From contig JAPLDJ010000016.1 in NCBI GenBank assembly GCA_026391805.1, forward strand, positions 62,001 through 126,000: 64,000 nt of DNA. Direction: 5' to 3'. Of the stretch, positions 1 through 64,000 are shown one piece after another. The notes under the pieces were generated by a model that had not been told where the DNA came from, did no database searches, and saw only the letters and a program-made list of their open reading frames with translations. The DNA is from Bacteroidota bacterium. Lineage in GTDB: Bacteria; Bacteroidota; Bacteroidia; Bacteroidales; FEN-979. Position numbers and translations under genes: made by a program. Position 1 is the stretch's first letter, and the number at the start of each line of letters is the position of its first letter.

Positions 1-1317
1 TGCGTCTTCCGATTTCCCATTTGTCCGCGAGAAGTCAGCCCCGATGGAATAGTAAACATTCTTTACAAACGATTTGCTGGATTGATTCGACGGGAAACGC
101 TGGGTAAAACGGCCGTTCACCCTCCAGGTACTGCTCGTGTTGTGAATGTTGTTCATGTAGTTGAACAAGGATGAACCGTAGCTGAAACCGCGATTGTCGT
201 TATAATGGAAGGTCCCGCCGAGTGAAACGTTTATGGTTGGTGAGAGGCGGAAGTCCAGTTTGCCGGAGGCATTAACATCATAGAATGAAGTGTTCTGCGT
301 TGTCTTTGCAAGTTCGAGATCGTTTTTTGTAATGTATTCCCCGGTCAATTCGATGCCCTGGCCATTGGCAGATAAACGAAGCGGGTTTGATTGCATGTAG
401 TCGATAACATCGTCCTTTGCCTTGTAATATTTGTTTGCGCCCGGGGCACCATCTTTCTGGTACACAAATTCACCGGCCACAAAATAACCCATGATCGGGG
501 TCTTGGATTTTGTTACCGTATCTTTCTTAGACCAGACAGGTCCTGTAAAATTCATACCAACCCTGTTGTACCCGAAGCGGTCAAGGAATTTGGAGGTCTG
601 GATGTCAACTCCTGCATTGAAGTCGCGTGAAGGGCCTTTTGTCGTTACACTGATGATACCACCCGTTGCATCACCGTAGCTTGCAGGCGTACCGCCGAGG
701 ATAACTTCGACCTGCTCAATGGCCGATTGCGGTAAAGCGTTATTCCCGATCACGCGCATACCGTCGATGTAGTAAACCGTACCCGAGGAACGCTGACCGC
801 GCATGCTGGTGATGTTACCGTTTGCATCGGTTCCTACACCCCCAACCGTTGTGGCAACGGCATCGGCTGATTTATTAGCCATCTTGGCAATATCCTCAGA
901 GGTAACTGTACCTCCGGATACTGTCTGGTCCTTTGAGATCAGCGGAACCTTGTACTCAACCACCTCGACTTCCTGCAGGTTCACCGACTGGGGCTGCAAT
1001 TCGACGTTCTGGAACTGGATCTTATCAGGAAATATCACGATCCCTTTCATGGTGAACGGGGTATATCCTACATAGGATGCCTTCAGATCAACCTTCCCGG
1101 GTGGGATCGGCTTGATCATGTAATTACCGTCAAAATCCGTTGTGGATCCCCCAACCTGAACACCCCCGGACTCAATGACAATATTTGCAAACGGAATGGG
1201 TTCGTTGGTTTTCTTATCAGTGATTTTCCCTTTAAGGGTTCCTGACCCGGTCTGTGAAAAGACTAACAAACTGCTTGTTAGAACCAATACAATAGCTAAT
1301 AGTAAATGTCTTAACAT
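1..1317 (-). CDS. TonB-dependent receptor, 5' part (SusC/CirA-like), truncated by window edge
   Basis: An open frame of 439 codons runs off the left edge, so only the N-terminal part is present. It begins with an ATG at 1317 and a signal peptide (about residues 1-22, ending VFSQ). A carboxypeptidase-regulatory-like beta domain follows (about 26-105, with the FDGNYMIKPIPPGKV pattern of such domains). Then comes a TonB plug domain (about 125-230) with the typical run SAIEQVEVILGGTPASYGDA followed by GGIISVTTKG. The start of the outer-membrane barrel follows. Such receptors import siderophores, glycans or peptides across the outer membrane using TonB energy. The substrate cannot be told without the barrel and its partners. 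No SusD is visible on this side. Confidence 0.9.
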   Translation of the reverse strand, partial: MLRHLLLAIVLVLTSSLLVFSQTGSGTLKGKITDKKTNEPIPFANIVIESGGVQVGGSTTDFDGNYMIKPIPPGKVDLKASYVGYTPFTMKGIVIFPDKIQFQNVELQPQSVNLQEVEVVEYKVPLISKDQTVSGGTVTSEDIAKMANKSADAVATTVGGVGTDANGNITSMRGQRSSGTVYYIDGMRVIGNNALPQSAIEQVEVILGGTPASYGDATGGIISVTTKGPSRDFNAGVDIQTSKFLDRFGYNRVGMNFTGPVWSKKDTVTKSKTPIMGYFVAGEFVYQKDGAPGANKYYKAKDDVIDYMQSNPLRLSANGQGIELTGEYITKNDLELAKTTQNTSFYDVNASGKLDFRLSPTINVSLGGTFHYNDNRGFSYGSSLFNYMNNIHNTSSTWRVNGRFTQRFPSNQSSKSFVKNVYYSIGADFSRTNGKSEDA

Positions 1318-1467
1318 ACCATTAATTTTATGTTAAATTATTTTCGGGCTTAAAAAGATCGTAAAGGTATAAATATTTTAAAATTAATTCCAAATGATTT
1401 CTTTCCCGGAAAGGAAATATAAAATCCTTCTAAATAGCGATCCATTCTGATGAGCGAACAACGTCCT

Positions 1468-1758
1468 TTATTTGCATTTTGTTCCGGAAGCAGGTTTTAG
1501 CGGGGTGTTTTTCGGCGTTTTCTTTTTGGATTCCTTCATCATCGCCTTGGTGTTTTTTGACTGCTGGTCCATGTGATGCTTGACGGCCTGGTCATATTCT
1601 TTCTGGGCCTTTTTTTCTTTCTTTTTCCTTTCTTTCTCAATTTTCCGTTCACTGACCGACCGTTCGGACCTGCAGGAGGTCAGACTGGCCTGGGGTAGCA
1701 GCAATGACAGCCCAAGTGCGACTGGCGGGATGACGCTCAGGAAGCTTTTTATCTTCAT
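1468..1758 (-). CDS. Small lysine-rich lipoprotein, function unknown
   Basis: A 96-residue protein with a hydrophobic N-terminus and a lipobox-like SLTSC near residue 29, so probably a lipoprotein. The remainder is extremely basic (EKERKKKEKKAQKEYDQAVKHH) and contains a helical stretch with Met/Gln/Lys (DQQSKNTKAMMKESKKK). I recognise the general look of short Bacteroidota proteins of this kind but no named family. It is divergent from the Rieske-like lipoprotein gene, with about 47 bp between the two starts, so the two may share a control region. The coding call rests on the signal-lipobox architecture. Confidence 0.65.
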   Translation of the reverse strand: MKIKSFLSVIPPVALGLSLLLPQASLTSCRSERSVSERKIEKERKKKEKKAQKEYDQAVKHHMDQQSKNTKAMMKESKKKTPKNTPLKPASGTKCK

Positions 1759-1805
1759 GAAGGTTCAAATAATCTTATTAATATTGCGTTAGCTATAAAA
1801 TTGCA

Positions 1806-2246
1806 ATGAACCTTAATATGCCCCGTTCCTTATTCCCGGTGATCATTTTCCTGATGATCATTTTCCTCCCTCAGTGTAAAAAAAATACGCCACAGAACGA
1901 GATTCCCGTTATCTCCGTCAGCATTGCCATCGATCCCAATTCAACTGAATACATCCGGCTGAACACCGTCAACGGCTGGGAATACCTTACGGGCGGCTAC
2001 CGGGGCATTATTGTTTTCAGGGCTTCCGCCAACGGGTTCATGGCTTATGAGAGGGCCTGTCCTTACGACTGGGATCAGACAACCACCCGGATCAATGTAG
2101 ATTCCTCCGGGATCACCACCGTTTGTCCGTCATGCAATTCAAAATTCATTCTTACCGACGGCTCACCCTTTTCCGGCCCTTCTCCCTATCCCATGAAACA
2201 GTACCAGACCAGCTTCAACGGAACGACACTGTTCATTTACAACTAA
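1806..2246 (+). CDS. Rieske-like-fold lipoprotein lacking the cluster histidines
   Basis: 146 residues. A membrane-anchoring signal ends in LPQC (Cys24, lipobox), followed by a small domain whose spacing resembles a Rieske [2Fe-2S] fold. Where Rieske proteins have CxH and CxxH, this one has Cys-Pro-Tyr (C85, Y87) and Cys-Pro-Ser-Cys (C107, C110), followed by GSPFSGPSPYPMKQY, which resembles the Rieske Pro loop. Both cluster histidines are therefore absent, and it may be structural or bind a different metal. An ATG at 1818 gives a tighter signal peptide (MPRSLFP). It also sits better downstream of a near-consensus -7 element at 1796-1803, so 1818 may be the true start. Confidence 0.75.
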   Translation: MNLNMPRSLFPVIIFLMIIFLPQCKKNTPQNEIPVISVSIAIDPNSTEYIRLNTVNGWEYLTGGYRGIIVFRASANGFMAYERACPYDWDQTTTRINVDSSGITTVCPSCNSKFILTDGSPFSGPSPYPMKQYQTSFNGTTLFIYN

Positions 2247-2284
2247 AGAGGGTTTGTATTTCCTGTATTTTATTTCAGATTGAT

Positions 2285-2380
2285 GGTTTACGATTGAGTT
2301 TATAAAGTTCGTAAAGTTCCTTTATGCACTCCTGCACTATTGCACCACTGCACCATGTCACCAATTAAAAATCGTAAACC
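2285..2380. repeat. ~96-bp element bounded by 11-bp inverted repeats, at a convergent gene end
   Basis: An 11-bp arm (ggtttacgatt, 2285-2295) is matched exactly by its reverse complement at 2370-2380. The interior contains repeated short words (cgtaaag, tgcac.. repeated four times). It lies between the convergent Rieske-like gene and ahcY. Size and organisation match the other inverted-repeat elements at 18007, 27126, 31827 and 42485. Confidence 0.6.
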
Positions 2381-2389
2381 GTAAATCCC

Positions 2390-3838
2390 TTAGTACCTGT
2401 AGTGCTCCGGCTTGTAAGGTCCATCTTCCGGTATTCCCAGGTACTGCGACTGATCTTCCGTCAGCTTTGTCAGTTTAACGCCCAGCTGCTCCAGGTGAAG
2501 ACGTGCAACCTCTTCATCCAGCCGTTTTGAAAGGCGGTAAACATCGATCTCATACTTATTCTGCCAGAGGTCGAGTTGGGCCAGTGTCTGGTTTGAAAAG
2601 GAGTTGCTCATGACGAAGGAGGGGTGTCCGGTGGCACAACCCAGGTTCACCAGGCGGCCTTCAGCCAGCAGGTAGATTGCTTTTCCATCGGCGAAGATGT
2701 ACTTGTCGACCTGCGGCTTGATGTTGATCTTTTTTATACCGGGCAATGCTTCCATCTGGGCCACCTGAATCTCGTTATCGAAATGCCCGATGTTGCAGAC
2801 GATGGCTTCATCCTTCATCAGGGAGAGGTGTTCTGCCGTGATCACATCTTTGTTTCCTGTAGCGGTAACCCAGATATTTCCTTCTGCAAGGGCTTCCTCA
2901 ACCGTAGTCACTTCAAATCCTTCCATGGCAGCCTGTAATGCGCAGATCGGGTCGATCTCAGTGACCATCACCCGGGCACCGTAAGCGCGCATCGATTTTG
3001 CACAGCCTTTTCCAACATCCCCGTATCCAAGGACAACCACTACTTTCCCTGCGATCATCACATCGGTGGCACGTTTGATGCCGTCGGCCAGCGATTCACG
3101 GCATCCGTAAAGGTTATCAAATTTCGATTTCGTAACGGAATCGTTGACATTGATGGCCGGGACAAGGAGTGCTCCCTGTTCCTTCATCTGGTAAAGGCGA
3201 TGGACGCCGGTTGTTGTTTCTTCGGAAACGCCTTTCCAGTCCTTTACAATCGTATGCCATTTGGTTTTATCTTCAACGAAAATGGCCTGGAGAAGGTCAA
3301 GAACGGCCTTTTCTTCCAGGTTTCCGGGAACAACTTTCAGCAACGAAGGATCTTTCTCTATGGCATATCCTTTATGGATCAGCAGGGTGGCATCGCCGCC
3401 GTCATCCACAATGAGATTCGGTCCCTTTTGCCCGGGGAAAGTCAGTGCCTGGTTGGTGCACCACCAGTATTCTTCAAGGGATTCACCCTTCCATGCAAAT
3501 ACCGGGATCCCTTTTACGGCCAGTGCAGCGGCCGCATGATCCTGGGTGGAGAAAATATTACAGCTGGCCCAGCGGACATCGGCCCCAAGCTCCATGAGGG
3601 TTTCGATCAGCACCGCCGTCTGGATCGTCATGTGAAGAGAACCGCTGATGCGGGCTCCTTTCAATGGCTTTTCAGCGGCAAATTTTTTCCGTATGGACAT
3701 CAGCCCCGGCATCTCTTTTTCAGCCGTATCAATCTCTTTTCTCCCCCATTCGGCGAGCGAAAGATCGGCCACCTTATATTTCAGTTCTGCATCTGCAATC
3801 ATCTTTTCCATTTTATCTCTTTTATCTCTGTTTGTCAT
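2390..3838 (-). CDS. ahcY: Adenosylhomocysteinase (S-adenosyl-L-homocysteine hydrolase)
   Basis: Cytosolic NAD-dependent enzyme splitting S-adenosylhomocysteine into homocysteine and adenosine. It supplies the homocysteine that the neighbouring MetH re-methylates. The 482-residue product is full length. It has the substrate-domain motif [16 protein letters not shown], the conserved [13 protein letters not shown], the dinucleotide-binding [10 protein letters not shown] and the family's terminal [10 protein letters not shown]. The start could be the first ATG or the internal ATGs at 3811 or 3802; the protein proper begins near [16 protein letters not shown]. It is transcribed divergently from the PPTase-metH operon, with its own -7 element at 3860-3853. 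No SAH riboswitch fits in the 82-bp intergenic gap. Confidence 0.97.
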
Positions 3839-3852
3839 TTGTTTCAGGGGTG

Positions 3853-3860
3853 CAAAAGTA
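3853..3860 (-). promoter_or_regulatory. Putative -7 promoter element of ahcY
   Basis: Read on the minus strand this is TACTTTTG, an exact match to the Bacteroidota -7 consensus TAnnTTTG, 14 bp before the ahcY start. It would give a very short leader. Confidence 0.5.
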
Positions 3861-3880
3861 ATGATTTTCTATTTATATTG

Positions 3881-3888
3881 TATTTTTG
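3881..3888 (+). promoter_or_regulatory. Putative -7 promoter element of the PPTase-metH-metF operon
   Basis: TATTTTTG, an exact TAnnTTTG match, lies 33 bp upstream of the PPTase ATG at 3921. It is back to back with the ahcY promoter. No clear -33 TTTG was identified. Confidence 0.5.
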
Positions 3889-3920
3889 CCGGCCATTATT
3901 GAACAGAACAACGCTGCCCG

Positions 3921-4571
3921 ATGTCGCTTTTGAAAATAGAACCGATCAACGAATCTACCCAACTGGGGATCTGGAAAATTGAAGAGCCGGCGGATGAACT
4001 GCGTTCCAGGGCCTGCCTCACGCCTGAAGAAGCAGACCTGTTCATGACCTTTAAGAACGAGACCCGCAGGAAACAATGGCTCGCTTACCGGATCCTGCTG
4101 AATGAAATGCTTCCGGGAGATCATCCTGTTCTTGTTTATGATGAATTCGGGAAACCAGCCCTGAGAGAGCGTGACCTGTTTCTTTCGATCTCCCATTCGG
4201 GAGAATTTGCTGCGGTGATCATCAGCAGGACTCATCCTGTGGGGGTCGATATCGAGCGGATTGCAGACCGCATCGAGCGGATCAAAAGCAGGTTCCTGGC
4301 GCCTGAAGAAGAGCAGCAGATCGGGGAAGCCAACCGTCTCGAAAAATTATACGTGGCATGGGGAGCCAAAGAATCCCTGTACAAAATTTACGGACGACCG
4401 GAAGTTGAGTTTCAGCGCGACATCTTTATTGAACCGTTTGATTATCTTTGCAAAGGGAATGGCCGGTGCTGCGGCAGGATGAAAACTCCGGAAGGCGAAG
4501 AATCCTATACCGTTTTTTACGAGAGAATTGCCGGTTATATGTTGGTCTATGCCATGAAACAAGGACAGTGA
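3921..4571 (+). CDS. 4'-phosphopantetheinyl transferase superfamily protein (Sfp-like)
   Basis: 216 residues. Enzymes of this family move phosphopantetheine from CoA onto a serine of an acyl- or peptidyl-carrier protein. Diagnostic motifs are present: FLSISHSG (about 87-94), VGVDIE (107-112, Mg-binding acidic pair) and WGAKESLYK (147-155, the WxxKE signature). It is the first gene of an operon: its stop is one base before the metH ATG, so translation is probably coupled. No carrier protein or synthase gene is nearby, so the partner is probably the housekeeping ACP encoded elsewhere. The association with methionine synthase has no obvious biochemical rationale. Confidence 0.9.
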
Positions 4572-4572
4572 G

Positions 4573-7500
4573 ATGAAGAAAGATATCCGCAATGAGATCT
4601 CCGGCCGGGTACTGGTGCTGGACGGTGCCATGGGAACCATGATCCAGCGTTATCCTTTGGATGAGGCTGCTTTCCGTGGCGAGCGGTTCCGGGATTTTTC
4701 CCATCCGCTGAAAGGCAACAATGACCTCCTCTCCCTTACACAACCTCAGATCATCCGGGAGATCCATGAAGAATACCTCGCCGCCGGCGCCGATATCATT
4801 GAAACCAATACCTTCAACAGCAACCGTATCTCCATGTCGGATTACCACATGGAAGATCTTGTTTATGAGATCAACAAAACAGCTGCAGGAATTGCTGTTG
4901 AATCGGCCGAAAAATACACATTGCTTACACCCGGAAAACCCAGGTTTGTAGCCGGGGCCATTGGTCCTACCAACAAGACCGCCTCGATGTCGCCGGATGT
5001 GAACGACCCTGCCTACCGTGCCGTTACCTTCGACGATCTTTACCAGGTCTATTCAGAGCAGGTAAACGGCCTGCTGGATGGCGGCGTTGATATGCTTCTG
5101 GTGGAGACCATTTTCGACACCCTGAATGCCAAAGCGGCCGTGATGGCCATCCTTGACATCCGGAAACAGCGGAATTCAGAAGTTCCTCTGATGATCTCCG
5201 GGACCATCACCGATGCAAGCGGACGGACGCTCAGCGGACAAACCCTGGAAGCTTTCCTGGTATCGCTTTCCCACTCCGAACTCTTTTCCATTGGGCTGAA
5301 CTGTTCATTGGGAGCAAAGGAATTACGGCCTTTCCTCGAAGAACTTTCCGAAAAAGCGCCTTTTTATGTCAGCGTCTATCCGAATGCCGGGCTGCCGAAC
5401 CAGTTTGGCCAGTACGATGAATCACCCGAACGGATGGGGGTTCATGTCCGGGATTTCCTGGAGCATGGCTTTGTCAACATCCTTGGCGGATGCTGCGGCA
5501 CAACCCCTGACCACATCCGCGTATTTGCCGAACTTGCTGCCAATGCAAGTGTCCGGAAAATCCCGCAGGGAAAACATGAACTTACCCTCAGCGGACTGGA
5601 GCCCCTGGTCGTTTTCAAGGGAAGCAATTTCATCAACATCGGCGAGCGGACCAACGTCAGCGGATCAAGGCAGTTTGCCCGGCTGATCCGGGATGAAAAA
5701 TATGAAGAGGCCCTCGTGGTCGCGCGACAGCAGGTTGAGAACGGTGCACAGGCCATCGATATCAGCACGGATGAAGCCATGCTGGATTCTGAAAAATGCA
5801 TGGTGCGATTTCTCAACATGGTTGCTTCCGATCCCGACGTGGCAAAAGTTCCCATCATGATCGATTCCTCCAAATGGTCGGTGATCGAGGCCGGACTGAA
5901 ATGTGTGCAGGGCAAGGCGATCGTGAATTCCATCAGCCTGAAGGAAGGAGAAGAAGCGTTCAGGGAACGTGCCTCCAAATTAAAAAATTACGGGGCTGCC
6001 GTGATTGTCATGGCATTCGATGAAGAAGGCCAGGCCGCGACCTATGAGAAGAAGATCAGCGTCTGCAAGCGGGCTTACGACATCCTCGTCAACGAAGTGA
6101 ATTTCCCTCCAGAAGATATCATCTTCGACCCGAATATCCTCACGGTTGCAACAGGAATGGATGAGCATAACAATTATGCCGTCGATTTTCTCAAGGCAAC
6201 TCGGTGGATCAAGGAGAACCTTCCGTTTGCCAAAGTCAGCGGAGGGATCAGCAACCTCTCCTTTTCCTTCCGTGGCAATGATGCCATCCGCGAACCCATG
6301 CATGCCGTGTTCCTCTATCATGCGATCCAGGCAGGCCTTGACATGGGCATCGTCAATGCAGGCGCACTGCCTGTATACGTTGACATTGATCCCGCCCTGC
6401 TGAAACTGATCGAGGATGTTGTGCTGAACCGGCGCAAGGATTCCACCGAACGGCTGATCATGTTTGCAGAAAACCTGTCAAGGGGCGGAAAAAAAGAGAT
6501 AGAGGAAAAGGAATGGAGAAAAGGAACCGTCCAGGAACGGCTGAAGCATGCCCTCATCAAAGGGATCCTTGATCATATTGATGAAGATGTTGAAGAGGCA
6601 CGGCAGCACTATGAACGCGGACTGCATATCATCGAAGGTCCGCTGATGGACGGGATGAATGTGGTGGGTGACCTGTTTGGTTCGGGAAAAATGTTTCTGC
6701 CTCAGGTTGTCAAGAGTGCACGCGTAATGAAGAAAGCCGTTGCATACCTGCTTCCGTTCATTGAACAGGAAAATATAGATAACCCGCTCGAGCACCGAAG
6801 CGCCGGAAAGATCCTGCTGGCTACTGTGAAAGGCGATGTTCACGACATCGGCAAGAACATCGTAGGGGTTGTGCTTGGATGCAACAATTACGAGGTGATC
6901 GATCTCGGTGTCATGGTTCCTTCGGAAAAAATACTTCAGACCGCCATTGAACAAAAGGTTGATGTGGTCGGGCTCAGCGGACTTATCACTCCTTCGCTGG
7001 AGGAGATGGTGCACGTGGCAAAAGAGATGGAACGGATGGGGCTTTCGGTACCCCTGCTCATCGGCGGAGCCACCACTTCCGAGATCCATACAGCCGTTCG
7101 CATTGATCCGCAGTATTCTTCACCGGTCATCCATGTGAAGGATGCATCCCGCAGTGCGGGGGTATTGTCGTCGCTGCTTTCGGCCGAAAACAAAAAAGCA
7201 TATGGCGAAAAGATCAAATTACAGTATAAAGACCTGCGCAAACAATATGAAACCAGCCGTTCGGTTTCCCATTACATTTCACTCAGGGAGGCGAGGGAAA
7301 ACAGGTTCAACCCTGAATTTCCGCCGGATGTGATCGTAAAGCCCACCTTTACCGGCAACAAATATTTTTATGATTTTCCGCTTGACGAGCTGAGGGAATA
7401 CATCGACTGGACCTTCTTCTTCCATGCCTGGAAGATGAACGGGAAATATCCTGCCATCCTTGAGGATCCTGTCAAAGGGACCGAGGCGAAAAAACTGTTC

Positions 7501-8247
7501 GAAGATGCCCGGCGGATGCTGGATGAGATGGTCAGTAAAAAAATGATCCTTGCCAAGGGGGCCATCGGGTTTTATCCATGCAATGCCACAGGAGAGGACA
7601 TCGAGATTTATACGGACGACAAGCGCACGGATAAACGCACCGTTTTCCATTTCCTGAGGAACCAGCAAAAGAAGGAAGCCGGCACGCCGAACCTGAGCCT
7701 GGCCGATTTCATTGCACAGGGCGACAAGGGACCGGTGGATTATATCGGCTGTTTCGCCGTTACGGCAGGACTCGGACTGGAGGAATGGGCAACCTATTAT
7801 GAAAGCCAGCTGGATGACTATTCGGCCATCCTGATCAAGATCCTTGCCGACCGGCTTGCTGAAGCATTTGCAGAGCGACTGCACCAGCTGGTACGGAAAG
7901 AGTTCTGGGGATACGATCCTGAAGAAGCCCTCGGCCTTCCTGAAATGCTTAGGGAAGGATACCGGGGCATCCGTCCTGCCCCCGGTTATCCGGCCTGCCC
8001 CGAACATTCTGAGAAGCGGATCCTTTTTGACCTTCTCGAAGCGGAGAACCATACCGGCATCCGCATGACAGAAAGTTACATGATGTACCCCGGCGCATCG
8101 GTCTGCGGATTTTATTTTGCACATCCCCAAGCGCAGTATTTTGCACTGGACAAGATCGGCAGGGACCAGGTGGCGGATTACGGGCGGAGAAAGAATATCA
8201 GCACCGAACGTGCCGAGAAGTTACTGAACACAAATCTGAACTATTAA
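4573..8247 (+). CDS. metH: Cobalamin-dependent methionine synthase, full length
   Basis: 1224 residues, close to the usual size of about 1227. It transfers the methyl group of methyl-tetrahydrofolate to homocysteine through cobalamin. Domain order is complete. Homocysteine domain (1 to about 325) with zinc ligands Cys244, Cys307 and Cys308 in the GGCCGTT motif. Pterin domain (about 345-620) with [13 protein letters not shown]12 cap and Rossmann domains (about 650-880) with GDVHDIGKN, His757 being the lower cobalt ligand. Reactivation domain (about 900-1224) with the AdoMet site [12 protein letters not shown] starting near R1134. The reactivation domain means it can be rescued by reductive methylation with AdoMet. 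No upstream cobalamin riboswitch is visible; it depends on the operon promoter at 3881. Confidence 0.98.
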
Positions 8248-8280
8248 GCGATGAAACGAGCATGTTCGTTAAACGTTAAC

Positions 8281-8321
8281 AAGGAGGAACATCTTACATG
8301 CGAGTTCCATCCGACATATAA
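8281..8321 (+). promoter_or_regulatory. Possible translated mini-leader before metF
   Basis: In the 92-bp metH-metF gap an unusually good Shine-Dalgarno, AAGGAGG (8281-8287), precedes ATG 8298 of a seven-codon frame (MRVPSDI) ending at 8321, 18 bp before metF. Strong ribosome sites are rare in this window. The peptide is not rich in Met or any other amino acid, so classical attenuation is not supported. It may simply help to keep the mRNA translated. Confidence 0.25.
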
Positions 8322-8339
8322 AATCAAAATTATTTACGG

Positions 8340-9296
8340 ATGAAAGTAATCGAACATCTCAATAAATCCGATAAGACACTTTTTTCCTTCGAGCTTCTGC
8401 CTCCGCTCAGGGGACATAACATCGGCGGCATCTACCGTACCATTGACCCGTTGCTGGAATTCAACCCTTCCTTCATCAACATCACCTATCACCAGGAAGA
8501 GGTCGTTTACAAGAAACATGAAAACGGACTGCTGGAGAAGCGCACGGTAAGGAAACGGCCGGGCACGGTTGCCATTTCCGCCGCCATCAAATACAAATAC
8601 CCCATGGTGGATGTGGTTCCCCACCTGATCTGCGGAGGATTTTCGAAGGAAGACACCGAATATGCGCTGATCGATTTCCATTTCCTTGGCATCAATAACA
8701 TCCTTGCACTTCGCGGTGATGCTCCGAAAGCAACGCGGGTATTCGTGGCCGAAAAGGAAGGACATTCCTATGCAACAGGGTTGGTAAAGCAGATCATCGA
8801 CATGAATAAGGGGAGATACCTCGACGAGGAGATGGAAAATACAACACCCACCGATTTTTGTGTCGGTGTGGCCGGATATCCTGAAAAACACATCGAATCC
8901 CCGAACATCACCTCGGATATGACCTACCTCAAAGAGAAGATCGATGCAGGAGCGGAATACATCATCACCCAGATGTTTTACGACAATGAAAAATATTTTA
9001 CATTTGTAAAGAACTGCAGGGAAGCAGGGATCACGGTGCCGATCGTGCCGGGGCTGAAACCCATTGTTACTGCAAGGGACCTCCGCATTATTCCGCAGGT
9101 GTTCAACATTGATATCCCCGAAGACCTCGTAAGGGAAGTCAACAAATGCAAAAACAACGACGAGGTGTTTCGCGTGGGGATCGAATGGTCGATCATGCAG
9201 TCTAAAGGGCTGATACGGTACGGGGTACCGGTTCTCCATTATTTCACCATCGGGATCTCCGAGAACATCCGCCAGATCGCATCTGCTGTTTTTTAA
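8340..9296 (+). CDS. metF: Methylenetetrahydrofolate reductase
   Basis: 318 residues. It reduces 5,10-methylene-THF to 5-methyl-THF with FAD, supplying the methyl donor for MetH immediately upstream. The TIM-barrel family features are visible: FSFELLPPL near the start (catalytic Glu region), SFINITYHQEE, NNILALRGDAPK (about 120-131), and DAGAEYIITQMFYDNEKYF (about 202-220). The C-terminal IGISENIRQIA is typical of the family. It lies 92 bp after metH and 10 bp before the GGGP synthase gene on the same strand, so co-transcription is likely. With ahcY and metH it completes the activated-methyl cycle in one locus. Confidence 0.96.
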   Translation: MKVIEHLNKSDKTLFSFELLPPLRGHNIGGIYRTIDPLLEFNPSFINITYHQEEVVYKKHENGLLEKRTVRKRPGTVAISAAIKYKYPMVDVVPHLICGGFSKEDTEYALIDFHFLGINNILALRGDAPKATRVFVAEKEGHSYATGLVKQIIDMNKGRYLDEEMENTTPTDFCVGVAGYPEKHIESPNITSDMTYLKEKIDAGAEYIITQMFYDNEKYFTFVKNCREAGITVPIVPGLKPIVTARDLRIIPQVFNIDIPEDLVREVNKCKNNDEVFRVGIEWSIMQSKGLIRYGVPVLHYFTIGISENIRQIASAVF

Positions 9297-9306
9297 AAAC
9301 AATTCT

Positions 9307-10053
9307 ATGTCCGACAACGGCTTGCTGCTGAAAAGGTTTTCCGACGGGAAAAAAAAGTTTGCATCGCTCATCGATCCTGACAAATTCTCACTGCAAGAGA
9401 TCCGGGAAATAGGGAAGCTTGCGCAGGAAGCAGAAGTGGATTTTCTCTTTTACGGCGGAAGCCTTGTCATGAACGGCAATCATAAGGAATACATCGCCGT
9501 CCTGAAGGAAGCCTGTTCCGCACCTGTCATCCTTTTTCCCGGAAACCAGTTCATGATCGTAAAGGAAGCCGACGGACTGCTGCTCCTGTCGCTGATCTCC
9601 GGAAGGAATGCCGAGATGCTGATCGGCCGTCATGTGTCGGCGGCCCCATACCTCAAAACCTGTCCTTTTGAGATCCTGCCAACCGGTTACATGCTGATCG
9701 AAAGCGGCCGGCCTACAGCGGTATCCTACATGAGCGACACCGCCCCGATCCCATCCGGACAGGATGATATTGCAGTTTGCACGGCCATGGCCGGGGAACT
9801 GCTCGGACTGAAACTGATTTACATGGATGCCGGCAGCGGTGCAGATAATGCCATCCGGCCTGTGATGATCGAAAAAGTCAGGCAGAACATTACCATCCCG
9901 CTGATCATCGGCGGGGGCATCCGCACACCGGAACAGGCCAGAGCCGCTGCCGCCGCCGGCGCCGACCTGATCGTCGTGGGAAATGCCATCGAAAAAGACC
10001 GCTCCCTGGTTCAGAAGCTTTCTGCAGCTGTTCATTCCCTGAATCAAATCTGA
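9307..10053 (+). CDS. Geranylgeranylglyceryl phosphate synthase-family protein (bacterial group II)
   Basis: 248 residues with a TIM-barrel layout. Family motifs include FASLIDPDK (about 18-26), LFYGGSLVMNG (about 46-56), ILPTGYMLIESG (phosphate and G1P pocket), IYMDAGSGA (about 176-184) and IIGGGIRTPEQA (about 200-211). GGGP synthases condense sn-glycerol-1-phosphate with geranylgeranyl or heptaprenyl diphosphate. They are the first committed enzymes of archaeal ether lipids, and bacterial homologues occur in Bacteroidota. The product's fate here is unknown. It follows metF by 10 bp and ends before a strong terminator. Confidence 0.9.
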   Translation: MSDNGLLLKRFSDGKKKFASLIDPDKFSLQEIREIGKLAQEAEVDFLFYGGSLVMNGNHKEYIAVLKEACSAPVILFPGNQFMIVKEADGLLLLSLISGRNAEMLIGRHVSAAPYLKTCPFEILPTGYMLIESGRPTAVSYMSDTAPIPSGQDDIAVCTAMAGELLGLKLIYMDAGSGADNAIRPVMIEKVRQNITIPLIIGGGIRTPEQARAAAAAGADLIVVGNAIEKDRSLVQKLSAAVHSLNQI

Positions 10054-10078
10054 TACATTTTATTCTTTCTGAAACAGA

Positions 10079-10190
10079 GGTCGGAGGCCGGAGGTCGGAG
10101 GTCTGAGGTTGCTTCGTCGCTTCGCTCGCAATGACAAGGGTGAACAATGATTGAAGGAGATTGCTTCGTCCCGATTTCATCGGGACTCGC
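10079..10190. repeat. Intergenic short-word repeats (ggtcggagg; ttgcttcgtcg..tcgcaatgac)
   Basis: Tandem imperfect ggtcggagg/ggtctgagg units are followed by two copies of a small palindromic element of the form ATTGCTTCG(stem)CGCAATGAC. The second copy contains the stem cccga/tcggg. Related copies occur at 24298-24382, 36000-36057 and 40243-40270. Confidence 0.7.
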
Positions 10191-10242
10191 AACGAGTTGG
10201 AACTGGAAAAATTCTGTGTAATCTGTGTAATCTGTGGTTCAT

Positions 10243-10286
10243 AAAAAAAAGATCACCGCGGGATGAAACCTCCGCGGTGATCTTTT
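10243..10286. terminator. Bidirectional intrinsic terminator between GGGP synthase and an OMP gene
   Basis: A perfect 11-bp stem (gatcaccgcgg 10251-10261 with its complement 10272-10282) and a 10-nt loop. It is flanked by eight A on the left and TTTT on the right, so it can terminate transcription from both convergent genes. Confidence 0.85.
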
Positions 10287-10307
10287 CACAAATTACCTTA
10301 AAATTTC

Positions 10308-11180
10308 CTAGAAATAGAAGTTCAGCATGATGGCTCCGGCGGTATTGGTATTGTCAACACCAAAATAGGTGGTGCCGCCTGATTTGTAGGTCACGGTTTT
10401 TACACTGCTTCCGTCCCAGCCTTCGGTTTCAACCTTGCTTTTGCCCGTAGACGAGAAGAGCAGGCCCCATGAGAATTCACCACCGATCGACATTTTTGGC
10501 GCGAAGAAATATTCAACGCCCAGGAATACATTCACGCCGATCCCGTAAGTCAGCCCGCTGTTATCCTTTGTAACCCTTGAATTAGCTGCACTGGCATCGT
10601 ATCCCCCGGTTGAGTTGGGTGACCAGGGATAATCGGTCGACAAAGGAGATGTGTAGGAGCTGTTAATGTCATTGCCGTAAACAACCTTATTTCCCACCTT
10701 GCCCAGCATAATGTTGGCCATGGCGCCATAAACGCCCTGAACCCTGCCTTTGCCTTTTCTTTTTTCAAGACCTGCACCCAGGACGATGTTCATGTGGGTT
10801 AAGGTCCATTTATCATCTACATAAGCAGGTTCTGTACTTGTATTCGTCTGGTCAAGAATGGTGTTTTTCCTGGTGTCCAGGGTATAACCAATCCGGACCC
10901 GTGCACGAACAGCCGTTGTGGCGCTTAAAAATTTCTTACCCTGGACGGTCCACATCGGCACGTAGCTTAATGCCGGGAAATCCCATGTGGGGGCTGCATT
11001 GTCCTGCGTTCCATTCATCATGTTCCCAAAATAAACAAAGAACGGAACTGCATCGATGGAGATTGAATAATCGCCCTTTTCAGGCAGAATGGGGAACCCT
11101 TTCTTTGATGTCAGGTCCTGGGCATTCAAGGCATATACGCTAAATAATGCCAAAGCCAAAGTAAAAATTGCTTTTTTCAT
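10308..11180 (-). CDS. Outer-membrane beta-barrel protein, function unknown
   Basis: 290 residues with a clean signal peptide (MKKAIFTLALALFSVYALNAQ). Alternating aromatic and hydrophilic strands continue to a final MLNFYF, the aromatic C-terminus recognised by the BAM machinery. Strand-like stretches include VPFFVYFGNMM, TYGIGVNVFLGVEYFF and IGGEFSWGLLFSS. No named family was recognised. It is a single gene with its own promoter element and ends at the bidirectional terminator. Confidence 0.85.
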   Translation of the reverse strand: MKKAIFTLALALFSVYALNAQDLTSKKGFPILPEKGDYSISIDAVPFFVYFGNMMNGTQDNAAPTWDFPALSYVPMWTVQGKKFLSATTAVRARVRIGYTLDTRKNTILDQTNTSTEPAYVDDKWTLTHMNIVLGAGLEKRKGKGRVQGVYGAMANIMLGKVGNKVVYGNDINSSYTSPLSTDYPWSPNSTGGYDASAANSRVTKDNSGLTYGIGVNVFLGVEYFFAPKMSIGGEFSWGLLFSSTGKSKVETEGWDGSSVKTVTYKSGGTTYFGVDNTNTAGAIMLNFYF

Positions 11181-11207
11181 ACGTCACATTTTTAGTTAAA
11201 CATTATT

Positions 11208-11215
11208 CAAACATA
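11208..11215 (-). promoter_or_regulatory. Putative -7 element of the 10308-11180 OMP gene
   Basis: Minus-strand TATGTTTG, an exact TAnnTTTG match, 27 bp upstream of the start codon. Confidence 0.5.
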
Positions 11216-11303
11216 GCCAAAAATATGAAAATGATTCATGAACACGACTTAAACACCAAATTACTTTTATTATTTTTTTCAACAGGCGGAAGGTATTATC
11301 GTG

Positions 11304-11311
11304 TATTTTTG
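11304..11311 (+). promoter_or_regulatory. Putative -7 element of the 11352 gene pair
   Basis: TATTTTTG, an exact TAnnTTTG match, 40 bp upstream of ATG 11352. Confidence 0.5.
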
Positions 11312-11351
11312 ACTCTCAGAAGTTTATATACGTATTCCAGAATCATATTTT

Positions 11352-11765
11352 ATGGACAGAAAACCAAAAAGCATTGGGAAGTTTGTGCATCGGATACCGG
11401 CCAGACGCACCCTTATTTCACTGGCCCTTTTGATCCTTGTTTTCCCGGTTGTCGCACTGTTTGGTTCTTTCAGGTCAACAGACCAGCCTGGAACACAGGG
11501 TGAGTACATCACGATGAGGGTTTATGAAAACTTCACCGTGACCAGTTCAAGGATCGTCATTGTGTATGCCAACGACAGCAGCGAGCTCATTGAGCTTGTC
11601 CCGTTCAAATTCAATGATGATTTTCTCGTCAAGAACAACCAGATCCTGACACGAACGCTGAACAAGCTGAGGGGCCAGGGATACCGGATCGTGACCTCCG
11701 CCTCAAACGGGAAGGTCACCTCCAGCCGCAACATGCTGATCACAACATTTGTATTGGAGAAATGA
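11352..11765 (+). CDS. Membrane-anchored small protein, function unknown
   Basis: 137 residues. A basic N-terminus (RKPKSIGKFVHRIPARR) precedes one transmembrane helix (about 20-40, LISLALLILVFPVVALFG). A small alpha/beta domain follows, with a beta-rich stretch (ITMRVYENF..SSRIVIVYAND) facing the non-cytoplasmic side. Its final codons overlap the next gene by four bases (ATGA), a sign of translational coupling. No family was recognised. Gene reality is supported by the promoter, the coupled partner and the structured protein. Confidence 0.7.
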   Translation: MDRKPKSIGKFVHRIPARRTLISLALLILVFPVVALFGSFRSTDQPGTQGEYITMRVYENFTVTSSRIVIVYANDSSELIELVPFKFNDDFLVKNNQILTRTLNKLRGQGYRIVTSASNGKVTSSRNMLITTFVLEK

Positions 11766-11962
11766 ACACAACACTTGCATTGCGCATTTCCGGAACGATT
11801 TTCGGGATTGTCGCCCTGATCCATCTCCTGCGGATCGTCACCCGGATGCCGATCCTGATCGGGGATTTTTCAATTCCCGTCTGGGTCAACTGGATGGGGC
11901 TTGCCGGCACCATTTTTTTGTGCAACTGGCTGTGGTGGCTTTCTATGAAACGGAAGTCATAG
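11762..11962 (+). CDS. Small two-helix membrane protein
   Basis: 66 residues with two hydrophobic helices (about 8-27, ISGTIFGIVALIHLLRIV, and about 42-60, NWMGLAGTIFLCNWLWWLS) and a short basic tail (MKRKS). It starts inside the stop of the preceding gene (overlap 11762-11765), so the two are probably made together and may form a membrane complex. No family was recognised. The convergent GH16 gene ends 18 bp downstream. Confidence 0.7.
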   Translation: MNTTLALRISGTIFGIVALIHLLRIVTRMPILIGDFSIPVWVNWMGLAGTIFLCNWLWWLSMKRKS

Positions 11963-11979
11963 TAAGGCTGCTGTAATGA

Positions 11980-13572
11980 TTACCATCCGCAGGTTCCCGG
12001 AGGCGGGACAGGTATGGTGATGCCCGAATGCCGTATTTCCGAATAGCCGCAGGCATCTTTCTCACGGTATTGTATCTTCACGTAAGACAGGGGTTCAAAA
12101 CGCCCAATAAAAGCATACCTGCCATTATTGATTGTCCGGATCGATGCTTCCTCCCAGGATTGGGTATCTTCATTAAAAAATTCACCGCCTGCTGTTGAAG
12201 AATTCTCAATCGGATGGCTGATCTCATATAAACATAAGGGGCCTTCAACGAGGGATGCCTGAAATTTATCCGTTGGTATCGGAGGTGCCGAATTGTAAAC
12301 AAAATACCAGGCAGTATCCTGTTCCGTATGCGATAAGAGATGGGTAGAAAGAATGACCGGGTAAGACTGGTTTACCTGAACACCCGGCTTGACCCAGATT
12401 TTCACTTTACCGCTGTGGTGCTGGGGCAGGTGTCCGGGCAGATCATAAGGAGCGATTTCAAAGGCCGGAGATGACCATGAATAGGTGGCATCGGGATAGT
12501 AATTGGCAGATAAAATTGTGTTTGAGGATTCGGAGGAACTGTCTGAAATGCAGATCTGGTTGGGAGTGCCTGAAAAAAAAGTGATGGGGGCCGCCTTTTC
12601 CCCTTCGGGTTTGTAGACCCTCACATATTCGATTTCGAGATGGGCCGGAAGTGTTTCCGGCAGAACCGGGTTGTGATCGCCAACAGTATTCGGGCCTGAA
12701 TTGAACCGGAGGCAGAAAGGACCATCCGGAGGAAAAAATGACGCAGGATTTCCGGATGTGCAACCAGTCGGGATATCCGTCATCTTCATCGTATAAACCA
12801 CGTTGTTATTGATGTACCAGGTTATACTGTCGTGGTTCCATTGAACGGCAAAAACAGTCCAGTCCGTAAAACTGTCCGGAGTGGTGTGAACGTTAAAATA
12901 GTTTTCCGCTTTCTGCAATCCTTCCTTCTTCCTCCAGTGATATCCCATGTTAAAGCTGTTGGAATCGCCGGGCTGGGTTTCGAACACATCGATCTCATTA
13001 TCGTCAAGAATGTTTGGATGCATGATGGCCGGGTCATCGGAATCAAGCACGCACCAGAGCCACATGGCGCTGCCCTGCCCCGGGGAGCAGTAGAGTTGCC
13101 GGACCTTTGCTTCAACGTATCCTGTCCCGTAGAAGTAGTAACTTTTAAAGGTGTGATTGGAGGTGTCTACCGTCATTGTTTTGATCTCACCCATGGAATA
13201 AGGACAACCATTCACCGGCACGTTCGTATTCCATAGCCAGGCATGACAGGTATCATCGATCTGATCCGGAAAAATTGCTGATGGATCAGTGCGGGAACTT
13301 TTCGTACAGGGGAAAGTGACATTCTCCTGGTTTCTCATAAAATCAAAAACGCAGCCATTATCGTCGTAAGGCTTGCTGACATTCCAGTATTCTGAAGGGT
13401 TCTGAAATGCCTGGTTAAGCAGGATGTAGTAGCCCGGTTTATCGACGGGGTTTGAGGGACAGGAAGGGATGTCTATGTAAAGGTTGCAGTTTACAAGGTT
13501 ATTATTCTGCGAACGGATACCATCCAGGATCATCAGTGAAAAAACAAGAAGAAGAACAGGCCTGTAAATCAT
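11980..13572 (-). CDS. Secreted glycoside hydrolase family 16-like protein
   Basis: 530 residues from ATG 13572. A GTG at 13596 would add eight residues, but the ATG gives the better signal peptide (MIYRPVLLLVFSLMILDGIRSQ). The GH16 catalytic signature ExDxxE is intact as EIDVFE (E193, D195, E198). The jelly-roll context DWTVFAVQWNHDSITWYINN and a terminal HLEIEYVRVYKP strand also fit. GH16 enzymes cut beta-1,3/1,4-glucans, agar, carrageenan or related galactans; substrate cannot be assigned. The roughly 240 C-terminal residues are an unassigned Ig/PKD-like beta region with no T9SS tail. It follows the T9SS propeller-like gene after a few bases. Confidence 0.88.
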   Translation of the reverse strand: MIYRPVLLLVFSLMILDGIRSQNNNLVNCNLYIDIPSCPSNPVDKPGYYILLNQAFQNPSEYWNVSKPYDDNGCVFDFMRNQENVTFPCTKSSRTDPSAIFPDQIDDTCHAWLWNTNVPVNGCPYSMGEIKTMTVDTSNHTFKSYYFYGTGYVEAKVRQLYCSPGQGSAMWLWCVLDSDDPAIMHPNILDDNEIDVFETQPGDSNSFNMGYHWRKKEGLQKAENYFNVHTTPDSFTDWTVFAVQWNHDSITWYINNNVVYTMKMTDIPTGCTSGNPASFFPPDGPFCLRFNSGPNTVGDHNPVLPETLPAHLEIEYVRVYKPEGEKAAPITFFSGTPNQICISDSSSESSNTILSANYYPDATYSWSSPAFEIAPYDLPGHLPQHHSGKVKIWVKPGVQVNQSYPVILSTHLLSHTEQDTAWYFVYNSAPPIPTDKFQASLVEGPLCLYEISHPIENSSTAGGEFFNEDTQSWEEASIRTINNGRYAFIGRFEPLSYVKIQYREKDACGYSEIRHSGITIPVPPPGTCGW

Positions 13573-13596
13573 TAATTTTCTCTTTTGAAAAATCAC

Positions 13597-14820
13597 CTAG
13601 TGCCCAAACTTCATGCCAGGATCAGTCTTGACGAATTTAGAGGATGCGCTTGTGCGTTCATTATTTACACGTACTATATAAATCCCTTCCGGGAAACCGG
13701 TCAGATCAGCCTGGAACTCCTTCAACCCGTGACAATCTGCAGCAAGTATTGATTTCCCTGTGAAATCGATGATCTCAACCGTTAATATTGGCTTCTTTGA
13801 CCGGATGTTCAATCTTCCGGAAACAGGATTGGGGAAAATTGTCAGTTCCGGATCTGTCTTGTTTTCACCGATAAATGAGGATGAATGATAATAGCAGGTG
13901 TGATTGAAAATGAATCCTGAAAAGTATGAACCCGGAAGCGGGGTAATGTTCGGCGCTGTTACGAGATCACCAGAATTCAGGCTGACGCCCCTGTAGGTAT
14001 GATCTTTTGCCTCGAAATAAAACACCTGCTGGAACGGATCAATTGTTACCTGCTCGTTGAGGATCGTATCGGCAACAGGATATGTTGAAAGAACCGTAAC
14101 GGTGCCATTCTGAGGGTTGATCCTGGCCAGTTTTCTCCAGTGCGCATAACTGCCCGTCAGTCCGTAAAGGGCCGAATCTCGGCAATTGTATTCCATCGGT
14201 CCGAACCTGTCGCCGGGATCAATCCCGATGGGCAGGTCGGAAATCAGGTTGCCTGAACGGAGATCTGCTGCGATCAGATGATTTGGAGGATCTTTCAGTG
14301 TCACAAAATAAAAAATACCGTGAACAGGATCCAAGGCAGTACCAGTTAATACATTGTAGCTTGTTGCGAGGGAACTATCGGAAATTGGCGTTACAAGCCC
14401 GCTGTAGGGATCTATCTTTGCCAGCTTAATGTTCGGACCGGCAGCATCCGCTGCAATTCCGTAAAGGGTCGAATCAATGTAATTATAACTGATCCCGAGG
14501 AAGGTTGAATTTAAATAGTTTGTGACTGAAATCTTCCTGATCAGTTCTCCCGTCTTAAGGTCAAACGCCAGTAACGCGGAATCCGCTGCATAATAGTAAA
14601 CATGATGCAGGGGATCGATGGTTCTGCCATGTCCGCCGGGAACCTGGACAACGGCATCGGCGGATATTTTTGAAACAGTTCCGTCGGTAACATTGATTCT
14701 GGATAGATAAATTCCCGACCCTTGCGCCGCAACCGAAATTCCATAGGTAACAGAATCGACCTGGGAAGCTGCAGAAACACAACATAAGACAGCGAGGAAT
14801 AAAAGAGATAGTTTCTTCAT
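13597..14820 (-). CDS. T9SS-sorted secreted protein with beta-propeller-like repeats
   Basis: 407 residues. Signal peptide (ending AAS), then about five or six repeats of 55-60 residues with a pattern of DP..HxxYYxx, LAxDLxTGxLI and LYGxxG, suggesting a propeller. A C-terminal sorting domain follows (from about residue 325: LTIFPNPVSGRLNI ... GIYIVRV..FVK), which directs T9SS secretion and surface attachment. It directly precedes the GH16 gene, so it may be a surface-binding partner in polysaccharide use. The exact ligand is not visible. Confidence 0.82.
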   Translation of the reverse strand: MKKLSLLFLAVLCCVSAASQVDSVTYGISVAAQGSGIYLSRINVTDGTVSKISADAVVQVPGGHGRTIDPLHHVYYYAADSALLAFDLKTGELIRKISVTNYLNSTFLGISYNYIDSTLYGIAADAAGPNIKLAKIDPYSGLVTPISDSSLATSYNVLTGTALDPVHGIFYFVTLKDPPNHLIAADLRSGNLISDLPIGIDPGDRFGPMEYNCRDSALYGLTGSYAHWRKLARINPQNGTVTVLSTYPVADTILNEQVTIDPFQQVFYFEAKDHTYRGVSLNSGDLVTAPNITPLPGSYFSGFIFNHTCYYHSSSFIGENKTDPELTIFPNPVSGRLNIRSKKPILTVEIIDFTGKSILAADCHGLKEFQADLTGFPEGIYIVRVNNERTSASSKFVKTDPGMKFGH

Positions 14821-14866
14821 AAGCTGTTCCCGGAAACAACTAGCACTGGTTGATTATTCTTTTATC

Positions 14867-14874
14867 CAAAGGTA
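14867..14874 (-). promoter_or_regulatory. Putative -7 element of the T9SS propeller-GH16 pair
   Basis: Minus-strand TACCTTTG, an exact TAnnTTTG match, 46 bp upstream of the ATG at 14820. Confidence 0.5.
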
Positions 14875-14937
14875 AAGATAAGAACAATACTGTTGGATGC
14901 CGGATCAAGATGCAGATTGCAGGATGCAGAATATTTT

Positions 14938-15001
14938 GCACTTGGCACTTGGCACTTGGCACTTGGCACTTGGCACTTTGCACTTTGCACTTTGCATTTT
15001 A
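14938..15001. repeat. Tandem TTGGCAC / TTTGCAC heptamer array abutting the GtrA stop codon
   Basis: At least five direct copies of a 7-bp unit (cttggca) are followed by three of the variant tttgcac, then ttttacatttt, whose tta is the GtrA stop codon. Variants of the same words recur at 36976-37026 and 40276-40331. Not CRISPR: there are no spacers. Confidence 0.8.
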
Positions 15002-15511
15002 CATTTTCGCCACAGGCTCCACCGACATCTTGAACGTATAATACCGCTGCGAAAAATAGCTGATCCCGATCGTTACGATAGAAACAATCATATTTGAAGG
15101 TGTTGGGTAGAGGCCGAAATAATCCACCAGTAATTTTAATCCGAGATAATTAAGTGCGAGGTTGACGGCGAACACCACCAGGTACCGGAACAACTGAACC
15201 CGGCTCTGCAAATTTGAGTAGTTGAAGGTTACATATTTCTGCAGAAGAAATCCGGAGACGAGGACGACCGGGAATTTTATGCACAGGGCAGCAATATGTG
15301 AGCTCAGCGTAACAAAGCCAAGATCCACCATTTTGTGGAACAGGACAAAATTATAAACGAAAAAATAGAGCACCCAGTCGAACCCAAGATTGATGACCCC
15401 GGTCACTCCGTAGCGGAAGAACTGCAATGACATGTACCTGCGGAATGGAGGATAAAAGAAGTCAATGACCGGCCTGATGAAATTCCCGAAGGCTATGAAA
15501 ACACTTGCCAT
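14999..15511 (-). CDS. GtrA-family membrane protein
   Basis: 170 residues with four transmembrane helices and the family pattern FFRYGVTGVINLGFDWVLYF (about 31-50), FPVVLVSGFLLQKYVTF (about 95-111) and YFSQRYYTF near the C-terminus. GtrA-like proteins are thought to move or flip undecaprenyl-linked sugars for cell-surface glycan modification. No glycosyltransferase partner is adjacent here. The stop codon is fused to the tandem heptamer array. Confidence 0.85.
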   Translation of the reverse strand: MASVFIAFGNFIRPVIDFFYPPFRRYMSLQFFRYGVTGVINLGFDWVLYFFVYNFVLFHKMVDLGFVTLSSHIAALCIKFPVVLVSGFLLQKYVTFNYSNLQSRVQLFRYLVVFAVNLALNYLGLKLLVDYFGLYPTPSNMIVSIVTIGISYFSQRYYTFKMSVEPVAKM

Positions 15512-15712
15512 TAAGATGATCTTATAGTTGTCCTGAAGTTCATTTTATCGTTCTCTACCATCCTGTTCTCCTTCTGTGGCAATCCAAAGAATCAATCGCC
15601 GTTTCTTTCTTCAAAAGTAGGAAAATGTCAGAAAGCAACGAAAAAAGTTAATGAATAAAAGAAGATGACAAAGTCACAGAGTGACTTCGTATCACCGCAC
15701 CATTGAAATAAT

Positions 15713-15746
15713 TTCGCCTTTCGCTACTTCGCTTTTCGCTATTTAT
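15713..15746. repeat. AGCGAAA-type word repeat (reverse orientation)
   Basis: The sequence tttcgcctttcgctacttcgcttttcgctattt is the reverse complement of the aaaTAGCGAAAAGCGAAA family found after genes at 21069, 24270, 25793 and 55182. A longer open frame (start at 15681) of the channel gene would translate this repeat, which argues for the downstream start. Confidence 0.7.
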
Positions 15747-15818
15747 TTCGTGGAACGGGCTAAGGGCGATTATCAAAATCTGTCGTATATTTACTTTCCA
15801 AACCCGATCATCACTTTT

Positions 15819-16520
15819 ATGAAAGCGAAATTAAGTGCTGCAAAAGCAAAAAAGCGACTGGAGGTTCTCAGAACCCTTACGATCTGGAATTCCGTTTTAC
15901 TGGTTTCGCTGGTATTCGTCTCTTTTATCCTGCCGGTCCTGCCGGTTCCATGGCAGAAACACCTGTTCAGGATTGCCTATTCGGTCATTTATATTTCTGC
16001 CTACTTCTCGCTTTATAAGAAGCCGAAATACCTTCTCATTTTATTGGTTGTGGTTTTTTTGCTCGAATGGATCTCCGGCGTGGTTGGAATGCCGGTATTG
16101 CTTGCCATTGCACGGACTGTAAACGTGCTGTTTTTCCTGGTCATGGTGACATCCCTGATCATTCAGATCGCCAGGTCAAAAGATGTAAACCCGGGCGTCA
16201 TCCTTGATTCGATCGTCGGGTACCTTCTGCTGGGTCTGATCTTTGCCATCTTCATTACGCTCATTCTCCAGCATGATCCTGATGCATACAACTACAAGCA
16301 GACCGTGGAAGAAGGATTAAATGCAAGCATTCCCAACTATTACGGATATATCACCATGACTACTGTAGGTTACGGCGATATCCTCCCGCTGAAACCTTAT
16401 ACACGTTCGCTGGCAACCTTCATCGCCATATCGGGTCAGTTGTACATTGCAATCATCATTGCCTTACTGGTAGGGAAATTTGCTGCCACGAGGAATGCAG
16501 GAATGAAGAATGAGGAATGA
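15819..16520 (+). CDS. Two-pore-helix potassium channel-like protein
   Basis: 233 residues from ATG 15819. The frame extends upstream, but only through an intergenic repeat. The protein has about four to six hydrophobic segments and, near the end, the potassium selectivity filter TTVGYGD (181-187), preceded by a pore helix (YYGYITM) and followed by a final helix (FIAISGQLYIAIIIALLVGKF). It is probably an inner-membrane K+ channel without a cytosolic RCK domain. The last residues (RNAGMKNEE) are encoded by a gaatga word repeat. It lies 55 bp before the metallo-hydrolase gene. Confidence 0.85.
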   Translation: MKAKLSAAKAKKRLEVLRTLTIWNSVLLVSLVFVSFILPVLPVPWQKHLFRIAYSVIYISAYFSLYKKPKYLLILLVVVFLLEWISGVVGMPVLLAIARTVNVLFFLVMVTSLIIQIARSKDVNPGVILDSIVGYLLLGLIFAIFITLILQHDPDAYNYKQTVEEGLNASIPNYYGYITMTTVGYGDILPLKPYTRSLATFIAISGQLYIAIIIALLVGKFAATRNAGMKNEE

Positions 16521-16575
16521 AGCTTTGGCTCTTCAGATCATCACGACAGATTTTTATCAATCTTAATCAACCATC

Positions 16576-17967
16576 ATGAAGATTACGCTGTTCGGGGCTG
16601 CAGGAAATGTAACGGGTTCGGCTTATTACCTTCAAAGTAAAACGGCCACGGTTCTGGTTGATTTTGGTGTGTTCCAGGGAAAGAAATCACTGGAAGCGCT
16701 GAACCGGAAACTTCCCCCGATCGATGTCCGCCGGCTTGACGCGGTCATCATCACGCATGCACATCTTGATCATATCGGCCGGTTGCCATTGCTGACAAAA
16801 AATGGTTATTCCGGTCCTATTTATGCCACAGAAGCGACGATGGATGTGGCCAGGCTGATCCTGATGGATTCACTCAAAGTCCAGGAACATGACCTGAAAC
16901 GCACCAACCGCAAACGCCAGCGCAGGGGTCAGTCTTCGGTGACCCTGGCATACAGCGAAAAGGATGTTGAAATGGTGCTCAGCCACTTTGTGCCGTTGTC
17001 TTACAACAACTATATGGAGATCGCCCCGGGCTGCGTTGCAAGGGTGCATGAGGCCGGGCATATTCTCGGGTCTGTCAGCATCGAACTGGCCGTTGAGGAA
17101 GATGGCAGGAAAAAGGTCATTCTATTCTCCGGCGACATCGGACCACACGGGATGGTTATCCTCAGGGATCCCGAGTCCTTCCGCGGCGCCGATCTTGTCT
17201 TTATGGAATCGACATATGGCGACCGGGATCATAAGTCGCTTGAAGGTACTCTTGCAGAAGGAATGGAACTGGTGAAAAGGGCCATTGAGCTGAAAGGCAA
17301 GATCCTGGTGCCATCCTTTGCCGTCGGGAGAACCCAGCAACTGCTTTATTATGCCGCACGGGCGTTCGACAGCGGCACCCTGAAGGAGATCCCGGTTTAC
17401 CTTGACAGTCCGATGGCGATCGATGCAACAAAAATTTACCTTAAACACCCTGAGCTTTACGATGATGAAGCCATTGCGATGTTCCGATCGGGTTCCATCA
17501 AAGGTGATTTCTCACGGCTGCACATTTCGACAACACCGGAAGATTCGATGGCGCTGAACGACATTGAAGGACCCTGCATGATCATTGCCGGCGCGGGCAT
17601 GTGCAACGCGGGAAGGATCCTGCACCATCTCCGGAACAACCTCTGGAAGCCGGAAACAACAGTGATGATCACCGGCTACCAGGGCGATGGTTCGCTGGGG
17701 CGCAGGCTGATAGAAGGAGCAAAAAAAGTAAGGATCTTCGGGGAAGATGTCGTCGTTAAAGCCCATGTTGCGAGTCTGAACGGATTAAGCGCCCACGCGG
17801 GACAAACCGATCTGCTTAAATGGTTCGACCCGATCGCTGCATCAAAACCAAAACTGGTGCTTTCACATGGTGAAGACAAGGGAAGGATTCCGCTGGCGGA
17901 GATCATAAAACAACGGTACGGGATCGATCCGGTCCTGCCGGAGTATGGCGAAGTGATTACTATCTAG
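16576..17967 (+). CDS. Metallo-beta-lactamase / beta-CASP RNA hydrolase (CPSF73/YSH1-like)
   Basis: 463 residues. The zinc site HxHxDH is present as H61, H63, D65 and H66. Further ligands are HEAGHILGS (about 157-165), SGDIG, and the beta-CASP motifs PSFAVGRTQQ (about 245-254), GAGMCNAGRILHHL (about 338-351) and HVASLNGLSAHA (about 396-407). Enzymes of this family cut or trim RNA as endo- or 5'-exonucleases. The domain set is complete for bacterial and archaeal CPSF-like proteins; unlike RNase J it lacks the long C-terminal domain. Role: cytosolic RNA processing or turnover, target unknown. Confidence 0.93.
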   Translation: MKITLFGAAGNVTGSAYYLQSKTATVLVDFGVFQGKKSLEALNRKLPPIDVRRLDAVIITHAHLDHIGRLPLLTKNGYSGPIYATEATMDVARLILMDSLKVQEHDLKRTNRKRQRRGQSSVTLAYSEKDVEMVLSHFVPLSYNNYMEIAPGCVARVHEAGHILGSVSIELAVEEDGRKKVILFSGDIGPHGMVILRDPESFRGADLVFMESTYGDRDHKSLEGTLAEGMELVKRAIELKGKILVPSFAVGRTQQLLYYAARAFDSGTLKEIPVYLDSPMAIDATKIYLKHPELYDDEAIAMFRSGSIKGDFSRLHISTTPEDSMALNDIEGPCMIIAGAGMCNAGRILHHLRNNLWKPETTVMITGYQGDGSLGRRLIEGAKKVRIFGEDVVVKAHVASLNGLSAHAGQTDLLKWFDPIAASKPKLVLSHGEDKGRIPLAEIIKQRYGIDPVLPEYGEVITI

Positions 17968-18006
17968 AAAATGCAGACAATTTACCGGGGCTGCAATTCA
18001 AAATTT

Positions 18007-18111
18007 TTTCACGCAAAGAGCGCAAAGAGTAACGCAAAGGACGCAAAAGGTAATTCATCATTAAGAGTTCTTTGCGATCTTAGCGATAGCCTTTGCGGCC
18101 TTTGCGTGAAA
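18007..18111. repeat. 105-bp inverted-repeat-bounded element (CGCAAAG type)
   Basis: Perfect 12-bp arms tttcacgcaaag (18007-18018) and ctttgcgtgaaa (18100-18111) enclose several further cgcaaag words on the left and ctttgcg words on the right. The whole can therefore fold back on itself. It sits between convergent genes. Confidence 0.85.
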
Positions 18112-18120
18112 CCTTTTGGA

Positions 18121-18783
18121 TTATTTCTGCTTCAGTTTGATCAGGCCGTCATTTTTCCAGTGCGAGTATATTTCCTGGCCGATGATATGAGCGGCAATGT
18201 CAACATATTTGGGATCCTGAACTGCAACCTCGGCGGTCCAGAGCGGATCCGGGTGACCTTTAACAAAGAGCTTTGCGGTAAGGTTGATCACGGATGTCGT
18301 TTCCCAGTAGCCTCCTGTTGTTACAGTGGTCTCGGCATAACCGGCGCCGTAATAGCCGCCGCCCCAGTATCCGCCGCCCCAGTATCCGCCATAGCCTCCA
18401 TATCCGCCGGTATAATAGGTGGTGGGAGGCGTGTAGCTTTCCGTTTTATCAGTGCCCTGGTAAAGGAACAGTAAAATTGCGTCAGCGCCAAGACTGTCGC
18501 ACCGGTGTTTGATTTCGTCGATCGGGTATTTCTTTGAAGGATTGAGGAATTCGAGGGAGCCAATGGAAGGGAGTCCCTTGCTGTTGAAATAGGTAACCAT
18601 CGATTGCTCGAAAGGCTTCAGGTATTGCAGTTTTTCGAAAAGCGGCATTACGACAATTTTCGATACCTGCATTTTAATTTCAGGGTTCTTCCAGCCTGTC
18701 ACATTTACGGTCGATTCACAGGAAGTCAGCAACAGGATTGCAAACATTGAAAGGGTTCCAAAGAGGATGAAGATTTTTTTCAT
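18121..18783 (-). CDS. Lipoprotein with a Gly/Tyr/Trp-rich central segment
   Basis: 220 residues. Signal with lipobox LLTSC (Cys about 22). A first alpha/beta domain (about 35-115, SKIVVMPLFEKLQYLKPFEQ .. GADAILLFLYQG) resembles the lipoproteins that sense or organise envelope assemblies (GNA1162/CsgG-type folds). A low-complexity stretch built from GGYGGYWGG units follows (about 122-150). The protein ends in a beta-rich domain (VINLTAKLFVKGHPDPLWTAEV). Function is unknown. The Gly/Tyr segment may mediate self-association. Likely anchored in the outer membrane. Confidence 0.75.
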   Translation of the reverse strand: MKKIFILFGTLSMFAILLLTSCESTVNVTGWKNPEIKMQVSKIVVMPLFEKLQYLKPFEQSMVTYFNSKGLPSIGSLEFLNPSKKYPIDEIKHRCDSLGADAILLFLYQGTDKTESYTPPTTYYTGGYGGYGGYWGGGYWGGGYYGAGYAETTVTTGGYWETTSVINLTAKLFVKGHPDPLWTAEVAVQDPKYVDIAAHIIGQEIYSHWKNDGLIKLKQK

Positions 18784-18928
18784 TTGTTGAGGCTTTTGAT
18801 TTTACATTGATTGGTATTTCATATCCGTTCTTTAGTTACTTCATGAAATGACTTTTTAGGATATTCAGAAGGTTTTAATTTTTGTAAAGATACAGGTTTT
18901 TTCTTTCAGGAGGGTTTGATCAAAATCA

Positions 18929-19672
18929 CTAAAAATGATAGCCGATTGAAATGGAATACCTGAAAAACATTTTGAAAGTTGCGGTATTATTATCACCCGA
19001 CGAGGAGACAAAGGGTGCAAGCCACGGGTGCTTCTCCCTGAATTTATCTTTCATGTCAGAAATTATAGTTTCTTCATCCTGCTCATCAACATTGCCATCC
19101 GTACTCCAACGTGAATAAACACATGTCAGTGAAGGGCCGAAAATAAGAAGGTCAACAGAAAACCGCTTCCAGAAAATAAACTGGTACCCGATCATTGCGC
19201 CCAGATTGAAAAAATTATAACTGCCGTTAACGTTGCTGTAACGGGTTGTATCAAAATGCAGGTAGGTGACTTCATCCTTAAACTTATATCCGTAATACGA
19301 GAAATAGGGACCTATATACAGCCCGTCCGGGGACCGGTATTGATTTCTGCGTAAAAGGTAAAAGCGATAATCAAATGAGAAGTTTATTCCGAATTCGGAT
19401 ATTCTTTTAACATCCATTATTATATCGAAACTGTCCTTGATTGATGGGTTGAATCCCAAATATCCGAGCTGAATGACAAACGACTGGTTTGGTTTCACCA
19501 GACGTTCGTAAGAAAGCGTGATGTTTTTTATGTTCCCGCTTATAAGCATCGGGGTTGGGTTGAACTTGATCACATTTCTGTGAAATGGTAAAAGGACAGA
19601 ATCTTTTTGCTGTCCGATAGCGATGACCGGGAATAATATCCCGGCAACAAAAAGAAATGACATGCATCTCAT
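18929..19672 (-). CDS. Outer-membrane beta-barrel protein, function unknown
   Basis: 247 residues, signal peptide (MRCMSFLFVAGILFPVIAIGQQ), then alternating barrel strands (FNPTPMLISGNIKNITLSYERL, FSFDYRFYLLR, YIGPYFSYYGYKF) and a terminal FRYSISIGYHF aromatic strand. The layout resembles DUF3575-like small barrels, but I cannot assign it firmly. Single gene; no partners suggested. Confidence 0.78.
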   Translation of the reverse strand: MRCMSFLFVAGILFPVIAIGQQKDSVLLPFHRNVIKFNPTPMLISGNIKNITLSYERLVKPNQSFVIQLGYLGFNPSIKDSFDIIMDVKRISEFGINFSFDYRFYLLRRNQYRSPDGLYIGPYFSYYGYKFKDEVTYLHFDTTRYSNVNGSYNFFNLGAMIGYQFIFWKRFSVDLLIFGPSLTCVYSRWSTDGNVDEQDEETIISDMKDKFREKHPWLAPFVSSSGDNNTATFKMFFRYSISIGYHF

Positions 19673-19847
19673 GGCCTTAGTTTTTTATTGCAATCAATCT
19701 CCGTAACCCGATCATGGATAATTTTTCTCAGGTTTTTTTTTCACCCCTTGATTCCACGTAAATTATTTCACTATTTTTATCGGATGAAGTCAGACAAAGT
19801 TAATAAACAGATTCATCCCTGAGGGCATGAAGGAAAGAATAACTTTT

Positions 19848-19855
19848 TATCTTTG
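19848..19855 (+). promoter_or_regulatory. Putative -7 element of the RND efflux operon
   Basis: TATCTTTG, an exact TAnnTTTG match, 41 bp upstream of ATG 19896. It lies inside the longer open frame that starts at 19827, so translation must start downstream of it. Confidence 0.6.
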
Positions 19856-19895
19856 TTTCAAACATTATCCTGTTCATTCATTAAAAAGCATAATC

Positions 19896-21065
19896 ATGAA
19901 CCGAATCTTTTCCAAAACAATCTTCCTGGCTGCGACCGCACTGTTCCTGGCCGGATTCTTCTTAACATCCTGCAAATCGAAGAAAGAACAGGCCAAACAG
20001 ACGCCGCAATTAAGAGTCCTCGATATTAAAGGAATGACCGTACCGGTTTCTGTTGACCTGGTCGGACAGGCCACCGGGATACCGACCGTTGAGATCAGGG
20101 CGCGTGTTGAAGGTTACCTGCAAAACTGGTCGTTTAAAGAGGGATCCATCGTGAATAAGGGGCAGTTGCTGTTTCTCATCGAACAGGACAAGTACATCAA
20201 CAATGTTAAAAACAGCGAGGCTGACCTGATCAGTAAGACTGCGGCATGGAACAAGGCAAAGCTGGATGTTGCGCGACTGAAACCGCTGCTCAACACCAGG
20301 GCCATCAGCCAGAACGACTACGATGTGGCCGTGACAACAGAGCAACAGACCGGTGCCGGTGTTGAAAGCGCAAAGGCGAACCTGGCCGATGCAAAGCTGA
20401 ATTTATCCTACACCTCGATCCCATCACCTATAACAGGTTATATCGGGAAGGTGAATGTCAATCCGGGAAACCTTGTGGGCCATGGCGAAAGTACGCTTCT
20501 CACGACGGTTTCTGCAGTAGATCCGATTTACGTCGACTTCCAGATGAACGAAACCGACTATCTCTTCATTTCAAAATACCTTGCGGAGCACAAGACACAG
20601 ATGGAGGAACTTAGCAAGGCAATTACAGCTTACCTTACCTTATCAGGCAACATCAAATACTCATCACCGGGTAAGATTGATTTCATCGACCGGGCTGTAA
20701 ATCCGGCCACAGGTACTATCGCGATGCGTGCGATTTATTCAAATCCCGACGGGCTGATCAAGCCGGGGAACTTTGCCATGGTGAACCTGGTGCTGATGGA
20801 GCGTGAAAATGCCGTCGTGATCCCGCAAAGCGCCACCACACAGATCCAGGGAAAGAACTTTGCATTCCTTGTCGACAACGAGAACAAGGTTACCCGGGTT
20901 CCGTTATTGCTGGGGCGCAATATCGGTTCGCACGTCACCGTCCTCAACGGATTGACGCCGGGATCCAAAATCCTTCTCGAAGGATTCCAGAAATTTAAGG
21001 AAGGAATGGTGGTACAGCCGGTCATTGTTCAGGATACATTTCAGCTGCCAGGCAGGCCACAATAA
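19896..21065 (+). CDS. RND efflux periplasmic adaptor (MexA/AcrA family lipoprotein)
   Basis: 389 residues from ATG 19896. Signal peptide with lipobox FLTSC. Order: beta-barrel/lipoyl half (VEIRARVEGYLQNWSFKEGSIVNKGQLLF), an alpha-helical hairpin (about 90-160: NNVKNSEADL.. SQNDYDVAVTTEQQTGAGVESAKANL), the second lipoyl half (SPITGYIGKVNVNPGNLV) and a C-terminal beta domain. It links the inner-membrane pump encoded next to the outer-membrane channel. An upstream frame start at 19827 is rejected because the promoter lies within it. Confidence 0.95.
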   Translation: MNRIFSKTIFLAATALFLAGFFLTSCKSKKEQAKQTPQLRVLDIKGMTVPVSVDLVGQATGIPTVEIRARVEGYLQNWSFKEGSIVNKGQLLFLIEQDKYINNVKNSEADLISKTAAWNKAKLDVARLKPLLNTRAISQNDYDVAVTTEQQTGAGVESAKANLADAKLNLSYTSIPSPITGYIGKVNVNPGNLVGHGESTLLTTVSAVDPIYVDFQMNETDYLFISKYLAEHKTQMEELSKAITAYLTLSGNIKYSSPGKIDFIDRAVNPATGTIAMRAIYSNPDGLIKPGNFAMVNLVLMERENAVVIPQSATTQIQGKNFAFLVDNENKVTRVPLLLGRNIGSHVTVLNGLTPGSKILLEGFQKFKEGMVVQPVIVQDTFQLPGRPQ

Positions 21066-21068
21066 TAA

Positions 21069-21101
21069 TTAGCGAAATGGCGAAAAGCGAAAAGCGAAAA
21101 T
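21069..21101. repeat. AGCGAAA word repeat after the adaptor gene
   Basis: Begins three bases after the stop: ttagcgaaatggcgaaaagcgaaaagcgaaaat. Member of the AGCGAAA family (also at 15713, 24270, 25793, 55182). Confidence 0.75.
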
Positions 21102-21149
21102 ATATGCATTCCCGCGTACCTGCATTAATAATATCGTAAATCCGATTCT

Positions 21150-24100
21150 ATGTTACAACAATTTATAACCCGTCCGATCCTCTCGTCAGTCATCGCGATC
21201 ATGATTGCTCTCGTTGGGGTCTTAAGCCTGTTTACGCTACCCATCTCCCAGTACCCGGACATCGTGCCGCCCACGGTACAGATCACCGCTTTCTATCCCG
21301 GCGCCAATGCACAGGATGTTCAGAAGGTCGTTGCCGTTCCGCTTGAAGAACAGATCAACGGGGTCGACAACATGATCTACATGACCTCACAGTGCGCCAA
21401 CGACGGCTCCTGCAACATCACGGTCTATTTTGAGGTCGGCACCAATCCTGATATGGCCACGGTGAACGTGCAGAACCGTACACAGCGCGCCATGAACGTG
21501 CTTCCCCCGGAAGTTGTCCAGGGTGGCGTGATCGTCCAGAAGAAATCCACCAGCATCCTGATGCTCTATTCACTGATCTCCCATGATACGGCCTATGATG
21601 TAAAATTCCTTGCAAATTATCTCAACATCAATATCGTAAACGTCCTTAAGAGAATCAGGGGTGTCAGCGATGTCACGATGTTCGGCGGAGATGATTATGC
21701 CATGCGGATTTGGCTGAATCCTGAAAAAATGGCGGGCCTCGGGATCAGTGTCCAGGATGTTCAGAGCGCGATCAAAGACCAGAACGTACAGGCTGCTGCA
21801 GGTCAGATCGGCAAAAACCCGGCTGCGCCTGGCCAGGAAATGTCAATCATGATCAAGGTCCAGGGACGGTTGCTTGATGAAAAGCAGTTCAGTGAGATCA
21901 TCATCAAGGCCAATTCCGACGGATCGCTGGTCAGGATGAAAGATATCGCCCGTGTCGAAATGGGGATGAAGACCTATGACGCCATGGGCAGGTTCAACGG
22001 AAAACCGGCCCCGGCCATCGCTGTTTACCAGGCGCCGGGTTCCAATGCCGTGAATCTTCGGAAAGAACTTGACGGCACGATGGAGGAGCTGGCAAAGGAA
22101 TTCCCGACCGGGATCACCTATGAAAAGGGTCTCGATACCGTTGAATTTGTTACCGCCTCTGTCGAGGAAGTGCTCAGCACTCTTGTCGAGGCATTTATCC
22201 TTGTATTCATCGTCGTTTTCCTATTCCTGCAGGACTGGCGGGCAACCCTTATTCCGGCCATCACGGTTCCGATTTCCCTCGTCGGGGCACTGGCCACTTT
22301 CTCCATGCTCGGGTTCTCCATCAACCTGCTGACACTTTTCGCCCTGGTTCTCGCGATCGGAATTGTTGTCGACGACGCGATTGTCGTCCTTGAAGCCATC
22401 CAGGAAAAGATCGATGCGGAAGGCCTGGAACCGCTGGAAGCTGCCAAACATACGATGAAGGAGATCACACCTGCCATTGTCACCATCACCATGGTATTGT
22501 GCGCGGTGTTCGTTCCTGTTTCTTTCCTTGGTGGTGTAACCGGCGTTATGTACAAACAGTTTGCACTTACATTAATCTCATCGATCCTGATCTCTGCCCT
22601 GCTTGCCTTGACACTTTCTCCTCCGCTCTGCGTAATGCTTTTAAAGCCGAAAAAGCAGAAGAAAGGATTGATCGGAAAATTCTTCAGGGGATTTGACAAG
22701 GGATTTGAAAAAACCACCAACGGTTACCTTAAGATCGCAGGCGGCTTTACACATCACCTTGCAAGGCCCGTGATGTTCTTGTTAATCGTCCTGGTGATGG
22801 CAGTGGTGGTTATGAAGTTTTTACCAACCGGATTCCTGCCACCCGAGGATCAGGGTTATTTCTTTATCAACATCACGACTCCTAAAGCCTATGCTCTTGA
22901 AAAAACGGATGCTGTCATGCGCGAAGTTGAGACCATCCTCTCAAAGACCGACGGAGTTGAATCGTTTACCACTATTCCCGGATACAGTATTCTTGACAAT
23001 TCGGTAAATACAACAAACGGGATGGCTTTCGTGAAGCTGAAAGACTGGAAGGTAAGAGGGATCAAACGAAATGTAGGTGTCATCATCCGTGAAGTCCAGG
23101 CAAAATTCAGCAAGATACCGGGAGGACTCTGCATGGCCTTCAATGCACCTTCCATCCCGGGTCTCGGTAAAACCGGCGGACTCGAATTCCAGTTGCAGGA
23201 TAAGATCGGCGCCGGACTGGATAAAATGACGGAGGTCAACCAGACATTCCAGACCGAGCTGCTGAAAAGAAAAGAATTCATAAACGCATTTTCTCCTTTC
23301 AGGAATGATATCCCTCAATACGAGCTCACCGTTGACAAGGAAAAAGCCAAAGTACTTGGAGTGCCTGTTAACACTGTCTATACGACGCTGCAGGGACTTT
23401 TCGGCAGTTACTATGTCAATGATTTCAACAAATTCGGAAAATCCTATCGTGTTATCATCCAGGCTGACGCCCGCTATCGTGCAAACAAGGAGGACATCAG
23501 TAAGGCCTATGTAAAAAGCAGTAACGGGAACATGGTGCCACTCGGAACATTGGTAGACATAAAACCGACCCAGGGCCCCGATATTGTAAAACGGTTCAAC
23601 CTTTACAGCTCTGCCGATTATACGATCGCAATTGCTCCGGGTTATGCAACCGGGGAGGCGATCCAGGCCGTCAAAGAGGTTACGGACAAATCGCTTCCCT
23701 ATGGATTCGGTTATGATTATTCGGGAATGACGCGCGAAGAACTTATCTCGGGAGGGCAAGCGCCATTTATCTTTACGCTCTGTTTTATTTTCGTCTTCTT
23801 TCTCCTCGCAGCGAAATATGAGAGCTGGCTGCTCCCGATACCGGTGTTGCTGGCCATTCCGTTCGGGGTGTTCGGAGCCTTCGGACTGCAGTGGGCCTTC
23901 GGGTATCAGAATAATATCTTCGCTCAGATCGGGTTGATCATGCTGATTGGGCTTGTTGCCAAGAATGCGATTCTGATTGTGGAATTCGCAAAGCAGAAGC
24001 ACGACATGGGGCATCCGCTGATCGATGCCGCACTTGAAGGGGCCAAGCTTCGGTTCCGCCCGATCCTGATGACCTCATTTGCATTTATCCTTGGTGTGGT

Positions 24101-24287
24101 TCCCCTGGTTATTGCCAAGGGTGCGGGCGCTGCCAGTCGCCATGCCTTAGGCACTTCCGTTTTCGGGGGAATGCTGGTTGCCACGATCTGCGGAGTGCTT
24201 GTAGTTCCTTCGCTCTATGTGGCTTTCCAGAAACTGGAAAACCGGATGAAGGGGAAAAAGAAGGAAAGTAGCGAAGTAGCGAAGTAG
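21150..24287 (+). CDS. RND family hydrophobe/amphiphile efflux pump (AcrB/MexB-like)
   Basis: 1045 residues, full length. N-terminal FITRPILSSVIAIMIALVGVLSLFTLPISQYPDIVPP is characteristic of HAE1 pumps. Twelve transmembrane helices and two large periplasmic loops are present. Helix 4 carries the proton-relay aspartates in GIVVDDAIVVLEA (about 400-412). The protein uses proton influx to export drugs, bile-like compounds or lipids through the partner channel. The last codons (SSEVAK) are read from an agcgaag word repeat that also provides the stop. Operon with adaptor and outer channel. Confidence 0.97.
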   Translation: MLQQFITRPILSSVIAIMIALVGVLSLFTLPISQYPDIVPPTVQITAFYPGANAQDVQKVVAVPLEEQINGVDNMIYMTSQCANDGSCNITVYFEVGTNPDMATVNVQNRTQRAMNVLPPEVVQGGVIVQKKSTSILMLYSLISHDTAYDVKFLANYLNINIVNVLKRIRGVSDVTMFGGDDYAMRIWLNPEKMAGLGISVQDVQSAIKDQNVQAAAGQIGKNPAAPGQEMSIMIKVQGRLLDEKQFSEIIIKANSDGSLVRMKDIARVEMGMKTYDAMGRFNGKPAPAIAVYQAPGSNAVNLRKELDGTMEELAKEFPTGITYEKGLDTVEFVTASVEEVLSTLVEAFILVFIVVFLFLQDWRATLIPAITVPISLVGALATFSMLGFSINLLTLFALVLAIGIVVDDAIVVLEAIQEKIDAEGLEPLEAAKHTMKEITPAIVTITMVLCAVFVPVSFLGGVTGVMYKQFALTLISSILISALLALTLSPPLCVMLLKPKKQKKGLIGKFFRGFDKGFEKTTNGYLKIAGGFTHHLARPVMFLLIVLVMAVVVMKFLPTGFLPPEDQGYFFINITTPKAYALEKTDAVMREVETILSKTDGVESFTTIPGYSILDNSVNTTNGMAFVKLKDWKVRGIKRNVGVIIREVQAKFSKIPGGLCMAFNAPSIPGLGKTGGLEFQLQDKIGAGLDKMTEVNQTFQTELLKRKEFINAFSPFRNDIPQYELTVDKEKAKVLGVPVNTVYTTLQGLFGSYYVNDFNKFGKSYRVIIQADARYRANKEDISKAYVKSSNGNMVPLGTLVDIKPTQGPDIVKRFNLYSSADYTIAIAPGYATGEAIQAVKEVTDKSLPYGFGYDYSGMTREELISGGQAPFIFTLCFIFVFFLLAAKYESWLLPIPVLLAIPFGVFGAFGLQWAFGYQNNIFAQIGLIMLIGLVAKNAILIVEFAKQKHDMGHPLIDAALEGAKLRFRPILMTSFAFILGVVPLVIAKGAGAASRHALGTSVFGGMLVATICGVLVVPSLYVAFQKLENRMKGKKKESSEVAK

Positions 24288-24382
24288 GGAAAAGCGCCGG
24301 TTGCTTCGGCACTTCGTGCCTCGCAATGACAAAAGTAAAATGACAAAAATGGAGATTGCTTCGTCGCTGGCTCCTCGCAATA
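24268..24382. repeat. Word repeats overlapping the RND pump stop codon and two ATTGCTTCG elements
   Basis: gtagcgaagtagcgaagtag forms the last codons and stop of the pump gene. Two palindromic elements of the form TTGCTTCG(stem)CGCAATAAC/GAC follow (ggcac/gtgcc stem in the first). The same family occurs at 10110-10190. Confidence 0.75.
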
Positions 24383-24412
24383 ACAAAAAATCGTAATTCG
24401 TAAATAAAAAAT

Positions 24413-25789
24413 ATGGTACTCAAAAATTATAAAATAATCTCCTCCTGCATCCTGGTCATTTTGCTGATCGCAGGTTGCAAGATCGGCCCGAATTACAAGC
24501 AGCCTCAATATGACCTGGGAAAGAATTACCGTTTTGCGAAGAGTGCGGATACGCTCTCGCTGGCCGATACCTCCTGGAGTTACCTGTTCACTGATCCCGT
24601 TCTTAAAGCGCTTATTAAAAAAGGGCTCGAAAACAATTTCGACCTGAAGATCGCGGTCGAAAGGGTAAACCAAGCGACTGCATCTTTCAAGGAAGCAAGA
24701 GCAGCCATCTGGCCATCGATCGGCGCCGAGGCAAACGGCTCCCTGAACACGATACAGACACCCTTGGCAGGAGGAAATACGACGAGCTATAACGACCTCT
24801 ATGCCGTTGGAGCGCTGTCGTGGGAACTTGATGTCTGGGGCAAGCTCCGCAGGTCAAAAGAGTCGGCAAGAGCCCAGATGCTCTCGCAGGTTGCTTACAG
24901 GCAAAGCGTGTATATTTCCCTGATTGCAGAAATTGCAACCGCCTATTTCTCCCTGCTTGACTACAGGGATGAGGTTGAGATTGCACGTGAAACAGTAAGG
25001 ATAAGGACAGAAGGGCTGGAACTGGTCAGGGGTAAACTCCTTGCCGGAACCGTTTCAGGGCTGACCGTAGCCCAGGCGGAAGCAGAACTGGCACAGGTAA
25101 AAGCAGAGCTCCCGGCCTACGAGAAAGCCGCCGCTTTACAGGAAAATGCACTTAAACTCCTCCTGGGTGAATTGCCGGGTGAAATCGTTGCAGGCGATTC
25201 CATCACAAGACAGATCAACCCGAATATTATTCCTGAAGCAGGAATACCTTCACAACTCATCGTCCGCAGACCCGACCTCATTGCAGCCGAACAGCAGCTG
25301 GTTTCGGCCAACGCCCAGATCGGTGTTGCGCGGGGAATGATGCTCCCCTCATTAAGCATCAACGCAAATGCAGGATATTCAACGCTGGGAGCCGGCTGGA
25401 TCGGTTCCGCCGTCGGGAGCCTGGTTGCCCCGATCTTCAGCTTTGGAAAGCTAAGGGCGAATCTGAAAAGAACACAGGCATACCATGAAGAAATTCTGAT
25501 CACATATCAGAAAAGCATCTATACGGCTATTTCCGAAGTATCCGACGGCATTATGACTGTGGAAAAACAGAAAGAAATCTCAGTCGAAAGCCGGAACCTT
25601 ACCAATGCTGCACAAACCGCATTCGATCTGGCCTATCAGTTGTTTAATGCCGGCTATGCTTCCTATCTTGATGTGATTGACGTCCAACGTCAGTTGTACA
25701 GCGCACAGATCAACGAGTCGCAGGCACATTATGCCGAACTCTCCTCTGTTGTGAACCTGTACAAGGCGCTGGGAGGCGGCTGGAAGTAA
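24413..25789 (+). CDS. Outer-membrane efflux lipoprotein (OprM/NodT, TolC family)
   Basis: 458 residues. Lipobox VILLIAGC near residue 21, followed by KIGPNYKQP, the classic start of NodT-family factors (CxxGPDYxxP). Two homologous alpha-helical/beta repeats follow, with the internal motif QLIVRRPDLIAAEQQLVSANAQIGVARGMMLPSLSI (about 279-314). It forms the exit duct of the tripartite pump and is acylated in the outer membrane. It starts 125 bp after the pump, the gap being filled with repeats. The stop is followed by another AGCGAAA repeat. Confidence 0.95.
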   Translation: MVLKNYKIISSCILVILLIAGCKIGPNYKQPQYDLGKNYRFAKSADTLSLADTSWSYLFTDPVLKALIKKGLENNFDLKIAVERVNQATASFKEARAAIWPSIGAEANGSLNTIQTPLAGGNTTSYNDLYAVGALSWELDVWGKLRRSKESARAQMLSQVAYRQSVYISLIAEIATAYFSLLDYRDEVEIARETVRIRTEGLELVRGKLLAGTVSGLTVAQAEAELAQVKAELPAYEKAAALQENALKLLLGELPGEIVAGDSITRQINPNIIPEAGIPSQLIVRRPDLIAAEQQLVSANAQIGVARGMMLPSLSINANAGYSTLGAGWIGSAVGSLVAPIFSFGKLRANLKRTQAYHEEILITYQKSIYTAISEVSDGIMTVEKQKEISVESRNLTNAAQTAFDLAYQLFNAGYASYLDVIDVQRQLYSAQINESQAHYAELSSVVNLYKALGGGWK

Positions 25790-25792
25790 AAA

Positions 25793-25818
25793 AATAGCGA
25801 AAAGCGAAAAGCGAAACA
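25793..25818. repeat. AGCGAAA word repeat after the efflux channel gene
   Basis: aatagcgaaaagcgaaaagcgaaac begins within four bases of the stop codon at 25789. Confidence 0.75.
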
Positions 25819-25836
25819 AAAAGAAAATACCACTGA

Positions 25837-25880
25837 ACACCGTAGGTGTGACATTATTCTAGGTGTGACATTATTCTAGC
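25837..25880. repeat. GTA-triloop hairpin with 17-bp tandem duplication (gtgacattattctag)
   Basis: A 17-bp unit (aggtgtgacattattct) occurs twice head to tail (25844-25860, 25861-25877). The first copy is preceded by acaccgta, forming an acacc-GTA-ggtgt hairpin. A related sequence lies at 55227-55251. Confidence 0.75.
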
Positions 25881-25883
25881 GAA

Positions 25884-27044
25884 ATGAGTCTTCAGCATAT
25901 ACGCCGGGTTCCCACATTCTGTTTCATTTTCCTGACCCTCCTTCTTTTCATTCCTCGCGCTTCAGCACAGAATAAAGGCGACAGCCTTACAGATGAGCTG
26001 AAAGCCAAGCTGATCAATAACGTCAGCCATTTTACATTTGGCTTTTATGTGGATACCTATGTTACCATTGAACTTGATGATAACAAAGACACTTCGAACA
26101 TTGTTCCCTTCTTTGCCAACTGCCCGATGAGGGACCAGATCAGGTTGAATGTGGCTGCGCTCGAGATCTATTACAACGACGAAAAGGTAAGAGGAAAATT
26201 GCAGCTTCAGTATGGTGACGCGCCCAACCTTCTTGCAGCCCCGGAAAAGGAGTGGATCAAAACCATACGCCAGGCTGCTATTGGTTTCAGGATCGTAAAA
26301 GACCTCTGGATTGACGCCGGTTACATGTTCACCCCGGTGGGTTGTGAATCTGCATGGCCTGTGACCAACTTCGTGAGTACCGCTTCGGTTTGCGGCTACT
26401 TTGAAGCGGGGGCGGTATTGGGGATCAAAGTGTCTTACAGGATCTCCGACAAAGTCGATATCGGGCTTATGGCAGGAGATCCCTATTCGCTGGCCTATCA
26501 GCAAACCAACCATTTGGCAGGGGTTCTCTTCATCAATTATATGCCGCTGAAGAACCTGACCCTTACCTATAGCAACCTGTTCGGCAACCAGGCATTGAAA
26601 AATGCGGAAATCAAGAACAACCTGCTCTACAACGACGTTCAGATAGCCTACAGTCCCATCAAAAATATTGATATTCTCGCCCAGTGTGATTTTGCCTTCC
26701 AGAGCAATTCACGGATGCCACCCGATACTAATAAAATCGCTTCGATGGTCTCAGGCTTTATCCAGGCCCGGTACAGGTTCCTGAAACATTTTTCAGTTAC
26801 AGGCCGCTACGAGATGTTCACCGACCCCGAAGGCTTTCTTTCGGGTGTTTACAACTATGAAAACAAAAGCACCGGGCTCATGATGAACGGGTGCTCCCTC
26901 GGACTCGAATACAAACCGGTTAAGATTGGTTATGTCCGCATGGAATACAAATTCCTGCATGCCAACCCCGGCAACAAGGTATATTATTCCAATACCAGCG
27001 ACCACCTCAATGCGCTGATCTTTACTACCGGCGTGAGGTTCTGA
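25884..27044 (+). CDS. Outer-membrane porin, OmpL-like (beta-barrel porin-2 type)
   Basis: 386 residues. Signal peptide ends PRASAQ. Features typical of the OmpL-like porin-2 barrels follow: an early FTFGFYVDTYVTIE strand, RDQIRLNVAALEIYYNDEKVRGKLQLQYGD, IDAGYMFTPVGCESA, YFEAGAVLGIKVSYRISDKVDIGLMAGD, and a C-terminal IFTTGVRF strand. Probable passive outer-membrane channel. It is separated from the efflux operon by a repeat and may be independent. The start at 25884 immediately follows the tandem repeat. Confidence 0.82.
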   Translation: MSLQHIRRVPTFCFIFLTLLLFIPRASAQNKGDSLTDELKAKLINNVSHFTFGFYVDTYVTIELDDNKDTSNIVPFFANCPMRDQIRLNVAALEIYYNDEKVRGKLQLQYGDAPNLLAAPEKEWIKTIRQAAIGFRIVKDLWIDAGYMFTPVGCESAWPVTNFVSTASVCGYFEAGAVLGIKVSYRISDKVDIGLMAGDPYSLAYQQTNHLAGVLFINYMPLKNLTLTYSNLFGNQALKNAEIKNNLLYNDVQIAYSPIKNIDILAQCDFAFQSNSRMPPDTNKIASMVSGFIQARYRFLKHFSVTGRYEMFTDPEGFLSGVYNYENKSTGLMMNGCSLGLEYKPVKIGYVRMEYKFLHANPGNKVYYSNTSDHLNALIFTTGVRF

Positions 27045-27125
27045 GTTGTTACAATCATTATAAAAGATAAGGAACTAACCCATGCACAGCATCCCCTTCA
27101 GGTGCTGACTAAAAAATATTTTTAT

Positions 27126-27236
27126 TTTCTCGCAGAGTCTCGCTGATTAATCGCAGAGTTCCGCAGAAAAGTGATAATGTGAATTTAAACTCTGCGCAAC
27201 TTAGCGAAAAACTCTGCGCAACTCAGCGTGAAATAT
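27126..27236. repeat. ~110-bp inverted-repeat-bounded element (CGCAGAG type)
   Basis: tttctcgcagagtctcgc and cgcagagttccgcaga on the left are mirrored by aactctgcgcaact (twice) and cagcgtgaaa on the right, forming imperfect arms. It lies between the convergent porin and PLC-barrel genes. Close relative of the element at 31827. Confidence 0.75.
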
Positions 27237-27305
27237 TTTTTACTTTTTGATCACACCCCTTGGGTTTGATGTTAACCCCTTCCCGGATTATGCTTCTATG
27301 CCTGT

Positions 27306-29204
27306 TCAGGACTTCTTTCCGGAAAAATAATATCTCCAGTCAAAGATGAAGCGCAGGCCACAATACCAGATGGATCTGACTTCAGGGACCGGGATGTTTT
27401 CGGAGGTAACGAGGGTTTCTTTACCGGGAATGTCAACTCCTCCGAAGATCTGTATCATTAGGCCGGCTGTCTGATCGGATGAGAACATATGGAAGGGCCG
27501 GTACTCAAGGACAGGAAATTCAATTTGTGTAGAATGAAAGGAGATCACTGCCTGGTCTGCAACACCGTTGATGGTCACCGGAACGATAAACGTGTCAGGA
27601 TTTTTGCCATATCCGAAGAAGCAGACTCCTACTTCCCTGCCCAGCACGAACTGGAACCTGCCGATGGAGCTCAGCATCCCGGCCTGCCAGGGGATCAGTC
27701 CGCCGTTACCTGCAGTTGCAATCATTGTCGACGCGGCTTTCGGGGCAAAAATATAGAGGATCGGCGCTACTACCAGCAGGTCTCCCGGCACGATGTAAAA
27801 AGGCATCCGGAGCCTTAGATGTATGCCGTTCCTGTAAGGTATTGCAGATGAAATGTTGCCATACTTTTCCAGGTCCGGATCAGCCGCTAATTTTATGGTC
27901 GACGAACCGTCCAGCCTGTAGCCCGCCTCGAGGAACACGGCCCCGTCACTTGCTTCATTGAGGATTCCCTCGAGGCCAAGTCCGACACGGAAATTCACTT
28001 CCAGTCCGGTTATCTCTCCGGCCGTATTCTGGCTTTCGCAAAAACCATTAAATACGGCATTCCCTCTAAGTGCGGCACTCAGCCCGATGAACGGTCCCAG
28101 TTCCGCCCTGAACCTTGGAAGTTCTCCTGCACCCTGCGCAAGCCCGGGCCTGGCTGTCGATCTGAAGATGTCCTTAAACAGCGAAATAGCCAGCGTGTCC
28201 CTTTCGATTGCAGGCATTACCAGTGCCTTGCAAACGTTAAATGTATCGGGAACGGAAGCCGGTTTTGATGCAGATGTGATCAACGACGAATACTTTCCGG
28301 AGGCTGCATCGACGATCTGCTCCAGGCTTCTCACAACGGTCATGGCTGCAAGGTCGGCATCTTCCGGCCGCATGAATGCATCTCCCATAAGGACCATCCC
28401 TTCTCCTTCCCAGGAGTAAGCCTCAATACCTGTTTCGTCGTAGTGATCGTGGGTCCCTTTCCGCTGTGCGGCATTTCCCCTGGTTCCTGCCACGTGACCG
28501 GAGGCAAACATGTCTTCGAGGAAATGGAGACCAAAACCCTCATCTGCAAAGGCGGAAAAGAGCAGATCGGCCGACTTTTCAGCGGAGGGATTTTCAGCAT
28601 ACGCCTTTGCTTTCCTCAATGCACTAAGATGGTAATATGTATAGGTTCCCGGTGCATTCAGCTCGCATCCTGCTTTTGCACAGGCACTCAGAAACTGAAC
28701 CATATCCGTGTTGACCTCTTTCCTTGCCAGCATGAAATGAACGTTGTTGGCTCCTGCCCTGGTGACATACTCCGGGTCGGCTTTCAGCAGCCTCAGGTCC
28801 GAATCCCGCAGTTTGTTCAGCCGGTCGGTGCGGTTCTTTGCATTTGCAAGACCGGTCCTCAGTTCAAAAGCAACATCGGAAACTTTAAAGATCCAATCGG
28901 TGGTGAGGACCGAATGCACCATATCGGAGGCTGAAGTCGAATGGTCTCCACCGATGGCAGGGAAGGTTGCATAATCCAGGAACTTTGTTCCTTTAGAAAT
29001 GCCGGTATCGGCAGGTAATGCCGAAAGCCTTGATTCACGGCCTGTCCTGGCCTGCAACCACAACCGTTCAAATGAAGCCCTCCGGGCAGGATCAAGTTTC
29101 TGAATGGCAAGTACCATGATGTCCCGGTGTTCCGGGAAGATCCAGCAGAATCCTTCCTGGGCTGCCAGGATCAGTATCAGGATAATCGTGACAATTCTTT
29201 TCAT
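27306..29204 (-). CDS. Zinc phospholipase C/S1-P1 nuclease-like domain fused to an outer-membrane barrel
   Basis: 632 residues from ATG 29204; the frame continues upstream only to a TTG. The signal peptide ends ..EGFC before Trp21, so the mature chain would start with Trp, as in the zinc-dependent PLC/S1-P1 fold where the N-terminal Trp binds zinc. All nine expected ligands can be matched: W21, H26, D77, H88, H227, D231 (HFLED), H237 (SGH), H252 and D256 (HDHYD). The spacings W-H 5, H-D 4, D-H 6 and H-D 4 equal those of nuclease S1. From about residue 345 to the end are alternating beta strands ending FIFDWRYYF, an outer-membrane barrel. It follows the DUF481-like gene by 42 bp. Substrate (phospholipid or nucleic acid) unknown. 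Confidence 0.75.
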   Translation of the reverse strand: MKRIVTIILILILAAQEGFCWIFPEHRDIMVLAIQKLDPARRASFERLWLQARTGRESRLSALPADTGISKGTKFLDYATFPAIGGDHSTSASDMVHSVLTTDWIFKVSDVAFELRTGLANAKNRTDRLNKLRDSDLRLLKADPEYVTRAGANNVHFMLARKEVNTDMVQFLSACAKAGCELNAPGTYTYYHLSALRKAKAYAENPSAEKSADLLFSAFADEGFGLHFLEDMFASGHVAGTRGNAAQRKGTHDHYDETGIEAYSWEGEGMVLMGDAFMRPEDADLAAMTVVRSLEQIVDAASGKYSSLITSASKPASVPDTFNVCKALVMPAIERDTLAISLFKDIFRSTARPGLAQGAGELPRFRAELGPFIGLSAALRGNAVFNGFCESQNTAGEITGLEVNFRVGLGLEGILNEASDGAVFLEAGYRLDGSSTIKLAADPDLEKYGNISSAIPYRNGIHLRLRMPFYIVPGDLLVVAPILYIFAPKAASTMIATAGNGGLIPWQAGMLSSIGRFQFVLGREVGVCFFGYGKNPDTFIVPVTINGVADQAVISFHSTQIEFPVLEYRPFHMFSSDQTAGLMIQIFGGVDIPGKETLVTSENIPVPEVRSIWYCGLRFIFDWRYYFSGKKS

Positions 29205-29246
29205 GGATCGGTTATTTATATCTGTCAAATATGAATAGAAGAGTAC

Positions 29247-30293
29247 CTAAAATGAATATCCTACCGAAAAGATCACGCTCCAGTCGTTCAGTTCCGGTCC
29301 GCCGCCGGATGGCTTGCTGTCATAATCGTCATAGAAGGTCAGACCCAAAAACAGGTCGGTGACAATCTCATATTTGGCAGAAAGGTTATACTCAAGCCGC
29401 CACCGGTTACTGACAGTAAAACTCGGATATGCACTGAAACTGGTGGAGATGTTGATCTTCGGATGACGGTACTGGAGCCAGGTAAACTTGGTGGACATAA
29501 GCCCCTCAAAATTGCTCGAAAAACTGACCGAGTCTGTCGGTTTTTCCCTGTTCACGATTAATCCGCCCATAACATATAACCGGACAGGATTTGTTCGTAC
29601 GATGTCATACCCGGCAGCCAGGCCCAGCTGGATCCTGTAGTCGAGATCCAGCTCAGTATTCTGCTGCATTTTTGCCCCTATTCCACCCCACCACTTTCCC
29701 TGAAAAAAATGAGAATAACTGAGGCTGACGTCATTTTTCCTTGAAATCATAAGCGAATCCGCAACATCCTGTTCACTGAAAAGAAGATCCATCTCCAGAG
29801 ATAACAGGTCCTTTCGGCCCCGGTAATTCAGGATGCCGTCGAAATAGTACTGTAAGGTCTGGGTGGACTTGTAATAACTCACTCCCAGGTCGACGGAACC
29901 GTAGAATTTTTTCCAGAACCGGTGCTTGATGGGGGTGATTTCGACGATGTCTGAAATGGCTTCGGTGATCGTATCATTGGTGACACAGATGCCGACGGAC
30001 CTTTCCGTTTCCGAGACGGTGATCGAACCGTAGTAGCTGAAACCTGTTTTCTTAACAATTTCAAAGTATTTGGAAGAATGGACGGTCCTGATCTTGTCAT
30101 ACTCGATGTTCAGGGTGCTCATCCCGTCTGTTTTCAGGTAGAGCAGCCCGTTTTCATATTTTTTAAACTCACCGGTGATCCGGTCGCCGTTCAGGAGATA
30201 AACGGTATCATTTTTTTGTGCCTGCGCGCTGCCGGCGATGGTGCACAAAAGGATGATCAAAAGAAGTGAATAACCGGGTTGAGTACCGTTCAC
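29247..30293 (-). CDS. DUF481/YdiY-like outer-membrane protein
   Basis: 348 residues from a GTG start; no in-frame ATG exists upstream before a stop. Signal peptide ends GSAQAQ. The N-terminal about 90 residues form a small beta domain (DTVYLLNGDRITGEFKKYENG). The rest is a barrel with strands such as FYGSVDLGVSYYKS, WWGGIGAKMQQN and a C-terminal WSVIFSVGYSF. This pattern fits DUF481 barrels, sometimes called salt-induced outer-membrane proteins. It directly precedes the PLC-barrel gene and is probably co-transcribed, suggesting a joint envelope function. Confidence 0.75.
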   Translation of the reverse strand: MNGTQPGYSLLLIILLCTIAGSAQAQKNDTVYLLNGDRITGEFKKYENGLLYLKTDGMSTLNIEYDKIRTVHSSKYFEIVKKTGFSYYGSITVSETERSVGICVTNDTITEAISDIVEITPIKHRFWKKFYGSVDLGVSYYKSTQTLQYYFDGILNYRGRKDLLSLEMDLLFSEQDVADSLMISRKNDVSLSYSHFFQGKWWGGIGAKMQQNTELDLDYRIQLGLAAGYDIVRTNPVRLYVMGGLIVNREKPTDSVSFSSNFEGLMSTKFTWLQYRHPKINISTSFSAYPSFTVSNRWRLEYNLSAKYEIVTDLFLGLTFYDDYDSKPSGGGPELNDWSVIFSVGYSF

Positions 30294-30398
30294 AATTCTA
30301 TCTGTCTAATAAGGCTCAAAGGCAATAAACAATTTCAACAGTCAAAATTATTCATATCCGTGAATAATCACTTTCCTTTTTTATACTGACATTCATTT

Positions 30399-31775
30399 TC
30401 AGCTTATGAGCAGCACCCAGAGTATCGCCAGCACTGGCCCCAGCAAGCCTATCAGGATCCCCCCAAGCCTGAAATCCTTTTGTTCCAGCAGGCCGGTGCT
30501 GAAGGCAATTGCATTGGGCGGGGTGGATACAGGAAGGAACATGGCTGAAGATGCCGAAAATGCGATGATCAGTGCGATTTCAGCTTTAAAAGCAACAAGG
30601 ATCGTCATGCCGAGCGGTATCAGAACAGTACTTGCAGCAGTATTGCTCATAATATTTGATACCAGCATTGTGATAAAGGCAAGGATGGCCATCAGTACCA
30701 TGCTGTTTATATCCATTGTGATCAGCCGCTGGGCATAAATATTCAACAGGCCTGTCTGTTCAAGCGCCATGCCTAAGGACAAACCGCCGGCCACCAGTAA
30801 GAGTGTATCCCACGGGAGGGCCCGGACATCCTTTCCTTCAAGCACGCCGGTCAGCGTCAGGAAGACGAGTGGAATCGCACAAATCGCCGCGACCGTCATC
30901 CCGTGCAGGGAAGTCGTCAACCACAGTCCGACCGTCACGATGATGATCACGATGACAATTCTCCGCTGAAGAACAGAGCCCCCTGAATTGACATTATCCT
31001 TCTTCTCCAGGAAATCGAGGGATATCGGAGTATGGTCCCTGATGAAAATCTTTATCAGAACAAAGCAACTGATGGCTGTAAGGACGATGGAGAGCGGAAC
31101 ACCGTATTTCATCCAGTCGACGAACTCGATGGTGATGCCTGCATTGCTCAATGCGCCCACGGCAATTGCGTTTGAAGGGGTTCCGATGATCGTAGCCATG
31201 CCGCCCGTGGTGGCAGCGATCGGGATGCCCAGCAGCAATGCTTTCGCAAATCCTGATTTTTTACCCAGTGCCGTCAGCAGCGGCATGGTGGCTGCCAGCA
31301 CCATGGCGGTGGTTGCTGAATTTGACATCAGCATCGAGGCGACCATCGTAGTGAACATCAGTCCGATGAGAACATTAGCGGGTTTTTTTCCTGAAACTTT
31401 CAGTGTGAACCTGAAAAGGGCTTCGTCCAGTTTCGTTTTGGTCATGGCAGAAGCCAGGAAGAAACCGCCCAGCAACAGCCAGATCACACTGCTGGAAAAG
31501 GTGTTTACGTACTTTGCAATGTTTTCGGGCGCCGAATTGAAATACTTGTTTCCGAGGGTATAGACAAGATAGGCAATGATCAAAAGGCTGACAGCAAAAG
31601 GTGGTATGGCCTCCGTCAGCCACAAGCCGATGGAAAAGAAGAGGAGAAAAATGACATACACCTGGGAAGTTGTGAATGCCGGCTCTTTTATCAGGAATGT
31701 CAATCCTAACGCGATGACAAAGGACAGGATGAAAGAAATGATCGACTTTCTCGGTTTTGATTTTTCCTTTTCCAT
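30399..31775 (-). CDS. DASS/SLC13 family dicarboxylate or anion carrier
   Basis: 458 residues with about eleven to twelve membrane helices. It carries the repeated SNT/TP signatures of the divalent anion:Na+ symporter family: MSNSATTAMVLA (about 149-160), IIGTPSNAIAVG (about 197-208), SNIMSNTAASTVLIPLG and STPPNAIAFSTG near the end. Members import or exchange succinate, fumarate, malate, citrate or sulfate. Following exported asparaginase and aspartase, fumarate uptake or fumarate/succinate exchange is the natural guess. It is separated from the porin gene by a 177-bp gap holding an inverted-repeat element that may attenuate transcription. Confidence 0.92.
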   Translation of the reverse strand: MEKEKSKPRKSIISFILSFVIALGLTFLIKEPAFTTSQVYVIFLLFFSIGLWLTEAIPPFAVSLLIIAYLVYTLGNKYFNSAPENIAKYVNTFSSSVIWLLLGGFFLASAMTKTKLDEALFRFTLKVSGKKPANVLIGLMFTTMVASMLMSNSATTAMVLAATMPLLTALGKKSGFAKALLLGIPIAATTGGMATIIGTPSNAIAVGALSNAGITIEFVDWMKYGVPLSIVLTAISCFVLIKIFIRDHTPISLDFLEKKDNVNSGGSVLQRRIVIVIIIVTVGLWLTTSLHGMTVAAICAIPLVFLTLTGVLEGKDVRALPWDTLLLVAGGLSLGMALEQTGLLNIYAQRLITMDINSMVLMAILAFITMLVSNIMSNTAASTVLIPLGMTILVAFKAEIALIIAFSASSAMFLPVSTPPNAIAFSTGLLEQKDFRLGGILIGLLGPVLAILWVLLIS

Positions 31776-31826
31776 AAATATTTTTTCTTGTAAAACTAAG
31801 TGTTACCTGGGAATTTTAAAATAAAG

Positions 31827-31934
31827 TTTCTCGCAGAGTTTCGCAGAGTTTTACGCTGAGTTCCGCAAAGTTAAATTAAACCAAATCGGTTTTCTGCGTA
31901 ACTCTGCGGTTCTTCTGCGAGCCTCTGCGAGAAA
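31827..31934. repeat. 108-bp inverted-repeat-bounded element (CGCAGAG type)
   Basis: Perfect 12-bp arms tttctcgcagag (31827-31838) and ctctgcgagaaa (31923-31934). The interior repeats tcgcagag, ttccgcaaag, ctgcgtaactctgcgg and ttctgcgag. It lies between the porin and DASS genes of one apparent operon, so it could act as a terminator or processing site within it. Confidence 0.85.
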
Positions 31935-31952
31935 AAATATTCACCTAATATA

Positions 31953-33194
31953 CTAGAAGATCCCCAGCGGCGAAACAAAGCCAATGGTAAACCTTCCGGT
32001 CGAATAATCCATAGCCCCCAGCCATGTCTTGGCATAATCGGAGTACTGGTAGACCCTTCCGACCCAGTTTGCATAGAAACGCAGGTTGAGATCCTTAAAA
32101 GGATAATACTCGATGGTTGGAATGAATCCCCATGCCGTGCGGATGTTATCCGTGGTTTTCTCCGGATCTGCGCTTCCTCCCTTCCACTTTGCAAAATCAA
32201 CCATGCCTACAAATGCAATGTTGAGGTGCGGGTTGAACCTGTAGTAAAGGTGTAGCCAGTGACTGTAATAGAGGGTGTTTTTCATTGCATACGGGTAATT
32301 CAGCGTATCGGGAGGCCGGATGATCTGATCAGGTACTGTCGAACTGACAATGCCTGTTCTGTCGAGATCTTCCGAGCTCCATTTGAAATCATATTCAAGG
32401 GTGAACTTCCCGAGCTTAAGCTGGTTACCAAGAGCAATATAGTTCATGAAGGTGTTCTTGGCTTCGGTATGGATGGCGTATGACCAGATCGTGTTGAATT
32501 TACCCTTGAAAAAACTGCCGGACCAGTTCCCCACGAATGCCAGCGGCATTTTTGATTCCGTCATGCCCGGTTGCAGTCCGTAAAGCTCTTCGAAGGATTT
32601 TGTTCTGGAATCAAGCACCTGGATGGAAAAGGAGTGATTCTTAAACGGCTGGTAACCCACCCGGACGCCCGACAGGAAATTATCCGCCATCTCAATGATA
32701 TCGGAATATTCATAGATATCAATAGGGTTCGCATCAAATTCGTACCCTCCCCAGTCGGTGCACATTTTCCCGGCCGTAATATTCCACTTCTTTGAAAGTG
32801 TAACCCGGATGAAGGCCAGGTCGGTGGAGCCAAAGATGTTGTCGATCGATTGTGAAGTGGGTGTTTTTGTATAACGGGTGCGGAAGCGGAAATATACATT
32901 CTTATGAACCTGGCCGCGGAATTCCAGCCGGAACTGTTCCATCATGAACCTCGATTGCATGTATTTCATTGAGGAATCCGAATTCTCCAGATCGGAATTC
33001 ATGAATTCGTTCCGGAATCCGAAGCGCATGTTGGCGATCATGCTCACATTTTTCAGAAGACCCTGCTTCTCTTCAGGAATGATGGTCTTGTAATAGGCGG
33101 TATCGCCGGTCTGATGCTCATGGGCCTGCGCCCAAAGCAGGCGGGGCGTAAGAACAGAGGCAAATACCAGGATAATTTTCAGCGATGTCTTCAT
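31953..33194 (-). CDS. OprO/OprP-like outer-membrane porin
   Basis: 413 residues. Signal peptide ends LLWAQ. Barrel strands include FGFRNEFMNSDLEN, RFMMEQFRLEFRGQVHKNVYFRFRTRYT, ITAGKMCTDWGGYEFDANPIDIYEY, the QTG-type plug region typical of phosphate-selective-like porins, and terminal STGRFTIGFVSPLGIF. It lies 20 bp downstream of the asparaginase gene in the same orientation. It is therefore probably the outer-membrane channel supplying asparagine, aspartate or another anion to the periplasmic enzymes. Confidence 0.82.
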   Translation of the reverse strand: MKTSLKIILVFASVLTPRLLWAQAHEHQTGDTAYYKTIIPEEKQGLLKNVSMIANMRFGFRNEFMNSDLENSDSSMKYMQSRFMMEQFRLEFRGQVHKNVYFRFRTRYTKTPTSQSIDNIFGSTDLAFIRVTLSKKWNITAGKMCTDWGGYEFDANPIDIYEYSDIIEMADNFLSGVRVGYQPFKNHSFSIQVLDSRTKSFEELYGLQPGMTESKMPLAFVGNWSGSFFKGKFNTIWSYAIHTEAKNTFMNYIALGNQLKLGKFTLEYDFKWSSEDLDRTGIVSSTVPDQIIRPPDTLNYPYAMKNTLYYSHWLHLYYRFNPHLNIAFVGMVDFAKWKGGSADPEKTTDNIRTAWGFIPTIEYYPFKDLNLRFYANWVGRVYQYSDYAKTWLGAMDYSTGRFTIGFVSPLGIF

Positions 33195-33214
33195 GGGCCT
33201 GGGATTTTTACCGG

Positions 33215-34288
33215 TTAATAATTAATAAACAGGTTCTGCATGTCATCCCAGCTTCTTTTTTTCAGCAGGGCCAGCATCAGCAGCACCCGTGCTTTCTGCG
33301 GGTTCAGTTCGTCTGAGCAGATGGTGCCGTATTCTTTATCATTCACCTCGCCGTTGATTAAAACTGCACCGATGGGTACACGGGTAGCTCTTACTACTAT
33401 TATGCCTGCTTTGGTTGCTTTTTTGGCGGCCTCCAATGTCCCTGCATTCATATTTCCATCGCCCACACCGGCAATTACAATCCCTTTGGCACCGGCTTTA
33501 ACCATGATATCAATCAAATCGGGGGACATATCGGCACAGCCATAAACAATGTCAACACGCGGTAATTCCTTTACCCCATCGACTGAGAATTCGCTGGCGG
33601 TGGTATTCAGACTGTGTGGTTTATGAAAAAGCTGCACATCACCAAAGATCACGGTTCCGATCATTCCTTCATCCGGCGACTGGAATGTCTGAACAGGCGT
33701 ACTCATCATCTTTTTAACTGCATGGGCAGAGTGGATCTCGTCGTTCATTACTACCATCACACCATACCCTTTCGCCTTTGGACTGGCAGCAAGGGCAACA
33801 GCGTTGTACATGTTCAGCGGGCCGTCGGCGCTCAATGCCGTTGAAGGGCGCATCGAACCCGTCAGCACAACCGGCTTGTCGCTTTTTATCACAAGGTTCA
33901 GGAAAAATGCAGTCTCTTCCTGGGTATCGGTCCCGTGAGTGATCACGACACCATCGCAATCTTTGCTTTTGAGAAGTTCGTTGATACGGTTGGCCAGATC
34001 GAGCCATACCTTCACGCTCATGTCCTGTGAACCTACGTTTGCGATCTGTTCGCCCTTTAAATTGGCCAGTGTCCGTATGTTCGGAACAGCATCGATCATG
34101 GCCTCGATCTTCACCTGTCCGGAAGTGTAGGCTGATCCTGTTGAACTTGCACCTGCACCGGCAATTGTACCACCTGTTGCGAGAATTACGATGTTCGGTA
34201 ATTTTTTCTCCTGCGCATTGGCAATAATGCTGACAACGATCAGTGTCACGGCCAGCAAATTTCTGCAAATGGTTTTCATGTTTTTCAT
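33215..34288 (-). CDS. Type II (periplasmic) L-asparaginase
   Basis: 357 residues with signal peptide (MKNMKTICRNLLAVTLIVVSIIANAQ). Catalytic residues are intact: Thr41 in ATGGTIAG, Tyr54 (AYTSG), Thr120-Asp121 in THGTDTQEET, and the lysine-containing region RPSTALSADGPLN. It hydrolyses asparagine to aspartate and ammonia in the periplasm. It lies 32 bp after the exported aspartase gene and 20 bp before a porin gene, forming one unit for asparagine breakdown. Start could be Met1 or Met4; both leave the same signal peptide. Confidence 0.95.
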   Translation of the reverse strand: MKNMKTICRNLLAVTLIVVSIIANAQEKKLPNIVILATGGTIAGAGASSTGSAYTSGQVKIEAMIDAVPNIRTLANLKGEQIANVGSQDMSVKVWLDLANRINELLKSKDCDGVVITHGTDTQEETAFFLNLVIKSDKPVVLTGSMRPSTALSADGPLNMYNAVALAASPKAKGYGVMVVMNDEIHSAHAVKKMMSTPVQTFQSPDEGMIGTVIFGDVQLFHKPHSLNTTASEFSVDGVKELPRVDIVYGCADMSPDLIDIMVKAGAKGIVIAGVGDGNMNAGTLEAAKKATKAGIIVVRATRVPIGAVLINGEVNDKEYGTICSDELNPQKARVLLMLALLKKRSWDDMQNLFINY

Positions 34289-34320
34289 AGTTTAAAATTA
34301 TTAATGTTTACCTGTTTTAT

Positions 34321-35793
34321 TTATTCTCTGTTGGGATCCTGGTTGGGCTGTGTCAGTTTTGCCGGATCCAGGAGGTTTTTGATCTGTTCTTCAGTAAGTA
34401 ACTTTTTCTCACGGATCAATTCGAGGATCCCCTTATTGGTCTGAAGCGCTTCCTTTGCAAGTTCAGTGGTCTTCTCATACCCTAAAACTGGGTTAAGGGC
34501 CGTCACGATTCCGACGCTGCGATCCATGTAATACTTTAACACATTTTCATTGGCAGTTATGCCGTCGATGCAGCTTTTCCTGAACAACGGCATGGTTTTA
34601 TAAAAAATCGCCTGCGACTCCATGATGGCAATGGCAACAACCGGTTCATAGGCATTGAGCTGCAGAAGCCCGTTCTGTGATGCAATGGTGACCGTTACAT
34701 CGTTGCCCATTACCTTGTAGCATACTTCATTCATCAGTTCCGGCATCACCGGGTTTACTTTCCCCGGCATGATCGATGACCCGGGCTGAAGCGCAGGAAG
34801 ATTGATTTCAAAGATACCGGCGCGGGGACCGGATGCAAGGAAGATCAGATCGCTGGCGATTTTCGACAGGGCCACAGCCAGGCTCTTCAGCGCAGAGGAA
34901 TACATGACGAAGCCCTGCATGCTCGAGGTGGCGGCAATCATCTCGGGGTGCATCACCAGGGGCTTGCCTGCAATTTCGGCCAGGTGAGCGGCACATTTTT
35001 CGGCATAGCCCGGGGATGCTGTAATACCTGTTCCGATGGCCGTAGCTCCCATGTTTATCTCATACAGATAGGCTTCACAATAACGAAGACCTTTGATTTC
35101 GGCATCCAACTGGGCGCCAAAAGCGTGGAACTCCTGGCCCAGCGTCATTGGTACGGCATCCTGACCTTCGGTGCGTCCCATCTTCAGCATGTTTTTAAAT
35201 TCTTCTCCTTTTTTATGAAGGGCATCAGAGAGCAGCTGCGCTTCTTTTATCAGCTTGTCATTGTGCAATAGTAATGCAACATGAATGGCCGTAGGATATA
35301 CATCGTTCGTCGATTGGCCCATGTTCAGGTCATCATGGGGCTCGATGTACTGGTACTCTCCTTTTTTATGGCCGCTCATTTCGAGGGCGATATTTGCCAG
35401 CACTTCATTGGCATTCATGTTGGCAGAGGTACCGGCGCCGCCCTGGTAGAGGTCGACCAGGAACTGGTCATGATATTTCCCGTCGATCACCGCCTGGCAG
35501 GCTTTCTCAATGGCTTCCAGTTTCTCCTTCTTCATACGGCCGATATCGGTATTGGCGCGTGCAGCAGCCAGCTTTACCATGGCGTATGCCCTGACATAAT
35601 CGGGGTAGAAATTTGTTTTTACCCCGCTCACCTGGAAATTCTCCAGCGCCCTTGCAGTTTGTACGCCATAATAGGCGTCGGAAGGAATCTGTTTCTCACC
35701 CAGCAGGTCTCTTTCCGTCCGGGTCTGTGCAAAGGTGTTCCATCCTGTAAAAAAAGCCGTCAGGATAAAGATTACTTGTAATTTCTGTTTCAT
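34321..35793 (-). CDS. aspA: Aspartate ammonia-lyase with an export signal
   Basis: 490 residues. The family signature GSSIMPGKVNP (about 340-350) and the LYQGGAGTSANMNANEV and HDDLNMGQSTNDV blocks are intact, so it should convert aspartate to fumarate plus ammonia. Unusually, the enzyme is preceded by a credible signal peptide (MKQKLQVIFILTAFFTGWNTFAQ) before the normal N-terminus (TERDLLGEKQIPSDAYYGVQT). This suggests that it works in the periplasm beside the exported asparaginase. It could also be fumarase-like, but the operon favours aspartase. The leader from the putative promoter at 35970 is about 165 nt. Confidence 0.93.
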   Translation of the reverse strand: MKQKLQVIFILTAFFTGWNTFAQTRTERDLLGEKQIPSDAYYGVQTARALENFQVSGVKTNFYPDYVRAYAMVKLAAARANTDIGRMKKEKLEAIEKACQAVIDGKYHDQFLVDLYQGGAGTSANMNANEVLANIALEMSGHKKGEYQYIEPHDDLNMGQSTNDVYPTAIHVALLLHNDKLIKEAQLLSDALHKKGEEFKNMLKMGRTEGQDAVPMTLGQEFHAFGAQLDAEIKGLRYCEAYLYEINMGATAIGTGITASPGYAEKCAAHLAEIAGKPLVMHPEMIAATSSMQGFVMYSSALKSLAVALSKIASDLIFLASGPRAGIFEINLPALQPGSSIMPGKVNPVMPELMNEVCYKVMGNDVTVTIASQNGLLQLNAYEPVVAIAIMESQAIFYKTMPLFRKSCIDGITANENVLKYYMDRSVGIVTALNPVLGYEKTTELAKEALQTNKGILELIREKKLLTEEQIKNLLDPAKLTQPNQDPNRE

Positions 35794-35962
35794 AATGATT
35801 GTATTAATGGATTGTTAAAAAAGATTGCAGAAGCAAACCGGTAATTATGAAAGACTTTAAAAAAAGTGATTGAAATTGCGATGATATGGATTTTCCCTTA
35901 TTAGGCATCACCGGTTGGATATTACTTGGTAAAAAAAATAGACCGTTTCGTTCGGGGCAACA

Positions 35963-35970
35963 CAAAGATA
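35963..35970 (-). promoter_or_regulatory. Putative -7 element of the aspA operon
   Basis: Minus-strand TATCTTTG, an exact TAnnTTTG match, 170 bp upstream of aspA. If used it creates a long 5' leader in which regulation could occur. Confidence 0.4.
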
Positions 35971-36169
35971 AAAAATTAATGAAAAAAGACAAACCGGATC
36001 TCGGAGGTCTGAGGTACGAGGTCGGAGTTTGCTTCGTCGGTGCGCTCATCACAATGAAAATAGGATAGATTTATATTTCACTTTACACTACAGGCTTGGC
36101 CTTTTCAGTCGATAAGGCTGCAGGCCGGACCGGAAAAATGTTTTCCCGGGTCCTGGTTTAGTATTTTTC

Positions 36170-36177
36170 TATTTTTG
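36170..36177 (+). promoter_or_regulatory. Putative -7 element of the LuxR-type regulator
   Basis: TATTTTTG, an exact TAnnTTTG match. The most upstream possible start codon (TTG 36175) lies inside it, so translation must begin further down. Confidence 0.55.
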
Positions 36178-36219
36178 CAAAAAATACCTAATAATAAGTA
36201 TCTCACTTATTTCATAAAA

Positions 36220-36975
36220 TTGAATCATAAAGACTATTACAACTTATTCTTTCGGTTCATTGAAACCTGGCTCCCTTCCGGTTTCAGAAATATCGACCAG
36301 GCTTCATCCCTGATGCTGAAGCTGGAGAACCACATGGAAGCCAATCATCAGTTTTTCTTTGTTGCAGATATGCTTCAGGTGAAGATCCTCTTTACGAGTA
36401 AAAAAAGTATTGACATGCTGGGGGTCAGACCGGAAGATGTTGAACCTTCCCTTTTTTTTAAAGCCACACACCCGGATGATCTGCAACGCCACAACCTGGC
36501 ACGGACAAAACTATTCAGCCTGGGGCAGAATCTGTATATCGCGCAGAAAGGATTCGGAATTATTTCTACCAGTTTCAGGACCCGGCATGTAACCGAACAT
36601 TACAGTAATAAGCTTGTTCAGTGTTATCTTTTTTATACCGAACCTCCGTATAATACAGTCTTTTTGCTTCAGGTAGTGACAGACATATCATGGTTCACCA
36701 AAATGAACCATGGCTACCATTATTATACAGGGATCGATCTTTCTGCATTCCGGTATCCGGATGAGGATCTGTTGCTGATGGGAAATATTTTTTCCGACAG
36801 GGAATTTGAGATCATTAAACTGATCTCTTCAGGATTGACCAGTGAACAGATTTCAAAAAAGATTTTCCTCAGCGTTCATACAGTCAACACCCACAGGAGG
36901 AACATCCTGAAAAAATCCGGAAAACCGCAGATATCTGACCTGATCTATGATCTGAAGGAGCGTGGCCTATTATAA
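36220..36975 (+). CDS. PAS-LuxR family transcriptional regulator
   Basis: About 251 residues if started at TTG 36220; the start is uncertain because no ATG precedes residue 47 of the longest frame. That frame's TTG start at 36175 sits in the -7 promoter element. A PAS-like sensory fold (QFFFVADMLQVKILFTSKKSIDMLGVRPEDV) is followed by a linker and a LuxR-type helix-turn-helix with FSDREFEIIKLISSGLTSEQ, KKIFLSVHTVNTHRRNILKK. It resembles Bacteroidota PAS-LuxR regulators. It is transcribed divergently from the asparagine/aspartate operon, so regulation of that operon is a reasonable hypothesis. Confidence 0.85.
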   Translation: MNHKDYYNLFFRFIETWLPSGFRNIDQASSLMLKLENHMEANHQFFFVADMLQVKILFTSKKSIDMLGVRPEDVEPSLFFKATHPDDLQRHNLARTKLFSLGQNLYIAQKGFGIISTSFRTRHVTEHYSNKLVQCYLFYTEPPYNTVFLLQVVTDISWFTKMNHGYHYYTGIDLSAFRYPDEDLLLMGNIFSDREFEIIKLISSGLTSEQISKKIFLSVHTVNTHRRNILKKSGKPQISDLIYDLKERGLL

Positions 36976-37026
36976 TTTACACTTTACACTTCAGACTTCG
37001 CATTTCGCACTTCGCACTTCGCACTT
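36976..37026. repeat. TTCGCAC word repeat after the LuxR-type gene
   Basis: Begins immediately after the stop codon: tttacacttcagacttcgc.. with ttcgcac repeated. Variant of the 14938 heptamer array. Confidence 0.7.
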
Positions 37027-37052
37027 AAAAGGGGGAGGCGGTCACAGGGAAA

Positions 37053-37136
37053 ATGCCACGAAGTGGCATCATCTCAATATCCGTGGATGAAATCCACGGA
37101 TATATGGAAGGTAAAACTCCCAGCCCCGGAGGGGTT
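37053..37136. repeat. Three consecutive hairpins with GNA triloops
   Basis: atgccac-GAA-gtggcat (37053-37069), atatccgtggat-GAA-atccacggatat (37077-37103) and gcccc-GGA-ggggt (about 37123-37135). The stems differ completely but the loops are all G-N-A. They lie between the luxR-type and heparinase genes, at the 3' ends of both. Confidence 0.85.
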
Positions 37137-37147
37137 GAACTTTGAAA

Positions 37148-40100
37148 TTATTCTTTAATAAATTTTGCCGAATAACGGTTGCCTCCCTCTTTGACCTTCA
37201 CCAGGTACAGACCTGCAGCCAGGCCTGAAACATCAATCATTCGCTTATCTGTAATTCTTATTTTCAGTTCCCCGATGGAATTGTAAATTTCAATTTCGCC
37301 TTGTTGTGTACCTGATTTAAGCATGATGTTTAATTCCGCCTGCGCGGGATTGGGATAGAGCTGTAAAAGATTGTTCCTGCTGGATTCAGCAACGATAGTA
37401 TAATCAAATTCAATTTCAATGGTGTGATTTCCGGAAGCCAGGATTGCCGATGATTGTATAATTCCATTAGTATCCGCTGAGACCGTCGTCACCACCAGTC
37501 CATCCACCTTGACAAAGTAAGAACCGGCAAGTAAATCGGCCGCAAATATTCCCGCGGTTCTGTTACCGGCGACATTGGTAAAAACATGATAGTATTTTCC
37601 GGTATCGGCATCCGCTGCAAAAAAGTAAAGGGTGTCATTCCAGTCAGTGCCGATTGAATAACTGTTCTGATAAGCAGTTCCGCCGGCAACTGAACTGTTT
37701 GCAGCATCACCGATGTCAATGGTGTGGAGATAAACCACCGTGTCCGACATGTTAGTTGGTTTTACTTCGATCCGCCAGCTTCCCGGAGTGTAATAGGTTG
37801 TGTCGGGAGCAACAAGCGGCAAATAATTATTTCCGTCCACCCAATATTCGTAACCGATGCCTCCGATCAACGTAGTGGCCGTGTTTGCCGGAAGTAACGT
37901 CCGGATGGCAACATTTCCGTTTCCGTTTGCAGCTGAATAATCCTGCCCGTTATACGTTTCAATATGACCCGGAACTTCAGTATTTATTAAGGTGCCGCTG
38001 ATTCCCGGTTTATTCACGAAATGAGCAACCCATTTAATATCCCGCTGATGCGCAGTCCGGTTCTTAAGATGTACATGGTCAAGAATGATGACCTTGTCCG
38101 GTTTTAAATGCAACACCCTTCTTCTGAAGAAATCCAGCTTGGCAGTATCGTACGACAATTGTGCGTCAGCGATGTCGTATGAATAATTGCTGCCGGAGGC
38201 AAATTTTATCCATTGTCCCCTTTGATTCCGTGGAAGAAAAATGTCGCTGAAATTCATCAATGCTGCCGATTCGATCTGTCCGCCGTCATTCGATGCAGGT
38301 TGTCCGAAGCAGGAATAGGCATCCGTCGAATCAAAAACGCAAATGCTGTTGTGGGCAATGGTTCGCTGGTAATAATTTACGTAATGGCTTCCTCCGTAAT
38401 AATCGTAATAACCGGCATCAATGATAAGCGGGGCGTTTTTAAAGATCATAAATGAATTGTTGTCGCGGTGCTCATGCGCTGCTTTTTTGCTCGGGGAATT
38501 AAAAAATGTAACCATGGTAGCACTGCTGTCAGGGGAAGAAAGGCTGACAGAGAGGCCGACTTTATCAGTCCGCCAGTCTAAAGGTGTGTCAGGTTGAAAA
38601 ACCAAAGGCATAGTGAAGTCCTTGTACAGCAGCTTTGCAAACTTCTGGTTCGTATTCGGAGTGTACTGCGGCTGCGACCATTTCTGCGCCATCCACAGGC
38701 TCCGCGGATCGTTGAATATTCTGGCATGCAGGAACATGGTCCTGTCGCAGGCAAGGCCCGTTTCTCCGTCGCCCAGGTGAATGCATTTATTATCGGGTTG
38801 AATGAAATAGATGTATTGATTGATGCTGTTTTCCACCCAGGGCAGATCCGTGTAAAAATTTTTATCGGTTCCGGTCCGCATGTTTTCAAAAAGCTGGAAC
38901 TGATCCATTAATGACCACATGGCATAAGCAGCGCCCCAGTTCCATCCGCCGTCATCATCCCGGTAATAAGTCCAGCAGGGGATGAATCCATAGGTCAGTT
39001 TATCATAAACAGCCCGGTACCATTGATTCACCGTGTCCTTCTGAAGCAACGACAATCCTGATGCATCTGTCAATGTAAGTGCATTCTGATTGCAGAAGAT
39101 GTTGTTCCAGGTATTGTGACTGGATACATAACTGTTGCCCGATGCTGACAGGATATATGTATTCATGAATTCACGGTTCATGCTATACTGTCGCTGGGCC
39201 AGCTGATCCCTCAGTCCTCCCGGAATGTAATTGTAGCACCAATCCAGAAGTATATCACCTGCATCACTCAGTTTCCTTAGCAAAGCCTCTTTTACGTCCC
39301 AGGCCATGGAGGGAAAATGGACAGTATCAATGCAATTAATAACCTGTTGTGCAAGAAACCTGCAGCGTTTGAGCGCCAGCTGATCGTCGGTGATCTTGTA
39401 AATGAAGACCGTATAAAATGCTTCATCACCGGCCCAGACAGATGACCAGTCCCATGTCCAGAGCGTTGAATCCGATCCCGCCAGGTACAATTGCGGATCT
39501 GTGATCCACCAGTTATTGTAAGCATATAAAAAATCGATGAAAGTAGTCCGGCAGTCGCCCGGAAGATTAATGTTAACCTGAAGCCAGGCGAGTCGGGATG
39601 AATCGGCATAAATCCTGGGCCGCGGGCCGTGTATGGCAGGATATGCCAGTGGCGGGGGATCGGCCGGGGGATTCGCTGCAAAGGTGAGGGAGAACTGATT
39701 GATCAGGCCGATGTCGCCGCCTGCGACGTCATGGATGGCGAAACGCCACCAGCCATTCGGGTTCTGCCCGTTGTTGAACCGGTTCAGCGATTCAGGCGGG
39801 ATCCATGTTCCCGTAAAGGGAGCGCTCCCGTAACTTATATATCCGTTGGCCCCGTTTTCCGCAAGGCAGGTTCCGGTGAAGTTGTCAAAAGAACTGCCAA
39901 TCCTGTTTGCTACGAGAATGGCACCGCCGCCGGGAGCGATCAGCCTTAATACCAAATCCTGATCGTATGTGTGGATGATGTTGAAGCAGGCACCGGATAA
40001 GCCGAATGTTGAGTTGATGGAGGCAGGTAAGCCGGATACAAGAACCGAATCATATACCTCCGGTCCGGGTGCATCCGGAATATTTACGACAAGGCTGGAG

Positions 40101-40171
40101 GTAAATGTTTGTGCATTGACAGTTAACACGACAACCCACGCAAGCGTTGACAGAAATATATTCCTTGTCAT
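37148..40171 (-). CDS. T9SS-secreted heparinase II/III-like polysaccharide lyase with P domain
   Basis: 1007 residues from ATG 40171, 40 nt after a -7 element that overlaps a more upstream ATG. Signal peptide MTRNIFLSTLAWVVVLTVNAQ. Then a proprotein-convertase P-like beta domain (about 25-165: LVVNIPDAPGPEVYDS.. GWWRFAIHDVAGGDIG). Then an (alpha/alpha) toroid (about 185-520). Then the heparinase II/III-like beta-sandwich (about 570-850) with HEHRDNNSFMIFKNAPLIID and YQRTIAHNSICVFD. Finally a T9SS sorting domain (LLQLYPNPAQAELNI). It should degrade an acidic polysaccharide at the cell surface. Substrate (heparin-like, alginate, ulvan-like) cannot be told. Confidence 0.88.
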   Translation of the reverse strand: MTRNIFLSTLAWVVVLTVNAQTFTSSLVVNIPDAPGPEVYDSVLVSGLPASINSTFGLSGACFNIIHTYDQDLVLRLIAPGGGAILVANRIGSSFDNFTGTCLAENGANGYISYGSAPFTGTWIPPESLNRFNNGQNPNGWWRFAIHDVAGGDIGLINQFSLTFAANPPADPPPLAYPAIHGPRPRIYADSSRLAWLQVNINLPGDCRTTFIDFLYAYNNWWITDPQLYLAGSDSTLWTWDWSSVWAGDEAFYTVFIYKITDDQLALKRCRFLAQQVINCIDTVHFPSMAWDVKEALLRKLSDAGDILLDWCYNYIPGGLRDQLAQRQYSMNREFMNTYILSASGNSYVSSHNTWNNIFCNQNALTLTDASGLSLLQKDTVNQWYRAVYDKLTYGFIPCWTYYRDDDGGWNWGAAYAMWSLMDQFQLFENMRTGTDKNFYTDLPWVENSINQYIYFIQPDNKCIHLGDGETGLACDRTMFLHARIFNDPRSLWMAQKWSQPQYTPNTNQKFAKLLYKDFTMPLVFQPDTPLDWRTDKVGLSVSLSSPDSSATMVTFFNSPSKKAAHEHRDNNSFMIFKNAPLIIDAGYYDYYGGSHYVNYYQRTIAHNSICVFDSTDAYSCFGQPASNDGGQIESAALMNFSDIFLPRNQRGQWIKFASGSNYSYDIADAQLSYDTAKLDFFRRRVLHLKPDKVIILDHVHLKNRTAHQRDIKWVAHFVNKPGISGTLINTEVPGHIETYNGQDYSAANGNGNVAIRTLLPANTATTLIGGIGYEYWVDGNNYLPLVAPDTTYYTPGSWRIEVKPTNMSDTVVYLHTIDIGDAANSSVAGGTAYQNSYSIGTDWNDTLYFFAADADTGKYYHVFTNVAGNRTAGIFAADLLAGSYFVKVDGLVVTTVSADTNGIIQSSAILASGNHTIEIEFDYTIVAESSRNNLLQLYPNPAQAELNIMLKSGTQQGEIEIYNSIGELKIRITDKRMIDVSGLAAGLYLVKVKEGGNRYSAKFIKE

Positions 40172-40210
40172 GTTAAAAATTTCTTCGGCTGGTATTTCCA
40201 TACCTTCCAC

Positions 40211-40218
40211 CAAATGTA
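40211..40218 (-). promoter_or_regulatory. Putative -7 element of the heparinase-like gene
   Basis: Minus-strand TACATTTG, an exact TAnnTTTG match, 40 bp upstream of ATG 40171. It coincides with codons 2-4 of the longer open frame, showing that frame's start is spurious. Confidence 0.55.
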
Positions 40219-40242
40219 GCAAAAAAACAGCTGCCGATTTTA

Positions 40243-40331
40243 TATCGGAGGTTGGAGGTCAGAGGACGGAATTATTTGTTTTGCACTTTACACCTTACGT
40301 TTTGCACATCAGACTCCGCATTTCGCATTTG
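40243..40331. repeat. Word repeats (ggaggttggaggtc; ttttgcac..cgcatttcgcatttg)
   Basis: Mixed copies of the 10079-type and 14938-type word families between the heparinase-like and higB genes. Nothing else is recognised between 40172 and 40426. Confidence 0.6.
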
Positions 40332-40426
40332 ATGGAGGAATGGGGGATTAACTCGCCGTTTGACTGTCTGATTCTTTTCGAAAAATAATAACACATAAAA
40401 AAGTTCCCAATTTGCGAATTTCATTA

Positions 40427-40434
40427 TATCTTTG
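40427..40434 (+). promoter_or_regulatory. Putative -7 element of higBA
   Basis: TATCTTTG, an exact TAnnTTTG match, 17 bp upstream of the higB ATG, giving a short leader. HigA autorepression would act here. Confidence 0.55.
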
Positions 40435-40451
40435 CACTCTGACCGGATAAA

Positions 40452-40748
40452 ATGGAGAGAATATTTGCAAAAAGCACCTTAAGAGAATTCTGGAAATCAT
40501 ATCCTGATTCAGAGCAGTATTTAAAGACCTGGTATGATACGGTAATGAGTTCCGGCTGGAAAACTCCAAATGAAGTAAAGCGAACCTATGTAAATGCAAG
40601 TATTCTGAAGGACGGCAGGATCGTTTTCAATATTAAAGGCAATACTTACAGATTAGTGGCGAAATTTAATTTTAAGAAACAATGGATTTTTATCAGGTTC
40701 ATTGGTACACACGCGGAATATGATAAGATTGATGCAAATACCATTTAA
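40452..40748 (+). CDS. higB: HigB-family mRNA interferase toxin
   Basis: 98 residues. RelE-fold HigB features: FAKSTLREFWKSYPDSEQYLKTWYD at the start, NEVKRTYVNASILKDGRIVFNIKGNTYRLVAKFNFKKQWIFIRFIGTHAEYDKID in the core. The basic/aromatic core and terminal GTHAEYDKID are diagnostic. It cleaves mRNA, usually on translating ribosomes. It sits 11 bp before the antitoxin gene, in the toxin-first order typical of HigBA. It is markedly AT-rich compared with neighbouring genes, hinting at horizontal acquisition next to tRNA genes. Confidence 0.93.
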   Translation: MERIFAKSTLREFWKSYPDSEQYLKTWYDTVMSSGWKTPNEVKRTYVNASILKDGRIVFNIKGNTYRLVAKFNFKKQWIFIRFIGTHAEYDKIDANTI

Positions 40749-40759
40749 AAAATAAGGAT

Positions 40760-41128
40760 ATGAATATTTCCCCGATAAAATCAGAGACTGACTATAGGAA
40801 TGCATTAAAAAGAATGGAAACTCTCTTTGATGCCCCGATCGGAACACCAGAAAGTGATGAAGCCGATTTGCTTGGATTACTGATTGATCAGTATGAAAAA
40901 AAACATTATCCGATTGAAGCACCTGATCCGATTGAAGCCATCAAGATAAGAATGGAGGAAATGCATTTAAAACAAATTGATTTAGTAAATGAGATTGGCG
41001 GAAAAAGCAGAGTATCAGAGATATTAAACCGCAAACGTAAATTGACTGTTGAAATGATTCGCAATTTGAACAGGAGACTGAATCTTTCACCTGAGCTTCT
41101 GATCAATGATTATAAACTGACAAGGTAA
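40760..41128 (+). CDS. higA: HigA-family antitoxin (XRE helix-turn-helix)
   Basis: 122 residues. An N-terminal helical region (SETDYRNALKRMETLFDAPIGTPESDEADLLGLLIDQYE) is followed by a cro/C1-type helix-turn-helix (about 60-110: MEEMHLKQIDLVNEIGGKSRVSEILNRKRKLTVEMIRNL). This is the common Bacteroidota HigA architecture. It neutralises HigB and represses the operon. The gene is followed by a hairpin terminator at 41183. Confidence 0.93.
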   Translation: MNISPIKSETDYRNALKRMETLFDAPIGTPESDEADLLGLLIDQYEKKHYPIEAPDPIEAIKIRMEEMHLKQIDLVNEIGGKSRVSEILNRKRKLTVEMIRNLNRRLNLSPELLINDYKLTR

Positions 41129-41182
41129 ACGGTTGGTTTGATTTTTTTATTCAGAATTCTTCTTGATTTGGGCAACTGCACA

Positions 41183-41210
41183 CGAGACTTCTTCACGAGG
41201 TCTTTTTTTA
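41183..41210 (+). terminator. Intrinsic terminator of higBA
   Basis: A 7-bp stem (agacttc 41185-41191 / gaggtct 41197-41203, one G-T pair) with a five-nt loop, followed by a run of T, 55 bp after higA. Nothing else is recognised between 41129 and 41339. Confidence 0.65.
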
Positions 41211-41339
41211 TCCAGGATTTCGTATCTCCTCAAAAGGCGGATAGATCATTGACACTCGTCTGCCCGGAAATAATGAGTAATAAAGCAATTAAAGAATGAA
41301 GTAATTGGAAACGGGGACCAGGAAAGCAATTTTTTGTTG

Positions 41340-41412
41340 AGCCTCTCAGGGGACTTGAACCCCCGACCTGCTAATTACGAATCAGCTGCTCTACCAACTG
41401 AGCTAAAGAGGC
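41340..41412 (-). tRNA. tRNA-Thr (anticodon CGT)
   Basis: 73 nt. On the minus strand the acceptor GCCTCTT pairs with GAGAGGC. D arm GCTC..GAGC. Anticodon stem GCTGA/TTAGC with loop TTCGTAA, so anticodon CGT reading ACG. T arm contains TTCAAGT. The 3' CCA is not encoded. Confidence 0.92.
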
Positions 41413-41415
41413 ATA

Positions 41416-41475
41416 TTTTGGGTAGGGTCACAAAATTTTGTGACCGTACACAAAATTTTGTGACCCTACCCAAAA
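41416..41475. repeat. Perfect 27-bp inverted repeat between two tRNA genes
   Basis: Arms 41416-41442 and 41449-41475 are exact reverse complements with a six-base loop (accgta). Each arm itself contains the 14-bp palindrome cacaaaattttgtg, so the whole is two adjacent palindromes nested in a larger one. It fills nearly the entire gap between tRNA-Thr and tRNA-Pro. Confidence 0.95.
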
Positions 41476-41477
41476 TG

Positions 41478-41551
41478 TCGGGATGAGAAGACTCGAACTT
41501 CCGACCCCCACGTCCCGAACGTGGTGCGCTAGCCAACTGCGCTACATCCCG
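41478..41551 (-). tRNA. tRNA-Pro (anticodon CGG)
   Basis: 74 nt. Acceptor CGGGATG pairs with CATCCCG. D arm GCGC..GCGC. Anticodon stem CCACG/CGTGG with loop TTCGGGA, so anticodon CGG reading CCG. T arm TTCGAGT, discriminator A. Same strand as tRNA-Thr. Confidence 0.93.
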
Positions 41552-41683
41552 GTTATTTCAATTGGGCTGCAAAAGTAAGAATTTTTTTGAAAATCCATCC
41601 AAAGTTTTGCATAAAACTGCGGGAGACATGTCAAAAGCCCGGTTTATGTGAGTTTTTTTATTACGATCCGTTCATCTTTCCTG

Positions 41684-41714
41684 TTGCTATTCCTGCCTTT
41701 TTTTCGTAAATTTG
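41684..41714 (+). promoter_or_regulatory. Promoter of the cytidylate-kinase-like gene (-33 TTG, -7 TAAATTTG)
   Basis: TTG (41684-41686), 20-bp spacer and TAAATTTG (41707-41714): a near-ideal Bacteroidota promoter 33 bp upstream of ATG 41748. It overlaps the more upstream TTG start of the longest frame. Confidence 0.7.
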
Positions 41715-41747
41715 AATGTTAAAGATCAGGTACCAAAAGAAACATTT

Positions 41748-42437
41748 ATGGACAATCTTCTACTCAAATACATGGAAACCCGCTTCCAGGAGACGATCAA
41801 ATCGGGGGTTGCAAAGAAGTATCCCTTCATTACGATCTCGAGGGAATTCGGGTGTCCTTCCAAGTTGATTGCAACCCTTCTTGCCAATGAACTGAACGCC
41901 CGGCCCGGGAAGAAGGAAGGTCCGAAATGGCAGTACATCAACAAGGAGGTGGTTGCGGAAGCAGCAAAGGAACTGGACCTTGAACCGCAAAAGATCAGGC
42001 ATCTGTTCAATGCTGAACAGATCGGGATCCTGGACGACATCCTTTCCTCGTTTTCATCGAACTACAAGAGTACGCACCAGATCAAGAAAACCATCAACGA
42101 GGTGATCAATGGCTTTTCGGAAAGAGGGAACATCATCCTGGTTGGCCGCGCAGGAGTTGCAATCACACAGGGCAAACCCCATGCACTGCACATCCGGCTT
42201 ATGGCGCCGGTTGACTGGAGGATTGAATGCGTCTGTGTACACGAAAAGGTTTCGAAATCAGAGGCCGTTTCGCTGGTTATGGATCTGGACAAAAAACGCA
42301 CTGCCCTTATCCACCTCTTTCTTGGCCGGAAGCCGGAACCAACCCTTTACGACCTCATCTTCAACTGCAAAACGCTTACAAAGGAAGAGATCGTTCATGC
42401 CATCATCAAACTGATGGAGACCAGGAAGATGATCTGA
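41748..42437 (+). CDS. Cytidylate kinase-like family protein
   Basis: 229 residues from ATG 41748. Contains the cytidylate-kinase-like motif FITISREFGCPSKLIATLLANEL (about 27-49), whose P-loop is degenerate compared with true CMP kinases (ISREFGSGG..). A helical middle follows, then IILVGRAGVAITQG (about 130-143), typical of the family. These proteins are thought to phosphorylate a nucleotide-like or small substrate; the real substrate is not known. A standard Cmk is not in this window. The start at 41748 is favoured by the promoter position. Confidence 0.85.
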   Translation: MDNLLLKYMETRFQETIKSGVAKKYPFITISREFGCPSKLIATLLANELNARPGKKEGPKWQYINKEVVAEAAKELDLEPQKIRHLFNAEQIGILDDILSSFSSNYKSTHQIKKTINEVINGFSERGNIILVGRAGVAITQGKPHALHIRLMAPVDWRIECVCVHEKVSKSEAVSLVMDLDKKRTALIHLFLGRKPEPTLYDLIFNCKTLTKEEIVHAIIKLMETRKMI

Positions 42438-42484
42438 TTCTGATTACTTTTTCACAAAATCACTCCCTGGAAGATGACCAAAAA

Positions 42485-42582
42485 GAATCTTTTTCTCGCA
42501 GAGTTTCGCAGATGACGGATAACGTACAAAATAACTCTGCGTAACTCAGCGAAAAACTTTGCGTAACTCTGCGTGACATTTT
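42485..42582. repeat. ~95-bp inverted-repeat element (CGCAGAG type), between + strand genes
   Basis: tctcgcagagtttcgcaga on the left is opposed by tttgcgtaactctgcgtgaca on the right (13 of 15 central positions pair), with additional ctctgcgtaactcagcgaaa words between. It is downstream of the kinase-like gene. Confidence 0.7.
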
Positions 42583-42639
42583 GTTATTTTGCTTTTTAGT
42601 CAGCCCTGTTGGGGTGGGGTCATCTTAAAATATTGTTTT

Positions 42640-43422
42640 ATGAAGATAAAAATGTACCAGGCAGATGCCTTTACCGACAAGCTGTTCGGTGGAAATCCCG
42701 CTGCTGTATGCCTGCTGGATGAAGAGCTGCCGTATGACCTGATGCAAAAGATCGCTGCTGAAAACAACCTCGCTGAGACTGCATTTGTAACCCGGAACGA
42801 AGGCTCTTTCGGGATCCGCTGGTGCACCCCGAAAGTGGAAGTCGATCTTTGCGGGCATGCGACGCTGGCAAGCGCCCACGTCATTTTTCATCACCTTGAT
42901 TATCCTGAAAAGATCATTCTTTTTTCGTCACGGAGCGGAATTCTCGAAGTCAGGAAAGAAGACGAACTGCTGATCCTCAATTTCCCTTCCGACATCCTTA
43001 AGGAAGCCTCTCTCCCGGATGAGCTGATCCGTGCCATCGGGATGACACCCTCAGAGATCCTGAAAGGAAAGACTGATTATCTCCTGGTTTATGAGAACCA
43101 GCAGCAGGTGGAAGCGATCAGCCCTGATTTTGCTGTTCTTTCGAAAGCCACGGTCAGGGGAATTATCGTGACGGCGAAAGGCGATTCCTCAGATTTTGTT
43201 TCCCGTTTCTTCGCACCTGCGGTCGGCGTCAATGAAGACCCTGTGACCGGTTCCGCCCATACTACACTGATCCCGTACTGGTCGGCCAGGCTTGGAAAGA
43301 AAGAGATGACAGCCATCCAGCTATCCGAACGCCGGGGATACCTGCAGTGCAACGACCTTGGCGAGAGAGTGGAAATTGCGGGAAAGGCGGTTACCTATCT
43401 GGTTGGGGAAATCTTTGTTTAA
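42640..43422 (+). CDS. PhzF-family isomerase/epimerase-like protein
   Basis: 260 residues from ATG 42640; the frame extends upstream only through repeat DNA. Two-lobed diaminopimelate-epimerase-like fold. Catalytic Glu46 in NNLAETAFV. Conserved VDLCGHATLASAHVIF (about 74-89) and NEDPVTGSAHTTLIPYW (about 199-215). Members isomerise small metabolites; only some make phenazines and none of the phenazine operon is here. The substrate is therefore unknown. Cytosolic. Confidence 0.92.
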   Translation: MKIKMYQADAFTDKLFGGNPAAVCLLDEELPYDLMQKIAAENNLAETAFVTRNEGSFGIRWCTPKVEVDLCGHATLASAHVIFHHLDYPEKIILFSSRSGILEVRKEDELLILNFPSDILKEASLPDELIRAIGMTPSEILKGKTDYLLVYENQQQVEAISPDFAVLSKATVRGIIVTAKGDSSDFVSRFFAPAVGVNEDPVTGSAHTTLIPYWSARLGKKEMTAIQLSERRGYLQCNDLGERVEIAGKAVTYLVGEIFV

Positions 43423-43449
43423 CTGGTGAGTTGGCGAACTGGCGAGTAT

Positions 43450-43566
43450 AATTACGTATTACGTATTACGAATTACGTATGTCTTATGACTTATGTCGTA
43501 TGACGTGTTTCGTGTTCCGTGAACCGTGCATCGCAAATTATCCAGCATCCAGCATCCAGCATCGAT
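43450..43566. repeat. Mixed word repeats between the PhzF and PBP1C genes
   Basis: attacgtattacgtattacgaatt units, tatgtcttatgacttatgtcg units and a catccag triplet run. No gene was recognised in this 150-bp gap between convergent genes. Confidence 0.65.
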
Positions 43567-43575
43567 TTGTAAATC

Positions 43576-45981
43576 CTACCTCCCTTTCCCTTTCGACATT
43601 ATCTCGAACCGTATCGTGAGCGTTTCCCCATACTCATCAATCAGGGTAATGCGGTGAAAACCGAGTTCGGGGGACAGGGGCATCTGGTGCGTGAGCGTTG
43701 TTGTGCCGATGAATCGGTCGTCGAGGTGCCAATAGACAAGGTGACGGGGGTTGCGGTGGGCAACCTTGAAGACGGTGCTGCCCGGTTTCCCGTCAATATC
43801 CACAGGCACATAGATGCGGCTGTCGTTCCGGGGATAGATCATCTCCATGTTGCGGGATTCGGCCGGGGCACATCCCGGCCTGAAGGGAGGAAGAACCTTG
43901 TAGAAAGGGTTTCTGCTCCTGAAATACCACTCCTGGACGGGAGGCAGCACGAACCACGATTTATGGACCATCTCAGAAGGAGAAACGCAATTTGATGTAA
44001 CCTGCCAGTTTTCGGTCTTATCAAGGTGAACGACCTGGTGGAAAGGGCATGCGATGGTTCGCAGCCCCTTCTTCGGCACCCACATCGTATCGTCCTCCTC
44101 ACAAATGGAGGAAGCCCGGAAACCGCTCTGCCGGCAAACCCGTACCTGCACCATTTCATTGTACGGCGCATTGAACCAACCCGAAGATGGAAGACTTTTA
44201 AAAATATCAAATAAGATGGGGGCTGCCGTTCCGATCCCGGTCAGGCCGGGACGCCCTTCTCCGGATGCATTTCCGACCCAGACAGCCACCACATACCCGG
44301 GTGTCACCCCTACCGACCATGCATCCCTGTTCCCGAAACTGGTCCCGGTCTTCCATGCAATTCGTGAAGATGAGGAGAATTGCTGCCATTGCTGCTCCTC
44401 GTCGGGCCTGGCGACTTCCACCATAGCCTCGAAGGTGAGCCAGATGGAGGCGGCGTCAAAAACCGGAGGATAGAGGGAAAGCTCCGGGTCGGGCTGGTCT
44501 TCCCTTTCCCTGTATTCCGGAGGATGGAAGTCAGATTTATCATATTTGCCTGACTGGTTATAACGATTCAGCGTCCTGGCCATCGAAGCATAGATCCCGG
44601 CAAGGTCCCACAAATCGGTTTCCGCTCCGCCAAGGATCAGCGACAAGCCATAATGGTCAGCCGGTTTTGTCAGGGTCGTCATTCCGATCTTCCGCAGAAG
44701 CGTACAAAACTGGTCGTAGCCGTAGGTCTGGAGCATCTTCACCGCCGGGATGTTCAGCGACCTTGCCAACGCTCTCTTTGCAGGAACAGCGCCATCATAG
44801 GTAAGGTTGTAATTTTCAGGAATGAAACCGCCGATCTGCATCGGGATATCAGGAACGAGGCTGTTGGGCAGGATCAGGCCATCGTTCAGCATGGCGGCGT
44901 AAAGGAATGGTTTGAGAATGCTGCCCGTACTTCTGGGTGAGGTGATGATATCGACATCGCCCCCGCTGGAAGTGCTGTCGGCAGCCGGAATATTGCCTTC
45001 ATATGCAAGGACATTGCCCGTGCTCACCTCCACAACAAGAGCAGCAGCATTCCCGATCTCATTCGCTTTCAATTGTGGATAATGAAGGGAAAGGATCTCC
45101 CGGATCTTTTCCTGCAACCGGAGGTCCACGGTTGTCCTGAGGCGCATCCCATGGCAACCGTCCTTCACCGCCCGTTCAAGGAGGTGAGGCGCCCGCTGGG
45201 GAAGCGGATATGGCTTCTGAGGTAGCGGCTCCGCTTTTGCCAGGTCGGCGGTGGTTTTATCGATCACGCCCGAACGGTATAACTTTTCAAGAAGCCTGTT
45301 CCGTTTTGCCAGAAGTTTTAACTGGTTTTTCCCGGGGTAGATCAGCGCAGGGCTATTGGGCAGGACGGCCAGCGTGGCAGCTTCAGCCCATGAAAGGTTT
45401 TCGGGAGAAACACCGAAATAGCGCCAGGCCGCGGCATCCAGCCCGACGGTATTTCCGCCGAAAGGCGCATGTGAAGCATACAATGCGACGATCTTTTCCT
45501 TGCTGTAATGCAATTCTAGGCGGAAGGCCTGGAGGATCTCGACCAGTTTCTCAGGAATTGTGCGTTCCTTGTTCTTCCGCGCCAGCCTGATCACCTGCAT
45601 GCTGATCGTGCTTCCGCCGCTGACGATCTTTCCTGCCCTGATATCCTGGTATGCAGCCCTGATCAGCGCAACGGGATTGAATCCGGGATGCCAGTAAAAA
45701 TAATGATCCTCGTAATGGATGATGGCTTCCCGGAATTTCTCCGGGATCGTTGTCCGTTCAGGAAACCTCCACTGCTGGTCGGATGCGATCTTCGCACCAA
45801 GCAGATCACTGTTCCTGTCGAGCAAAACGGTTGATGCGGGATCTTTGAATATCCTTCCCGAAGGAAAATACAACACAACCAGCAGCGCAAGGATGAACGG
45901 CCAGGCCCACCGGCCCTGCCAGCATGCTGTGCCTGCCTTTTTCAGAAACCATTCAACAGATTTCCTGCCGGGCATTTTCAT
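43576..45981 (-). CDS. pbpC: Penicillin-binding protein 1C
   Basis: 801 residues from ATG 45981. One membrane anchor (WPFILALLVVLYF) is followed by a glycosyltransferase-51 domain (catalytic Glu near 91 in YEDHYFYWHPGFNP, GGSTISMQVIRLA). A transpeptidase domain follows with STGSILKPF (SxxK), RSLNIP (SxN) and KTGTSFG (KTG), then a BiPBP C-terminal beta domain with DRNSRIYVP-like ends. It builds peptidoglycan; PBP1C homologues are often coupled to alpha-2-macroglobulin. Its ATG overlaps the A2M stop (ATGA, 45978-45981), so translation is coupled. Confidence 0.95.
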   Translation of the reverse strand: MKMPGRKSVEWFLKKAGTACWQGRWAWPFILALLVVLYFPSGRIFKDPASTVLLDRNSDLLGAKIASDQQWRFPERTTIPEKFREAIIHYEDHYFYWHPGFNPVALIRAAYQDIRAGKIVSGGSTISMQVIRLARKNKERTIPEKLVEILQAFRLELHYSKEKIVALYASHAPFGGNTVGLDAAAWRYFGVSPENLSWAEAATLAVLPNSPALIYPGKNQLKLLAKRNRLLEKLYRSGVIDKTTADLAKAEPLPQKPYPLPQRAPHLLERAVKDGCHGMRLRTTVDLRLQEKIREILSLHYPQLKANEIGNAAALVVEVSTGNVLAYEGNIPAADSTSSGGDVDIITSPRSTGSILKPFLYAAMLNDGLILPNSLVPDIPMQIGGFIPENYNLTYDGAVPAKRALARSLNIPAVKMLQTYGYDQFCTLLRKIGMTTLTKPADHYGLSLILGGAETDLWDLAGIYASMARTLNRYNQSGKYDKSDFHPPEYREREDQPDPELSLYPPVFDAASIWLTFEAMVEVARPDEEQQWQQFSSSSRIAWKTGTSFGNRDAWSVGVTPGYVVAVWVGNASGEGRPGLTGIGTAAPILFDIFKSLPSSGWFNAPYNEMVQVRVCRQSGFRASSICEEDDTMWVPKKGLRTIACPFHQVVHLDKTENWQVTSNCVSPSEMVHKSWFVLPPVQEWYFRSRNPFYKVLPPFRPGCAPAESRNMEMIYPRNDSRIYVPVDIDGKPGSTVFKVAHRNPRHLVYWHLDDRFIGTTTLTHQMPLSPELGFHRITLIDEYGETLTIRFEIMSKGKGR

Positions 45982-48900
45982 TGCTTCCCGGAAGGATTGA
46001 TCACCACCCATTTCCCGGGAATCCGCGCGTTGATGGTATTGTCGTACATCGCACTGCAATAGACCGAAGGCAGGTAAAAACGGCCCATGTATGTCGAATT
46101 GAGCATGATCCTGAAGGTTTTCATCCGTCCCGGTTCAAGGTCAAAATAGGTATAGACCCTGTCGTCACGGATGTCCTGGTAGGTATACGGGGATGCCTGG
46201 GTATTCGCCTGTGCGACCTCGCTCATCCGCGCATTGATGATCTCCCACCCGGAAGGGAAGATCTGCGAAAGGGCCAGTTGCCGGTAAGTCCCGCGCATCC
46301 CGGGATTGGAGACTGTGACCTCTGCGATGAAGTTTGTTCCCTGTGGCAACAATGCAGGATCGACAAACCGGCCATCCGTCGAGAGGTAAACCACCGACAT
46401 CTTCAGATCATTCTGTGCAGCCGTGATGTCGCCGATCACCGGGATCCCCTGCATGACAATCCTGGCATAGAGTACATTCTTTCCCTCGTTGATCATACGG
46501 AGGCCTCCGCCGGTGAAAGATTTTTTTAGGTTCATATCCGCAGTGGCGATGGCTTTATCAGTTTCCATTTTCGTCATCGCCCCTCCGCTCATTGTGTACG
46601 ATGCATGGATCCCTTTGCCGGTCGCAGCCCCGGTGAATTTTGAGATCGCTATCAGGCAATAGGCTGTGGTTTGTGTGCTCATCCACTCTTCCCTGCTCAT
46701 ATCCGCCGAGATCTTTCTCACCAGGTCGGCTGCTTTTGGTTTCATGTTCAGCAGGCAGAGTGCCTCCACGATCATGGCTTCATCCCGTGTCCCGGAACCA
46801 TACGACCATGCCTGTTCCCGGTAAGGCGAAACGACCGTCGTGGCAGTTGCAACCAGCTTGCGCGCTTCTTCGGGTTTTCCCGCCAACTGATAGGCAGCGG
46901 CCAGTCTCCACCGGGCCTGCAGCGAAAGATTTTTCCGCTCCAGCAATTTATTCATGGCTCCAAGTTCCGGAACCCTGGCAAGCGCCAGCGTGTAAAGCCT
47001 GTATGCCTGGATCAGTTCATCATTGGAATAAGAGGCATTGTATAACCATGAGATGGCTTTCTGTTTCTGGAAATTTTTCCATGCCTGCATAAAGCCAACC
47101 GGCAACGTATATCCTTTTTGTTCGGCCTCCAGCAGGAAATGGCCTGCATAACAGGTGCCCCAGTCATCGGCATAGCTGCCGCCCGGCCAGTAGGTCAGGC
47201 CGCCGCCGGTGATCTGGAAGCTTTTCAACCGGCTGATCCCTGCCCGGATGTTCCGTTCGATCTCACTTTTACGGGTAGGAGAAATATCTGCAAGATCGGC
47301 CAGGTAAAGCTGCGGAAAGACGGAAGAGGTGGTCTGCTCGATGCATCCGTACGGATATTCGATCAGGTAGCTGAGCCGCTTTTCAAGGTTCAGCGGGGGA
47401 ACCGAGGAAACTTCGATCTTTCCTTTGTTCGTTCCTGTAATTCCCACCATTTGATAGGAGACATTCCAGGTCTGCCCGGGTTCAAGGATCGTCTCCATCA
47501 CATTGGTCACTTCCGGGTTGGGTATCCTTACATCGATCTCGATATCATTCATGGCTTTTTCGTTTCCGCTGGTGGCCAGGATGTGGATCTTCCCCACCCC
47601 GATCATCTCTTTCACCTTGAGCTCAAACATGACCACATCGTCGCCCGGCCGGCTGAACGAAAGTTTCTGTGTTACCGGGCCACTGATGGTAAACATCTGA
47701 TCGGCCGATACGGAAACTGAAACATTCTTTACCGTTTTCTCCATCGCAAAGACCGTCACCGGCAGTTTGACGGTCTCCCCCGGACCTACCACCCTTGGAA
47801 GCGTTCCCAGCACCATCAGGGGTTTCTTTACCGGAACTGTCTTTTCTGCGGTGCCATAAGCTCCGTTGTTACCGGCAACCACCATCACCCTCACCGATCC
47901 GACATAATTCGGCATTTTGAAGGTATGTGTTCTGGCCTCTCCTTTTTTCAGTTCAAAAGGCCCGAGGAATTTCACCATGGGCTTAAAGCGGTTGGCCTTC
48001 AGGTTCCCTTTGTTGATCTTGTCCTGGTCGCCGCCGATGCTGAGGATCCGCTGAAGCTCGCCGCTGAAGGCGCCCATCACCAGGTCGAAGATGTCCCATG
48101 TTTTGATGCCAAGCGCTTCCTTTGCATAGAAAACACTCCAGGGATCGGGGGTTTTGAACCGCGTAAGGTCGAGCAATCCTTCATCAACGATCGCAAGCGT
48201 GTAAGTCATCGCCTTCCCTTTTTCTTCCCTCACGGTAATGCTGGCCGTCTGATCGGGGGCGAGAACATTGCTCATTGAAATGACCGGGAAGAGGTGTGTT
48301 TCCGGATCCTCCACCGGGATCGGAATGACCCCGTATAGGCGGATGGGAAGGTCGTTGAGGGTTTGTGCATGCGGCTGGATCAGCGTCACCGAGGCATAAC
48401 AATTCGGCGCCATTTCACCGGTCACATCAAACTTGCATTCAGTGGTTCCTTTCGTTGCCGGGACCCAGAACGTTTTCAGGATGGTTGTACCGTTCTCCAC
48501 CGAAACCAGTACCCTTCCTCCTTCTGAAGAGGGTATCGTCAGTTTGACCTCTTCCCCGACTTTGTATTTCGGTTTATCCGCCGAGAAGGAAAGCATGGCA
48601 GCCGCCTGTTTTTCCCCGCCCGGCGCACGGTTATAGCCGTACCAGTCGAAGTAAACGATCGCCCCGGTCACATGACCCGAAAGCCTGTCGGTAACCCTGA
48701 TGAAATAACGGCCCCAGTCATCTTCGGTCACCTGGAACGGGAATTCTGCTTTCCCGTTTGTCACCGACACCGTCATGGAGTCTGCCAGGTGATTATAGGA
48801 TGTCGAGATAAAATCTGCCGAGGCGGAACTTTCAGAATTGTCCCACCACCAGCGCCATTCAAGCTTGTAGACTTCGACTTTTAAGCGGTTCCGGGATAAG

Positions 48901-51539
48901 GAATTTCCGTCAGCATCCACATTTACAAAACTGAAATTATAATTCCTGCCCGTGTACAGGAGGCGGTCGGATCCTTTTTCATAAGGGACCTTAATTCCTG
49001 CATATGAAAGAAAAGGATAATAAGGCAGCGTGAACCGGTCGACGCTGAAGTCGCCACCCTCCTCGAAGACATTCGTTTCAAAATTTGCATTCAGGATGCC
49101 CGGCGCCGAACCGGTCATCCGTATGTCGGGTTGGAACTCCGCAACCCCGTTATCATTCAGGCTGCCGTTAAAGACAGTAAGGCTTTCGGTTGAGAATCCC
49201 GATGCCGGGTTGTCAAAAATATAGTCCGGGTAATTTTTGAATTTTGTTCCCGATTTTGTCAGGCTCAGTGCCACCGTGGCTTTTAGCTTTCTGGCCGTGG
49301 CTCCGGTGAGCCATTTTGCCGAAAGCGATGCCTTCATCGGTTTTCCCTTGATCAGCCGGTCGGCCCCGAATCCGAGACTGATCTTCAACCGGTTTGGCTT
49401 GACTGTTTCAATCTTCACCGTTTTCTGGAATTCGTTCCCTCCCACCTTCACTTTTGCCAGCCAGTTCCCTGTCGGGGCACTGGCATCTGTAGCCGTACTG
49501 AAATTGTAAAAACCATTCACCGAAGAGGTTTTGGTGATCCTGGTCACAACCTGTCCGGCAGGATTGTAAAGAGAGAAGGTGACGGGATGGTTTTGAGGAA
49601 GCTTTTGGGCTTTATCTTCCAGGATGAAGATCATAAAAAGTGAATCACCCGGACGCCAGACGCCCCGGTCGCCATAGATGAGGCCTTTCAACCCATGCTG
49701 CAGGATCTCCCCGCCAACGTCAAACATGCTGAGGGATAAAGAGGTTCCTTCGGCCAGTTTCAGGTAGCCCACCTGTTTGTCTTTGTGGGCGAGCACCACA
49801 AACGGCCTCCGTTTCAGGCTCAACACCACCTTACCTTCGTCATCGGTCTTGCCCGATGCAAGCAACTGCTGCTGGTAATCGAATGCTTCAAGCTGGACGC
49901 CGCTTAAAGGCTTTGCAGTGAGGATATCCGTTGCAAACAGTGTGAGGTTCCCGTCTGCTCCGGCTTTTGCAATCAGACCCAGGTCGGATGCCAGCACATT
50001 CCGGGAGACCGATTTTCCGTTGTAATAGGACTTGTCGCAGGGATTGTTCCGTTCTTTCCAGTCATAATCGTAATACCCGTCGTAGTCGTAATAATCATCT
50101 TCAAAGCTGCCGTGGTACGACCAATCCGTTTCATCCTCCTGAACCAGGTCTCCCCAGGTGGTAAGACCGGTTTCCGCGGTTGCCGTTCCATTATCGTTGC
50201 ACGGATACGTTGAATAGGCTTTTTTGAAATTAAGGCTGACTGAATATACCGCGCCCGGTTCAGCCTTTATCAGGGTTGAGAGGTCAATGGAAAAACGGTT
50301 CCATTTGCCGTAATCCACTACGTGCGTCAGGGGTATCGTCTTCTTCAGTACGATCTTGCCAACCCGGGCCAGTTCAGATTGTCCGTCCATCTCATTCACC
50401 TGCAGGAACTGGAGCATGTTGTTCTCATAGATCCTGATCACCTTGATGTCGACGGCTTTGAGGTTCACTGCTTCGAACGGGAGCAGGAGTCCGTTTGAAC
50501 TGGGCATGACCACCCCTGACCCTGCAAACCTGAGGTTGGGACGGGTATCTTCAAAGGAGATCTTCTGTGAAATGATCTTGCCCAGCAGTTTTCCCTGGCT
50601 GTTTTTCAGGGATGGTTCTATGGTAAGGGTGAGCTGCCCGGAAGGAATCTCGGGCGGATAAATTTTAAGTTCATTGTCTTCAATGGAATAGCGCAGGTCC
50701 ATGTTTTTCCCCAGCCTGATCAGCCCGGCCAGGTTCTGATCTTCTTTCAGCGGATCCGAAAACCGGGCGACGATGTACTGCTCGTCGAATTGAACAACTT
50801 CCGCCTCCAGGAATTTGAATTCACCCAGCGGCGGTATCTCAACATTCAATTCACCCTTTGTATCTGCACCGATCTCCGTACCGCTCCACTCAAGTTTAAT
50901 GTATGATTTTTCATGGCCATGGATGACCGAATCAACCTGGAACGTATATCCCTGTTTCTTTTCAGCCTTTGTCCATGTAATCGGGAGCGCCTTTCCGTCC
51001 TGGGTGGCTTTCAGTATTTTCTCAACCTTTTTATCATCTGCGACATCTGCCGTATAAACCGTTCCATAAAGTTTTTCCCTTGTAAGGTCTGTATTTTTAT
51101 AGGCTTTATGATTTGTCACGTCGACTTCGAAATCCTGCTGCAGGGTCTGAAACTGAAATTCGAAGGTTTTAAGGGAATCAGGAACCTTGAGCAGCTTTGT
51201 AATATAAAACTCCGCATCATAAAATTCTTTTGGCGGAAGGGGTTCGTCGGGACGGAATTCAATGGTACGGCTGTCGATCCAGAATGCTTTTCCCTTCACA
51301 TTCGGGGAAAAGTCAAACAACTTCTCTTCAACTGGCGCATTGAACATCACGGAATCCACAAAATCACTGTTTAACCTGATTTTTATGGTCGCATGTGTGG
51401 AAACGACACCCGCCGTATAAGCTTGTATGTATTGTTTAAATGCAGGATTGACAATCCGCGGAGCATGCCTTTTGCAGGATGGCATAAGGATCACTGTCAG
51501 TGCCAGCACCAGCAGGATCATGAACGAACGATGTTTCAT
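45978..51539 (-). CDS. Bacterial alpha-2-macroglobulin, thioester type, lipoprotein
   Basis: 1853 residues. Lipobox LMPSC near residue 22. MG-domain repeats, a bait-region area, and the thioester motif CIEQ (C1399, E1401, Q1402) in YPYGCIEQTTSSVFP, followed by the alpha/alpha toroid (complement-like) and receptor-like C-terminal domain. It acts as a periplasmic or outer-membrane protease trap that links covalently to attacking proteases. It overlaps pbpC by four bases, the usual YfhM-PbpC partnership in which PBP1C repairs the wall after attack. A tract of Asp and Tyr (about 468-500) is an unusual acidic insertion before a DKSYYNGK segment. Confidence 0.96.
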   Translation of the reverse strand: MKHRSFMILLVLALTVILMPSCKRHAPRIVNPAFKQYIQAYTAGVVSTHATIKIRLNSDFVDSVMFNAPVEEKLFDFSPNVKGKAFWIDSRTIEFRPDEPLPPKEFYDAEFYITKLLKVPDSLKTFEFQFQTLQQDFEVDVTNHKAYKNTDLTREKLYGTVYTADVADDKKVEKILKATQDGKALPITWTKAEKKQGYTFQVDSVIHGHEKSYIKLEWSGTEIGADTKGELNVEIPPLGEFKFLEAEVVQFDEQYIVARFSDPLKEDQNLAGLIRLGKNMDLRYSIEDNELKIYPPEIPSGQLTLTIEPSLKNSQGKLLGKIISQKISFEDTRPNLRFAGSGVVMPSSNGLLLPFEAVNLKAVDIKVIRIYENNMLQFLQVNEMDGQSELARVGKIVLKKTIPLTHVVDYGKWNRFSIDLSTLIKAEPGAVYSVSLNFKKAYSTYPCNDNGTATAETGLTTWGDLVQEDETDWSYHGSFEDDYYDYDGYYDYDWKERNNPCDKSYYNGKSVSRNVLASDLGLIAKAGADGNLTLFATDILTAKPLSGVQLEAFDYQQQLLASGKTDDEGKVVLSLKRRPFVVLAHKDKQVGYLKLAEGTSLSLSMFDVGGEILQHGLKGLIYGDRGVWRPGDSLFMIFILEDKAQKLPQNHPVTFSLYNPAGQVVTRITKTSSVNGFYNFSTATDASAPTGNWLAKVKVGGNEFQKTVKIETVKPNRLKISLGFGADRLIKGKPMKASLSAKWLTGATARKLKATVALSLTKSGTKFKNYPDYIFDNPASGFSTESLTVFNGSLNDNGVAEFQPDIRMTGSAPGILNANFETNVFEEGGDFSVDRFTLPYYPFLSYAGIKVPYEKGSDRLLYTGRNYNFSFVNVDADGNSLSRNRLKVEVYKLEWRWWWDNSESSASADFISTSYNHLADSMTVSVTNGKAEFPFQVTEDDWGRYFIRVTDRLSGHVTGAIVYFDWYGYNRAPGGEKQAAAMLSFSADKPKYKVGEEVKLTIPSSEGGRVLVSVENGTTILKTFWVPATKGTTECKFDVTGEMAPNCYASVTLIQPHAQTLNDLPIRLYGVIPIPVEDPETHLFPVISMSNVLAPDQTASITVREEKGKAMTYTLAIVDEGLLDLTRFKTPDPWSVFYAKEALGIKTWDIFDLVMGAFSGELQRILSIGGDQDKINKGNLKANRFKPMVKFLGPFELKKGEARTHTFKMPNYVGSVRVMVVAGNNGAYGTAEKTVPVKKPLMVLGTLPRVVGPGETVKLPVTVFAMEKTVKNVSVSVSADQMFTISGPVTQKLSFSRPGDDVVMFELKVKEMIGVGKIHILATSGNEKAMNDIEIDVRIPNPEVTNVMETILEPGQTWNVSYQMVGITGTNKGKIEVSSVPPLNLEKRLSYLIEYPYGCIEQTTSSVFPQLYLADLADISPTRKSEIERNIRAGISRLKSFQITGGGLTYWPGGSYADDWGTCYAGHFLLEAEQKGYTLPVGFMQAWKNFQKQKAISWLYNASYSNDELIQAYRLYTLALARVPELGAMNKLLERKNLSLQARWRLAAAYQLAGKPEEARKLVATATTVVSPYREQAWSYGSGTRDEAMIVEALCLLNMKPKAADLVRKISADMSREEWMSTQTTAYCLIAISKFTGAATGKGIHASYTMSGGAMTKMETDKAIATADMNLKKSFTGGGLRMINEGKNVLYARIVMQGIPVIGDITAAQNDLKMSVVYLSTDGRFVDPALLPQGTNFIAEVTVSNPGMRGTYRQLALSQIFPSGWEIINARMSEVAQANTQASPYTYQDIRDDRVYTYFDLEPGRMKTFRIMLNSTYMGRFYLPSVYCSAMYDNTINARIPGKWVVINPSGKQ

Positions 51540-51562
51540 GGCAGGGAAAGATGGAGATCAAA

Positions 51563-51570
51563 CAAATATA
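51563..51570 (-). promoter_or_regulatory. Putative -7 element of the A2M-pbpC operon
   Basis: Minus-strand TATATTTG, an exact TAnnTTTG match, 23 bp upstream of the A2M ATG. Confidence 0.5.
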
Positions 51571-51610
51571 GCGAAGAAAAGAGCAGAACCGGTGAAGAGC
51601 AGCGAAGAAA

Positions 51611-52213
51611 TTATTGCACGAACTTTTTCACCCTACGCATGACCTTTAACGGGGTATCAACGATCACCATGTTATAGAGCCAGGAAGGCACGTTCCCGCC
51701 CGGGTCCACAAATCCTTCCAGGGTCAGCCGGATAACCCCGTTCTCCATGGGCTGGACCGTCCATCGCTGCCAGTAGTTCTTGATCCTGACAACGTCGTGT
51801 TTCTCAGGGATGACATTGTTCAGGGGTGTGGCATAGATCGTGCGTTTCCCGGTCACAGGATCAATGGTCATTTGGGCTTCCACACACAGATCACGGTCGG
51901 TAAAGGGCCAGGGAACACCGTACACCAGGTAGTACTGGAAATATTTATCCTTCTGATAAGCAAGAACCTTGATTTCCCTGAGGTTCTCATCCCACCAGTT
52001 GTGGTTGTATACATTTCCGATCAGATTGGTCACTTTATCCATGGTGGCTGTAACATCCATGATGCCCTTGAACGACTTCAGGTTGCTGCCATCCTCCTTG
52101 CGTGTATAAAGCTTGACTCCATCTTCTTCCTTAATAAAATTCCATGCCTGGGCGAAAAGATCATTGAAAACAAACAGAAAGAAAGTAAATAGTAAGAGAT
52201 TTTTCAGATTCAT
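51611..52213 (-). CDS. Exported START-domain (lipid-transfer-like) protein
   Basis: 200 residues. Signal peptide ends LFAQ. A START/Bet v1-like fold follows: EEDGVKLYTRKEDGSNLKSFKG, LIGNVYNHNWWDENLREIKVL, YYLVYGVPWPFTDRDLCVEAQM, TLEGFVDPGGNVPSWLYNMVIVDTP. This pattern matches START proteins that bind lipids or sterols. It probably works in the periplasm, but the ligand is unknown. It is the same strand as the A2M operon, with its start at 52213 and its end 72 bp upstream of the A2M ATG. Confidence 0.88.
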   Translation of the reverse strand: MNLKNLLLFTFFLFVFNDLFAQAWNFIKEEDGVKLYTRKEDGSNLKSFKGIMDVTATMDKVTNLIGNVYNHNWWDENLREIKVLAYQKDKYFQYYLVYGVPWPFTDRDLCVEAQMTIDPVTGKRTIYATPLNNVIPEKHDVVRIKNYWQRWTVQPMENGVIRLTLEGFVDPGGNVPSWLYNMVIVDTPLKVMRRVKKFVQ

Positions 52214-52354
52214 CCATCAGCGAAATATTTTGCAAAGAAAATTAATCTTTTCATATAAATGGCAGAATATCTTTCATGCTGAAGAAGACCGTTGCCGCTC
52301 CGGCAATAAATTCATTCAACAAGCCGTTTTAATTTCACCCTTACCGGAAATGCC

Positions 52355-52362
52355 TACTTTTG
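52355..52362 (+). promoter_or_regulatory. Putative -7 element of the TPR protein gene
   Basis: TACTTTTG, an exact TAnnTTTG match. It overlaps the TTG at which the longest frame begins, so the real start is downstream (ATG 52444). Confidence 0.55.
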
Positions 52363-52443
52363 TGCCTTCAAGCTGATACAAAAGAAAGATTGAAATCAAC
52401 AATACCCGTTAATCCCTTACAGGGGAAAGGAATATACTTAATT

Positions 52444-54405
52444 ATGCTTTACCGGATGATCCTCCGGCAAAGGATGCTTTTTCTTTCCCTGGTGATCCTT
52501 TTCCCTTTATTTTCCAGGGGACAGTCACTGAATACCTTCATTCAATCCGGGCAAAACTACCTTCAGAAGGGGCAATTTGTGGAAGCCCTGGAACAACTGA
52601 ATTTTGCCATCCTTAAAGTACCGGCCTCATCAGAACTGTATTTTCTGAGAGGATATGCAAAATTCGGCCTCGACGATTTTATCGGGGCCGAAGAAGACTA
52701 TAACTCCTCCATCGGGTTGAATCCGTTCCAGGCCGAAGTCTTCGTAAACCGTGCAGTGGTCAGGGCCGAGCGGGAAAATTACAACGGTTCCTTCGAGGAC
52801 CTTGCATCTGCACACAAGCTTGACAGCACAAATGCCGATGTCTTTTTTAACCTCGGAAGGCTGAAACTGATGTTAAAAAAATTCTATGCCAGCATCGGCG
52901 ACTGCAACACAGCGATCCGCCTGGGTTATAAGCATGAAAGCATCTACCTGCTGAGGGGAAGTGCGGAATGGGGACTGAAACGGAACGAAGAGGCCATCGC
53001 TGATTTTAAAAAAGCCATTGAAATCAATCCTGCAAATACTTACTCATACATCCAGCTGGGATCACTCTGGCTGGAACAGAACCAGGTTGATTCCTCGATC
53101 CGTTATTTTGACCGGGCCCTCCGGGTAGATTCGAACAATGTGTACGCCCTCTTCAACCGCTCCTTTGCCAAGGTAAAAGTCCCGGACCAGAAGGGAGCGC
53201 TCGACGATCTTAACAAGGTCATACGCCTGTCGCCCTATAACTCTTATGCCTATTTCAACCGGGCCATTCTCTTAATCGATAAAAGTGATAAACGGGCAGC
53301 AATCCTTGATCTTTCGAATGTGATCAAGCTGAACCCGAAAAATATCGTGAGCTATTATTACCGCGGAATGCTGAAGATGGAAACCAAAGATTTCCAGGGA
53401 GCGCTCGAAGACCTGGACAAAACGATTGAGCTTTCGCCGGATTACGCGGATGCCTATTATGCAAGATACCAGGCCAGGACCAAGTTGAAAGATTACACCC
53501 GCGCCAGGGAAGATTACGACAAGGCTTTTGAATTCGGGAAGAAGAACCATTATAACCCCGACAGCCTCTCGAAGGAGAAAAAAGATTACCTGCAAAGCCT
53601 CGTTAAACTCAGCGGCGATTTCGAGGAGATGAATACGATGAGCGGCAAGTTTCAGAACCAGCCGGTCTCCATTGAGCTGATGCCCCTTTTCAGGGATTTT
53701 CCCGACAAGGCTCCCTTCGGGTTGCTGCGGCTTTACGACAGTTACCCGAAGCAGCATTATCCTCACAATATTACACGCCTGACAACGCATGAGGAGCTGT
53801 TTACAGATTCGCTATGCATCCGTCAGATCAGGCAATTGTCCGGGGTGATCGATTCTGCTTCAGGTCAGGCTGAAACCTATTACAAACGGGCTCTATATTT
53901 TGCCGCCCGGAATCAGTACAACGAAGCATTCAATGATTTCGAAACGGCACTGAAAATGGATACAGGTTCTGTACTGGCCTATTTTACACGGGCCAATGCA
54001 CGGTACAGCCTGATCAGGCTGATTATTTCGCTGGATACAACGCAGGGCCAGGTTTCTGTTGGAAAAAATCCGCCGATTGCAACGGATACGACCGGAACAG
54101 ACATTCATACCTATGATTCCGTGATCGCAGATTATTCTTCAGCTGTCAGGCTTGATCCGGGTTTTGGGTTTGGATATTACAACCGCGGGATCGTTTATTG
54201 CAAGATGCGGCAGTTTAATAAAGCGGAAGAGGATTTTTCCAAAGCCATCGGATGCATCGGGAATTTTGCAGAAGCCTATTTCAACCGCGGACTGGTCAGG
54301 ATCCTTTTAACCGACAACCTTTCCGGATGCGAGGACCTGAGCCGTGCCGGAGAACTTGGCATCAGCGACGCCTACCGCGTAATCAAACGTTATTGCTTCC
54401 GGTAG
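52444..54405 (+). CDS. Exported tetratricopeptide-repeat protein
   Basis: 653 residues from ATG 52444 (Mets at 52456 and 52474 also possible). Signal peptide region RMLFLSLVILFPLFSRGQ, then about a dozen TPR units, mostly of the AYFNRAxxxxxxxxxxAixDLxKAIxLnP type. A non-TPR middle segment lies around residues 360-430 (DFPDKAPFGLLRLYDSYPKQHYPHNITR). Such proteins are protein-protein scaffolds in the periplasm or outer membrane. It carries no enzyme motif. It is 46 bp upstream of the barrel gene but that gene has its own promoter element. Confidence 0.9.
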   Translation: MLYRMILRQRMLFLSLVILFPLFSRGQSLNTFIQSGQNYLQKGQFVEALEQLNFAILKVPASSELYFLRGYAKFGLDDFIGAEEDYNSSIGLNPFQAEVFVNRAVVRAERENYNGSFEDLASAHKLDSTNADVFFNLGRLKLMLKKFYASIGDCNTAIRLGYKHESIYLLRGSAEWGLKRNEEAIADFKKAIEINPANTYSYIQLGSLWLEQNQVDSSIRYFDRALRVDSNNVYALFNRSFAKVKVPDQKGALDDLNKVIRLSPYNSYAYFNRAILLIDKSDKRAAILDLSNVIKLNPKNIVSYYYRGMLKMETKDFQGALEDLDKTIELSPDYADAYYARYQARTKLKDYTRAREDYDKAFEFGKKNHYNPDSLSKEKKDYLQSLVKLSGDFEEMNTMSGKFQNQPVSIELMPLFRDFPDKAPFGLLRLYDSYPKQHYPHNITRLTTHEELFTDSLCIRQIRQLSGVIDSASGQAETYYKRALYFAARNQYNEAFNDFETALKMDTGSVLAYFTRANARYSLIRLIISLDTTQGQVSVGKNPPIATDTTGTDIHTYDSVIADYSSAVRLDPGFGFGYYNRGIVYCKMRQFNKAEEDFSKAIGCIGNFAEAYFNRGLVRILLTDNLSGCEDLSRAGELGISDAYRVIKRYCFR

Positions 54406-54424
54406 CGGGAAATGCAAACATTCT

Positions 54425-54432
54425 TACCTTTG
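54425..54432 (+). promoter_or_regulatory. Putative -7 element of the 54452 barrel gene
   Basis: TACCTTTG, an exact TAnnTTTG match, 19 bp upstream of ATG 54452. Confidence 0.5.
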
Positions 54433-54451
54433 CAGACTGAAAATAAGTTTC

Positions 54452-55180
54452 ATGAAGCGAACCTTAGTCTTTTTCCTTGTTGCATTGATCTGCTGCGGCA
54501 TTCCCGTGCCTGGTTCCGGGCAATCCACTGCTGTTCCTGACAAAAAGCAAAATTGGTTCTCTGAAGAAAAGGCAACCGGATTTTACAACGTGACCTCTTT
54601 CACCCCGGTTACGTTCAATGGGGATCTTTTCAATGGTGTGCAAACCATTTGCGGATATAAAATTATTCCCCAGTTAGCCGTCGGCGGTGGTATCGGTTAT
54701 GAGGGGTTCACCGACATTCCAACCTATGATAATTTCAAGACGAACCTCTCAGTGCTGCCTGTTTTTGTTGATATCCGCTACACTGCACTGAAGGGAAAAG
54801 TTTCACCGGTTGTCGCCCTTGATGCAGGATATAAGATTTTATTGAACAATCCGGCTACACAGGTAGTTTTAGATACCAGCTATTACCCCGTCTTCACCGT
54901 CGATGGCAGAAGTGCCTATGCAGACTATGATGTTTACAAGAGCGGCGGTTTTTTCATCACTGCCGGTATCGGGATGAAGGTGCGGCTTTACGGGCGCCTG
55001 TCGGCCCTGATTGCAGGCGAATATTCGTTCTGGACCATCACAGGCGACCGGTATTCATCAAAAACCACACAGCTCCTGGGAAACACCGGCGTGTGGGCCA
55101 ACGTCAGCAAATCCGAATCCATAACCCGGACACTGGCTTATGTTCATATGTTCCAGATCAGGGTAGGGATCGGATTTTAA
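54452..55180 (+). CDS. Outer-membrane beta-barrel protein, function unknown
   Basis: 242 residues. Signal peptide (MKRTLVFFLVALICCGIPVPGSGQ). Barrel strands (GFYNVTSFTPVTF, IIPQLAVGGGIGYEGF, VFVDIRYTALKGKVSPVVALDAGYKILL, GGFFITAGIGMKVRLYG) and terminal MFQIRVGIGF. This resembles small porin-like barrels but no family name is supportable. The gene follows the TPR protein and ends at an AGCGAAA repeat. Confidence 0.82.
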   Translation: MKRTLVFFLVALICCGIPVPGSGQSTAVPDKKQNWFSEEKATGFYNVTSFTPVTFNGDLFNGVQTICGYKIIPQLAVGGGIGYEGFTDIPTYDNFKTNLSVLPVFVDIRYTALKGKVSPVVALDAGYKILLNNPATQVVLDTSYYPVFTVDGRSAYADYDVYKSGGFFITAGIGMKVRLYGRLSALIAGEYSFWTITGDRYSSKTTQLLGNTGVWANVSKSESITRTLAYVHMFQIRVGIGF

Positions 55181-55181
55181 A

Positions 55182-55212
55182 TAGCGAAAGGCGAAAAGCG
55201 AAATAGCGAAAT
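55182..55212. repeat. AGCGAAA word repeat after the barrel gene
   Basis: atagcgaaaggcgaaaagcgaaatagcgaaat begins one base after the stop codon. Confidence 0.75.
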
Positions 55213-55226
55213 AATATTCCTTTTAA

Positions 55227-55251
55227 CCTCGTAGCGGTGTCATTATCCTAG
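55227..55251. repeat. GTA-loop element overlapping the SDR stop codon
   Basis: cctcgtagcggtgtcattatcctag resembles the 25837 element (gtaggtgtgacattattctag). Its 3' part supplies the last two codons and stop of the SDR gene. Confidence 0.6.
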
Positions 55252-56043
55252 CCGTTTGTAAACCATCTTTTCAAGAAAAGAAAAAGGCAGCAACCCGGCA
55301 AGGGCCAGTTTGGGATCATTATTGATGGGATAGATCAATTTTGTTTTTCTCTTCTGACAGATTTTATAGATAAAGCTTGCTACAACTTCAGGCTCCGCAA
55401 TCTTTCCGATCTCTTTGGGCGCCTGGCGGGAAAACCGGTCGAAAGGTCCTGATAGCAGAGAATTTACAACCGGGTTTTTCATGTGCCTGACATTTTCCAG
55501 GAAAGGTGTCCTGATCGCTCCCGGCCTGACCAGGGTCACATCAATTCCAATAAACTGAAGCTCCTGTCGCAATGTCCTGCAATATCCTTCCAGGGTCTGT
55601 TTTGTGACCGGGTAGGTCATAAAGGGAACGTTGATCTTCACGCTTTCGCTGCTGACATGAATGATCCGGCCGCCCGGCCGTCTCAGGCAGGGCAGGAAAA
55701 CCTGGTTGACACGATAGGAACCAAAAACATTCACTTCAAACATTCTCCTGAACTGATCCACCGGTGCTTCACACAAAGTGAAATATCCATCGATCCCTGC
55801 ATTGTTAATGATCAGGTCGATTTCAACGGCCCGGAGTTGTTCAAATGCAGCTTTGACCGATTCATCCGAGCTGACATCCATCGTCATTTTCCGGACGCCC
55901 GGATCCGAATATTCCGTTTTCAGGATTTCTGCTTCAAGATCAGTGGCAAAGACCTTCCAGCCCCGTTCACTGAATTCACTGACCACCGCCTGCCCGAGTC
56001 CGCCCGCAGCGCCGGTTATAAGAACCGTTTTCTTTTCCATCAT
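55243..56043 (-). CDS. Short-chain dehydrogenase/reductase
   Basis: 266 residues. Classical SDR: TGAAGGLG cofactor motif (about 10-17), NNAG (about 80-83), and a catalytic Ser-Tyr-Lys set (HVSSES, Y-PVTK about 143-147). The charged D at the end of beta2 (FATDLEAE) suggests NAD(H) preference. It oxidises or reduces an alcohol or ketone; the substrate is unknown. Convergent with the barrel gene. The stop region is formed by a repeat element. Confidence 0.93.
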   Translation of the reverse strand: MMEKKTVLITGAAGGLGQAVVSEFSERGWKVFATDLEAEILKTEYSDPGVRKMTMDVSSDESVKAAFEQLRAVEIDLIINNAGIDGYFTLCEAPVDQFRRMFEVNVFGSYRVNQVFLPCLRRPGGRIIHVSSESVKINVPFMTYPVTKQTLEGYCRTLRQELQFIGIDVTLVRPGAIRTPFLENVRHMKNPVVNSLLSGPFDRFSRQAPKEIGKIAEPEVVASFIYKICQKRKTKLIYPINNDPKLALAGLLPFSFLEKMVYKRLG

Positions 56044-56460
56044 TCTTCTTTTACTTATAAACCACTCTTTCTCATGCTAAACGGCATTTGTATGCCTCTT
56101 GGAACAGTGCAGAATTAGCAAATCTGCCGGTGATTATATCGGGCGGAATTACAAATTCCGCCGAGCGATAAGCTGAGTAAACCGGGTATAAAGATAAAAC
56201 AACAACAGCACAGAGCTGTCCCCGGAAAATAATTTTGGGATTTTTTAATTAATCCGGCGAAATATCTTGATTCTTTGAAGATTATTTTGTAACATTGACA
56301 TCTGAATTCAACGATCATTGCCGAATCATACGTGATCCTCCGGCTCGTGATCAGGCTGCTTGAATTTACACCGGTTATGTTACCAGTCATGGACGTGCAC
56401 CATCGTCAATACTACTTTGAAGAAATATCATGTTCAATAAATAAAAAACAATAAACAACC
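56044..56460. other. Gene-poor region upstream of the VWA lipoprotein gene
   Basis: About 430 bp without a convincing gene. A short frame on the minus strand (56115-56390) has no support. It should hold the promoters of both flanking genes; no exact TAnnTTTG was singled out. Confidence 0.4.
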
Positions 56461-56471
56461 AGGAGGTAACC
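56461..56471 (+). promoter_or_regulatory. Strong Shine-Dalgarno before the VWA lipoprotein
   Basis: aggaggtaac immediately before ATG 56472 is a full anti-16S match, rare for Bacteroidota and almost unique in this window. Confidence 0.7.
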
Positions 56472-57479
56472 ATGAAAAACAACATTCACAAAAGTTTCAG
56501 GCTGCTGTTTATTTCAGCATTGCTTGGAGTATTTATCGTATCCATCAGCGGATGCAAAAAGAAATCAGAAACCTCATCTTCATCCGGCCATCAGATCCAG
56601 CAACTGGTGACAAACGGGACCATCATCCCGCTTACGTCAAACAGCATCAAGGGAACATTGTTCGTTGTGGATGAAAAAGGGCAGGCCATCACCAGCATCA
56701 CATCCACCAATGTCACAGCTACATTATCCTGGCTTCCGCCGAAATCTGTACTGGTAGATTCTTCACGGATAAGCGCTCTTGTCCACGTGACGGGAAACAG
56801 CCAAAGTGGCCTCAAGGTGGCAGCAGCCATCACGATGGATTACAGCGGGAGCATGACAACCTATACAACCACGATTCCCAGCATGGAGCGCGGGGTTAAA
56901 ACATTCATTCATTCCATGGCCCCGCTGGACATGGGAGAGATCATTAAATTCAGCACGGAGGTATTTGTACCACAACCCTTCACCAACGACACATCTTTGC
57001 TGGTAGCTGGTGTCAACAATGAAGCTTTCAACCTCTATAACAATACTGCCCTCTATCAGTCCATTTACCAGGGACTCACCGATGCAAGCCAGCTGGATAC
57101 AAGCCTGTACATCCCGTCGGTCATTGGTTTTACGGATGGCGGTGAAAACGTTTCAACCATTACCGAGAGTGAAATGCTCGACTTTGCCATTCTCCATGGT
57201 ATTCCGATCAACACCATCGGTTTCCTGACCGACCAGACCGACACAACCGACCTTAAGTACATCGCTGCCAGCACGGGCGGATTTTTCTTCCTTGCCGACA
57301 ATGATTCCACCTTCTCTAAGATCTACTCAACCATCAGCGGTCAGCTGAAAAATTCCTATTCCTATACAGCACAATGGCAGGGGACATTGCCTCCGTCCGG
57401 CACCATAGTAACTGCAACAGTAACAACTACCTACCAGGGAAAGAGAAGTTCTTTCTCAAGGACCTATTATCAACCGTGA
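56472..57479 (+). CDS. Lipoprotein with von Willebrand factor A domain
   Basis: 335 residues. Lipobox SISGC (Cys28). The VWA domain (about 110-300) carries the metal-ion-dependent adhesion site DYSGSM (DxSxS) and a downstream TDGGEN. It may bind a protein partner through a Mg2+-dependent site, perhaps at the cell surface. There are no neighbouring BatA/B/D genes, so it is not the Bat cluster. Its translation start has a strong Shine-Dalgarno. The gene is followed by a 16-bp stem terminator. Confidence 0.88.
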   Translation: MKNNIHKSFRLLFISALLGVFIVSISGCKKKSETSSSSGHQIQQLVTNGTIIPLTSNSIKGTLFVVDEKGQAITSITSTNVTATLSWLPPKSVLVDSSRISALVHVTGNSQSGLKVAAAITMDYSGSMTTYTTTIPSMERGVKTFIHSMAPLDMGEIIKFSTEVFVPQPFTNDTSLLVAGVNNEAFNLYNNTALYQSIYQGLTDASQLDTSLYIPSVIGFTDGGENVSTITESEMLDFAILHGIPINTIGFLTDQTDTTDLKYIAASTGGFFFLADNDSTFSKIYSTISGQLKNSYSYTAQWQGTLPPSGTIVTATVTTTYQGKRSSFSRTYYQP

Positions 57480-57511
57480 AGAATGAGTGAAAAGTAAAAA
57501 GTGAAGCGTGA

Positions 57512-57556
57512 AGAGTGAAATGGTGAAGTATTCTGTTCACCATTTCACTCTTTTAT
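57512..57556 (+). terminator. Long-stem terminator after the VWA gene
   Basis: A perfect 16-bp stem (57512-57527 with 57536-57551), eight-nt loop and a TTTT tail. The stem is built from the same gtgaa/ttcac words as the preceding repeats. Confidence 0.8.
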
Positions 57557-57829
57557 TGCGCACAATTTCGCGCAACTGTGCGATAATCAAGTACCTCTTT
57601 CAGCAATTTCTTCTCCTCGTAAATTCACCCTGAGATTATTCCTGAACATCATATTTCTAATCTGTTGTATTTCTGTTATCTATAATTTTTTATACCTTCC
57701 CGCTTCCCACTTCCGGTTTGATGGCACATTTTTTGCTAAGGGCATATGTTTGCATTTTTTACAGCATTCGTTTATTTAGATAGATTAGTATTGTATAGAA
57801 TTATTTATCACTTTTCTAAGCAAAACTCA
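57557..57829. other. Intergenic region before the acylphosphatase-like gene
   Basis: Contains a small gcgcaca/tgtgcg hairpin near 57560-57585 and the TATGTTTG element at 57745. No gene was recognised. Confidence 0.4.
57745..57752 (+). promoter_or_regulatory. Putative -7 element of the acylphosphatase-like gene
   Basis: TATGTTTG, an exact TAnnTTTG match. It contains the ATG of the longer frame, so translation from 57830 is more likely. Confidence 0.5.
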
Positions 57830-58183
57830 ATGAATCAGGAATCGACCCAAAAGAAGCACGTTGACATCAGGGTTTACGGTAAAGTTCAGGAAACCGGTTA
57901 CCGGTTTTCAGCAATGCAGGCTGCATACAGGTATGGCGTATTTGGCATTGTTCAATATGTTCCGGATGGATCTGTTTACATCGAAGCTGAAGGAGCCGCC
58001 GAAAACCTTGATCTTTTTGTGAGCTGGTGCCAGCGTGGCCCATCCTGGGCCAGGGTGAAAAATGTACTGGTGGAAGAAGGCGCTGTTCTATCTTACACGG
58101 CTTTCGACATCATCAGGAACAATCTAGTCAGGCAGACTGAAAACATCCCCGGTGCCGGAGAATCATTGGCAATCTCTGCTTAA
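57830..58183 (+). CDS. Acylphosphatase-like protein lacking the catalytic Asn
   Basis: 117 residues from ATG 57830. The acylphosphatase fold is clear (VDIRVYGKVQETGYRFSAMQAAYRYGVFGIVQYVPDGSVYIEAEG). The catalytic Arg25 is present in GKVQETGYR. The position of the essential Asn (V-R-N in active enzymes) is Tyr43 (IVQYVPDGSV), and the Gly-Val of VQGVxFR is changed to Glu-Thr. Active acylphosphatases hydrolyse acyl phosphates, but this form probably cannot and may be a regulatory or nucleotide-binding relative. Cytosolic. Confidence 0.85.
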   Translation: MNQESTQKKHVDIRVYGKVQETGYRFSAMQAAYRYGVFGIVQYVPDGSVYIEAEGAAENLDLFVSWCQRGPSWARVKNVLVEEGAVLSYTAFDIIRNNLVRQTENIPGAGESLAISA

Positions 58184-58203
58184 TCCAGCTTAAGGAAAAC
58201 CCG

Positions 58204-58659
58204 TTAATACCTTTCTTCCAGGATCTCGTCGAAGAGGGGATTAATGTATTCCCCTTCATTGTTATTGGCTTCCTGCGTCAGCATTGATTTTGAATGCCAA
58301 TATAACTTATCAATCACCTTTGTTTGCTTTGGGTCAAGCCGGATGGTATAATTATCCTGGTTATGGTTTGATGAAACCTTGAATTTTACTTTGGTTTCCG
58401 GCGATGTATTGGTGATCTCAATTTCATACCAGTTCCCCTCATTGGCCGCATTCACGAATTTATAACGGATCCCGAGCACGACCGGACTGAGGCCATTCTT
58501 TGCCATTTGTTTCGTCAGGAGCTTCTTATAAACCGTATCCGACCACTCGGTTTTCCCGTTCGGGAAGGAGAAGGGTTTTCCATTTACTTTTTGCCCATCC
58601 ACTTGTAAACAGGCCAGTACTATGAGAGCGAATAGTGCGAGGAACAGACTCTTTTTCAT
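58204..58659 (-). CDS. Small secreted protein, function unknown
   Basis: 151 residues. Signal region MKKSLFLALFALIVLACLQVDGQ; VLAC could be a lipobox. The mature part is a beta-rich domain with NWYEIEITNTSPETKVKFKVSSNHNQ, suggesting an Ig-like or DUF4384-like fold, but no family is certain. A good -7 element precedes it. Confidence 0.72.
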   Translation of the reverse strand: MKKSLFLALFALIVLACLQVDGQKVNGKPFSFPNGKTEWSDTVYKKLLTKQMAKNGLSPVVLGIRYKFVNAANEGNWYEIEITNTSPETKVKFKVSSNHNQDNYTIRLDPKQTKVIDKLYWHSKSMLTQEANNNEGEYINPLFDEILEERY

Positions 58660-58676
58660 CGTTCAGTAATTTTTAT

Positions 58677-58684
58677 CAAAGTTA
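58677..58684 (-). promoter_or_regulatory. Putative -7 element of the 58204-58659 gene
   Basis: Minus-strand TAACTTTG, an exact TAnnTTTG match, 17 bp upstream of the start. Confidence 0.5.
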
Positions 58685-58824
58685 AGACAAAAATCAAAAA
58701 GGGTCTGGAAAAGATTCCTGCCGGGTGAATCATCCGACAACCCCATTTTATCAGCCGCATACCCGTGAGGATGACGATAACAGAATAATTCCCGGCAACC
58801 TGACTTACTAAGAAGTTCACCGTT

Positions 58825-58860
58825 AAAAAAAATCCCGGCGATGATATCGCCAGGATTTTC
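58825..58860 (-). terminator. Intrinsic terminator of the lectin-like gene
   Basis: On the minus strand aatcc-t-ggcgat / atcgcc-g-ggatt forms an 11-bp stem with one mismatch and a triloop, followed by eight T. It is about 90 bp after the stop at 58951. Confidence 0.8.
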
Positions 58861-58950
58861 AATTCCCTCCCTACATGTCATGGCCCAAAATGGCCGCCTT
58901 ATTTTGAGCAGGGAACGATGCAAAAAGCAAAATTGCCTGCAACAACCCGC

Positions 58951-59997
58951 TTAACGACCATTCATTATACAGTAGAAATAATCTATGGATGCCGTCCGGG
59001 CAGTTGTTCCTTTTGATTTTTGAATCGCGAAGCCGAACTTCATTGCCGTATTCGTGGGTATATTTGTTGTGACATACTTTTTATTAGTGCCATTGACACT
59101 GAATTCGACCCAGGGAGACGGGTTCGCCGGGAGGTTAGCGGGGTTAAATGTAGCCCTCAGGGATACCCATTGATTCGCAGCCATTGGAGCAACGATAGTA
59201 CTTGTGGCCGTATTAGTTTTTATTGTGACTCCAACCCAATTAAGACCATCTGCAGATGAGGTAAAATATATTCCGTCAGGTATTGCGGACATGGGAGTAA
59301 CGGTACCGGAGCTTGCAACACCATCTATGAGCCCGAAATAGGTGGTAAAGGTATTTGTTCCATTCGATAGGCCATCAAGTTTTACCCTTACTTCATATGT
59401 GAGCTGATTAGATCCGACCATTGTCCGGTTATAATAACCATAGGAGTACAATCCCCCTGCACCGTTAGAGCTGGTTGCTGTCGAGAGAACATGCCGCCCC
59501 TGGTAATCGCTACCACCCACAAAGGGAATGGAACCCTGGCCTTCAACATCTGAATACCCGCCATCTGCTGTCCGCGAGAAGGAATACTGGTTGTCATTTG
59601 AGCTGGCTCCTTCGTACTTGTCAAAAATAAAATCCTCAAAGTTAACAAGGCCAGCATTAGACGACGATTCAAAAGAGTTATAGGATGAAGTTATACTGAC
59701 CCATTTCCCGCCCGAAGCAGCGCTCCAGTAATAAAGGCCTTCCAATACCCCGTTCGGATCGATTCCTGCAGCGCCTATATTAAATACAATCATTCCCTGT
59801 TCAGGACCTAGAATAGTTGTAATATCATTAGTTCCGGTCAACTGAACCCTGGGAATGTACATACCCATGTTGTCGGCTGATACATCCAGCATGGCATTAC
59901 TGGCGGGGGGTAACCCTGTTTTGTTGATGGATACCTGTGCCATCAAACCGGCTGATCCTAAATATATAAGAACAGCCAATACACATATCTTTTTCAT
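58951..59997 (-). CDS. Secreted surface protein with fibre-like N-region and lectin-like C-domain
   Basis: 348 residues from ATG 59997; a longer frame crosses its own promoter and is rejected. Signal peptide (ending AGLMAQ). The N-terminal VSINKTGLPPASNAMLDVSADNMGMYIPRV motif and the later GLYYWSAASGGKWVSI are common in Bacteroidota surface proteins that resemble phage-fibre heads. The C-terminal 200 residues (LVNFEDFIFDKYEG.. YFGLIDGVASSGTV.. WVSLRATFNP.. IDYFYCIMNGR) look like a concanavalin-type jelly roll. No T9SS tail. Role: adhesion or glycan binding is inferred. Confidence 0.78.
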   Translation of the reverse strand: MKKICVLAVLIYLGSAGLMAQVSINKTGLPPASNAMLDVSADNMGMYIPRVQLTGTNDITTILGPEQGMIVFNIGAAGIDPNGVLEGLYYWSAASGGKWVSITSSYNSFESSSNAGLVNFEDFIFDKYEGASSNDNQYSFSRTADGGYSDVEGQGSIPFVGGSDYQGRHVLSTATSSNGAGGLYSYGYYNRTMVGSNQLTYEVRVKLDGLSNGTNTFTTYFGLIDGVASSGTVTPMSAIPDGIYFTSSADGLNWVGVTIKTNTATSTIVAPMAANQWVSLRATFNPANLPANPSPWVEFSVNGTNKKYVTTNIPTNTAMKFGFAIQKSKGTTARTASIDYFYCIMNGR

Positions 59998-60087
59998 ATG
60001 TAAAAGTGTTGATAAGTAAGTAAATAAGTTAAATATGCAGCTATATAAACAATGACATCCGTTTCCGATGCCAATACAATATTGATA

Positions 60088-60117
60088 CAAAGGTAAATAA
60101 AAAAACCAATTTGTCAA
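60088..60117 (-). promoter_or_regulatory. Promoter of the lectin-like surface protein (-33 TTG, -7 TACCTTTG)
   Basis: On the minus strand TTG (60117-60115), a 19-bp spacer, then TACCTTTG (60095-60088). It is 91 bp upstream of ATG 59997 and lies within the longer frame that starts at 60225, disproving that start. Confidence 0.65.
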
Positions 60118-60396
60118 GTGTTTTTTTAATGTTTCCGGTAAAACATATTGTTTTTCTACTTTGTAATGCGTTATTTGTGATGTCGCAGTAATTCTTTGGC
60201 CAGTCCGATGGCTGGATAATGACAATTATTATTTAGACCAGATATAAATTTTATAAAACGTCTTGCCAGTTAAATTATATTTTGTATTCTTGTGCCGTCT
60301 TACCGGACCATTCACGGGTAAAAACCCCGGTCCCAGGAATACGGGAGCAAAATTCAGTAACGAACTCCCAGAATTAAATCCGAAAATATTAATACG

Positions 60397-60927
60397 ATGT
60401 ACCACCGCACAACCAGAAGCGGATGCAGAATTTACCGGGCAATTTCCCGGCAGGCAGATGCATTTCCGGTTTCCTGCGGCACGTACCGGTTAACGGTTGA
60501 TACAGTTGAAGCATCTGCCTGTTGGGAACAGGAAGCAAATCCCTGCTCATTGAGAATTCAGGATAAGGAAACATCATTCCTTATTCACCCCCATAAGCAT
60601 TTCGATCCTCTAAGGGAGGCAAAGAAAATCAAAAATGACTGTAACTGTCTGGTAAATGTTTCCGTAAAAGATTTGGTTGAAAACGGATACACCCGGTCGC
60701 ATGGCGGAACGATGTCCCCGACAACAATGTTGTCAATATCGGGCAGCCGGACCGGCAGGAAAAAGTCCGGATACGAAAATTTCCGTCCGGATATCGTCAT
60801 TGATGAAACGCTTGCCCTGGAAGATCAGGGCCTTGCTGTAAATGCAACAGCAGGTCATTCACCGGTTTTGGTCAATGCGATCGCGGATAATGCGTTAGCG
60901 ATAACCAGAAATACCCAGATCGGGTAA
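60397..60927 (+). CDS. Doubtful 176-codon frame, unidentified
   Basis: An open frame of 176 codons from ATG 60397. The central part (LVNVSVKDL .. YENFRPDIVID) faintly recalls MOSC-type domains, but no cysteine or full motif supports it. No good promoter or ribosome site was found, and amino-acid composition is not clearly protein-like at the start. It could be a decayed gene or chance. Confidence 0.25.
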   Translation: MYHRTTRSGCRIYRAISRQADAFPVSCGTYRLTVDTVEASACWEQEANPCSLRIQDKETSFLIHPHKHFDPLREAKKIKNDCNCLVNVSVKDLVENGYTRSHGGTMSPTTMLSISGSRTGRKKSGYENFRPDIVIDETLALEDQGLAVNATAGHSPVLVNAIADNALAITRNTQIG

Positions 60928-61244
60928 TTCTCAAATCCGGTGTTCCATTTATTTACCGATGATCAGGGAGAAATCTTCTGAAAACGGTGTACCAGCTGAA
61001 AACGGGCAATTGTATTAATCCGCCCGGGGACAGCAGGGCCATTCACCAGGAACTCCCGGGAAAAGAGTGCAACAGGTATTCATGCCTGTCTGACACCCGA
61101 TGATAAGATCATCAGCTGCCATACGGCAGGAAATTCATTTCATACAGGAAAATAAGAGAATTCGATCAATATATTCTCCATTCATCTATTACCGACCAAA
61201 ACCTGATTTATGAAGTTAAATTTCTAACCTAAATGATGTGCAGT

Positions 61245-63944
61245 ATGAAAAAAAGAATTTTACTTCCCGCCCTCCAACTTTTCATTTTTTTCTCTTTCAT
61301 GATCATCAGCCCGTGCATAAAAGCACAGGCCTCCACCCAAAAAGCGAAACTTTTCAGTATCGCTGCTGTCCACACTCAGCAGGTCATGGAAAAGAAAGCT
61401 GCTGCAGAAGCCTGGGCAGCGCAAAACAACTTTCCTGTAAGGAAGGAACTTGAAAACGGCAGCATAATCGAACTTCAGTTTGTACAAGACGGCATACCGT
61501 TTTATTATACGACAAATAACACTGAAGCCGCAGTCACAACAAGAACTTATGAACTCTGGCCGGGCGGAAGTCTTGGCTTGTCATTTACTGGCGCTGGTTA
61601 TACGGGCTTAGGCATATGGGATGGCGGCGCTGTAATGGCAACCCACCAGGAATTCATGAATAACGGCGTTTCAAGGGTAACCCAGATGGACGGGGCCATC
61701 GGATACGTTGACCATTCCACGCATGTAGCCGGAACGCTGATCGCAGCAGGTGTGATGTTACCTGCCAAAGGAATGGCTTTCGAGGGCACTTTAAAAGCCT
61801 GGGACTGGAATAATGATGCTTCGGAAATGGCCATGGCTGCCGCAAACGGCCTCGAGATTTCCAACCATTCCTACGGTTACTCCCGAGGCTGGACCTGGAT
61901 GGGGTCGGGCTGGGCATGGTTTGGCAACAGCAGCATCAGCACCGCCGAAGATTACCAGTTTGGTTTTTACACCAACAGCGCGCAATTATGGGACCAGATA
62001 GCTTACTATGCACCTTATTACCTGATCGTGAAAGCGGCAGGCAATGACAGGGGTGAAGGACCAACGGGTTATGGGGTTCCGTACCCAGTTGACGGCGCTC
62101 CGTCCGGATTTGATTGTATAGGTGATATCGGCGTGGCCAAAAACATACTGACCGTCGGGGCTGTCAACTACGTTCAGACCTATCAGGGGCCTTCCTCTGT
62201 TATTATTAGTTCATTCAGCGGCTGGGGACCGGCCGATGACGGCAGGATCAAGCCGGATATAGTTGCCGATGGTGTCAACATTTTTTCTACCATTGCCACC
62301 AGCACTACTTCCTACACAGGCTTGTCCGGCACATCCATGGCCGCGCCCAATGCATCAGGCACCCTGGCACTCCTTCAGCAGTATTACAAAAGCACGCATG
62401 ACGGCGTAAGCATGCAGGCGGCTACGCTGAAAGGACTGGCGATCCATACTACCGATGAATGCGGGTCGAACCCGGGACCCGATTACATATTCGGCTGGGG
62501 TCTGCTGGACGCCGCAAACGCTGCAACTGTTATCACTAACGATGTAGCAGGAAACGCCGTGATCAACGAACTTTCCCTGGAAAACGGCGGCGTTTACACA
62601 CTGCCGGTTTATTCGGATGGTTCACAGCCGCTGGTCGTGACGATCTGCTGGACCGATCCAGCCGGCACTCCACCGGCGCCCAGCCTTGACCCGATCACGC
62701 CGATGCTGGTGAACGATCTGGATGTGAAGGTCACAGGAAACTCGACGACCTATTATCCCTGGAAACTTGACAGGAACAATCCTTCGGCTGCAGCTACAAG
62801 AACTTCGAAGAACTATGTTGACAACGTGGAGGTGGTCAGGATTGACGCTCCTGTTGCCGGAACATACACCATTGTTGTAAATCACGCCGGTGTTCTGGCA
62901 GACCCGCAGGATTACTCCCTTATCATCACCGGCATGTCTTCAGGCCAAACCAAGTCGCCGGTTGCCGCATTTACAGCCAGCGCCACAAATATTTGCTCAG
63001 GATCAAGCGTTACCTTTACCGACCAATCGGCAAATATCCCGGTTTCATGGTCATGGCAATTCCCGGGGGGCACTCCTTCCACCTCCACGCTCAAAAACCC
63101 GGTAGTTGTTTACACTACCGCAGGTATATACGACGTGACCCTTACCGCCTCCAATGCTTCCGGCAGTAATACGATGATAAAGGCGGGTTATATCACGGTG
63201 ACAAAACCGGTCTCCAGCTATTGCAATTCCCACGGAAATGCAACGGCACAGTGGATTGCACTGACGAAAATCGGCACGACCTCCAAGACCTCAGGTTCTT
63301 CCGGCACCTCCGGATACCAGGATTTCACCGCTTCTAAATTCACACTGGTTAAGGGAACCAACACCCTGACACTTACACCGGGATTCAGCGGGACCTCAAA
63401 TAATGAATACTGGTGCGTATGGATCGATTACAACCAGGACGGCGATTTTACCGAGTCAGGAGAACTTGTTTTTTCGGTGTCCAAGAAAAAAACAACAGTA
63501 ACCGGAAGTTTCACTTTACCTGCGACCGCACTGACGGGAGATACGCGCATTCGCGTAAGCATGAAGAAGGACAAGTTACCGACAGCCTGCGAAATATTTA
63601 CGGCAGGAGAAGTGGAGGATTATACGGTGACCATTCCCAGCATCAAGAACAGCCTTGCAGATGAGAATCTGCTCACTCCCGACAATGAGAGCTCATCAAA
63701 ATTAACTTCAAAGGACATCATCCTCTATCCAAACCCTGTTAAGGATGAGCTGAACATCACCCTTTTGCATGGCGCCGAAACATCAAAGGTTTCGGTCATT
63801 TCCATGCAGGGCGTGAAAGTAGGAGGATTTGAACTGAAAGGACAGGCCGGAGTGATCGATGCACGGGAATTGCCTGCGGGGCTCTATCTTATACTCGTGG
63901 AAACGAACGGCCAGGCAGTTTACAAAAAGTTCATCAAGCAGTAA
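61245..63944 (+). CDS. T9SS-secreted subtilisin-like serine protease (S8) with PKD and GEVED domains
   Basis: 899 residues from ATG 61245 (ATGs at 61233 and 61236 add four residues). Signal peptide, short propeptide-like region, then an S8 domain with catalytic Asp (GIWDGG), His (DHSTHVAGT) and Ser (GLSGTSMAAPNASG). A C-terminal P-like/jelly-roll region is followed by a PKD domain (about 570-650: PVAAFTASATNICSGSSVTFTDQS .. DVTLTASNASG). A GEVED domain (YWCVWIDYNQDGDFTESGELVFS .. GEVEDYTVTI) and a T9SS sorting domain (IILYPNPVKDELNI..YKKFIKQ) complete it. It should be displayed or released by T9SS and degrade proteins outside the cell. Confidence 0.93.
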   Translation: MKKRILLPALQLFIFFSFMIISPCIKAQASTQKAKLFSIAAVHTQQVMEKKAAAEAWAAQNNFPVRKELENGSIIELQFVQDGIPFYYTTNNTEAAVTTRTYELWPGGSLGLSFTGAGYTGLGIWDGGAVMATHQEFMNNGVSRVTQMDGAIGYVDHSTHVAGTLIAAGVMLPAKGMAFEGTLKAWDWNNDASEMAMAAANGLEISNHSYGYSRGWTWMGSGWAWFGNSSISTAEDYQFGFYTNSAQLWDQIAYYAPYYLIVKAAGNDRGEGPTGYGVPYPVDGAPSGFDCIGDIGVAKNILTVGAVNYVQTYQGPSSVIISSFSGWGPADDGRIKPDIVADGVNIFSTIATSTTSYTGLSGTSMAAPNASGTLALLQQYYKSTHDGVSMQAATLKGLAIHTTDECGSNPGPDYIFGWGLLDAANAATVITNDVAGNAVINELSLENGGVYTLPVYSDGSQPLVVTICWTDPAGTPPAPSLDPITPMLVNDLDVKVTGNSTTYYPWKLDRNNPSAAATRTSKNYVDNVEVVRIDAPVAGTYTIVVNHAGVLADPQDYSLIITGMSSGQTKSPVAAFTASATNICSGSSVTFTDQSANIPVSWSWQFPGGTPSTSTLKNPVVVYTTAGIYDVTLTASNASGSNTMIKAGYITVTKPVSSYCNSHGNATAQWIALTKIGTTSKTSGSSGTSGYQDFTASKFTLVKGTNTLTLTPGFSGTSNNEYWCVWIDYNQDGDFTESGELVFSVSKKKTTVTGSFTLPATALTGDTRIRVSMKKDKLPTACEIFTAGEVEDYTVTIPSIKNSLADENLLTPDNESSSKLTSKDIILYPNPVKDELNITLLHGAETSKVSVISMQGVKVGGFELKGQAGVIDARELPAGLYLILVETNGQAVYKKFIKQ

Positions 63945-63980
63945 CACCGGGATAATTTTCGAATCCGGCGTTACAGAAAA

Positions 63981-64000
63981 GAGGCTGTCTCAAAAGGTTT
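63981..64000. mobile_element. Possible insertion-sequence end at the right window edge
   Basis: gaggctgtctcaaaaggttt resembles the terminal inverted repeats of several IS families (GAGGCTGTCTCAAAA). No transposase is visible within the window, so this is only a hint that an IS lies to the right. Confidence 0.3.

What the first reader, a model, noticed from the sequence alone, without database searches (positions are those of the whole stretch)
27306..29204. Zinc PLC/S1-P1-like enzyme fused to an outer-membrane barrel, with a mature N-terminal Trp
The N-terminal half carries every residue expected of the zinc-dependent phospholipase C / S1-P1 fold. The ligands are W21, H26, D77, H88, H227-x3-D231, H237 and H252-x3-D256, and four of the inter-ligand spacings equal those of nuclease S1. 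The predicted signal-peptide cut falls exactly before Trp21, as needed for the N-terminal amine and Trp to bind zinc. The C-terminal about 280 residues read as an outer-membrane barrel. I know of PLC/S1-P1 enzymes as free secreted proteins; a barrel fusion would anchor the trinuclear zinc site under the outer membrane. That would suit lipid or nucleic-acid turnover at the membrane, or an analogue of the patatin-barrel PlpD design. The DUF481-like gene 42 bp upstream may be its partner.
Basis: partly seen in the sequence, partly recalled or inferred. Interest (0 to 1): 0.72.

Follow-up and report, generated by a model that had tools for sequence, protein, structure and literature searches.

The report
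Zinc phospholipase-like enzyme on membrane barrel
This gene encodes an uncharacterised family of bacterial proteins in which a zinc enzyme of the phospholipase C / S1-P1 nuclease fold is built onto an eight-stranded outer-membrane barrel, probably to cut phospholipids at the inner face of the outer membrane; the fused design occurs in several phyla and has no Pfam or NCBIfam entry.

Summary
Window 27306-29204 (-) encodes 632 aa with no Pfam, NCBIfam or PDB-sequence match. AlphaFold2 of residues 21-350 alone (pLDDT 92.6, pTM 0.93) matches only the PLC/S1-P1 superfamily among solved structures: the top 20 entries have Z 8.0-10.2 and the next, unrelated entry has Z 4.2. In all 20, Trp21 falls on residue 1 of the mature enzyme. 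Residues 367-628 match eight-stranded barrels (OmpA, NspA, OmpW, PagL; Z 10-11.8). Full-length relatives (40-68% identical) occur in Bacteroidota, Ignavibacteriota, Chlorobiota, Pseudomonadota and Acidobacteriota; a second, distant clade has the same layout. Eight of nine proposed ligands are conserved (W21 76/78, F in two; seven invariant). The ninth, D256, is not: Asn in 61 of 78.

Best reading: a periplasm-facing, outer-membrane-tethered phospholipase-C-like hydrolase. Support: loss of nucleobase-site hallmarks, a lipid-esterase-like lipoprotein beside the gene in all seven named pseudomonadotal loci, recurrent MscS neighbours. No activity, metal content or orientation was tested. The DUF481 neighbour is not a conserved partner. 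New variant of a known kind; fold and fusion are solid, the substrate is inferred.

The parts
27306..29204 (-). Whole gene: signal peptide + PLC/S1-P1-fold domain + outer-membrane barrel, 632 aa
   Evidence: ORF and translation; full-length relatives
29145..29204 (-). Signal peptide, residues 1-20, inferred cut before Trp21
   Evidence: hydrophobic core; residue before the conserved W/F is A/G/C in 75 of 78
28170..29144 (-). All-helical PLC/S1-P1-fold domain, residues 21-345 (the domain model covers 21-350)
   Evidence: domain model pLDDT 92.6, pTM 0.93; top 20 PDB entries all PLC/S1-P1 superfamily, Z 8.0-10.2, next unrelated 4.2
29127..29144 (-). W21-x4-H26 N-terminal metal-binding motif (WIFPEH)
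   Evidence: W 76/78, F 2/78, H 78/78; model residue 1 aligns to residue 1 of the mature enzymes
28941..28976 (-). D77 ... D87-H88 (proposed Zn1 ligands D77 and H88; D87 also invariant)
   Evidence: 78/78 each
28494..28526 (-). H227-x3-D231-x5-H237, same spacing as H141/D145/H151 of SmNuc1
   Evidence: 78/78 each; spacing from PMC11705217
28437..28451 (-). H252-D253-x-x-D256: H252 and D253 invariant; D256 (ninth ligand) is Asn in 61 of 78
27321..28106 (-). Outer-membrane barrel, residues 367-628, about 8 strands
   Evidence: model strands; matches to NspA, OmpA, OmpW, PagL
27708..27782 (-). Two helices, residues 475-499, between strands 4 and 5 (a periplasmic turn if the termini are periplasmic), flanked by invariant P473, D475, G501, G502, Q507
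   Evidence: model, conservation
29247..30293 (-). DUF481-type outer-membrane protein, 42 nt upstream; probably co-transcribed here but not a conserved partner
   Evidence: PF04338 E 1.4e-15; homologue near only two other members

Best explanation
The protein is exported by Sec, signal peptidase cuts just before Trp21, and the free amine of Trp21 with H26, D77, H88, H227, D231, H237 and H252 forms a zinc cluster of the PLC/S1-P1 type in a helical domain. The C-terminal eight-stranded barrel is inserted in the outer membrane with both ends in the periplasm, so the active site lies against the inner, phospholipid leaflet. The enzyme most likely hydrolyses phospholipid headgroups there, as a phospholipase C, for outer-membrane lipid turnover. 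Shown here, computationally: fold, barrel, invariant fusion, conserved ligands, N-terminal position of W/F. Inferred: metal binding, periplasmic orientation, phospholipid substrate, turnover role.
For: Fold: (20 of 20 top entries; gap Z 8.0 to 4.2). W21 aligned to residue 1 in every one of those rows. In Listeria PC-PLC, W1F was the one substitution at W1 that did not significantly lower activity, and one added residue before W1 turns activity off (PMC10576769), which fits the W/F restriction and the signal-cleavage position. Barrel. The domain never occurs alone: every unbroken frame matched in 199 relatives is 634-687 aa. Phospholipase over nuclease: the residue after D77 is aromatic in 71/78, recalling the Asp-Tyr pair of B. 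cereus PLC (own knowledge), while the residue after H88 is invariant Ser, not the aromatic of S1/P1 enzymes (Tyr89 in SmNuc1; WHY/WHF in Bacteroidota S1-P1 loci). A lipoprotein-like alpha/beta hydrolase with invariant GYSKG, weakly matching phospholipase/carboxylesterase, cutinase and secretory lipase models, is adjacent in all 7 loci of the pseudomonadotal branch, in varying order and strand. MscS channels lie nearby in 8 of 80 loci, about 0.7 expected from 2.7 per relative genome, with at least 3 label changes forced on the tree. Analogue: PlpD, where deletion raises phospholipid levels (PMC11116518).
Against: D256 is Asn in most members, so the third ligand of one zinc site may be missing or different; coordinates could not be measured, so metal geometry is untested. 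Three Robertkochia proteins have 8-12 residues before W. Structure matches score phospholipases and nucleases alike. Foldseek alone was weak for the domain (best E 0.11) and profile comparison with S1-P1 weak (E 0.008, probability 4.9%). Neighbour genes differ between clades; the hydrolase was not found in the window's own genome.
Confidence: 0.5

Rival explanations
1. The same periplasm-facing zinc hydrolase, but acting on another phosphoester: ceramide phosphoethanolamine or other sphingolipid headgroups, phosphoethanolamine on glycans or LPS, or a soluble phosphodiester.
For: The family has its own invariant set outside the known ligands (D143, Y146, R149, H156, H192), so its substrate site need not be that of a known member; clostridial PLCs also take sphingomyelin (own knowledge).
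Against: Pseudomonadota, which mostly lack sphingolipids, carry it too; lipid A would normally be on the opposite leaflet.
Confidence: 0.25
2. A membrane-tethered S1/P1-type nuclease or 3'-nucleotidase that processes nucleic acid in the periplasm.
For: W-x4-H at the N-terminus has S1/P1 spacing; SmNuc1, S1, TBN1 and P1 match at Z 8.0-9.7.
Against: The aromatic after the Zn1 His and the Arg/Lys after the Zn1 Asp, both used by S1/P1 enzymes, are absent; a barrel anchor is not needed for soluble nucleic acid; neighbours point to lipids and envelope.
Confidence: 0.13
3. Autotransporter-like protein: the barrel carries the enzyme domain to the cell surface.
For: N-terminal enzyme plus C-terminal barrel resembles EstA or the older view of PlpD.
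Against: Best matches are 8-stranded barrels without a usable pore; PlpD itself proved periplasmic (PMC11116518).
Confidence: 0.07
4. Non-catalytic or altered-metal protein: the zinc fold is kept for structure or sensing.
For: D256 replaced by Asn in 61/78; in the distant clade the D77 position is not kept.
Against: Seven His/Asp ligands invariant in 78 sequences, and the His set also invariant in the distant clade.
Confidence: 0.05

Closest known systems
Zinc-dependent phospholipase C (PF00882; B. cereus, Listeria and clostridial PC-PLC)
   Same: Fold (1ah7 Z 9.2, 8cqm Z 9.1, clostridial entries Z up to 10.2), N-terminal Trp position, Asp followed by an aromatic residue
   Different: No PF00882 match; spacing W-x4-H; ninth ligand mostly Asn instead of acidic; C-terminal outer-membrane barrel
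S1/P1 nuclease (PF02265; S1, P1, TBN1, SmNuc1)
   Same: Fold (SmNuc1 Z 9.7, S1 8.8, P1 8.2), W-x4-H and H-x3-D-x5-H spacing
   Different: No PF02265 match; nucleobase-site aromatic and Arg/Lys motif absent; barrel
Het-C domain (third member of the superfamily, PMC3482391)
   Same: Same predicted fold and metal-site pattern according to that paper
   Different: Found in polymorphic toxins and fungal proteins; no Pfam match of any kind here; no barrel
PlpD / patatin-Omp85 family (P. aeruginosa)
   Same: Lipid-hydrolase domain N-terminal to an outer-membrane barrel; periplasmic; analogous task proposed
   Different: Patatin domain, POTRA, 16 strands: a different fold on both halves, so analogy only
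8-stranded outer-membrane barrels (OmpA, NspA, OmpW, PagL)
   Same: Barrel residues 367-628 match at Z about 10-11.8
   Different: PagL has its active site in the barrel (own knowledge); here the enzyme is a separate domain

Membership tests
PLC/S1-P1 nuclease superfamily (fold level) | All-helical fold | tested here: met
   Top 20 PDB entries, Z 8.0-10.2, next unrelated 4.2; on a predicted model
PLC/S1-P1 nuclease superfamily (fold level) | Trp (or Phe) at the N-terminus of the mature protein | tested here: met
   W 76/78, F 2/78, preceded by A/G/C in 75/78; aligned to residue 1 in all 20 rows. Cleavage and coordination themselves not tested
PLC/S1-P1 nuclease superfamily (fold level) | Nine conserved zinc ligands | tested here: inconclusive
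   Eight conserved; the ninth (D256) is N in 61, D in 14, C in 2, S in 1 of 78; D253 may substitute, geometry not measurable here
PLC/S1-P1 nuclease superfamily (fold level) | Three zinc ions bound | not testable with these tools
   Needs protein
Zinc-dependent PLC (PF00882) | Match to the family profile | tested here: not met
   No match up to E 5; the genome's one PF00882 protein is a different gene
Zinc-dependent PLC (PF00882) | Phospholipid hydrolysis | not testable with these tools
   Needs protein and lipid assay
S1/P1 nuclease (PF02265) | Match to the family profile | tested here: not met
   No match; none anywhere in the genome
S1/P1 nuclease (PF02265) | Nucleobase-site aromatic after the Zn1 His | tested here: not met
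   Invariant Ser89 in 78/78
Outer-membrane beta-barrel | Signal peptide and closed barrel fold | tested here: met
   Model and fold matches; membrane location not tested
PlpD-type patatin-Omp85 | Patatin domain, POTRA, 16-stranded barrel | tested here: not met
   N-domain is of the PLC/S1-P1 fold, about 8 strands

The most novel reading that the evidence does not exclude
A previously unnamed, multi-phylum class of outer-membrane enzymes in which a PLC-fold metal site of altered composition (Asn in place of the ninth ligand, added invariant His156 and His192) faces the inner leaflet and degrades outer-membrane phospholipids in a tension- or stress-linked pathway with MscS channels and a lipoprotein esterase.
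Probability: 0.25. Interest if true: 0.8.

Novelty: new variant of a known kind. Interest (0 to 1): 0.6.

Why it matters
How diderms outside the enteric model remove or recycle outer-membrane phospholipids is little known. A conserved hydrolase tethered to the inner face of the outer membrane, from Bacteroidota to Pseudomonadota and Acidobacteriota, gives a defined gene to delete and a domain to assay. It also extends the PLC/S1-P1 superfamily, which the sources read here describe as secreted enzymes and toxin domains, to integral outer-membrane proteins, with a natural variant of the metal site.

Tried and rejected
Pfam, NCBIfam and PDB-sequence searches: nothing for this protein. Viral contigs: 8 pattern matches, none a relative; plasmids: none. 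Profile-profile comparison with Bacteroidota S1-P1 sequences: only a weak local match. Foldseek alone: weak for both the whole protein and the domain; the realigned search was needed. DUF481 as conserved partner: rejected. FGE-OmpA genes downstream: confined to a group of related Bacteroidales, so uninformative. Lipoprotein reading of C20 in EGFC-W: rejected, as relatives have Ala or Gly there. The literature library (PMC open licences only) gave no description of this fusion, which does not exclude one elsewhere.

Full report
WHAT IS THERE. Window 27306-29204 on the - strand encodes a 632-aa protein. It has no Pfam or NCBIfam match up to E 5 and no PDB sequence match, alone or as a profile. 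The genome's only PF00882 protein is a different gene, and the genome has no PF02265 protein.

A FAMILY, NOT A ONE-OFF. Relatives are present in 28 of 198 other related genomes, nearly all full length. A scan of 84,980 species genomes found 112 relatives; the best 80 were kept (40-68% identity), from Bacteroidota, Ignavibacteriota, Chlorobiota, Pseudomonadota (Variovorax, Steroidobacter, Gallionella) and Acidobacteriota. In 395 genomes of the phylum 15 match. The N-terminal domain never appeared without the barrel: every unbroken frame is 634-687 aa in the relatives. A second, distant clade (L122-L126, 553-609 aa, no Pfam match) was detected in both directions. It has the same layout: signal peptide, then a residue (W, F, Y or G) five before an invariant His, then GDH/ADH, HF, H-x3-D-x5-H, HD, and a C-terminal Phe or Tyr.

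FOLD OF THE N-TERMINAL DOMAIN. Residues 21-350 were predicted alone with 78 sequences (pLDDT 92.6, pTM 0.93). Realigned against the best 1000 PDB chains, the top 20 entries are all PLC/S1-P1 enzymes (Z 8.0-10.2: clostridial PLC, SmNuc1 9.7, B. cereus PLC 9.2, Listeria PC-PLC 9.1, S1 8.8, TBN1 8.7, P1 8.2), and the next entry is talin at 4.2. The gap makes chance resemblance of helical bundles unlikely, although Foldseek alone was weak (E 0.11).

METAL SITE. Counts in 78 sequences: W21 76 (F 2); H26, D77, H88, H227, D231, H237, H252 all 78; D256 only 14, with N 61, C 2, S 1. Four intervals equal those of SmNuc1 (PMC11705217). D253, H156 and H192 are invariant and not part of the classical set. 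So eight of nine ligands hold, and the ninth is a real departure. In Listeria PC-PLC the substitutions A, E and K at W1 lowered activity while W1F did not, and an added residue before W1 turns activity off (PMC10576769); the W/F restriction and the small residue just before it in 75 of 78 fit that. Three Robertkochia proteins have 8-12 residues before W; they may need further trimming, as the Listeria proenzyme does. No coordinates were available, so metal geometry is untested.

BARREL. The full model (pLDDT 84.9, pTM 0.76) has strands at about 369-384, 396-411, 423-432, 458-466, 515-530, 537-574, 578-600 and 612-626. It matches NspA, OmpA, OmpW and PagL at Z about 10-11.8 over 367-628. Two helices, 475-499, lie between strands 4 and 5. 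An even-stranded barrel with periplasmic termini puts the enzyme domain and those helices at the inner leaflet; this is inference.

FUNCTION. Substrate evidence is indirect. S1/P1 hallmarks are missing: the residue after the Zn1 His is invariant Ser, not aromatic, and the Arg/Lys motif after the Zn1 Asp is absent. The residue after D77 is aromatic in 71 of 78, as in B. cereus PLC (own knowledge). Beside the gene in all 7 loci of the pseudomonadotal branch lies a lipoprotein-like alpha/beta hydrolase (invariant GYSKG, His325 and Asp302; weak lipase and esterase matches), upstream or downstream and on either strand. MscS genes lie in 8 of 80 loci, four directly upstream with gaps of 6-44 nt; at 2.7 MscS per relative genome about 0.7 would be expected in the 0.94 Mb held, and the tree forces at least three changes of the label. 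The background was taken from Bacteroidota relatives only, and the loci are not independent. PlpD, another hydrolase-barrel fusion, is periplasmic, and its loss raises phospholipid levels (PMC11116518). I therefore favour a periplasm-facing phospholipase C for outer-membrane lipids (0.5), above other phosphoesters (0.25) and nuclease (0.13).

NEIGHBOUR. The DUF481 gene is 42 nt upstream here, but homologues occur near only two other members, more than 3 kb away, with three origins on the tree. It may be co-transcribed but is not a conserved partner.

NOVELTY. No description of the fusion was found in the held literature; that library lacks most subscription papers and preprints. The fold is known, the 8-stranded barrel is known, and hydrolase-barrel fusions are known by analogy; the combination and its variant metal site appear undescribed. 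Hence new variant of a known kind.

Noticed in passing
27131-27228, 31832-31929, 42497-42573: Three intergenic palindromic elements, the fuller ones about 100 bp, built from CGCAGAGTTTCGCAGA units, forward then reverse (11 matches against 0.33 expected). The exact 16-mer occurs 25 times in the genome, often as tandem copies 22 bp apart; the reversed control has none. REP-like, nature unknown.
   Followed up: partly
L102, L105, L086, L108, L111, L107, L103: A lipoprotein-like alpha/beta hydrolase family without a Pfam match above cut-off sits beside the barrel enzyme in all seven pseudomonadotal loci, in varying order and strand.
   Followed up: yes
L043, L044, L048, L051, L058, L060, L062, L094: Mechanosensitive-channel (MscS) genes recur near the family in separate clades, four of them immediately upstream on the same strand.
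   Followed up: partly
L122-L126: Distant clade with the same zinc-domain plus barrel layout in which the first mature residue is W, F, Y or G but always five before the first His, and the D77 position is not kept.
   Followed up: partly
L079, L088, L091: Robertkochia members have 8-12 residues between the likely signal-peptidase site and the conserved Trp, possibly a short propeptide.
   Followed up: no
L040 and L104: A locus from a record titled Alphaproteobacteria (INTA.CYC.164) is nearly identical to a Bacteroidales one and groups inside Bacteroidales; probably mislabelled or contaminated.
   Followed up: no
24109-24423, - strand: Stretch reading CHCEARSAEA / VIARHEVPKQP between the RND pump gene and the OprM-like gene, resembling a palindromic repeat seen in many genomes.
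   Followed up: no
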